From NCBI GenBank assembly GCA_016784105.1, contig JADHVG010000011.1:1-32003 (forward strand): a stretch of DNA of 32,003 bases, in the 5' to 3' direction. The notes beneath the pieces were generated by a model that made no database searches, was not told where the DNA came from, and worked only from the letters and a program-made list of their open reading frames with translations. Positions 1-32,003 of the stretch are shown here, in pieces; position 1 is the first letter of the stretch, and the number at the start of each line of letters is the position of its first letter. The position numbers were made by a program, and so were the translations under genes. This DNA is from Candidatus Woesearchaeota archaeon. GTDB lineage: Archaea; Nanobdellota; Nanobdellia; Woesearchaeales; GW2011-AR4.

Positions 1-89
1 CCATACTCCTGTTTTTTCTTATAAAGAATGGGTGGGATGTAAAAGTTGCTTTTTCTGACATTGCCGCATTATTGAACTTTAAGAGTTAA
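1..89 (+). CDS. C-terminal end of an unidentified protein (partial)
   Basis: The frame beginning at base 3 is open from the window edge to a TAA at 87-89 and reads as 28 residues, including NGWDVKVAFSDIAALLNF. Its stop overlaps the stop of the convergent minus-strand gene, as is common in compact archaeal genomes. The tail resembles the end of polysaccharide-deacetylase-type proteins, and the two envelope-type GNAT neighbours would fit that, but the fragment is too short to identify. A chance open frame of this length is also possible. Confidence 0.35.
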   Translation, partial: ILLFFLIKNGWDVKVAFSDIAALLNFKS

Positions 90-967
90 GAGTAGAAATC
101 ATATAATTGTTCGGATTCAAGGTTCCATAACTCTTTCCATTTGGATTCTGTTGAAAGAAAATCTATCTCATCACATTTTTTCTCAATAGAACTTTTTATC
201 TGTTCTGCTATCAGCATTTTTCCAAGATTTTTTATCTCTACATTTCTTCCGGTTGCAAGCACATAATAGCATTTTTTGTACACTATTCCCAATCCTACCG
301 CTTCCGTTTTGCCTTCTATTTTTATGGATATCATATCCATCATTTTTTTTCCGGAAGCAATTTTAATAAAAGAGTTCATGCTTTCTTCAAACTCCTTGCT
401 ATTGAAGTTTGATTCTTTTCCAAATCCTTGTTTGTTGAATTTTATAAGAGTCTCGAAATCAGAAATTTTGTTAACTCTGATCTTGCAATTTTTTTCTTGT
501 ATCTTCTTAAGGTCATACCTAAGATTTTTCCTATGTTTCTTGGTAAAAGTTCTGAGATAATCTTCAAAACTCGAATATTTTTTTAAGTTAAGATAATATC
601 TTTTCTCTCCAATCTCCAATTGGTCAGAATGCTTTGCTTCAGTAGAATCTATATAGTATATTGAAGTGTGATAAGGACATTCATACAAACATTCATCTAA
701 CAAGCTTGGTTTCTTAAGGAAAAATTTATTTTTTTCTGGGAACGTATCCCCAAAGTAAGTGTACATCTTCTCTTTTCGGTCAAAGGTGAGTGGCAACAGC
801 CCTATTTCTTTTCCATTTTCAAAGCAAAGTATAAAATTGAATTCAGAAGCTTTTGTATGGAAACATCTTCTAAATTTCCACACATCCCATAAATTCTTTT
901 TTGAAGAATATTGGTTCCAGAGTGATTTACACTCCGATTCATCCCCATAAGTTTGAAATGTTATCAT
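86..967 (-). CDS. GNAT-fold acyltransferase, BioF2/FemAB-like (Acetyltransf_6 type)
   Basis: Predicted cytoplasmic or membrane-associated acyl/aminoacyl transferase of 293 residues. The central stretch with FTKKHRKNLRYDLKK (about residues 140-155) is the basic helix typical of BioF2-like double-GNAT proteins. It is followed by a second GNAT-like half with VGLGIVYKKCYYVLATGRN and a conserved LGKMLIAEQIKSSIEKK helix. No signal peptide or membrane segment is seen. The ATG overlaps the stop of the upstream GNAT gene by 4 nt, so the two are translationally coupled. Family members transfer acyl or amino-acid groups to cell-envelope or exopolysaccharide precursors. The substrate here cannot be read from sequence. 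Confidence 0.75.
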   Translation of the reverse strand: MITFQTYGDESECKSLWNQYSSKKNLWDVWKFRRCFHTKASEFNFILCFENGKEIGLLPLTFDRKEKMYTYFGDTFPEKNKFFLKKPSLLDECLYECPYHTSIYYIDSTEAKHSDQLEIGEKRYYLNLKKYSSFEDYLRTFTKKHRKNLRYDLKKIQEKNCKIRVNKISDFETLIKFNKQGFGKESNFNSKEFEESMNSFIKIASGKKMMDMISIKIEGKTEAVGLGIVYKKCYYVLATGRNVEIKNLGKMLIAEQIKSSIEKKCDEIDFLSTESKWKELWNLESEQLYDFYS

Positions 968-1887
968 TTTTTTTTCACTATTGAAAATGTGTATGTTTTG
1001 TATATCTTTTCCGGTTTGAATTTACGTTTGAATCTTAATAGTATCCTATCAGATCCTCCAAAATCTGCATATTCATACTTTGCTCTTTTTAACCTATTCA
1101 GATCATCTATATTAGCAATTTCTCCTAATCCAGATACTGAATAGTCTACAATTCCTATAGCAGAATAATAATCTTTACTTTGAGGTATCTTCCATCCAGC
1201 AGTTATTGTGGCTGGATTTCCATTAACATAAATTGTTTTGGCTGATTCTAGTCCCTTAAACCCGCTGTTTATGAGATTAAAATAGTAGTCTTCCTCAACA
1301 CTGTCTGCCATGTTTCTTTTTTTGAGCCATCTTTTGACAACTTTGTACAATTTTTCTTTTGGTACATCTCTACTATCCTTAACCCTCACCTTATTTTTTT
1401 TGTAGAATCTATTGCTTATGTTCCTTAGTTTCTTCATCTTATTCCCTTTAAGTTTAGGATCCCAGGATTCCATTTTGTACATAGGCCAGTAAAGGATATA
1501 GTAATACGAACATGCTCTTAATCCGTTTGGTTTTCTTAATTTTTGTAAAATTCCCTTCCTTAGGTCCTCAGAAACTTCCACAGTGAGTTTTTTAGAATTT
1601 TTTTTCTTTAAAACGTGATTTGCAGCTTTAAGTAAGATGCTTAATCTTTCTTCCTCTGGAGCAAGTATTCCGCATGGAAATAGGGTCCATTTTCCAAGGT
1701 GTTCTGTATGTTGCATCAGAACCTTTTTATCGTTTCCAAAATCAAGGAAAACATTTTTGTCTTCTGGTGTTTCGCAATGCATATAATGAAGAAAATTGTG
1801 TTCAGCAAAGTGCCCGTATTTTTTGATGGATCTCTTTATGCTTTTATGATTGCTTAAGACGTCGTTAATAATTTCCAATACTTCCAC
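964..1887 (-). CDS. DUF2156-like GNAT protein (phosphatidylglycerol lysyltransferase C-domain type)
   Basis: Predicted aminoacyl/acyl transferase of 307 residues. The C-terminal part carries YADFGGSDRILLRFKRKFKP (about residues 272-291), which matches the end of DUF2156/LPG-synthase soluble domains, where a Gly-Gly-Ser loop precedes a basic 'RFK..F.P' element. The N-terminal half shows the GNAT pattern of these double-GNAT proteins. There are no membrane helices, so it is the soluble domain only. The start is a GTG (1885-1887), with a TATA-like GTTTAAATAC on the minus strand about 26 nt upstream, which suggests a leaderless message. It is the first gene of a two-gene operon with the next GNAT. 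Probable role: modifying lipids or surface polymers (inference). Confidence 0.7.
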   Translation of the reverse strand: MEVLEIINDVLSNHKSIKRSIKKYGHFAEHNFLHYMHCETPEDKNVFLDFGNDKKVLMQHTEHLGKWTLFPCGILAPEEERLSILLKAANHVLKKKNSKKLTVEVSEDLRKGILQKLRKPNGLRACSYYYILYWPMYKMESWDPKLKGNKMKKLRNISNRFYKKNKVRVKDSRDVPKEKLYKVVKRWLKKRNMADSVEEDYYFNLINSGFKGLESAKTIYVNGNPATITAGWKIPQSKDYYSAIGIVDYSVSGLGEIANIDDLNRLKRAKYEYADFGGSDRILLRFKRKFKPEKIYKTYTFSIVKKK

Positions 1888-1912
1888 CCTTAAAAAAATT
1901 GTTTCAAAACTT

Positions 1913-1921
1913 GTATTTAAA
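1913..1921 (-). promoter_or_regulatory. TATA box for the GNAT pair
   Basis: The minus-strand sequence GTTTAAATAC lies about 26 nt before the GTG at 1887, the spacing expected for a leaderless archaeal transcript. Confidence 0.5.
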
Positions 1922-1938
1922 CATTATGCTTGATTAAT

Positions 1939-2817
1939 TTATTTAAAATCAAAAAATTTGTAACCAATAAGCTTATAGATTATTTTTGCTGCAGCAAAAT
2001 CACTTCTGACGTCATCTTTTCTAGGAGATAATTCTACAACATCCATCCCCACTACATTTTTTTCTCTAAAAACCTTTCTGAGTAATCTTAGTGTTTGATA
2101 GTATTGCAGCCCTCCAGGTTCTGGATTTCCTACTGCTGGCATCCACGCCGGGTCAAAACCATCTAAGTCTATTGTAATGTAAACCTCATCAGAAAGCAAA
2201 GAAATTGTTTCATCCATCCAATCATCATTAGCATGTATTTTTCTGTCCCAGAAAATTTTGATATTATTTTCCTGGATATAATCCATCTCTTCCTTGCATA
2301 CACTCCTTATTCCTACGGGAATCACTTTCTTGCAATAATCAAGTGATCTTTTTATTGCACATGCATGGTTATTTTTACTTCCGTTCCATTCTTCTCTAAG
2401 GTCACAATGCGCATCCAGCTGCAACACCGAAAGATTTTTGTTGGTTTCTGAGAATGCCCTTACACAAGCAGGAGTTATCGAATGCTCTCCTCCAATGATT
2501 ATTGGAAATTTTTTATCTTCAATAATTTTTTTAACACTAGAGTATATTGATTCTTGCATTTTTTCTTCATTGTCTTCAATCTCCAAATTGTTTAATGTAC
2601 ACACTCCCGCCGTACACGCTTCTTTGTCTATTTCTTCATCATAGAATTCTATGGCCTGTGATGCATTTATCAGGGCTTCAGGTCCATCCTTTGTTCCACC
2701 CAGATAGGTAGTTGTTTTTTCATACGGCACTGGAAGCATTGCTATTTTTGAGTCTTCATAATTAGACAATGGTTCAGGTAGCTCCAGAAAGTTGTTTGGG
2801 AATGTTATGTAGTTCAT
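1939..2817 (-). CDS. speB: agmatinase (ureohydrolase family)
   Basis: Hydrolyses agmatine to putrescine and urea. All signatures of the binuclear manganese ureohydrolase fold are present in 292 residues: GGEHS with His112, DAHCDLR with Asp135/His137/Asp139, and TIDLDGFDP with Asp217/Asp219, plus the late Glu in VVELSPR. The PAVGNPEPGGL stretch after the second metal motif is typical of agmatinases rather than arginases. The gene lies 65 nt or more downstream of a SpeD-type decarboxylase gene on the same strand, so the pair makes a polyamine cluster. Other family members (guanidinobutyrase, formimidoylglutamase) are less likely given the context. The length is normal. Confidence 0.9.
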   Translation of the reverse strand: MNYITFPNNFLELPEPLSNYEDSKIAMLPVPYEKTTTYLGGTKDGPEALINASQAIEFYDEEIDKEACTAGVCTLNNLEIEDNEEKMQESIYSSVKKIIEDKKFPIIIGGEHSITPACVRAFSETNKNLSVLQLDAHCDLREEWNGSKNNHACAIKRSLDYCKKVIPVGIRSVCKEEMDYIQENNIKIFWDRKIHANDDWMDETISLLSDEVYITIDLDGFDPAWMPAVGNPEPGGLQYYQTLRLLRKVFREKNVVGMDVVELSPRKDDVRSDFAAAKIIYKLIGYKFFDFK

Positions 2818-2882
2818 TTTAATATTAAATTTCTAACTTAGAATCAATATCTCTTTAATAGATTTACTATCAAATTTTAGAA

Positions 2883-3284
2883 TCAGGTTTTAAGGTAGAT
2901 GTAATCAGGATGGCTTCTCGGAAAATCAAGACCTCGCTTTATTACCTTTTTAACATGGTTTTTTGCTCCAAAAACTTTGGAGAGAAGTTCTGCTGCTTTA
3001 TCAACATCAAAATTCTTGCACGAAAATACATCCATAAAAACATAATTTTTTTCAGGAAATGTATGTATGCTTATGTGAGATTCTGCAATCATGACAAATC
3101 CCGAAATACCTGGAACTTTTGCACCAGGATCCATCCACTTGACAACGTGCGGAAGTATCATCTTCGTCATGCCAAGTTTTTCTGGAAGTTGATTAAGAAC
3201 GTCATAAACCAAACTTTGATCCACTAACTTTTTTCTATCACAGCTAGAAGCGTCTATTGTCAAATGCTGACCGAATTCTCTCAT
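2883..3284 (-). CDS. speD: S-adenosylmethionine decarboxylase proenzyme (pyruvoyl type; arginine decarboxylase possible)
   Basis: Self-cleaving pyruvoyl decarboxylase of the SpeD class. Counted from the ATG at 3284, the processing serine in AESHISIHTFPE is Ser69, and Ser61 (GISGF), His74 and Cys89 (FSCKNFD) sit at exactly the family spacings (-8, +5 and +20 from the cleavage Ser). An upstream TTG at 3326 would extend the protein to 147 residues, but a TATA-like GTTTAAATAC at 3333-3342 lies only a few bases before it. The ATG just before the conserved REFGQHL start is therefore preferred. In some archaea a SpeD paralogue decarboxylates arginine instead. With agmatinase as the neighbour, either activity would make sense. 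Confidence 0.88.
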   Translation of the reverse strand: MREFGQHLTIDASSCDRKKLVDQSLVYDVLNQLPEKLGMTKMILPHVVKWMDPGAKVPGISGFVMIAESHISIHTFPEKNYVFMDVFSCKNFDVDKAAELLSKVFGAKNHVKKVIKRGLDFPRSHPDYIYLKT

Positions 3285-3332
3285 TGTATATGAACTAACC
3301 ACCTTTTTGTTAAAACTAATTTTCAAAAATAA

Positions 3333-3342
3333 GTATTTAAAC
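3333..3342 (-). promoter_or_regulatory. TATA box for speD
   Basis: The minus-strand GTTTAAATAC lies in the spacer between the DUF1461 gene and speD. Transcription is expected to start near 3311, which argues for translation from the ATG at 3284 (or a GTG at 3302) rather than the TTG at 3326. Confidence 0.5.
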
Positions 3343-3346
3343 CTTT

Positions 3347-4066
3347 CTATTTGATGTTTTTTCCGACGGAAAATTTGATTATTTTATGAATAAAATTTTC
3401 ATTATAAATCTTTAAAAGTAAAACAAAAGATAAGAAAAACAAAATTGTCGTCGACAAAATTATATTTTTCATTATTAGGATTAAAGCATCAAAGAATAAG
3501 TTTTCAGGATATAGTACTACAATTTTTTCAAATTCTGGATTAAACACGTAAGTTCCTTCTGGGAAAAAAGTTTCGTGAAACTTTCCAAAAAAGAAATTAA
3601 AATCTATTATTGAAATAATAAAAATCAAAAAAAAGATAATTAGGGTCAAAAAGCTTCCAAAAAATATTATTCTAATGACATTTTTGATTATTAATTTAAA
3701 GTTTGAATTAAAGAAAAATATTGATAGTAAAAATAAAGCAACGATTGAAACTAGTGAGGCAAGATATATCCTAGAAGAGTTATCAAAAAAGCCTTTCACG
3801 TCTTTCATGTGAGATTTTTCTCGTTCAGTAAAAAACTCATTCTGCAAATTTCCATCAGAAAACTTAAGATATTGCAAAACTTCTTTGTTTATGTTATCTA
3901 CATCCTGATCCTCTAGGTTTGAATAAACCTCATACTTAGCGAATTCTTGTTTGTAGAAACTTTCATCGAACACAACAAGATTAAAATTAAAAAAGAAAAT
4001 TATAATTACGTAAAGAATCGATGTTAAGGTTAGTGTAAAAAAATAAATAGGAGTTTTATGAACCAT
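3347..4066 (-). CDS. DUF1461 / TIGR01906-like integral membrane protein
   Basis: Membrane protein of 239 residues with about four hydrophobic segments (roughly residues 8-31, 99-119, 127-152, 202-222). A long extracytoplasmic loop lies between the first two. That loop ends in FFTEREKSHMKDV, and a second loop has FHETFFPEGTYVFNP followed by LYPENLFFDA. These are the hallmark motifs of the DUF1461 family of uncharacterised integral membrane proteins. A TATA-like ATTATTTAAG at about 4090-4098 on the minus strand gives it its own promoter about 26 nt before the ATG. Function unknown. Its position after the two acidic proteins may be incidental. Confidence 0.75.
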   Translation of the reverse strand: MVHKTPIYFFTLTLTSILYVIIIFFFNFNLVVFDESFYKQEFAKYEVYSNLEDQDVDNINKEVLQYLKFSDGNLQNEFFTEREKSHMKDVKGFFDNSSRIYLASLVSIVALFLLSIFFFNSNFKLIIKNVIRIIFFGSFLTLIIFFLIFIISIIDFNFFFGKFHETFFPEGTYVFNPEFEKIVVLYPENLFFDALILIMKNIILSTTILFFLSFVLLLKIYNENFIHKIIKFSVGKNIK

Positions 4067-4097
4067 AAATTAAGAGTAATACAAGAAACTTAAATAA

Positions 4098-4568
4098 TTA
4101 TTCTTCTTGTTCAAGAGTTATTGTTTGTTTTCTTTTTCTTAGAATAAAAGTATCTTCTATCTCTATCTTTATTTTTCTTCTCTTTACTATTTCTTGAGCT
4201 TGTATTATTTCTTTCATGGCTTCTTTATTTGCCTTTTCAAGAAATATTTCTTTTATGGATTCCATAGAATTGTCTTGCCTTCCATTCCCATCAGAAACTC
4301 CATGTTGAATGGGTATGTAAGATTCAAAAATATCGCTGTTCAAATGCTCCCTCATTTCATTAAAGTTATGATAACCCGGATCAAAATTCCCATATTTTAT
4401 TGAAGTTATTGCTTCATGCTCACTTGGAGAGTAAAACATAGCAGCATAGTCTGGAACATCATTAGTTACCAAATAAGAAGCCGTACTTGCAAGATCTCCG
4501 TGAGATTCTATGTTGTAACTTGTCTTGCTAACAACTTCAAATCCCGCCGCATATTGATTTTGGTACAT
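4098..4568 (-). CDS. hypothetical protein, acidic with a basic helical tail
   Basis: 156 residues with no recognised domain. The N-terminal 80 residues are rich in Ser, Tyr, Asp and His and look poorly structured. Residues about 105-135 form a predicted amphipathic helix (IKEIFLEKANKEAMKEIIQA). The end alternates basic and acidic residues (VKRRKIKIEIEDTFILRKRK), compatible with a short beta strand pair. There are no membrane segments or cysteines. It starts 1 nt after the stop of the equally anonymous gene at 4570-4971, so the two are almost certainly co-transcribed and may be partners. Confidence 0.6.
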   Translation of the reverse strand: MYQNQYAAGFEVVSKTSYNIESHGDLASTASYLVTNDVPDYAAMFYSPSEHEAITSIKYGNFDPGYHNFNEMREHLNSDIFESYIPIQHGVSDGNGRQDNSMESIKEIFLEKANKEAMKEIIQAQEIVKRRKIKIEIEDTFILRKRKQTITLEQEE

Positions 4569-4569
4569 T

Positions 4570-4971
4570 TTAGCCTAAATATATTGTTTCTTTTTCTTTT
4601 TTTATTGCTTTGTTGATTGCTTCTTCTATGGATTTATTCTTTTTCTGGGGCTTTTCTTCTTTTTCATTAGATTGTTGATGCATTTCCTGAGTGTTCATTT
4701 TGGGAAAGATATCTTGTTCCAGTTCTTCTTCCTGTTTTTTCCCCTCTTCTTCAACCGCATCAACTATGTTCCTTTCGTGTTCATCTTTGTCTTTATCTTT
4801 GTCTTCCTCTTCCTTAGAATGGGACATGTAATCATTTCCAGTACTTCCCTCACCAGACGCATAAACTTCATTCTTGTGATATTCTTGAGTACTATCGGAA
4901 TGACCGACATAACCAGCCCCCTTATGCATGTCTAACTTGTCTTCATCCCAGTTGTTATGTCTTTTATACAT
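4570..4971 (-). CDS. hypothetical highly charged, low-complexity protein
   Basis: 133 residues, strongly hydrophilic. The middle is a run of Glu, Lys and Asp (KEEEDKDKDKDEHERN), then a Glu/Gln-rich coiled-coil-like stretch. It ends in a helix, SIEEAINKAIKKEKETIYLG. The N-terminus has aromatic and Gly/His residues (MYKRHNNWDEDKLDMHKGAGYVGH). No known domain or signal peptide is seen, and it is probably intrinsically disordered. A TATA-like CTTTATAAAG at 4994-5003 on the minus strand sits about 25 nt before the ATG. It is the first gene of a pair with 4098-4568. Confidence 0.6.
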   Translation of the reverse strand: MYKRHNNWDEDKLDMHKGAGYVGHSDSTQEYHKNEVYASGEGSTGNDYMSHSKEEEDKDKDKDEHERNIVDAVEEEGKKQEEELEQDIFPKMNTQEMHQQSNEKEEKPQKKNKSIEEAINKAIKKEKETIYLG

Positions 4972-5052
4972 CTTTTAAAAGTGATTTTTTTGCTTTATAA
5001 AGTTTTCTGTTTTTACTACTGTAAAGTTATTACTGCCATACTATCAACTTCA

Positions 5053-5208
5053 TCATTTTATCTCAGGAATATTCTCTTCAAAACTACACTCAGAACACCT
5101 TAATTTTCCATCCGCATAAGATAATGAAAGTTTATTGCACTTAGGGCATCTCTGAACCGGTTTAAAAGTTTCCATGCTCTTTTCCAAAAACTCTGACTCT
5201 TTGCTCAT
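5053..5208 (-). CDS. zinc-ribbon mini-protein (51 aa)
   Basis: A short reading frame of 51 residues with an N-terminal charged helix (MSKESEFLEKSMETF) and a C-terminal zinc ribbon: CPKCNKLSLS, then LRCSECSFEE. The two CxxC knuckles are 16 residues apart, the usual spacing for a structural zinc site. A TATA-like element at 5228-5238 (minus strand) is about 25 nt upstream, so the gene has its own promoter, divergent from that of PolB. It may be a nucleic-acid-binding or protein-binding adaptor. Its function cannot be assigned. Confidence 0.65.
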   Translation of the reverse strand: MSKESEFLEKSMETFKPVQRCPKCNKLSLSYADGKLRCSECSFEENIPEIK

Positions 5209-5257
5209 AAAGAATATAGTGGAAAAGATATATTTAAAGTTATTGAAAAACCCATCA

Positions 5258-5270
5258 ATATTTATAAATC
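5258..5270 (+). promoter_or_regulatory. TATA box for PolB
   Basis: ATATTTATAAATC ends 13 nt before the ATG at 5284, with the TATA centre about 20 nt upstream of it. The spacer to the divergent zinc-ribbon gene holds a second TATA-like element in the other direction. Confidence 0.5.
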
Positions 5271-5283
5271 AAGAAGACATCCC

Positions 5284-7746
5284 ATGATTATGGACAAGAT
5301 AAGATTCTATCCGATAGATACAACCTACAAAATAATAAACAACAAGCCGGTTATTTATCTATTTGGCAAAACCTCAGAAGATAAACAAATCTGTGTTTTG
5401 TACGAAGATTTTCTTCCTTACTTCTACCTAATACCCGAAACCGGACAGGATCTCAAAAGCAGGCTGGAAAGTTTTGAGGTGAAAAATGAAGGGGAAACCA
5501 TCAAAATTTTTAAAGTGGAGAATGTAAAAAAAAGGTATTACGGGGAAGACGTAAACGCCTTAAAAATTTTCACTAAACTGCCCTCCCATGTTCCGATTCT
5601 TCGAGAAGAAATAAAAACTATAGAAGGAATTAAATCAATAAATGAGAACGATATTCTTTTTGTCAGACGTTTTATGATAGATCATAACATCATCCCAATG
5701 TCTTTTTACGATGTTGAAGGAGAACTTATCAATTCTAATCTCAAGGTTCCTTCATTTAAAGCATCTTCCATAGTTCTTTCTGAAACAGATAAAGTTCCTA
5801 AACCAAAGATTCTTGCCATCGACATAGAAACTTACACCCCTTCTCACAAAGAAATAGTTCCTGAAAAAAATCCAATAATAATGCTTGCTTTTCATGGAGA
5901 TGGAATCAAAAAGGTTTTTGTGTGGAAGCACTTTAAGACAGATTTAGATTATGTTGAATTTGTTGATAGTGAAGCGACCATCATAGAAAAATTCAAGGAA
6001 ACCATAGCGCAATATAAACCAGACATCATAACCGGTTACTATTCTGACGGTTTTGACATGCCTTACATAAAAGCACGTGCCGATAAATACAAGATCAAGC
6101 TGGACTTAGGTCTTGATGGATCTGAGTTAAGAATAAAAAAAGCAATTAACGTGACTGCACAAATAACCGGTATTGTCCATTTGGATGTTTTCAAATTTAT
6201 CAGAAAGATAATGGCCGGTACCTTGACAACAGACAAGTACAATCTGGATTCTGTCGCTCATGAAATCCTTAACGAGAAAAAACATGATGTTAACCTTGAT
6301 GATTTATCAAAAATATGGGATACTGATGTTGAACAACTTGGCGAGTTTTGCAAGTACAATCTTCATGATGCTACTTTAGCTTATAAGCTTGCTGAAAAGT
6401 TAATGCCAACAATCATTGAGATGGTCAAGATAACCAATCTCCCAATCTATGATGTTAACCGTGTTGGTTATTCTCAACTAGTAGAATGGTATCTTCTCAA
6501 GCAATCTCCCGCTTTTAATCAAATAGCTCCTAACAAACCTCACGGAAAAGAATTAATTAGAAGAAGGTCTATCAGAATAAAAGGTGCTTTTGTTTTTGAG
6601 CCAAAGCCAGGATTATACAAAGACATAACCGTTTTTGATTATAGGAGTTTGTATCCTACGATCATAGGTTCTCATAATATCAGCCCTGGAACTCTTAACT
6701 GTTCATGTTGTGAGGGAACCGCAAAAAAAGTTCCGCTGGAATTTCAAAATAGATGGTTTTGCGAAAAAAGAAAGGGATTTATTCCTACTTTGATTGAGGA
6801 TCTTATAACAAGAAGGATGCGCATCAAGGAAATAATTAAGGACCATGAAGGGGAACAACATAGAATCTTGGAAGCAAGGTCTAATGCTCTAAAGCTTTTG
6901 GCAAATTCTTTTTACGGTTATTTAGGTTTTTACGCTGCCAGATGGTATTCTCTAGATTGTGCAGAATCAACAACTGCTTATGGGAGATATTACATTAAAC
7001 AGGTTATTAGTAAAGCGGAAAAAGAAAAGTTCGAAGTTATCTATTCTGATACCGATTCTGTTTTCCTTACTTTGGATGGAAAAAAGAAAGAAGACGCTTT
7101 AATGTTCGCAGAACACATTAATCGAGAACTTCCTGGGCTTATGGAACTGGAATTTGATGGTTTCTATCCATCAGGGATCTTTGTTTCTGCGAAGATGGGA
7201 GAGGGAGGTGCAAAAAAAAGATATGCGTTAGCCTCAGAAACAGGAGAAATAAAGATAAAAGGTTTCGAGAGTGTAAGAAGAAACACTTCAACTATATCTA
7301 AGGAAACTCAAGAGAAGGTTTTTGAAATAATTCTAAATGAACATGATAACAAAAAGGCTTTTGAATATGTTAAGGGTGTTATTAATGATCTAAGAAATAA
7401 AAAAATACCTCTTGATAAGGTCATTATCTCCACTCAACTCAAAAAGCCTATAGAAGAGTACGATGCTAAAGGCCCTCATGTTGCAGTTGCTCAGAGATTA
7501 AAAAATAGGGGAGAAAATATTGGTCCAGGTTCATCCATCCAATTTGTTGTTACACCCGGATCCGATATCATCCGGAATCGTGCAAGACTTCCTGATGAAA
7601 TAAAGGAAGGTGAATATGACCAAGATTATTATATAAACCATCAAGTAGTTCCTGCTGTTGAACGTATTTTCAATGTTTTTGGTTATAAAAAAGAAGAGCT
7701 TATTGAATCAAAAGACCAGACAAAGCTAGAAGGATTCTTTAAATAG
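5284..7746 (+). CDS. polB: DNA polymerase family B, replicative
   Basis: Replicative polymerase with 3'-5' proofreading, 820 residues, in one piece and without an intein. Exonuclease motifs are Exo I DIE (180-182), Exo II GYYSDGFDMPYI (about 252-263) and Exo III YNLHDATLAYKL (about 358). Polymerase motif A is DYRSLYPTII (about 452), motif B is KLLANSFYGYLG (about 537) and motif C is YSDTDS (about 587), followed by the KKRY element. The last residues, QTKLEGFFK, form a canonical PCNA-interacting peptide (QxxLxxFF). A start two codons later (ATG at 5290) is equally possible. An undivided chain contrasts with the split PolB of Nanoarchaeum. Confidence 0.97.
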   Translation: MIMDKIRFYPIDTTYKIINNKPVIYLFGKTSEDKQICVLYEDFLPYFYLIPETGQDLKSRLESFEVKNEGETIKIFKVENVKKRYYGEDVNALKIFTKLPSHVPILREEIKTIEGIKSINENDILFVRRFMIDHNIIPMSFYDVEGELINSNLKVPSFKASSIVLSETDKVPKPKILAIDIETYTPSHKEIVPEKNPIIMLAFHGDGIKKVFVWKHFKTDLDYVEFVDSEATIIEKFKETIAQYKPDIITGYYSDGFDMPYIKARADKYKIKLDLGLDGSELRIKKAINVTAQITGIVHLDVFKFIRKIMAGTLTTDKYNLDSVAHEILNEKKHDVNLDDLSKIWDTDVEQLGEFCKYNLHDATLAYKLAEKLMPTIIEMVKITNLPIYDVNRVGYSQLVEWYLLKQSPAFNQIAPNKPHGKELIRRRSIRIKGAFVFEPKPGLYKDITVFDYRSLYPTIIGSHNISPGTLNCSCCEGTAKKVPLEFQNRWFCEKRKGFIPTLIEDLITRRMRIKEIIKDHEGEQHRILEARSNALKLLANSFYGYLGFYAARWYSLDCAESTTAYGRYYIKQVISKAEKEKFEVIYSDTDSVFLTLDGKKKEDALMFAEHINRELPGLMELEFDGFYPSGIFVSAKMGEGGAKKRYALASETGEIKIKGFESVRRNTSTISKETQEKVFEIILNEHDNKKAFEYVKGVINDLRNKKIPLDKVIISTQLKKPIEEYDAKGPHVAVAQRLKNRGENIGPGSSIQFVVTPGSDIIRNRARLPDEIKEGEYDQDYYINHQVVPAVERIFNVFGYKKEELIESKDQTKLEGFFK

Positions 7747-7774
7747 TTACTTTAAAGTAGTTAAGAAAGGAAAA

Positions 7775-7782
7775 TTTATAAA
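7775..7782 (+). promoter_or_regulatory. TATA box for the HAD gene
   Basis: TTTATAAA ends 22 nt before the ATG at 7805, which indicates a separate, nearly leaderless transcript from PolB. Confidence 0.5.
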
Positions 7783-7804
7783 TGGTATGTGACCCCTCCT
7801 GACA

Positions 7805-8563
7805 ATGTATAATGGAGCAATTTTAGATTTAGACAACACCTTGTTTGATACTTCATCCTATGCACAAAGAGCTATAGGTAATTCTGTGTCTTCTATGAGG
7901 ATGTCTGGGCTTCCTGCAGACCAAAAAGAAGCTTTTGACACACTTATGGGAATAAGAAAAAAAGACCCCAATGCTTTGGATCATTTTAATCAGCTATGTG
8001 AGGCTTATGGTTTATCTGGAGGAGCAGCAGAAAAGATTGTGGGAATTGGTGTAACCTCCTATCATTCCACCAGAAACCATTTGGTTGTTCCTCAACCAGA
8101 AACAACTATGTTTCTTGATTTCCTTGTTGAACAAGAATTCAGAAGTTGTGTGGTGACTCAGGGAAGAACAGAAAAACAAATAGATAAATTAAGAAGACTC
8201 AATATTTTAAAATATTTTTCAGAAAACGAAGAAGATGGTAAATTTGTCTATGTCTTGGAAGATCCATCCAATAAAGAAGAAGGCAAAAAGCAGTTAGTGG
8301 AGACTGCTATAGCTGAACTAGGCATCAACTCATCCGGTAGTTTTGTGCTTGATGACCGACCATATGGGATTGTTGCTGCAAAAAGGGCAGGGATAGCATA
8401 TGGTATAAGAAAAAAAGAAGGCAAATATTCTGAAGAAGATTATGGAGAAGTAGATAATAGCCTAAGAGAAGATGCATCTGCAACAACTCTCTCTGAAGTT
8501 TCCAAAATAGTAACTGAATTAGTCATCCCAAGGAAAATTATTATGTTAACAGATTCTGGTTAA
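7805..8563 (+). CDS. HAD superfamily hydrolase
   Basis: Predicted Mg-dependent phosphatase of 252 residues. Motif I is LDLDNTLFDT with the nucleophile and acid aspartates at about 8 and 10. Motif II is the Thr in CVVTQG, motif III is a Lys in the following helix, and motif IV is VLDDRPYGIVAAKRAG (about 181-196). A helical cap is inserted between motifs I and II, as in phosphoglycolate phosphatase and nucleotidase subfamilies. The last 40 residues after the core are helical and end in a short hydrophobic stretch. Substrate unknown. It lies between PolB and an AbrB-type regulator but has its own TATA box. Confidence 0.82.
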   Translation: MYNGAILDLDNTLFDTSSYAQRAIGNSVSSMRMSGLPADQKEAFDTLMGIRKKDPNALDHFNQLCEAYGLSGGAAEKIVGIGVTSYHSTRNHLVVPQPETTMFLDFLVEQEFRSCVVTQGRTEKQIDKLRRLNILKYFSENEEDGKFVYVLEDPSNKEEGKKQLVETAIAELGINSSGSFVLDDRPYGIVAAKRAGIAYGIRKKEGKYSEEDYGEVDNSLREDASATTLSEVSKIVTELVIPRKIIMLTDSG

Positions 8564-8625
8564 TTAAACCAATAATCTTAAATACTCTTAATCTTATTTA
8601 ATAATTCTATATATTATTTTATAAG

Positions 8626-8769
8626 ATGGAAGAAAGATTCCTAAAAACAATAAGGAAAACTGGTACAAGCTTAGGCATCAACCTACCTAAAGAAGTTCTT
8701 AGATTGTTAAAGTTAAAGGAAGAAGATCTAGTGAGAGTTACGATTGAGAAGGTAAAAAATGGAAAATAA
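8626..8769 (+). CDS. AbrB/MazE-type swapped-hairpin DNA-binding protein (47 aa)
   Basis: A 47-residue reading frame, ATG 8626 to TAA 8767-8769. The pattern FLKTIRKTGTSLGINLPKEV followed by LKLKEEDLVRVTIEK is the classic AbrB/SpoVT/MazE fold: two strands, a 'hGxSxgi.lPkev' loop and a final strand. Such proteins form dimers that bind operator DNA, often as antitoxins or autoregulators. An AT-rich TATA-like segment lies around 8594-8602. The last 11 nt overlap the start of the coiled-coil gene at 8759, so the two are coupled. Role inferred from fold only. Confidence 0.8.
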   Translation: MEERFLKTIRKTGTSLGINLPKEVLRLLKLKEEDLVRVTIEKVKNGK

Positions 8770-9355
8770 TGAGTTTTATAGTTACCTGTCAGACCTACAA
8801 AAAGGTTCTGATTTTAAGGAAATGAATTTTGAGCAGATAAAGAATGAACTTGAAGAGTTGTATGAATCTGAAATTTTGTTTGAAGAATTGGATAAAGGAA
8901 GCTTTTTTGGAGATAGTTCAATGCACATAAACAATGATTTTTTCATGGAATCAAGAATTTTAATCTCAGAGATAAGAGAAAAGAAGGAAATAAATGAACA
9001 ATTAGGAAGTTTGTGCTATCACGTTAATCTTCTTAGGGCAGAGATGCTAAGAAATGATAGAAAAAAAGCAACACAAATTGTATCCAAGATAATGAAAAAT
9101 AAGTATCATGGCATAAATTCCATCATTGATGAATTAGATAAGCTAAAGAAAAAAATTAATAGTTTAGAAGATGTGCATTCCAAAATACTTCAGAGCGGGC
9201 TTTCAATAGACATAAAGGCTGTTATAGAGCAGAATTTCAGGAAAAAACAGCAAGACCTTGATAACCTACATAAAAAACAGAAAAACGTACTCATAAACCT
9301 AAGCAATATCTTCTTAAAACTTACAAAAGAATCTTTCTTTAAGGACAAAAAATAG
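8759..9355 (+). CDS. coiled-coil protein of unknown function, partner of the AbrB-type gene
   Basis: 198 residues, nearly all predicted helix. Segments such as FEQIKNELEELYESEILFEE, LDKLKKKINSLEDV and FRKKQQDLDNLHKKQKNVL look like coiled coils. There is no catalytic motif, membrane segment or zinc site. The ATG lies within the end of the AbrB-type gene, giving translational coupling. AbrB-type proteins are commonly the DNA-binding half of two-gene modules. Here the second gene resembles neither MazF nor a PIN toxin, so a toxin-antitoxin role is not supported. A regulator with a helical cofactor is as likely. Confidence 0.65.
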   Translation: MENNEFYSYLSDLQKGSDFKEMNFEQIKNELEELYESEILFEELDKGSFFGDSSMHINNDFFMESRILISEIREKKEINEQLGSLCYHVNLLRAEMLRNDRKKATQIVSKIMKNKYHGINSIIDELDKLKKKINSLEDVHSKILQSGLSIDIKAVIEQNFRKKQQDLDNLHKKQKNVLINLSNIFLKLTKESFFKDKK

Positions 9356-9373
9356 CTGGTTCTATGGTAAAAG

Positions 9374-9382
9374 TTTAAAAAA
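9374..9382 (+). promoter_or_regulatory. TATA box for ileS
   Basis: TTTAAAAAA lies about 25 nt upstream of the IleRS ATG at 9404, in the short spacer after the coiled-coil gene. Confidence 0.45.
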
Positions 9383-9403
9383 GCATTATTATTCCTGAAA
9401 AGG

Positions 9404-12400
9404 ATGGAAAAGTACACTCCTTTAGAGAAAGAAAGTGAAATATTGAAGTTCTGGTTAGAAAATAAAATATACGAAAAAGCTAACGAGAAAAATAAAGGAA
9501 AAGAAAAATTCTATTTTTGTGATGGACCTCCGTACACTTCCGGAAAAGTTCATTTAGGTACAGCTTGGAACAAATCTCTCAAAGATTCTATCCTTAGATA
9601 TAAAAGAATGAAGGGCTTTGAGACTATTGATCGTGCAGGATACGATATGCACGGCCTTCCAACCGAGAATGCAACGGAAAAGGAACTTGGAATATCCACT
9701 AAAGAAGAAATAAAGAATCTTGGAGTTGATAAGTTCGTAAAAGCTTGCAAAGACCTTTCAATAAGAAATCTTAAGATAATGAATGAAGACTTCAAAAAAC
9801 TTGGAGTCTGGATGGATTTTGACAATGCTTACCAGTCTGTGTCCAGAGACTACATCACCGGTGAATGGTGGTTAGTAAAAAAAGCTCATGAAGCAGGAAG
9901 ATTGTATGAAGGTCTTAGAAGCATGGCTTGGGATTGGGCCCATCAAACGGCATTGGCGAAACATGAACTTGAGTATAAAGACGTTACCGATAGGTCCATA
10001 TTTGTGAAGATGCAAGTTAAGGGCAAAGAAAATGAATTCTTGGTTATATGGACTACAACTCCTTGGACGATAGCTTTTAATCTTGGAATAATGGTGCATC
10101 CTGAGTTTGAGTATGTAAAATGTAAAGTAGAAAATGAAACTTGGATTGTTGCAAAAGCTCTTGCTTCTGTTTTTATTAAAAGTGTTGCAGAAAAAGAATT
10201 TGAGATTGTTGAAGAGTTTAAAGGAAAACAGTTAGAAGGAACTGAGTACGTTCATCCATTCCAGGATGAATTAAAAGAACATTACGATGCCATCAAAAAA
10301 GAATGTCCTAAAGTTCATACGGTTGTCATGTCAGAAGAATTTGTAGATACTAGCTCCGGTTCTGGTTTAGTTCACATGGCTCCAGGTTGTGGTCCGGAAG
10401 ATTATGAAGTTGGTCATCGCAATAAAATAAAGCCTTGGAACACTGTACAAGAAGATGGACATTATGCAGATAACATGGGAAAATTTTCAAAAAGACATGC
10501 TATCAAAGACAACCATATGTTCATAGATGATTTAAAAATTTCAGGAAACTTGATTGCGGAAACAAAAGTAACTCATCAATATCCTCACGGACAACGATCT
10601 CACGAACCGGTCATCTTCAGAACAACAAAGCAGTGGTTCTTTAAAGTAGAAGATATAAAAAAACAGATAATAGATGAAAACAATGAGATAGAATGGGTTC
10701 CTAAAGCTGGTTATAACGCCTTTAATTCTTGGTTAGAAAATCTGAGAGATAACTCCATTTCCAAGCAAAGATACTGGGGAACTCCCCTTCCAATCTGGAG
10801 AAATGTTGATGATGAAGCAGATTATTTAGTTATTGGTTCTGTTGAAGAGTTAGAAGAACTTTCAGGTAATAAAATAGATGAGCCCCATATTCCGTGGATT
10901 GATGAAGTAGTTGTAGAAAAAGACGGTAAAAAATATCGGAGAGTTGAAGATGTGTTAGATGTTTGGGTAGATGCCGGAACTGCTTCTTGGAATTCTTTAG
11001 GGTTTCCAAAAAATGAGGAAGCTTTTGATAAGTATTTTCCTGCAGATTTTATCCTAGAAGGCAAGGATCAAGTAAGAGGTTGGTTTAACTTGCTGCATGT
11101 AGCTTCCATGATATCTTTGGGAAGAAAAAGTTTCAAGGCTGCGTACATGCATGGCTTTATCAATGATGCTTCTGGAAGGAAGATGTCCAAATCCATTGGA
11201 AACTATATCCTACCGGAAGAGGTAATAAGCAAGTATGGGGCTGATACTTTAAGATATTACCTGGTTACCGGAGCAAATCCCGGTTTAGATTTAAACTATA
11301 ATTTTGATGATCTAAAGGTTAAGTACCGTAACTTGTCTGTTTTGTGGAATATACACAATTATCTTCTGGATTTACATAAGAACATAGGATTGAATCCTAA
11401 AGACCTCAAGATAGAAAAGGGTTTTTCTCTAGAAGAAGATTACATATTCTCAAAATTAAATTCTACAATAAAAAAAGTCACAAAACTTTATGATGCTTAT
11501 AAGCTAAATGAAGCCCCTTTGGTTGTTGAAGATTTATTTTTGTCTTTGAGCCGTGTTTATATCCAACTTTCTCGGGATAAAGCTTCTGACAAGCACAAAA
11601 AACATTTTGTGATGTATACTGTGTATCATGTGGTCATGAACACTTTGAAACTTTTTTCACCCATAGTTCCGTTCATAACTGAGATGATGTATCAAAATCT
11701 GAAAAAGGAACTTGATTTAGAAGAAGAAAGCATCCATTTGTGTTCTTGGCCTGAGCATGATGATACCTTAATCAACAAAGAATTAGAAAATGATATGGAC
11801 ACTATAAGTGATATAACTCAAGGGATATTGTCTTTAAGAGAAAAAATAAGTTTAGGGCAGAGATGGCCTTTACAAGAAGTTGTTATCGTTACGAAAGATG
11901 AGAAGACTATAAAGGCAGTTGAAAAACTTAAAGGGATCATCAAGAACCAAACAAATATCAAAGAGTTGGATGTACAACAATCTTTGCCGGGAATCCAAGA
12001 AACTATCAAGGCTGATTATTCTCAGATAGGACCCGATTTTGGAAAGAGAGCTCCCCAAATTATTTCTAAGTTGGCTACTGAAAGCCCTGAGACTATTTTA
12101 GCTCACATCAAAGAAAAAGGTAAGTTCACCATCAAAGTAAATGACGAAGATGTCAATATTGTAAAAGAGCATTTGATAGTTAACAGAGAAGTTCCCGATC
12201 CTTATGTCGAAAACAATTTTAGGACCGGTTTTATTTATTTGAATAGGTCTGTTAGTGCTGATTTGGAGGCAGAAGGTTATGCTCGTGAACTAATGAGACG
12301 TGTGCAATCATTGAGAAAGGAAGCTGGTTTGCAAAAGCAGGATAGCATTTCTTTATTTGTAAAAACTGATGCTGAGCTAGTTCAAGACTTAAAGCCTTTG

Positions 12401-12535
12401 TACGCAACAATAAAGGAAAAGGTTGGTGCTTCCCACATGACCCTTTCTGAGTTAGATCCTAATAAAGAACATAAACACTCCAACAAGGAAAAAGTTCGTG
12501 ATTACGAATTTGAATTGTTTCTTGAGAAAGTTTAA
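9404..12535 (+). CDS. ileS: isoleucyl-tRNA synthetase
   Basis: Charges tRNA-Ile. Class I synthetase of 1043 residues, full length for the archaeal/eukaryal type. The HIGH-like HLGT motif is at 50-53, within the conserved DGPPYTSGKVHLGTAWNK. DRAGYDMHGLPTE and EKELGI follow, as in IleRS and unlike ValRS or LeuRS. The CP1 editing domain shows TTTPWTIAFNLG (about 217) and GLVHMAPGCGPEDY (about 325-340). KMSKS is at about 593-597, followed by the helical anticodon-binding domain and the C-terminal extension. The stop is 5 nt from the stop of the convergent ASCH frame. No zinc-ribbon tail or truncation was noticed. Confidence 0.97.
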   Translation: MEKYTPLEKESEILKFWLENKIYEKANEKNKGKEKFYFCDGPPYTSGKVHLGTAWNKSLKDSILRYKRMKGFETIDRAGYDMHGLPTENATEKELGISTKEEIKNLGVDKFVKACKDLSIRNLKIMNEDFKKLGVWMDFDNAYQSVSRDYITGEWWLVKKAHEAGRLYEGLRSMAWDWAHQTALAKHELEYKDVTDRSIFVKMQVKGKENEFLVIWTTTPWTIAFNLGIMVHPEFEYVKCKVENETWIVAKALASVFIKSVAEKEFEIVEEFKGKQLEGTEYVHPFQDELKEHYDAIKKECPKVHTVVMSEEFVDTSSGSGLVHMAPGCGPEDYEVGHRNKIKPWNTVQEDGHYADNMGKFSKRHAIKDNHMFIDDLKISGNLIAETKVTHQYPHGQRSHEPVIFRTTKQWFFKVEDIKKQIIDENNEIEWVPKAGYNAFNSWLENLRDNSISKQRYWGTPLPIWRNVDDEADYLVIGSVEELEELSGNKIDEPHIPWIDEVVVEKDGKKYRRVEDVLDVWVDAGTASWNSLGFPKNEEAFDKYFPADFILEGKDQVRGWFNLLHVASMISLGRKSFKAAYMHGFINDASGRKMSKSIGNYILPEEVISKYGADTLRYYLVTGANPGLDLNYNFDDLKVKYRNLSVLWNIHNYLLDLHKNIGLNPKDLKIEKGFSLEEDYIFSKLNSTIKKVTKLYDAYKLNEAPLVVEDLFLSLSRVYIQLSRDKASDKHKKHFVMYTVYHVVMNTLKLFSPIVPFITEMMYQNLKKELDLEEESIHLCSWPEHDDTLINKELENDMDTISDITQGILSLREKISLGQRWPLQEVVIVTKDEKTIKAVEKLKGIIKNQTNIKELDVQQSLPGIQETIKADYSQIGPDFGKRAPQIISKLATESPETILAHIKEKGKFTIKVNDEDVNIVKEHLIVNREVPDPYVENNFRTGFIYLNRSVSADLEAEGYARELMRRVQSLRKEAGLQKQDSISLFVKTDAELVQDLKPLYATIKEKVGASHMTLSELDPNKEHKHSNKEKVRDYEFELFLEKV

Positions 12536-12540
12536 TCAAA

Positions 12541-13083
12541 TTAAAAAAGAACACTCAGAGGTAAAGAAGAGATACTAAAATCCTTGATGTAAGAATAACT
12601 TTGAGGTGCCTTGAATTCTTTATTTAAAAATTGGTTTAAAGTTAAAGGTTTTTTGAAATTATGAGTTTTTTTTATTTCTATTGCCACAAACTTAGATTTT
12701 CCTTTGTAATATTTATACAAAAAATTTTTGTTTATTTTAGCTTTTTTTACAAACTTTCCAATACTAGATAAAGGTAACTCTTGGTACTTAGATATCTCGC
12801 AAAAACCCACCACTTTTTTTGTTGGAGCAGTTTCGTAAATTGCAATTAATTTATTTTTTATTTTAGGAAGTGTCTTTCTTAACTCTATTTTTTTTTCTCC
12901 AGAGAATATTAATTTAGAATATTCTGGATTTACAGAATAAAGTGTAACTGAATTTTGGTTTTGAAGAATGTTTGAAAGCCTTTTAACAAGGGTAGGGGTA
13001 TTTGCCTTCCTTGCGGATTTTATTGAGTTCTTCTTCTGTAAGCATCCAAGAACCTTGGGGATTGAACCTCTTTTTGATTTCAC
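12541..13083 (-). CDS. ASCH/PUA-like domain protein, start uncertain (possible frameshifted tail of the upstream gene)
   Basis: From about residue 45 the frame encodes a clear ASCH (PUA-like) domain: LYSVNPEYSKLIFSGEKKIE, then YETAPTKKVVGFCEI, a Tyr-Lys-Gly element (YKYYKGKSKFVAIEI) and the closing FKAPQSYSYI. ASCH domains are thought to bind RNA or modified nucleotides. The only ATG (13083) lies 101 nt inside the upstream GNAT-ASCH gene, and the first 36 or so residues there look like an out-of-frame shadow. No ATG, GTG or TTG follows before the domain. Translation could start at an ATT (12969), or the domain could be joined to the upstream gene by a +1 frameshift. Confidence 0.65.
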   Translation of the reverse strand: MKSKRGSIPKVLGCLQKKNSIKSARKANTPTLVKRLSNILQNQNSVTLYSVNPEYSKLIFSGEKKIELRKTLPKIKNKLIAIYETAPTKKVVGFCEISKYQELPLSSIGKFVKKAKINKNFLYKYYKGKSKFVAIEIKKTHNFKKPLTLNQFLNKEFKAPQSYSYIKDFSISSLPLSVLF

Positions 13084-14266
13084 GTATTTTTTTAAGAGGT
13101 ATCTTCTTTTTATATTTTACGAATTTTCCTATGGAAATAGCCATAACTTGTCCTTTTTTATTTTTATATTCTTCAATTTCACTTAACTTTAATATTCCTT
13201 TTGCATTAAATCTATTGTACAGGTTTTGAGGACTATCTAACACAATTTCCTTTACTTTACCCTCGCCAATTATCCCGCTAGTAGGGCTAGATTCATAAAA
13301 TAAAAATGTCTGACCTCTCTTAGCATTAGGAAGGTTAGAATATTTATAAAACACTTTTTCTTTTCGCAAAGATTTTTTATCTGCGTCCAATAAAGTTTGT
13401 TTCCCATCATATAATATTCTATCCGCATAATTCTTTTGAACAGTCGAAATAAAACCTGCAAATTCTTCTTTTTTTAGGTTTAGAGGAAAGAAAAAAGACT
13501 CTACATCATAGCTATCTATGACCTTGATATTAGGCACTCCAAAAGAGTCTAAAGGATAATAAGACACAACTATAGATGCAGAACAGTTTTTATCTTTCAT
13601 TAATTCCTTGATTTTTTTTAAAATGATGGTGGAAGTATTATTTTTATTTAAGTTAAAAAACAAGAGAGTTCTGTAAGCTTCTTTGATATAAACATATTTT
13701 TGAACTATACAATACTCTTCTTGATCTTCCAATATTTTATACCCTCTCAAATGGAATAAATATTTTAATATTAAGTCCTTAAACTGGGTTTTGTCCAGAG
13801 AATCAAACAGATTCAATTTGCTCATGTAATACTCTGATTTTTCTTTTCGATAGTTATAGGGGAAGATTCCATCTAATAAAAATCCATATTCTTTAAAATA
13901 GTTAAGAAGTAGTTCTACTTCCTCTTCGGCAAATGTCACAAAAATTTTAGTAATCCCTTTTTCTATCCAAAAATCTACAACCCTATTAAGTAAATAAGGT
14001 CCAAAAGAGCATCCCCAATACTTTTCTGTGATGTAGAATGTTTTCAGTTTAACTGTGTTTATTCCTTTCTCCTCTATCCCTGAAATTGCACACCCCGCAA
14101 TTTCCCCATCTACTTCTACAATCAAACATTCTACTTCTTTTTGTATAATTTTTTTAATTTGTTTATTTACCCATTTGTCAATAGAGGGATAAAATTTCTC
14201 TAGTTCCATGACTATTGAAACAACTGCTTTTTCATCTTCTTTTCTAAATTCTCTAAAACATAGCAT
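12983..14266 (-). CDS. GNAT N-acetyltransferase fused to an ASCH-like domain
   Basis: 427 residues in at least two domains. Residues about 1-155 are a GNAT fold: MLCFREFRKEDEKAVV, then VEVDGEIAGCAISG, YWGCSFGPYLLNRVVDFWIE (acetyl-CoA loop, degenerate) and YFKEYGFLLDG. Residues about 160-300 match no domain I recognise. Residues about 320-415 are ASCH-like: GQTFLFYESSPTSGIIGEGK, KGQVMAISIGKFV and FNPQGSWMLTEEEL. These align piece by piece with the ASCH domain encoded just downstream in the other frame. A TATA-like TTTATATAT on the minus strand (14290-14298) gives a leaderless start. Likely role: acetylation linked to RNA recognition (inference). Confidence 0.72.
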   Translation of the reverse strand: MLCFREFRKEDEKAVVSIVMELEKFYPSIDKWVNKQIKKIIQKEVECLIVEVDGEIAGCAISGIEEKGINTVKLKTFYITEKYWGCSFGPYLLNRVVDFWIEKGITKIFVTFAEEEVELLLNYFKEYGFLLDGIFPYNYRKEKSEYYMSKLNLFDSLDKTQFKDLILKYLFHLRGYKILEDQEEYCIVQKYVYIKEAYRTLLFFNLNKNNTSTIILKKIKELMKDKNCSASIVVSYYPLDSFGVPNIKVIDSYDVESFFFPLNLKKEEFAGFISTVQKNYADRILYDGKQTLLDADKKSLRKEKVFYKYSNLPNAKRGQTFLFYESSPTSGIIGEGKVKEIVLDSPQNLYNRFNAKGILKLSEIEEYKNKKGQVMAISIGKFVKYKKKIPLKKIREIKKRFNPQGSWMLTEEELNKIRKEGKYPYPC

Positions 14267-14289
14267 AGACTACTAGAGATATTCTTAGA

Positions 14290-14298
14290 TATATAAAC
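14290..14298 (-). promoter_or_regulatory. TATA box for the GNAT-ASCH gene
   Basis: TTTATATAT on the minus strand, 23 nt before the ATG at 14266. The 131-nt spacer also holds the divergent promoter of the next gene and no further gene. Confidence 0.5.
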
Positions 14299-14364
14299 CT
14301 CACGTGTAAATGTCCAGTGGGTAGTGAGAGAATTTTAAAATAAGGATAATAACTAATCAAAACC

Positions 14365-14372
14365 TATTTATA
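14365..14372 (+). promoter_or_regulatory. TATA box for the HTH-like gene
   Basis: TATTTATA, 25 nt before the ATG at 14398, consistent with a leaderless transcript. Confidence 0.5.
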
Positions 14373-14397
14373 CTATTTAATTCTTAAAACTTTTAAT

Positions 14398-14853
14398 ATG
14401 GCTAAAACTATTTCAAGAGAAATCCCCCTAGCAGAAATAACTCTTAGAAGGTACGAAAAACCTTCCAAGGTTTCTGAAAGAGAACTAGTAAGAAAATTGT
14501 GTTTATCTATTGGTTTATTACAACCCGGAGATTCTCGAGACATCATTGTGGACATTCTTGATGTTCTGATTAAAGCAAAAAAGAAGAAAGAGCTTCTTAC
14601 TAGTGAGGAACTTGAAAAAAAAGTTATAGATTCAAGAAAAAAAAGAAAATTGGCTATGCATGGAATTGCATCTTCCAACATAAGAAGACAGCTAAAAAGA
14701 TTAAGAGATATTTTCCTTGTTGAAAAAATTAAGACAAAATATCGTATTGCAGAATTTGAAAAGCTATCAACAATATTTGAGGAAAAAATAGCACGTTTTT
14801 ATCTTAATTCTATTGTGGAAAGGGTTAAGGATTATTTTGCAGTTTTGAAGTAG
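14398..14853 (+). CDS. conserved archaeal winged-helix/HTH-like protein
   Basis: 151 residues, soluble and basic. It begins with a conserved-looking PLAEITLRRYEKP element and continues with RELVRKLCLSIGLLQPGDSRDIIVDILDVL, a helical segment. The second half has the character of a winged helix (LLTSEELEKKV then GIASSNIRRQLKRLRDIFLVE and IKTKYRIAEF as wing). The pattern resembles archaeal hypothetical proteins I recall as putative regulators, but no specific family name can be defended. It precedes a GNAT-like gene and the pyrimidine operon on the same strand, each with its own TATA box, so a local regulatory role is only a suggestion. Confidence 0.6.
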   Translation: MAKTISREIPLAEITLRRYEKPSKVSERELVRKLCLSIGLLQPGDSRDIIVDILDVLIKAKKKKELLTSEELEKKVIDSRKKRKLAMHGIASSNIRRQLKRLRDIFLVEKIKTKYRIAEFEKLSTIFEEKIARFYLNSIVERVKDYFAVLK

Positions 14854-14867
14854 CAAGTTTCAGAAAA

Positions 14868-14879
14868 AATATTTAAAAG
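14868..14879 (+). promoter_or_regulatory. TATA box for the GNAT-like gene
   Basis: AATATTTAAAAG, ending 22 nt before the ATG at 14902. Confidence 0.5.
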
Positions 14880-14901
14880 AAAACCTAATCCCTCCCTTTT
14901 C

Positions 14902-15339
14902 ATGGCAGAACTGCTTAGCGTTCCTCCAATAATTATTCCGTCTTATTCTGGAAATAATATAAATTGCATAGTGGAACCCTCAGAGGAAAGGCCATTTGGA
15001 ACAGCCAGAGTTGAAATAAAAAAATGTGATAAATTCTATACTGAACCAGTTAAACAACAGCTCAGAGACTTAGGGTTAAAAGTTGATGATTACGTTGCTC
15101 ATTTATTGAGTTTTTTTCCTAATGGTGGTGGCAAAGAAGAAGAAATAAGTAAATATACTAGACACGGAGTTGGGTCTAAATTGTTAGATAGCATAGTTGA
15201 AGATTCTTTAGAAAGAAATGCTAAAGGAATACTTGTATTTTCATTCCACAAATGGATGGACAATTTTCTTTCCAAAAAAAAATTTGTTATGTGTCATCCT
15301 AGTTTAAATGATTTTTATAAATCGTTACAACCTATTTAA
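14902..15339 (+). CDS. small GNAT-like acetyltransferase
   Basis: 145 residues. The segment YTRHGVGSKLLDSIVEDSLERNAKGILVFSF (about 92-122) has the R/QxxGxG/A acetyl-CoA loop and following helix of GNAT enzymes, and WMDNFLSKKKFVMC matches the C-terminal 'FY.k.GF' element. The N-terminal 60 residues are less typical, with a single VEIKKCDKF strand. It may be a divergent or partly degenerate GNAT, and no substrate can be inferred. The 155-nt spacer to pyrB carries a palindrome and the pyr promoter, so it is probably transcribed alone. Confidence 0.6.
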   Translation: MAELLSVPPIIIPSYSGNNINCIVEPSEERPFGTARVEIKKCDKFYTEPVKQQLRDLGLKVDDYVAHLLSFFPNGGGKEEEISKYTRHGVGSKLLDSIVEDSLERNAKGILVFSFHKWMDNFLSKKKFVMCHPSLNDFYKSLQPI

Positions 15340-15380
15340 TTACCAAAACTCTTATAAACTAAAACCTACTGTTTTATATT

Positions 15381-15398
15381 TTAGAACACAAGTTCTAA
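15381..15398. repeat. perfect inverted repeat upstream of the pyr operon
   Basis: TTAGAAC-ACAA-GTTCTAA: 7-bp arms around a 4-nt loop, about 63 nt upstream of the pyr TATA box and 42 nt after the previous stop. T-rich tracts follow it. It could be an operator for the operon or a hairpin at the 3' end of the GNAT-like transcript. A second short palindrome, TTCTAGAA, lies at about 15424-15431. Confidence 0.5.
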
Positions 15399-15460
15399 GT
15401 TTTCTATTTTAAAATTCCAAACCTTCTAGAAACCAAATTGCTATACTAGGAATCATAACA

Positions 15461-15468
15461 TTTATATA
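15461..15468 (+). promoter_or_regulatory. TATA box of the pyrimidine operon
   Basis: TTTATATA, 26 nt upstream of the pyrB ATG at 15495, which implies a leaderless operon mRNA. The spacing supports the ATG rather than the in-frame TTG one codon earlier. Confidence 0.6.
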
Positions 15469-15479
15469 CCAAAAATTAG

Positions 15480-16849
<1,370 letters not shown>

Positions 16850-16850
16850 C

Positions 16851-17753
16851 ATGTTAAAAACAAGTATATGCGGTGTTAAACTAAAAAATCCCACTGTTCT
16901 CGCTTCTGGAATTCTTGGAGTAACTAAGCCCTCATTAGATCGTATGGGTAGGGAAGGTGCTGGTGCCGTTACCATGAAATCTCTGTGTCATGAAGAACGT
17001 TCTGGGAATAACAACCCTACCATGTTTAATGAAGGAGAAGTTTTTCTTAACGCAGTTGGTCTTCCGGGACAAGGCATGGATAGTGCATTAAAAGATTTTA
17101 AGAGATTGGATGATCTAAGTGTTCCAGTTATTGGCAGCATTTATGGATATACTCTAAAACAATTTGGTCAGGTGACAAAAAAAATTGCTTCCTTGAACCC
17201 TGCAATGATTGAAGTGAACATTTCTTGCCCAAACATACATTATGGGGAAAATTATGATAATTCTCCTAGTCTAGCAGCTAAAGTTACTAAGATATGTAAA
17301 AAAAATGCTGGGAAAATTCCAGTATCGATAAAATTAAGCCCTAATGTTTATGACATCAAAGTTATGGCTAAAGCCGTTGAGAAGGCTGGTGCAGATGCAA
17401 TAACTGCTATCAACACCTTAACCGGAATGTCTATTGATGCAGACACTAGGAAACCTATCCTGAAGGCAAAGACTGGGGGGATTTCCGGACCTGCACTAAA
17501 ACCAGTAGCCATCAAGTGCGTTTATGAAATTTATAAAACGGTAAAGATTCCAATAATCGGTACTGGAGGCATAACAACCGGAAAAGATGCCATAGAAATG
17601 GTTATGGCCGGAGCAACCTTAGTTGGAGTGGGAACTGCTTGCTACTATAGAGGCCCCAGTGTCTTCAAAAAAATATGCAAAGAAATGGAAACGTGGATGA
17701 AAAAAAATAAGATCAAGAATTTGAGGGAAATAAGAGGTATTGCACACAAATGA
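16851..17753 (+). CDS. pyrD: dihydroorotate dehydrogenase, class 1B catalytic subunit
   Basis: FMN enzyme that oxidises dihydroorotate to orotate. 300 residues forming a TIM barrel. The catalytic base is Cys126 in EVNISCPNIHYG, as in class 1 enzymes and unlike the Ser of class 2. TAINTLTGMSID and the FMN-phosphate loops IIGTGGITTGKDA and GATLVGVGTA are present. A cognate PyrK follows with a 4-nt overlap, which makes this the NAD-dependent 1B form. It has no N-terminal membrane helix, so it is cytoplasmic. Confidence 0.95.
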   Translation: MLKTSICGVKLKNPTVLASGILGVTKPSLDRMGREGAGAVTMKSLCHEERSGNNNPTMFNEGEVFLNAVGLPGQGMDSALKDFKRLDDLSVPVIGSIYGYTLKQFGQVTKKIASLNPAMIEVNISCPNIHYGENYDNSPSLAAKVTKICKKNAGKIPVSIKLSPNVYDIKVMAKAVEKAGADAITAINTLTGMSIDADTRKPILKAKTGGISGPALKPVAIKCVYEIYKTVKIPIIGTGGITTGKDAIEMVMAGATLVGVGTACYYRGPSVFKKICKEMETWMKKNKIKNLREIRGIAHK

Positions 17754-18550
17754 ATTGTATAAATAAAAATGCTCCTAGGATATTAAAAATAAGCAAGATA
17801 GTGAATGAAGGTTTAGGACAAAAATCTATTTTCTTCAATGAAACTATAGACTCAAAACCCGGTCAGTTCATCATGGTATATCTTCCAGGTGTAGATGAGA
17901 AACCGATGGCCATATCCTATAAAACAAGAAAAGAGTTTGCTTTCACATCTCAGGCTGTTGGTAAGTTTACAAAGGCAATAGAAAAATTAAAACCAGGAGA
18001 TAAACTAGGAATCAGGGGTCCGTACGGCAAAGGATTTTCTTTAAAGAAAAATGCTTGCGTTATAGCAGGAGGAGTCGGCATGTCTTCTGTCTCTACACTC
18101 ATCGATAAACTAAAAAATCCTCTTATAATCTATGGTGCACGTTCCAAAAATCATCTTATCTATCTAAAAAGATACAAAAAAAATAATTTGGAAATAGCAA
18201 CTGATGATGGAAGTTCTGGTTTTAAAGGGTTTAATACTGTTCTTCTGGAAAAGGCTTTGAAAGAAAAAAAAATAAAGCAGGTGTATACGTGCGGTCCAGA
18301 AGTGATGATGGAAAAAGTTTTCAACATCTGCAAAAAAAATAAAGTTGAATGTGAAGCTTCTTTGGAAAGGTACATGTCTTGTGGTTTTGGTGTTTGTGGT
18401 AAGTGCATGGTTGATGATCAAATAGTTTGTGTTGATGGTCCGGTGTTTACCTCCAAACAACTTTTGAAGATGCCAGAGTTTGGCAACAGTGCAAGACTAA
18501 AAAGCGGAAGAAAGGTTTCATTGCAAGAATATCATGCTACACCAACCTAA
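17750..18550 (+). CDS. pyrK: dihydroorotate dehydrogenase electron transfer subunit
   Basis: Iron-sulfur flavoprotein that passes electrons from PyrD to NAD. 266 residues: an FAD-binding barrel (KPGQFIMVYLPG, then KPMAISYKT), an NAD-binding domain (ACVIAGGVGMSS, YTCGPEVMMEKV) and a C-terminal [2Fe-2S] site with Cys211, Cys216, Cys219 and Cys227 (CGFGVCGKC...C). The order and spacing match PyrK. The ATG overlaps the pyrD stop, and GAGGT sits about 11 nt before it as a plausible Shine-Dalgarno sequence. Confidence 0.95.
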   Translation: MNCINKNAPRILKISKIVNEGLGQKSIFFNETIDSKPGQFIMVYLPGVDEKPMAISYKTRKEFAFTSQAVGKFTKAIEKLKPGDKLGIRGPYGKGFSLKKNACVIAGGVGMSSVSTLIDKLKNPLIIYGARSKNHLIYLKRYKKNNLEIATDDGSSGFKGFNTVLLEKALKEKKIKQVYTCGPEVMMEKVFNICKKNKVECEASLERYMSCGFGVCGKCMVDDQIVCVDGPVFTSKQLLKMPEFGNSARLKSGRKVSLQEYHATPT

Positions 18551-18552
18551 AA

Positions 18553-19752
18553 ATGTCTTTGTTGATAAAAAACGGAAAAGTCTACCTAGAAGGTAATTTA
18601 GTTAGTAAAAACATTTTTATTGAAAAAGACAAGATAACAAAAATAACTTCTTCCGAGGTAAAAGCTGATAAGGTTATAGATGCTTCTAACAAGATAATTA
18701 TTCCTGGGTTGATAGATCCTCACGTGCATTTCCGTGATCCAGGTCTTACCCATAAAGAAGATTTTCTGACAGGAAGCATGGCGGCAGCTGCTGGGGGTAT
18801 AACCACTATCCAGGACATGCCTAATACCCTCCCTCCCGTTAACAACTTACAAGTTCTTGATGAGAAAAGGAAAGCTGCAAGAAAAAGCGTTGTTAATTAT
18901 GGTTTGTACTTTGGGTGTGATGCTGACAACTTATCAGAAATAGAAAAAGCGTCTAATGTTCCCGCAGTAAAAGTTTACATGGATCACACCACTGGGAACC
19001 TGCTGTTGAATGACAATCAGGTTTTAGAAAAAATATTTACAAGCAACAAATTCATCGCAGTTCATGCAGAAAAAAAGAATGTAAAAAGGTGTTTAGACTT
19101 AATAGAAAAAGGAGATAATGGAATCTACTTTTGCCATATTAGCTCAAAACAGGAATTGGATGATACTCAGAGTAAATCTATCGAGAATAATGTTTATGTG
19201 GAAGTTTCTCCGCAACATCTTTTTTTGACAAAAGATGACTTAAACAATTTAGAAGCTTTTGGAGAAATGAAACCTTCCTTAAAAACAAAAAGTGATCAAA
19301 AAGCATTGTGGAAAGGTATTAAAGATGGAACTGTGGATACTATCGGAACAGATCATGCTCCTCACACTAAGGAAGAAAAACTTGCTATTAATTATCCTTT
19401 TGGGATTCCAGGTTGTGAAACCCTGCTCCCGTTACTTCTTAATGCAATGCATGAAAATAAGATAACATTGAATAAAATAATAGAGCTGTGCTCCGAAAAT
19501 CCTGCCAACATTTTCAAGATAAAAAATAAAGGGTTCATCAAAGAAGGTTACGATGCTGATCTTACCATAATAGATTTAGATTTAGAAAAAGAAGTTAAGA
19601 ATGAAGAATTGTTTACTAAATGTTCTTGGAGTCCTTTCAATTCCTGGAACCTGAAAGGATGGCCTATCATGACGATAGTTCTTGGAGAAATTATTTTTGA
19701 TAATGGAAAAATTAATAAAATAAGCGCAAGAGAAGTTGAGTATGGCAAATAA
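18553..19752 (+). CDS. pyrC: dihydroorotase, class I
   Basis: Cyclises carbamoyl aspartate to dihydroorotate. 399 residues of the amidohydrolase fold. Metal ligands: His57 and His59 in DPHVHFRDPG, Lys140 or Asp144 as bridging residue in VKVYMDHTTG, His171 (VHAE), His195 (FCHISS) and Asp267 in GTDHAPH. RDPGLTHKEDF binds substrate in the family. It is slightly shorter than the bacterial enzymes, but no motif is missing. It starts 2 nt after pyrK and runs into pyrE with an 11-nt overlap. Confidence 0.95.
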   Translation: MSLLIKNGKVYLEGNLVSKNIFIEKDKITKITSSEVKADKVIDASNKIIIPGLIDPHVHFRDPGLTHKEDFLTGSMAAAAGGITTIQDMPNTLPPVNNLQVLDEKRKAARKSVVNYGLYFGCDADNLSEIEKASNVPAVKVYMDHTTGNLLLNDNQVLEKIFTSNKFIAVHAEKKNVKRCLDLIEKGDNGIYFCHISSKQELDDTQSKSIENNVYVEVSPQHLFLTKDDLNNLEAFGEMKPSLKTKSDQKALWKGIKDGTVDTIGTDHAPHTKEEKLAINYPFGIPGCETLLPLLLNAMHENKITLNKIIELCSENPANIFKIKNKGFIKEGYDADLTIIDLDLEKEVKNEELFTKCSWSPFNSWNLKGWPIMTIVLGEIIFDNGKINKISAREVEYGK

Positions 19753-20368
19753 AGAAGACATTGCAAAGATATTGCTAGAGAACAAAGCAGTTACCTTAAA
19801 TCCTAAAGATCCTTTTACTTACACTTCCGGAATCAGAAGTCCTATCTACTGTGATAATCGCATCTTGATAGGGATTCTTGAAGAAAGGGAAAAAATAGTT
19901 GATAGTTATCTTGAAGTTCTAAAAGGTGTTGATTTTGATGTAGTTGCCGGAACTTCAACTGCAGGTATACCTTGGGCTGCCTGGATATCTGAGAGGCTCA
20001 ATAAACCAATGTGTTACATCAGAAGTGATAAAAAAGGTCACGGTACTGGCAAGCAAATAGAAGGTGCATCTGTTGAAGGCAAAAAAATTGTTATCATCGA
20101 GGATTTAATAAGTACTGGAAAAAGTAGTTTTGGTGCTGTTGAAGCAGCAAGGAACGCAAAAGCTCAAGTTCTTAGTGTGCTTGCAATTTTTACTTATGAA
20201 CTTGAAAAATCCAGAAAGATATTTGAGGAAGGAAACTGTAAAATTATTACTTTGACTGATTTTTCAACTTTAGTGAGGACTGCAAAGGAAATAAGTTACA
20301 TATCTGAAGAAGAATTAAAAATTGTTTTAGTATGGAATCAGAATCCAGAGGAATGGGAAACAAAATGA
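19742..20368 (+). CDS. pyrE: orotate phosphoribosyltransferase
   Basis: Transfers ribose phosphate from PRPP to orotate to form OMP. 208 residues. The PRPP-binding loop is VIIEDLISTGKSS (about 117-129), the catalytic flexible loop is IRSDKKGHGTGKQIEG (about 93-108), and FTYTSGIRSPIYCDNR is the conserved N-terminal element. The ATG at 19742 is preferred over an in-frame TTG two codons upstream. Overlaps with pyrC (11 nt) and pyrF (ATGA) show tight coupling. Confidence 0.94.
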   Translation: MANKEDIAKILLENKAVTLNPKDPFTYTSGIRSPIYCDNRILIGILEEREKIVDSYLEVLKGVDFDVVAGTSTAGIPWAAWISERLNKPMCYIRSDKKGHGTGKQIEGASVEGKKIVIIEDLISTGKSSFGAVEAARNAKAQVLSVLAIFTYELEKSRKIFEEGNCKIITLTDFSTLVRTAKEISYISEEELKIVLVWNQNPEEWETK

Positions 20369-21057
20369 TAATCAACAAAGAAAGGTCAATCATCCCCAGT
20401 TGTGATGTGGATACTTTAGAAAAGCTTTCTGAACTGGTTAAGGAAACTTGTAATGTTTCTGGAATCAGTGCTTACAAGATTGGTTTTGAGCTTTGCTTGA
20501 AATTTAGCATTCCAAAAGTTGTTGAAACAATCAGAGATCACACTAAACTTCCAATTATTTATGATCATCAAAAAGCAGCAACTGATATTCCGGAAATGGG
20601 GACTAATTTTGCTGCTGCTGTTAAAGGAGTTGATGCCGTTATTCTTTTCCCGGTTATGGGTCCTGAAACAGAAAAAGCTTGGATAAATGCTTGTAAGAAA
20701 GCAGGTCTAGGTGTCATTGTCGGTGGAGAAATGACACATCCTGGTTTCTCGGAAAAAGAAGGCGGATTTATCAGCGAAGAAGAATCATTAAAAATCTACG
20801 ATATCGCTTCCGATCTGGGAGTTGTTGAGTTTGTGGTTCCAGGCAACAAACCAGAACAGATTAAAAAGTATAGGGAATTTTTGGAAAATAAAGGAATCTC
20901 TCCTGTTTTCTATTCTCCAGGATTGATAACTCAAGGTGGAGACATAACTGAATCCGCTAAAGCTGCCGGAAAATGGCATGCTATTGTTGGCCGTGCTTTG
21001 TACAACTCCAAAGACATCAAAAAATCCGCTGAAGAAATGGTCAAAGCTTTGGAATAG
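20365..21057 (+). CDS. pyrF: orotidine 5'-phosphate decarboxylase, variant active site
   Basis: Final step to UMP, placed by operon context and the OMPDC barrel features: SCDVDT (Asp14), AYKIGFE (Lys38), the GGEMTHPGF region, PGNKP and the closing SPGLITQGG / VGRALYNS phosphate loops. The catalytic array is unusual. Classical enzymes have DxKxxD, whereas here it is YDHQKAATDIP, with Asp67, Lys70 and Asp74 spaced DxxKxxxD. I recall a similar pattern in some archaeal proteins. The ATG at 20365 overlaps the pyrE stop as ATGA. Upstream ATGs at 20332 and 20353 would need long overlaps. Confidence 0.85.
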   Translation: MIINKERSIIPSCDVDTLEKLSELVKETCNVSGISAYKIGFELCLKFSIPKVVETIRDHTKLPIIYDHQKAATDIPEMGTNFAAAVKGVDAVILFPVMGPETEKAWINACKKAGLGVIVGGEMTHPGFSEKEGGFISEEESLKIYDIASDLGVVEFVVPGNKPEQIKKYREFLENKGISPVFYSPGLITQGGDITESAKAAGKWHAIVGRALYNSKDIKKSAEEMVKALE

Positions 21058-21095
21058 AAAAACTTTTTAAACCATAAAAAACAAAAAGAGTGATC

Positions 21096-21404
21096 ATGAT
21101 AGCTAAAAACATTAGAAAACCCACTTTATTTGAGAAGTTATTGTTAGTTGTGGGTATTGCTGTAGGACTAGTCGGATTTTGGCTGATAAAAGCAACACAA
21201 AACCAACAGACAGGTCTTACCTGGGAATTCTTGACAGCTATCTTTTTATGGTTATTACTAATATTTGTGATAATTCTTACAGATAGTAATGAAAGTATTA
21301 AGGAAGAGTTAAGCATAATAATCAAGGAGCATATTGAAGAAACTCGGTTGTTAAAAGAAGAGATTAAACTGATGAGAGGCGGTACTAAAAAGAAAAAGAA
21401 ATAA
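21096..21404 (+). CDS. small two-helix membrane protein
   Basis: 102 residues. Two hydrophobic segments (about 13-31 LLLVVGIAVGLVGFWLIKA and 46-65 FLTAIFLWLLLIFVIILT) are followed by an acidic then basic helical tail (IKEELSIIIKEHIEETRLLKEE... KKKKK). No recognised family. A GTG two codons upstream (21090) is an alternative start. It follows pyrF by 38 nt. A TATA-like CTTTTTAAACC at about 21063-21073 suggests a separate promoter, so it need not belong to the pyr operon. Confidence 0.65.
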   Translation: MIAKNIRKPTLFEKLLLVVGIAVGLVGFWLIKATQNQQTGLTWEFLTAIFLWLLLIFVIILTDSNESIKEELSIIIKEHIEETRLLKEEIKLMRGGTKKKKK

Positions 21405-21429
21405 AAACTTGTTCTTGTTTGATTTTTAG

Positions 21430-21960
21430 ATGAAAGTTGCTGTTTGTGGTTCTGGGAATTCTATGGATGATTCTATAGCAAAAAAAACTTTTGATATTGG
21501 AAAAGAGATCGCAAAAAACAATCTTCTTCTCTTGACTGGTTCTTGTTTGGGTTATCCTCATGAAGCGGCAAAGGGCGCATTTTCTAATGGTGGGAAAGTG
21601 ATAGGTGTCAGCCCAGCAAAAAATCTGGAAAATCATAAAGAAATTTATAATTTCCCTGATGAGAACTTTACCCAGCTTTCTTTTACAGGTCTTGGGATTC
21701 CTGCAAGAAACTTTCCATTGGTTAGTGAAGCGGATGCAGTAATAATAGTTGGAGGCCAGACTGGAACATTAAATGAGTTCACAATAGCTCTAGCACAAAA
21801 CAAGCCTATTGGAATTTTAGAAGGTTCTGGAGGGATTACTAAAATGATTAAAGAAATTGCTGAGGTATGTAATAAAAATGGTGAAAAAGAGAATATTGTT
21901 TATTCTAAAGAGCCAAAAGAACTTGTAAATAAACTGATGGAAGTTGTTAATTCTAAATAA
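21430..21960 (+). CDS. SLOG/LOG-type Rossmann protein (TIGR00725-like)
   Basis: 176 residues of the nucleotide-binding SLOG fold found in lysine-decarboxylase-like (LOG) phosphoribohydrolases and DprA relatives. It starts with MKVAVCGSGN, then LLTGSCLGYPHEAAKGAF (helix after the GxxxG loop), LGIPARNFPLVSEADAVIIVGG and QTGTLNEF. The last two correspond to the 'PGGxGTxxE' motif in a changed form (VGGQTGTLNE). Family members cleave nucleotide 5'-monophosphates or sense nucleotides. A nucleotide-related role beside a pyrimidine operon is plausible but unproven. Confidence 0.78.
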   Translation: MKVAVCGSGNSMDDSIAKKTFDIGKEIAKNNLLLLTGSCLGYPHEAAKGAFSNGGKVIGVSPAKNLENHKEIYNFPDENFTQLSFTGLGIPARNFPLVSEADAVIIVGGQTGTLNEFTIALAQNKPIGILEGSGGITKMIKEIAEVCNKNGEKENIVYSKEPKELVNKLMEVVNSK

Positions 21961-21999
21961 TTGTCATGTTTTTTAAATAATCCTTGTTTTCTTTTGATT

Positions 22000-23154
22000 A
22001 TGTCAGAAATATATGAACCTGTAGAAGACAGCAAATTGCTAGAAAAGTTTGTAAGAGAACATTCTTCTGGTTCAGTGCTGGAAATTGGAACTGGTTCCGG
22101 AATACAAGCAATAGCTGCTGCAAAAAACAAAAAAGTTAATTCTGTTCTAGCTGTGGACATTCAAAAAAAAGTTATTGATGATTGTAAGAATTCTATAAAA
22201 GATAAAAAAATAAAATTTCTTGTTTCTGATTTATTCAAAAATGTTAAAGGAACCTTTGATACTATAATCTTTAATCCTCCTTATTTGCCTCAGGAATTAA
22301 AAGAAAGAGATGTTGCTTTAGAAGGTGGAAAACAAGGATATGAAGTTGTAGAAAAATTTCTTGATAATGCAAACAACTATCTAAAAAAAGAAGGGGTTAT
22401 TTTGTTGTTGTTCTCTTCCCTAACAAAAAAAAATAAAGTTGATGAATTTATCCAAAGAAATCTGTTAGAATTTGAATTATTGGGAAAACAACACATATTC
22501 TTTGAAGATTTATTTGTTTATAAGATAAAAAAAAGTGTTTTATTGAAAAAAATAGAAAGCAAGATAGAAAATATCGAGTATTTTTCTAAGGGCAAGAGAG
22601 GTTTCATCTATACTGGAACCCTCAAAAATGAAAAAGTAGCAATAAAAGTAAAGAATCCAAAAAGCGATGCTATTTCTAGAGTAGAAAATGAGATTAATTT
22701 TCTTAAAAAACTGAACAAAAAGAATATTGGACCTAAGATAATCTTTAATGGAGAAGAATTTTTTGCTTACAAATTTATCGAAGGCATTTCTTTTCAGGAA
22801 TTTTTAGGAAAAAACAATAAAAAATCTATCATTACGGTAATAAAAAAAATGTTGGAACAGCTTTTCATTCTTGATAAATTAAAAATCAACAAAGAAGAGA
22901 TGTCTCATCCACACAAGCACATCTTAATTGAAAAAAACAATCCAATACTTATTGATTTTGAACGTTCTAGATATACTATAAATCCCGCTAACATAACTCA
23001 GTTTTGTGATTATCTTACTTCCAAGAGCATAGCCGATACTTTAGATTCAAAAAACATTAAAATAAATAAAAAAACGCTCATAGATAAAGCGAAGAGTTAC
23101 AAAAGAGAGCAAAATAACAAACATTTTGAAGAAATCTTAAAAGAGATGAAATGA
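22000..23154 (+). CDS. HemK/Mtq2-like methyltransferase fused to a small protein kinase domain
   Basis: 384 residues. Residues 1-180 are a class I SAM methyltransferase: YEPVEDSKLL, the SAM loop EIGTGSG (28-34), the acidic VDIQ (52-55) and NPPYLP (92-97). NPPY is the signature of glutamine/adenine N-methyltransferases, and EPVEDS matches archaeal release-factor methyltransferases. Residues 185-345 look like a compact Ser/Thr kinase of the RIO/Bud32-like 'COG2112' type: GFIYTGTLKNEKVAIK (Lys216), ENEINFLKKL, a hinge YKFIEGISF, SHPHKHILI (302-310) and LIDFERSR (317-324). A TATA-like TTTTTTAAATAAT at 21969-21981 supports the ATG at 22000 over the TTG at 21961. Confidence 0.85.
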   Translation: MSEIYEPVEDSKLLEKFVREHSSGSVLEIGTGSGIQAIAAAKNKKVNSVLAVDIQKKVIDDCKNSIKDKKIKFLVSDLFKNVKGTFDTIIFNPPYLPQELKERDVALEGGKQGYEVVEKFLDNANNYLKKEGVILLLFSSLTKKNKVDEFIQRNLLEFELLGKQHIFFEDLFVYKIKKSVLLKKIESKIENIEYFSKGKRGFIYTGTLKNEKVAIKVKNPKSDAISRVENEINFLKKLNKKNIGPKIIFNGEEFFAYKFIEGISFQEFLGKNNKKSIITVIKKMLEQLFILDKLKINKEEMSHPHKHILIEKNNPILIDFERSRYTINPANITQFCDYLTSKSIADTLDSKNIKINKKTLIDKAKSYKREQNNKHFEEILKEMK

Positions 23155-23489
23155 GAAATAAACTAATACTGGGGGCTGTTGCAGCTGGAATTCTTGTATC
23201 CGGTCCAGTAGTTTTACCCTCCCCTTTAGAAAGGACATGTAATGAGTTTGAAGTATCAGAAGAAATTGATGGAACCTCATTTATTTATTCACAGAGTAAT
23301 TTTAAAAACATTTGCTTAACTTCGTTCAAAAGTGAAAACAAAACTGAAATGGTGTTGTTTTATGGCTGGTGGGGAAGCAATAATGGAGTCTTATTTGAAG
23401 TAATGTTTGGAGAATATTTTAATCTCGATTTTCATATAGTGGAGGCCTACCGTACCAGTGAAGGAGATATGAGTTATGGGTATTTATAA
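23151..23489 (+). CDS. small secreted protein of unknown function
   Basis: 112 residues. The N-terminus is a signal-peptide-like KLILGAVAAGILVSGPVVL. The remainder is polar with two Cys (30 and 54) that could form a disulfide, and an aromatic-rich VLFYGWWGSNNGVLFEVMFG. No domain recognised. It starts in the stop of the methyltransferase-kinase gene (ATGA) and overlaps the next gene, so it is part of the same transcript. Confidence 0.6.
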   Translation: MRNKLILGAVAAGILVSGPVVLPSPLERTCNEFEVSEEIDGTSFIYSQSNFKNICLTSFKSENKTEMVLFYGWWGSNNGVLFEVMFGEYFNLDFHIVEAYRTSEGDMSYGYL

Positions 23490-23817
23490 AATGACAACGA
23501 AATTTGAAGAAAAAATTTACCAAGTTTGTAAAAAAATCCCTAAAGGTAAAGTTTCAACGTACAAAGTGATAGCTGAAAAGCTAAATAGCAAGGCTTATCG
23601 TGCTGTCGGGAGTGCTATGAATAAGAACCCTTATTCTTTGTCAAAAATTGGAAGTTCTAAGAAGATGGTTCCTTGCCATAGAGTTGTTGCTTCTAATGGA
23701 CACTTGCATGGCTTTGCTCATGGATTAAAGAAAAAAGCTCAAATGCTAAGAAAAGAAGGTTTAGAAATAAAAAACAATAAAATAAAGAATTTTAAGGAAA
23801 AGTTGTGTAAATTTTAG
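23476..23817 (+). CDS. O6-alkylguanine-DNA alkyltransferase-type protein (single domain)
   Basis: 113 residues, the C-terminal catalytic domain of the MGMT/Ogt family without the usual N-terminal domain. IPKGKVSTYKVIAEKL (DNA-contacting Tyr), AYRAVGSAMNKNP (helix with the Arg finger) and PCHRVVASNGHLHGFAHG with the alkyl-accepting Cys are all present. The acceptor is Cys, so it is not the catalytically dead ATL form. Direct repair of O6-alkylguanine is expected. AGGAG lies 9 nt before this ATG. A second ATG at 23491, just after the upstream stop, is an alternative that gives 108 residues. Confidence 0.88.
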   Translation: MGIYKMTTKFEEKIYQVCKKIPKGKVSTYKVIAEKLNSKAYRAVGSAMNKNPYSLSKIGSSKKMVPCHRVVASNGHLHGFAHGLKKKAQMLRKEGLEIKNNKIKNFKEKLCKF

Positions 23818-23818
23818 T

Positions 23819-24745
23819 TTACTTCTTCTTTCCTTTTTTGGTTTTCTTCAGCTCTTTATCGAGCTTTAACTCATCAAGAAGTTCTTTGTATCTGTTTCTG
23901 ATGGTAACTTCCGTTACTCCAGCCACATCTGCAACTTCTCTTTGGGTTCTCTTTTCACCATGCAGTAAAGCTGATACGTATAAAGCAGCTGCAGCAATCC
24001 CTGTTGGACCTCTTCCACTAGTTAGTTCTGCTTTTTGGGCTTGTTCCAGTATCTCTATTGAGTTGCTTTGTGTTTCTGCACTCAATTTTAAGCTTGAAGA
24101 GAACCTTGCTATGTAATCAGCCGGATTACTTGGCAAGATTGTTATACCTAGTTCACGAGTTACAAACCTGTATGTTCTTCCAATTTCTTTTTTCTCGATT
24201 CCGGAAGCTTCTGATAGCTCATCTAAGGTTCTTGGAACGTCATGTCTTCTGCAAGCAGCATATAAGGCTCCTGCAACAACTGATTCCATGCTTCTTCCTC
24301 TCACTAGGCCTCTTTGTACAGCCATCGTGTAGATTCTTGCTGACTCTTCTTCTACAGATTTAGGTAATTTCAAGTATGAGGAAACTCTTTTCAGTTCAGC
24401 TAATGCTAATTTTAGGTTTCTTTCAATAGCAGTGGATATTCTATACTGCCATTTTCTTAATCTAAAGAATTTATTACGATCTTTTCCGCCTAGTTTGAAA
24501 AGGTCTGCTTTCTGTCCTACTTCGGTTCCGAGACCATGATCATACTGAGTGTATGTCATTGGAGCTCCAGCTCTTCTCTTACTTTCTCCTGTGTCAGAAT
24601 CAAATTCTCTCCATTCTTGAGAGAAATCAACCATTTTTTCTTCTATAACTAGACCGCAATCCTTACAAATAATCTCTCCTCTTTCTTTATTCCAATTAAG
24701 ATGTATTCCGCCACACTCCGGACATTTTTTGATTAAATCTGCCAT
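23819..24745 (-). CDS. tfb: transcription initiation factor B (TFB, TFIIB homologue)
   Basis: Recruits RNA polymerase to TBP-bound promoters and contacts the BRE. 308 residues. An N-terminal zinc ribbon (Cys8, Cys11, Cys27, Cys30; CPECGG...CKDCG) is followed by the B-reader/linker (QEWREFDSDTGESKRRAGAP, QYDHGLGTEVG) and two cyclin repeats (about 105-200 and 205-298). In the second repeat, TQREVADVAGVTEVTIRNRY is the HTH that reads the BRE. The tail is Lys-rich. Unlike most genes here, a GGGGGAA ribosome-binding-like sequence lies just upstream and the TATA-like element is about 55 nt away, which implies a leader. Confidence 0.96.
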   Translation of the reverse strand: MADLIKKCPECGGIHLNWNKERGEIICKDCGLVIEEKMVDFSQEWREFDSDTGESKRRAGAPMTYTQYDHGLGTEVGQKADLFKLGGKDRNKFFRLRKWQYRISTAIERNLKLALAELKRVSSYLKLPKSVEEESARIYTMAVQRGLVRGRSMESVVAGALYAACRRHDVPRTLDELSEASGIEKKEIGRTYRFVTRELGITILPSNPADYIARFSSSLKLSAETQSNSIEILEQAQKAELTSGRGPTGIAAAALYVSALLHGEKRTQREVADVAGVTEVTIRNRYKELLDELKLDKELKKTKKGKKK

Positions 24746-24779
24746 TTGATGTTCCCCCTGCTTACCATAGGTTTGCGTA

Positions 24780-24831
24780 GTAAGTACTTATCGTAAACTT
24801 AAAATACTTACACCCCCTTATGTAAACATAA
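24780..24831. promoter_or_regulatory. palindrome-rich control region of tfb
   Basis: Contains the perfect palindrome TAAGTACTTA (24781-24790), inverted copies GTAAGTA (24780-24786) and TACTTAC (24805-24811) that flank the probable tfb TATA-like TATTTTAAGTTT (minus strand), and TTATGT-AA-ACATAA (24818-24831). Symmetric sites around a core promoter suggest an operator, perhaps for autoregulation (inference). The full 187-nt divergent spacer has no gene. Confidence 0.5.
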
Positions 24832-24904
24832 TTTTGTAATATACTAATTATAACATAATAATGTTTATAAATAGGAATTCCCAGTACTATATAAAGCTTA
24901 CGGT

Positions 24905-24914
24905 AAATATTTAA
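24905..24914 (+). promoter_or_regulatory. TATA box for the Trm112-like gene
   Basis: AAATATTTAAAAGG ends about 17-20 nt before the ATG at 24933 and fits a near-leaderless start. A second candidate, TATATAAA, lies at 24888-24895. Confidence 0.45.
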
Positions 24915-24932
24915 AAGGAACTGATCTGTTTA

Positions 24933-25103
24933 ATGACGATGGAAGACCCGATACCTAAAGATTTATTCAATATTCTTGCATGTCCCTTATGTTTGGCATC
25001 TTTACGCTACTCAAAAGACAAAAAACAACTTGTATGTGTAAAGTGCAGCGAAAAATACCTCATAAAACAGGGAGTTCCAATCCTGTTGCCTCCCAAAAAA
25101 TAG
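24933..25103 (+). CDS. Trm112-like zinc protein (56 aa)
   Basis: A 56-residue frame, ATG 24933 (or 24939) to TAG 25101-25103. LFNILACPLCLASLRY, then LVCVKCSEKYLIKQGVPILLP matches the Trm112/UPF0434 fold: two CxxC knuckles and the 'Y.i..GIP.LLP' ending. In eukaryotes and archaea Trm112 is the obligate activator of several methyltransferases, including the release-factor methyltransferase Mtq2 and tRNA methyltransferases. The HemK/Mtq2-like fusion gene lies about 1.8 kb upstream on the same strand, so a functional link is reasonable but not shown. Confidence 0.85.
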   Translation: MTMEDPIPKDLFNILACPLCLASLRYSKDKKQLVCVKCSEKYLIKQGVPILLPPKK

Positions 25104-25113
25104 TTTTTATATA
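25104..25113 (+). promoter_or_regulatory. TATA box upstream of the class II tRNA
   Basis: Immediately after the Trm112 stop, TTTTTATATA precedes the tRNA by about 40 nt, so the primary transcript should carry a leader of roughly 15-20 nt. Confidence 0.45.
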
Positions 25114-25152
25114 CGAAAGTTATTTAAGAAAAGCTTAATTCGGATTTCTCAT

Positions 25153-25279
25153 GCTGCGATCGCATAATCTGGCATTGCGCTGATTCAATCCGTTAATTCG
25201 GTTGGAGCGTAAGCCTTGAGTTCAATACAGGTTAGCCAGTTTCCTTCGGGATCTCCCGGTTCAAATCCGGGTCGCAGCG
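25153..25279 (+). tRNA. intron-containing class II tRNA, identity unresolved (Leu(CAA)-like loop, Ser-like G73)
   Basis: Perfect 7-bp acceptor GCTGCGA/TCGCAGC, a D-arm GCA..TGC whose loop holds AATCTGGCA (G18G19), and a T-arm CCCGG-TTCAAAT-CCGGG. Between them lies more sequence than any tRNA needs. Pairing GCTGA (25178-25182) with TTAGC leaves an anticodon loop opening with TTCAA, about 41 nt of intron and an 18-nt variable arm, for a mature size of about 85 nt. That fits a class II tRNA. CAA would mean Leu, but the discriminator is G, as in Ser, and position 26 would be missing. The exact splice sites are not settled. A TTTTT terminator follows. Confidence 0.75.
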
Positions 25280-25284
25280 TTTTT
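25280..25284 (+). terminator. oligo-T terminator after the tRNA
   Basis: TTTTT directly after the discriminator base, the usual archaeal poly-T stop. Confidence 0.5.
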
Positions 25285-25339
25285 ATTTCTGTACCCCCTC
25301 AGCTATTTTCTGATTAGAAGTTAGTGTCTTTCGGCGGTG

Positions 25340-25591
25340 TCAAATAATCCTACTCCCTTTATGTCCTGTGTCTAATGGAAACTTTTTCCCACATTTTTCA
25401 CAATAATATTTGTTGTGTGTAAAGTCATAATGTACTGTTTTAGCATCCTTCCATTCAATTTTACATTTCTCACACTTTCCAGTATTCCCTTTTCCTTGTG
25501 TTTCAGTATCTACTGGTGCTTTTTTTACACGTCCTATACCTTCATCTAAAACCTTCTCAATGTCAAAATTCAATGTTTCTTCTTCTTTCAT
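25340..25591 (-). CDS. small zinc-ribbon protein
   Basis: 83 residues. The N-terminal 38 residues are charged and likely disordered. Then CEKCKIEWKDAKTVHYDF... YYCEKCGKKFPLD gives two CxxC pairs that can bind one zinc, with several His and aromatic residues between. The order resembles treble-clef or zinc-ribbon adaptor modules, but no family is recognised. It is the last gene of a three-gene set; its ATG overlaps the stop of the membrane mini-protein by 4 nt. Confidence 0.6.
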   Translation of the reverse strand: MKEEETLNFDIEKVLDEGIGRVKKAPVDTETQGKGNTGKCEKCKIEWKDAKTVHYDFTHNKYYCEKCGKKFPLDTGHKGSRII

Positions 25592-25797
25592 TTAGCCATT
25601 CTCATAATGATACCAATGATTCCTAGTATCATCATAATTATTCCACCTATAACTGCCCCAGCTATAGCAATCTTACCCGCATTAGGCAAGATATCAAAAT
25701 AGATTAAAGCCATTCCCATTACTCCTAAAACTCCAACAATCCCAGAACCACTAGCTAACCCAAAAATAGCTAATGATTGTTTTCCTTGTTTATCCAT
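25588..25797 (-). CDS. small two-helix membrane protein
   Basis: 69 residues, Gly/Ile/Met-rich. Two hydrophobic helices (about 9-31 and 41-66) are separated by a short polar turn (ILPNAGK). GxxxG-like patterns (GLASGSGIVGVLGVMG, GAVIGGIIMMILG) suggest tight helix packing or oligomerisation. No homologue recognised. It sits between the helical protein at 25802-26251 and the zinc-ribbon gene, with 4-nt spacing and a 4-nt overlap, so the three are one transcript. Confidence 0.6.
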   Translation of the reverse strand: MDKQGKQSLAIFGLASGSGIVGVLGVMGMALIYFDILPNAGKIAIAGAVIGGIIMMILGIIGIIMRMAK

Positions 25798-25801
25798 TCA
25801 A

Positions 25802-26251
25802 TCACCACCAACTTTCTTCTTCCTTTTCATCTTTTACTGGTTCTTCTTCTCCATTGACCTTACGCATACTTTCCTCAACTATATCCTCTCTATCTAATAC
25901 CTTACCAACCATTGCTCTTATCTCCCAATTTTCAAGGTTATCTGGAAATTTTTTGACTAGGGTATTAGCGTGTTTTAGGGAAGATTTTCTATAATGATCA
26001 TCCATAAACATAGAACAGTGAATCATATTAAGCTTGACTCTTATTTGCCATGCTTCTTCCCCGTATTTTTTAGAACCAATAATCCACTTACAGTTCTTAA
26101 CTCCCTTTTCAAATGCGGAAAAAAAACTAGAATCAATTTGCTTGTTCATCTCAGGATTATCAGTACTCTCCGCATCATGTACAGCTATGCATTGTTTCAA
26201 ACACGACTTCGCTATTGCAAAGTGTTCTGCGTCTTCAGTAAACATTCCCAT
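25802..26251 (-). CDS. helical, TPR-like protein of unknown function
   Basis: 149 residues, almost all helix. The pattern of paired helices (YGEEAWQIRVKLNMIHCSMF, YRKSSLKHANTLVKKFPDNLENWEIRAMVGK) resembles tetratricopeptide-type scaffolds. Four Cys occur in the first half (CLKQC, NCKW, HCSM). The tail is acidic and ends in ESWW. A GTATAAAACT TATA-like element (minus strand, 26266-26275) precedes it, and an AGGGGGT sequence lies just before the ATG. First gene of the three-gene set; no function can be assigned. Confidence 0.6.
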   Translation of the reverse strand: MGMFTEDAEHFAIAKSCLKQCIAVHDAESTDNPEMNKQIDSSFFSAFEKGVKNCKWIIGSKKYGEEAWQIRVKLNMIHCSMFMDDHYRKSSLKHANTLVKKFPDNLENWEIRAMVGKVLDREDIVEESMRKVNGEEEPVKDEKEEESWW

Positions 26252-26265
26252 ATTTACCCCCTAAT

Positions 26266-26275
26266 AGTTTTATAC
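26266..26275 (-). promoter_or_regulatory. TATA box of the three-gene small-protein set
   Basis: GTATAAAACT on the minus strand, close to the ATGs at 26251 and 26245. The 105-nt spacer to the next gene shows no other gene. Confidence 0.45.
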
Positions 26276-26356
26276 TACCTAGTAAACAATCATCTGATTA
26301 TTTACTTTTCGGTTTTTATAGTAGGAATTATCAATATTTTAGAGGGAGTAGTTTTT

Positions 26357-28042
26357 CTATTTCTTAATTTCCTTTAGGGCTTTTTCTATTTCTTCTAAGT
26401 TTAAATCTCCAGAACTTGATTCTGGTTTTTTTCCAAATTTCTTAATTCCAACAAATACCAGAACAAAAACAAGGATTATTCCAATTAGATAGTACATCCA
26501 ACCTATTTGTTGTTTATTAGTATTTAAAGGGAGTATTTCTTCTGATTCTTCCAGAGCTGTATCAAGATCTTGAACGGTCTCTTCCACAGGATTGTGGGTA
26601 GATGGTAAAACAATTTCCTGTTTTTCATCTGGTTTTTGTTCAACTAGACTTAAATCCGGAGTATTATTTTCTTTTTCGGTTCCATTACCTGCTTTAATTA
26701 CTATATTTTCTTCCAAAGAAAAAAATTCACCAAACTCCGATTGATAATCCAAAGTTAGATCTATCTGATAAACACTATCTAACGTTAAAGGTTTAATTTC
26801 AGTACTCAAGATACTCAGCAATTTCCCAGTGTTTAAAGAATCGTAAGTTTTAGATGATTCTTTGAGACCGGGAATATCGCTAGTATACTTTACTTGAATG
26901 TTTTTGAATGAATTAGCCTGGTTGGGATTAAATAGTCCTATCTTCACATATTTCGGGTTTTCAGGTTCAATATTTTTTGGTATTTCTTTGAGTATTTCCA
27001 AACAATCACATTTTATTTCTATGTCTAATTCTTTTTTGGAGTTTCTAAGAAAACTGTCAATCTTGTAGTTAGATTCTACGCTTAATCCATATTCTCCTGA
27101 TGTAAAACTCTGAAGTTCAAAATCAAAAGTTTTGTTTTCTTCTGGTAAAATAAATCCATTCCAGCTTAGTCTTCCGTTTGTGTTCTTCATGTCTTTTGAC
27201 TTTTTTATTATCTTAATCCCTCTAGGAATTTCTAGGTTAAATGTTTTCACATCAATTTCATATTCGCTATTAGTGTTTTCTACTACAATTGTCATGTTAA
27301 ATTTCTCTCCTATGTCAAATTTCGTTTTTTGAGTGTTCTTGCTAAAATTAATGGCATAAGGGTAAACCTTTCCTAAAATCTTACTAGAAGACTCTTGGAC
27401 AGATTTCCCTCCATTAAAATAAGACACGTTTGCTTGCAAGACAAAATCTCCTTCGTAAAGAGCTTTGGAATCAAATGAACACGTCTTTATTTGCTTACCA
27501 TTAACGTTCCCAGTTATTACCAGTTTATTCAGAATTTTCTTACACCCTTCTAGACTTACTAGTTCCAGATTGGATGGAAGGCTGATGCTTGCAACTACAT
27601 TTTCAGCAGCTATATCTCCCAAATTTTCCAGAGAAAACGAAGAGGTAACTACTTCTCCTATCAATAAATTTTCTTTTCCTGTAGCAACTTCAATATCTAT
27701 CTCAGATTTTATTTGATAGACATCTACTTGAGCCTTATACACATCCAGAAAAGTTGTAAAATTTTTATGCGAATAAGCAAGATTGTCAATACACACATTA
27801 ATATTGTTTTTTATCCTACATTCATTGTTATTTATGATGTATCCCTCCCCCTCTATACTCACAGAAACTTTGCTTCCTTCCGAATTTATGCTAAACATAA
27901 ATTCTTTACCTGAAATATTTATTTTTGTGTCATCCTTTATTTCTCCGGAGTATAAAATTTCTTGATAGATTGAAAAAATTGAAGGAATTGACACCAAAAG
28001 AACTAACAAGAGTGTTGCCAGTAGAACTATTTTTTTTATCAT
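26357..28042 (-). CDS. surface protein with repeated beta-sandwich (NEW3/CARDB/DUF11-like) domains and C-terminal membrane anchor
   Basis: 561 residues. A signal peptide lies at the start (KIVLLATLLLVLLVSIPSIFS), then several beta-rich repeats. Those at about 115-225 and 230-340 read GEVVTSSFSLENLGDIAAEN and GEKFNMTIVVENTNSEYEID, the typical opening of NEW3/CARDB or DUF11-type adhesive or spacer domains. A Glu/Pro-rich linker (about 455-510) follows, then one membrane helix (MYYLIGIILVFVLVFVGI, about 517-534) and a short cytoplasmic tail. It starts in the stop of the AI-2E-type gene (4-nt overlap). Probably cell-surface exposed; its ligand is unknown. Confidence 0.7.
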   Translation of the reverse strand: MIKKIVLLATLLLVLLVSIPSIFSIYQEILYSGEIKDDTKINISGKEFMFSINSEGSKVSVSIEGEGYIINNNECRIKNNINVCIDNLAYSHKNFTTFLDVYKAQVDVYQIKSEIDIEVATGKENLLIGEVVTSSFSLENLGDIAAENVVASISLPSNLELVSLEGCKKILNKLVITGNVNGKQIKTCSFDSKALYEGDFVLQANVSYFNGGKSVQESSSKILGKVYPYAINFSKNTQKTKFDIGEKFNMTIVVENTNSEYEIDVKTFNLEIPRGIKIIKKSKDMKNTNGRLSWNGFILPEENKTFDFELQSFTSGEYGLSVESNYKIDSFLRNSKKELDIEIKCDCLEILKEIPKNIEPENPKYVKIGLFNPNQANSFKNIQVKYTSDIPGLKESSKTYDSLNTGKLLSILSTEIKPLTLDSVYQIDLTLDYQSEFGEFFSLEENIVIKAGNGTEKENNTPDLSLVEQKPDEKQEIVLPSTHNPVEETVQDLDTALEESEEILPLNTNKQQIGWMYYLIGIILVFVLVFVGIKKFGKKPESSSGDLNLEEIEKALKEIKK

Positions 28043-29103
28043 GATTTTTCTTCTTCATAAATTTTTATGAATGTTACCAATATTGCTAGAATAATCGGCC
28101 CCACTAAAACCCCTATAAATCCTATAAGTTTTAGGCCTCCCACAACCCCCAATAAAACTACAACCGGATGTAAGCCTCCTCTTTCCCCAATAATCTTGGG
28201 TTTCAGGATGTTGTCTATGGTTCCAACAATAAATATCCCGTAAAAAATCAATAAAATTCCTTTTATTATCAGAGCTGTGTCAAAATCTGCATACCCATTA
28301 AAGATAAGGAACAAAGAAGCTGGAAGCCAGATTATTGATGATCCGATGTAAGGGATTAACGCAGCAAAACTCATAACAATACCCCACAGCAAAGGTGTAG
28401 GGATTCCAAAGATAAAGAATCCAATTCCTCCCAAAGTTCCTTGTATGATTGCTATGATTATGCTCCCATAGATTACTGCATAGGTCATCTCATTCAATTT
28501 TTCAAACACTTTTTTGCTATGCTCTCTTTTCAATGGAAGCACTCTTTCAACCTTGTTTATGAGAAGTTTTCCATCCCTAAAAAGAAAAAACAGCACAAAA
28601 AGGAAGATGAATAGATGTAGTATGAAAACCGGTATGGAAAATAGTATGTTTGATATTCCATCAGTCACTTTTGTCGTGACACCGGATACGGTCGTGTCCA
28701 CATAGTATTTTAGCTGTGGATTTTTTGAAAGTCCATCCATATAATCCATGATCTTACATGAAAATTTGTCAGCAGGTTCACACTGCGCAGCATTAACTCC
28801 TATAGTAGATAATTTTTGTTTAGAAAGGATGTAATTTGTGTAGGTTTCTGTTGATATCTTATCAAGAACAAAAAACAAAGGTAAAGTGACTATCAAAACG
28901 ACAAGTAAAGTTGTTATCAACGAAGCAAGGTTTTTTCTTTTTAATTTTTTCTTTAGGTATCTGTACAGAGGGTAGAATAGGTATGAGAAAACTAGCCCAG
29001 TTAACAAAGCAGTCAGGAACGGCTTGATTATAAGGAAAGAGACCATAATCAAAGATAAGAAAATTATGGTAAAAAGTGTTTTTTTGTAGAGTTCTGAATC
29101 CAT
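28039..29103 (-). CDS. AI-2E family membrane protein
   Basis: 354 residues with about eight hydrophobic segments, ending in KIYEEEKS. The family (PF01594) signature region GGIGFFIFGIPTPLLWGIVMSFAALIPYIGSSIIWLP is clear, as is the late RGGLHPVVVLLGVVGGLKLIGFIGVLVGPI. Members include Na/H antiporter-like and proposed quorum-signal exporters, but most have no proven substrate. The ATG at 29103 (MDSELYKK) is right: a longer frame to 29166 would run through the tRNA-Val gene. The ATG lies 8 nt after the tRNA's CCA, leaving no room for a promoter, so it probably reads through from the tRNA promoter. Confidence 0.88.
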   Translation of the reverse strand: MDSELYKKTLFTIIFLSLIMVSFLIIKPFLTALLTGLVFSYLFYPLYRYLKKKLKRKNLASLITTLLVVLIVTLPLFFVLDKISTETYTNYILSKQKLSTIGVNAAQCEPADKFSCKIMDYMDGLSKNPQLKYYVDTTVSGVTTKVTDGISNILFSIPVFILHLFIFLFVLFFLFRDGKLLINKVERVLPLKREHSKKVFEKLNEMTYAVIYGSIIIAIIQGTLGGIGFFIFGIPTPLLWGIVMSFAALIPYIGSSIIWLPASLFLIFNGYADFDTALIIKGILLIFYGIFIVGTIDNILKPKIIGERGGLHPVVVLLGVVGGLKLIGFIGVLVGPIILAILVTFIKIYEEEKS

Positions 29104-29110
29104 TTTAAAA

Positions 29111-29187
29111 TGGTGGGCCCGACCAGATTTGAACTGGCGATCTTTGCCGTGTCGAGGCAACGTCATACCAGACTAGACCACGGGCCC
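29111..29187 (-). tRNA. tRNA-Val(GAC), CCA encoded, C33 instead of U33
   Basis: All four arms pair: acceptor GGGCCCG/CGGGCCC, D-stem GTC/GAC with loop TAGTCTGGTAT, anticodon stem TTGCC/GGCAA, T-arm GCCAG-TTCAAAT-CTGGT. A73 is followed by an encoded CCA (29111-29113). The anticodon loop is TCGACAC, giving GAC (Val) but with C at position 33, where nearly all elongator tRNAs have U. No intron. A TATA box (29209-29219, minus strand) lies about 25 nt before the 5' end, which fits transcription starting at or near G1. Confidence 0.93.
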
Positions 29188-29208
29188 ATAAGACGAAAGA
29201 GAAAATAG

Positions 29209-29219
29209 TAATATAAAAA
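29209..29219 (-). promoter_or_regulatory. TATA box for tRNA-Val (and probably the AI-2E operon)
   Basis: Minus-strand GTTTTTATATTA about 25 nt upstream of the tRNA-Val 5' end. No other promoter is possible between the tRNA and the AI-2E start codon. Confidence 0.5.
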
Positions 29220-29224
29220 CGTTG

Positions 29225-29860
29225 CTATATTGCATATGCTATTGTTGAGGGGCTTCTCCTCCCTATACAAGGTCCATCTTCCACTTTGAAATTTGCTTTT
29301 TCAAGATTTTTTCTTACTTGGGTTGCGCAGGAATAAGTTGTTAATACCGCATCTTTCTTCATAACTTTTCTAATATTTTTAAAAAACTCTTCTGTCCATA
29401 ATTCCGGACACTTTTTCGTGGAAAAAGGATCTAAAAAACAAACATCAAACTTTTCTTTAATGTTCTTTATGCTTTTTCTCGCATCATCAACAATTATTTT
29501 GATTTTGATTTTTTCATCAGAATATTCTCTCTTTTCAGCAGCTTTCTTTATTTTTTCATAGTTTCTTTCAAGATGATTATACTTTGAATCCTGGGGGATT
29601 GTTATTTGTTTGATTTTTTCTAGTATGGTTTTATCATTCTCTAAAGCGGTTATAGAAACATTCGCTGAAGAAATTGTCGCTAAACTGTTGTACCCAAGAC
29701 CAAAACAAACATCCAAAACTTTCATTCCATCCTTTAACTTAGAAGGTTTTACAAATTTCTCAAAAGATTCTTCTAGTGCTCCACTTGTTGAGTGATAGGT
29801 TTCATCATACTCTTCATTATGGAAAGTTAAAGAATTGTCTTTTGTCAGTACTTGTTTCAT
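29225..29860 (-). CDS. MnmC-like SAM-dependent methyltransferase (PF05430/DUF752 type)
   Basis: 211 residues. SLTFHNEEYDETYHSTSGALEES (about 9-31) is the characteristic N-terminal element of the MnmC methyltransferase domain. VLDVCFGLGYNSLATIS is the SAM loop, ALENDK the acidic residue, and FDVCFLDPFSTKKCPELWTEEFF the catalytic-region motif 'LDxFsp.knPelW'. TTYSCATQVRKNLEKANFKVEDGPCIGRR closes the domain. In bacteria this domain makes the final methylation of mnm5U34 in tRNAs such as tRNA-Arg(UCU). Its ATG lies 14 nt after the 3' end of tRNA-Arg(UCU) with no space for a promoter. The FAD oxidase half of bacterial MnmC is absent. Confidence 0.85.
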   Translation of the reverse strand: MKQVLTKDNSLTFHNEEYDETYHSTSGALEESFEKFVKPSKLKDGMKVLDVCFGLGYNSLATISSANVSITALENDKTILEKIKQITIPQDSKYNHLERNYEKIKKAAEKREYSDEKIKIKIIVDDARKSIKNIKEKFDVCFLDPFSTKKCPELWTEEFFKNIRKVMKKDAVLTTYSCATQVRKNLEKANFKVEDGPCIGRRSPSTIAYAI

Positions 29861-29874
29861 TTTAGAATAATGAA

Positions 29875-29974
29875 CGGGCCAGGCAGGATTCGAACCCGCG
29901 ACCTATTGCTTACATCTTAAGCAATATAGCTCAACTAGAAGGCAATCGCTCTATCCAAGCTGAGCTACTGGCCC
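29875..29974 (-). tRNA. tRNA-Arg(UCU) with a canonical 37/38 intron
   Basis: Acceptor GGGCCAG/CTGGCCC, D-arm GCTC..GAGC, T-arm GCGGG-TTCGAAT-CCTGC, variable loop AGGTC and discriminator G. The anticodon stem ATTGC/GCAAT closes a mature loop CTTCTAA, with U33 and anticodon TCT. About 25 nt lie between A37 and A38 as an intron at the standard archaeal position. CCA is not encoded. A TATA-like ATTTATAAAT at 29999-30008 (minus strand) is about 25 nt upstream of the 5' end. Confidence 0.93.
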
Positions 29975-29998
29975 ATTGGAATTATTGAAGTGATACCC

Positions 29999-30008
29999 AA
30001 TTTATAAA
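29999..30008 (-). promoter_or_regulatory. TATA box for tRNA-Arg (and probably the MnmC-like gene)
   Basis: ATTTATAAAT, palindromic, 25 nt upstream of the tRNA-Arg 5' end. Confidence 0.5.
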
Positions 30009-30018
30009 TGTTTCAGAA

Positions 30019-30180
30019 TTATTGCTGTCTTGCGGCTGCTTCGTCCCAGTCTGCTGTCCACATCGTACAGTGTTTTTTGAGTTCCCAGTAATAGTGGCAG
30101 TTTTTTCCGAACTTTCCCCAGATAACACATCCTTTACATGAGGGAGGTGCATCATCTTTCTTTTCTTCTTGTTCTGCCAT
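30019..30180 (-). CDS. small Cys/Trp-rich protein (53 aa)
   Basis: A 53-residue frame from ATG 30180 to TAA 30019-30021. After an acidic start (MAEQEEKKDDAPP) it has CKGCVIWGKFGKNCHYYWELKKHCTMWTADWDEA. Four Cys are spaced CxxC...C...C with His and many aromatics, compatible with a small metal site or an iron-sulfur cluster. A TATA-like TTTTTTAAATTTG at 30200-30210 (minus strand) lies 20-30 nt upstream, between it and Top6A. No family recognised. The distinctive composition makes a spurious frame unlikely. Confidence 0.65.
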   Translation of the reverse strand: MAEQEEKKDDAPPSCKGCVIWGKFGKNCHYYWELKKHCTMWTADWDEAAARQQ

Positions 30181-30212
30181 ATTTATTAAGAATTAAAACA
30201 AATTTAAAAAAG

Positions 30213-31307
30213 TTATGGTAGCCATGTTTTTTTGTCTTTCAGTTTCTTAGGTAAGTAATCGGATATAACAAAATTAAGTCCATGTTTTGCCAGAGCTTGT
30301 TGCTCCGCACGAACCTTCATCTTTACAAGTTTTTGCAGTGCTTTCTGCCATTCTTTGTGGTGTAAGATAAACGGATCATTTTTCAGCATGTCCTTTACTT
30401 TCTTTATATCTATATCCTTCAAAGGATGGCTGGGAAGCTTATAATCTTCTATGTCTTGAGGAGTTATTCCTATGAATTTTGCGTTTGGAACGCAAAAGTA
30501 TTCGTTGATATGTGCTGCATTCCCAGAACCTACTTTCAGTGTACGATAAATGTTCCCCATCCCATATGGGTCTCCATCCGTGAATACATAAACTGGGAGT
30601 TTTTTGGCATCTGATAACCTACGAATAAATCTTCTCAGGGCACGAGTAGGAACTCCCCCCATAGAAATCAATATACAGTTTGCTTTCTGCCAGTACTTAT
30701 GTTTAACTAACCTTTGAAACATCCCTGCTGTCTCTACTGCCATGATAAATTTTGCGTTAGTTTCAAATTTTAGATGTTCAACAGAAATTGGGATGGAATA
30801 AGCCCCTGAACCAAACTTTGTGCAATCAATTCTGATAGGTTTCCCAGTGTCAGTGTCTTTATCCACAACTATAAGTTTTCCGGCTATTTCTCCTCCTTTC
30901 TCTTCTGGAATAAAGCCTAGCTGTTCACGATTAACCATCATCATCGCTTCAATGTCTTCCATCACTGTATCTGATTCCGGCTGTTCTTTGAAAGCTGCTT
31001 CTTTCCAGTTTTTGGAAATGTAGTACATTTCCCTTTTTGTGGTTATGTCGTCGGTCTCCACAACATTTTTTGCGTGGGACAACATCCTTAATGTTTGAGC
31101 AAAAGTTTTGATGGTTGAAGCGGTTAAAGTACGTTCTTTCATCTTTCCGAGCAGTTCAAAGTACCCGTCCTTAGGATCATACTTCACATTACTCAAAGCA
31201 CGAAGAGGCATCTTTAATTCTGGCTGTTTTTTCTTCTTAATTTTATTGTAAACGTCTTTCGTTGCGACTTCTTTTATTTTGTTCACAACTTCATTCTTTT
31301 TTGTCAT
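30213..31307 (-). CDS. top6A: DNA topoisomerase VI subunit A (Spo11-like)
   Basis: DNA-cleaving subunit of the type IIB topoisomerase that relaxes and decatenates DNA. 364 residues. The 5Y-CAP domain holds the catalytic tyrosine in TKREMYYISKNW (second Tyr, about residue 96, by alignment to Spo11). The Toprim domain has MAVETAGMFQRL (conserved Glu) and VFTDGDPYGMGNIYRTLKVGS (Mg-binding DGDPYG, about 243). PSHPLKDIDIKKV and the C-terminal MKVRAEQQALAKHGLNFVISDYLPKKL are typical. The start lies inside the end of top6B, with a 17-nt overlap, so translation is coupled. Confidence 0.97.
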   Translation of the reverse strand: MTKKNEVVNKIKEVATKDVYNKIKKKKQPELKMPLRALSNVKYDPKDGYFELLGKMKERTLTASTIKTFAQTLRMLSHAKNVVETDDITTKREMYYISKNWKEAAFKEQPESDTVMEDIEAMMMVNREQLGFIPEEKGGEIAGKLIVVDKDTDTGKPIRIDCTKFGSGAYSIPISVEHLKFETNAKFIMAVETAGMFQRLVKHKYWQKANCILISMGGVPTRALRRFIRRLSDAKKLPVYVFTDGDPYGMGNIYRTLKVGSGNAAHINEYFCVPNAKFIGITPQDIEDYKLPSHPLKDIDIKKVKDMLKNDPFILHHKEWQKALQKLVKMKVRAEQQALAKHGLNFVISDYLPKKLKDKKTWLP

Positions 31308-32003
31308 CTTCCTTGTCCTCTTTGACCTTTTCTTCTTTTCCTATTTTTGCAAACTCGGCGTCATATTCAGTATTAACAGCCTCTACCTTTTCTAATTTAC
31401 CACGAGTATCTTCCAGGATGTCTGTCAAAATTTCTTCTACCTTCTGTTCTTCTGTTTTGTTTAATCCTATAAGTTCCTGTAAGGCTTGACCTACATGTGG
31501 AATAAACATCTTGATGTAATCTCTTTTCTTTCCTTCAAATTGCACTTTCTTTTTCTTTCCAATATAACTTCCTAATTTTCTTCCGCAATCTTGTATTGCA
31601 AATTTTATTTCTTTAACAATGTCTGGATAATGTGCAATTGCTTCTTTACTCTCTGATGTAAATGGGACCCACACCGATGCTATATGAATGGCTATTGTTA
31701 CCGGACCTATAGGTAATGATCCTCTGCTTTGTGATAACCCATAATTTCTCCAAGTAGTTCCGGTGACTGATTTTGTAAAAGCACATGCACTCTGTTGGTA
31801 TTGTAACGGAACTCTGTTAGCATACCTAAAAAGTTTTATTGAAGAATCTGATAGTTGTTCTCCACCGTACGCAACCCCTACTTCCACAACAAAAGGATTT
31901 CCCCTATACACTTTTGGAGACCTAGTAACAGCAGCATAAAACTCCGCATTTATTTCCTTTTTGAGACCTTTTTCTAATAAATCTGCTGTTATTGGACTTA
32001 TAC
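31291..32003 (-). CDS. top6B: DNA topoisomerase VI subunit B, C-terminal part (partial at window edge)
   Basis: The frame stays open to the window end, with an ISPITADLLEKGLKKEINAE stretch at the edge, so the GHKL ATPase half lies outside. Seen here are the transducer and C-terminal regions: AAVTRSPKVYRGNPFVVEVG, then LFRYANRVPLQYQQSACAFT, WRNYGLSQSRGSLPIGPV and IHIASVWVPFTSESKEAI, which are near-diagnostic of Top6B. The tail after about residue 155 of the visible part is Lys/Glu-rich and helical. It precedes and overlaps top6A as one operon. Confidence 0.96.
   Translation of the reverse strand, partial: ISPITADLLEKGLKKEINAEFYAAVTRSPKVYRGNPFVVEVGVAYGGEQLSDSSIKLFRYANRVPLQYQQSACAFTKSVTGTTWRNYGLSQSRGSLPIGPVTIAIHIASVWVPFTSESKEAIAHYPDIVKEIKFAIQDCGRKLGSYIGKKKKVQFEGKKRDYIKMFIPHVGQALQELIGLNKTEEQKVEEILTDILEDTRGKLEKVEAVNTEYDAEFAKIGKEEKVKEDKEDDKKE

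Follow-up and report, generated by a model that had tools for sequence, protein, structure and literature searches.

A single gene of Woesearchaeota joins an Mtq2-type methyltransferase to a kinase domain that most resembles the tRNA kinase ArkI

We describe an archaeal gene whose product, a single chain of 384 amino acids, combines an Mtq2/HemK2-type methyltransferase with a kinase-fold domain for which the likeliest identity, from sequence and structural models, is that of an ArkI-like RNA kinase (COG2112). Since ArkI acts on the 2′-OH of tRNA U47, the gene probably encodes a bifunctional translation-maintenance enzyme, with predicted activities in the methylation of the GGQ motif of aRF1 and in the 2′-phosphorylation of tRNA U47. 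Both enzymes are of known types, and it is their joining that appears to be undescribed: we found no paper on an Mtq2-ArkI fusion in the open-access literature, subscription literature being mostly beyond the search.

An intact gene that recurs within one order

The gene occupies positions 22000 to 23154 of the forward strand of a stretch of 32,003 nucleotides (the window) from a Woesearchaeota genome of 1.19 Mb (71 contigs, 83% complete), in which the protein has no second match. The frame is stop-free and is open already from a TTG at 21961; homology to relatives starts only at the ATG at 22000, with the conserved N terminus M-x-x-[IV]-Y-x-P-x-E-D. A preliminary description of the window had read this frame as one chain carrying a methyltransferase and a kinase-like domain, and both domains are confirmed. 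The AlphaFold2 model of the full-length protein has two domains (mean pLDDT, 91.4; pTM, 0.83), and fold searches with it recovered both ArkI and HEMK2-TRMT112. The features of the locus are listed in Table 1.

Table 1. Features of the fusion gene and its surroundings (positions in the window)
Feature	Position	Strand	Evidence
Mtq2/HemK2-type class I SAM methyltransferase domain (residues 1-178)	22000..22533	+	TIGR00537, NF011529, PF05175, PDB sequence and fold
NPPYLP motif of release-factor glutamine methyltransferases (residues 92-97)	22273..22290	+	Invariance in 54 fused proteins
Short interdomain junction (residues 179-183)	22534..22548	+	Gap between the two HMM matches
Predicted ArkI-like RNA-kinase domain (residues 184-384; stop codon at 23152-23154)	22549..23151	+	PDB profile search, Foldseek
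P-loop SKGKRG; K197/G198 = TkArkI K32/G33	22585..22602	+	Conservation and TkArkI mutants
VAIK lysine K216 = TkArkI K51	22645..22647	+	Invariant, 47/47
Catalytic loop KEEMSHPHK (residues 298-306), HRD replaced; K306 = TkArkI K137	22891..22917	+	K298, E300, P304 and K306 invariant
Metal-binding DFE; D319 = TkArkI D149	22954..22962	+	DFE invariant, 47/47
ArkI subdomain IX N-x-T-Q-F; N331/T333 = TkArkI N160/T162	22990..23004	+	N331 46/47, T333 44/47
YKR motif (residues 367-369), proposed RNA-binding element of ArkI (TkArkI 200-202)	23098..23106	+	Y367 46/47, K368 44/47
112-aa ORF with hydrophobic N terminus, start on the stop codon of the fusion (ATGA overlap)	23151..23489	+	No family match
MGMT/alkyltransferase-like protein (PCHRV), downstream of the fusion	23476..23817	+	PF01035, E value 1.2e-26
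Transcription factor B (TFB), conserved neighbour	23819..24745	-	PF00382, E value 6.5e-46
Short Trm112-like zinc ribbon, weak candidate partner, about 1.8 kb downstream	24933..25103	+	PF03966, 38.7 bits

Could the fusion be an artefact? A sequencing or assembly frameshift that joined two genes, a possibility raised with the first reading, would be compatible with the presence of the two genes as adjacent but separate ORFs in some relatives. Yet among the best 80 loci of a single scan of GTDB contigs, which are essentially Woesearchaeota and Nanoarchaeota bins with a few odd titles, the methyltransferase and the kinase share one ORF in 67 independent loci and are adjacent genes in 9. We sampled 157 genomes of the phylum, 108 from the order of the window and 49 from other orders of the class. 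The single-ORF fusion is present in about 73 of the 108 (counted by hand among the matches listed) and in none of the 49, and the kinase stands alone in all 16 kinase loci fetched from these other orders. The same fusion, for which a survey had been suggested, is thus widespread in the order and absent from the genomes sampled outside it. The distance between the HMM matches of the two domains is nearly constant, at 5 to 12 residues and mostly 8 to 11 in 76 fused proteins. We set aside a 725-aa ORF of locus L195, whose frame runs across an N. Values of dN/dS between close pairs are low in the methyltransferase half (0.08 to 0.17) and in the kinase half (0.10 to 0.19), and hence both halves are maintained by purifying selection. 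Because the fusion recurs, with a near-constant junction and low dN/dS on both of its sides, and is modelled with high confidence as two domains, we excluded the frameshift, whose probability we consider negligible.

The methyltransferase half and its possible partner

Residues 1 to 178 exceed the cut-offs of two curated profiles, TIGR00537 (HemK2/MTQ2; 141.8 bits, cut-off 87) and NF011529 (174.3 bits, cut-off 162), and match the Pfam family PF05175 with an E value of 1.7e-15. The relatives found in the PDB, by sequence and by fold, are human N6AMT1/HEMK2 and the Mtq2 of E. cuniculi. This bears out the initial assignment to the release-factor-type SAM methyltransferases, made on the NPPYLP motif. 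The motif aligns with NPPYV of N6AMT1, and N92, P94, Y95, L96 and P97 are invariant among 54 fused proteins, in which Y-x-P-x-E-D, the SAM motif GTGSG (residues 30 to 34), D53, NPPYLP as a whole and GG-x-x-G are invariant or almost so. The source genome encodes, on contig C62, an aRF1 with the motif KTKAGGQSS, which is the expected substrate. Judged by its motifs, the Mtq2 half is predicted to transfer a methyl group from SAM to the glutamine of this GGQ. The protein thus has, like Mtq2/HemK2/N6AMT1 (TIGR00537), the Y-x-P-x-E-D, G-x-G-S-G, NPPY and GG-x-x-G motifs and an aRF1 GGQ in the same genome, but it differs from them in sharing its chain with a kinase and in that its Trm112 partner is atypical here and undetected in most of the genomes that carry the fusion.

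Trm112 is the known activator of Mtq2, Trm11 and Trm9. The preliminary description had pointed to a Trm112-like protein downstream of the fusion, a claim that stands in part. Its product matches Trm112p of Pfam (PF03966; cut-off, 22 bits) and has the four cysteines of such a zinc ribbon, but remains below the archaeal Trm112 cut-off of NCBI (NF038101; 39.4 versus 77 bits). Its cysteines are spaced C-X2-C-X14-C-X2-C, and X14 falls outside the X19-36 of the published archaeal signature, [C/D]PX[C/D]X19-36CX2C (PMC5372719). The gene also adjoins that of TFB. With a subfamily profile, which a divergent Trm112 could escape, we found a small stand-alone Trm112-like gene in only 6 of 39 genomes with the fusion; 4 of 19 genomes of the order without the fusion had one, and none of the 7 from sister orders did. 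Matches to PF03966 near 24 bits in many genomes were discarded as Trm112 candidates, being the zinc ribbon of TFIIB. We do not therefore regard Trm112 as an established partner, given its patchy presence in fused genomes, the missed cut-off and the linkage to TFB, although the encoded protein may serve as the partner of Mtq2 in this genome.

The scarcity of Trm112 suggests another possible role for the kinase domain, that of stabilizing or activating the Mtq2 domain in lieu of Trm112. In its favour, the search for a small Trm112 gene gave no match in 33 of the 39 fused genomes, including two that are single contigs (G044 and G126). But unfused genomes of the order are without Trm112 about as often (15/19), and so are all 7 from sister orders, in which Mtq2 stands by itself. 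The absence of Trm112 does not, for this reason, track the fusion, and we consider such a substitution quite unlikely.

The kinase half resembles ArkI

The C-terminal half was assigned by sequence, fold and motifs; no Pfam family exceeded its cut-off in residues 181 to 384. The region in which a kinase fold was to be verified (residues 185 to 345) does have that fold, in a domain that extends over residues 184 to 384 and that AlphaFold2 modelled by itself with a mean pLDDT of 94.5. In a single-sequence search of the PDB the top ranks went to 8yv4/8yv5, named in the fold-comparison library as the G. acetivorans RNA kinase Ark1, and to TkArkI. With a profile of 50 relatives, Ark1 of G. acetivorans was matched at an E value of 1e-23 and TkArkI at 2e-15, the next match being at 9e-7. 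Foldseek searches with the model of the kinase ranked TkArkI first (E value, 2e-11; TM scores, 0.79/0.75), followed by 8yv4/8yv5, and the next family was CK2 (5.5e-7). We found no paper on the Ark1 structure in the open-access literature, and no biochemical characterization of any Woesearchaeota homologue in the literature.

ArkI phosphorylates the 2′-OH of U47 in tRNA, and alanine mutants of TkArkI have pinpointed the residues relevant for activity: D149A abolishes it, K32A, G33A and K201A cripple the enzyme, and H130 and Q132 are both important (PMC9095486). Most activity-lowering positions have counterparts in the window protein, namely K32, G33, K51, E65 (E231 here, by alignment), K137, D149, N160, T162 and the YKR at 200 to 202. 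In the 47 sequences compared, G198 of the P-loop is invariant and R200 and G201 are nearly so. The VAIK lysine and the DFE of the IDFE metal-binding element, both noted at the outset, are also strictly kept (Table 1). The mismatch concerns H130 and Q132, which correspond to K298 and E300 here. TkArkI has HGQ where the window protein has the KEEM loop, and since Ark1 of G. acetivorans carries the same KEEM, HGQ appears, from these alignments, to mark a subtype of ArkI and not the whole family. Hence, the protein is like ArkI/Ark1 (COG2112, AQ578 family) in its fold, the K-G of the P-loop, VAIK, DFE, the lysine of the catalytic loop, N-x-T and YKR, and like Ark1 of G. acetivorans in its KEEM loop. 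It differs in being fused behind Mtq2, in the replacement of the HGQ of TkArkI by KEE, and in its occurrence in Woesearchaeota, in genomes without KptA.

The first reading had instead proposed a protein kinase that would phosphorylate aRF1, a ribosomal protein or itself, coupling termination to phosphorylation with a logic comparable to that of Kae1-Bud32. The domain does have a kinase fold, and weak matches to the Bud32 profile occur in some relatives (14 of 50 members; best E value, 1.7e-7). However, HRD is missing, with KEE in its place, and DFG is replaced by DFE. The ArkI structures rank ahead of CK2, PKR, RIO and PRPK by more than 3 orders of magnitude in E value, the ArkI-specific NxT and YKR are conserved, and searches of the window protein with Pfam, NCBI and Bud32 profiles gave no above-threshold match to RIO or Bud32, which had been named as a check. 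We rejected the protein kinase, RIO and Bud32 identities on these profiles, motifs and fold rankings, and consider phosphorylation of a protein target very unlikely. The suggestion of COG2112 made alongside was right. An RNA kinase, by homology, is the likeliest reading of this half because most of the residues required for ArkI activity are kept while the HRD and DFG of protein kinases are missing. This reading also removes a probable source of misannotation, as the ArkI-like domain should not be labelled a Ser/Thr protein kinase.

Predicted action on tRNA

If the kinase half acts as ArkI does, it would use ATP to phosphorylate class I tRNAs at the 2′-OH of U47, a nucleotide of the variable loop, and the resulting 2′-phosphate would stiffen the tRNA core. 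In the source genome, class I tRNAs whose variable loop has 5 nt (Lys, Thr, Arg, Val and Met) have U47. Such tRNAs fit the predicted substrate, although they do not discriminate, U47 being widespread among tRNAs in general. Many of the tRNA loci of this genome (L137 to L158) bear introns, and several were apparently mispredicted by ARAGORN.

KptA is the known eraser of Up47 and part of the described ArkI system, without strictly defining it. A KptA/Tpt1 homologue (PF01885) was found in 0 of 59 genomes, that of the window being 83% complete, whereas control genomes were positive. The reversible system as described is therefore not reproduced here. The fusion predicts internal 2′-phosphorylation of tRNA throughout an archaeal order known mostly from groundwater, sediment and marine samples. 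Since these genomes have no recognizable KptA, the mark may be permanent, and it may serve something besides heat tolerance. The points that count against a bifunctional methylase and tRNA kinase are thus the changes at H130 and Q132, the absence of KptA and the failure to detect Trm112 in most fused genomes.

Gene neighbourhood and the origin of the fusion

In many loci the usual order is the Mtq2-ArkI pair, then an MGMT-like gene and then TFB on the opposite strand. The 112-aa ORF of the window overlaps both the fusion gene and the MGMT gene; it matched no Pfam family, and no similar sequence was found in the related loci examined. Among unfused members of the order, the Mtq2 and ArkI genes are often in tandem, many of them -4 to +11 bases apart. 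The MGMT-type protein is also fused at the other junction: in four loci (L044, L046, L047 and L188) the C terminus of ArkI is joined to the PCHRV domain, with Mtq2 separate, and in two (L196, 529 aa, and L197, 505 aa; contigs G077:C39 and G063:C107) Mtq2, ArkI and MGMT share one frame. Proximity is therefore at least part of the reason for the fusion, and operon order favours joining at either junction.

The fused state is clustered on the trees of the kinase and of Mtq2 but forms no single clade on either, and well-supported branches force at least 4 changes of state on the former and at least 3 on the latter. We thus rejected a single origin as a simple reading; one gain followed by fissions may have occurred. 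Because the unfused genes are in tandem and the state changes several times on the trees, the steps likely went from separate to tandem to fused genes, with repeated gain or loss. The fusion would then have been born inside this order of Woesearchaeota, by the joining of neighbours in an Mtq2-ArkI-MGMT cluster.

Does the fusion couple the two activities? It could be an incidental product of operon order, joining two independent housekeeping enzymes without a mechanistic link, and we give this somewhat better than even chances. The nearly touching genes of unfused relatives, the ArkI-MGMT and triple fusions and the repeated changes of state all argue for it, whereas the wide distribution of the fused state, its clustering on the trees and the near-constant length of the junction argue against it. 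An incidental fusion would be compatible with a bifunctional enzyme. A physical coupling of the halves seems unlikely to us; in it, one chain would link the maturation of two A-site ligands, tRNA and its mimic aRF1, conceivably through a shared docking surface or through control of the Mtq2 half by the kinase half in the place of Trm112. The Kae1-Bud32 fusion of KEOPS is similar in that it, too, joins a small atypical kinase of archaea to a different enzyme related to translation, but the pairs are not homologous, the kinase here being ArkI-like and its partner Mtq2. The fusion offers an experimentally simple one-gene probe for a link between release-factor methylation and tRNA phosphorylation.

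Directly upstream of the fusion lies a SLOG/LDcluster4 (lysine-decarboxylase-like) gene (21430-21960, forward strand), which often adjoins the fusion in closer relatives. It is preceded by genes of pyrimidine biosynthesis (17750-21057, forward strand), among which a phosphoribosyltransferase and an OMP decarboxylase were assigned by Pfam, and a dihydroorotate dehydrogenase electron-transfer-like protein and a dihydroorotase were read from the sequence.
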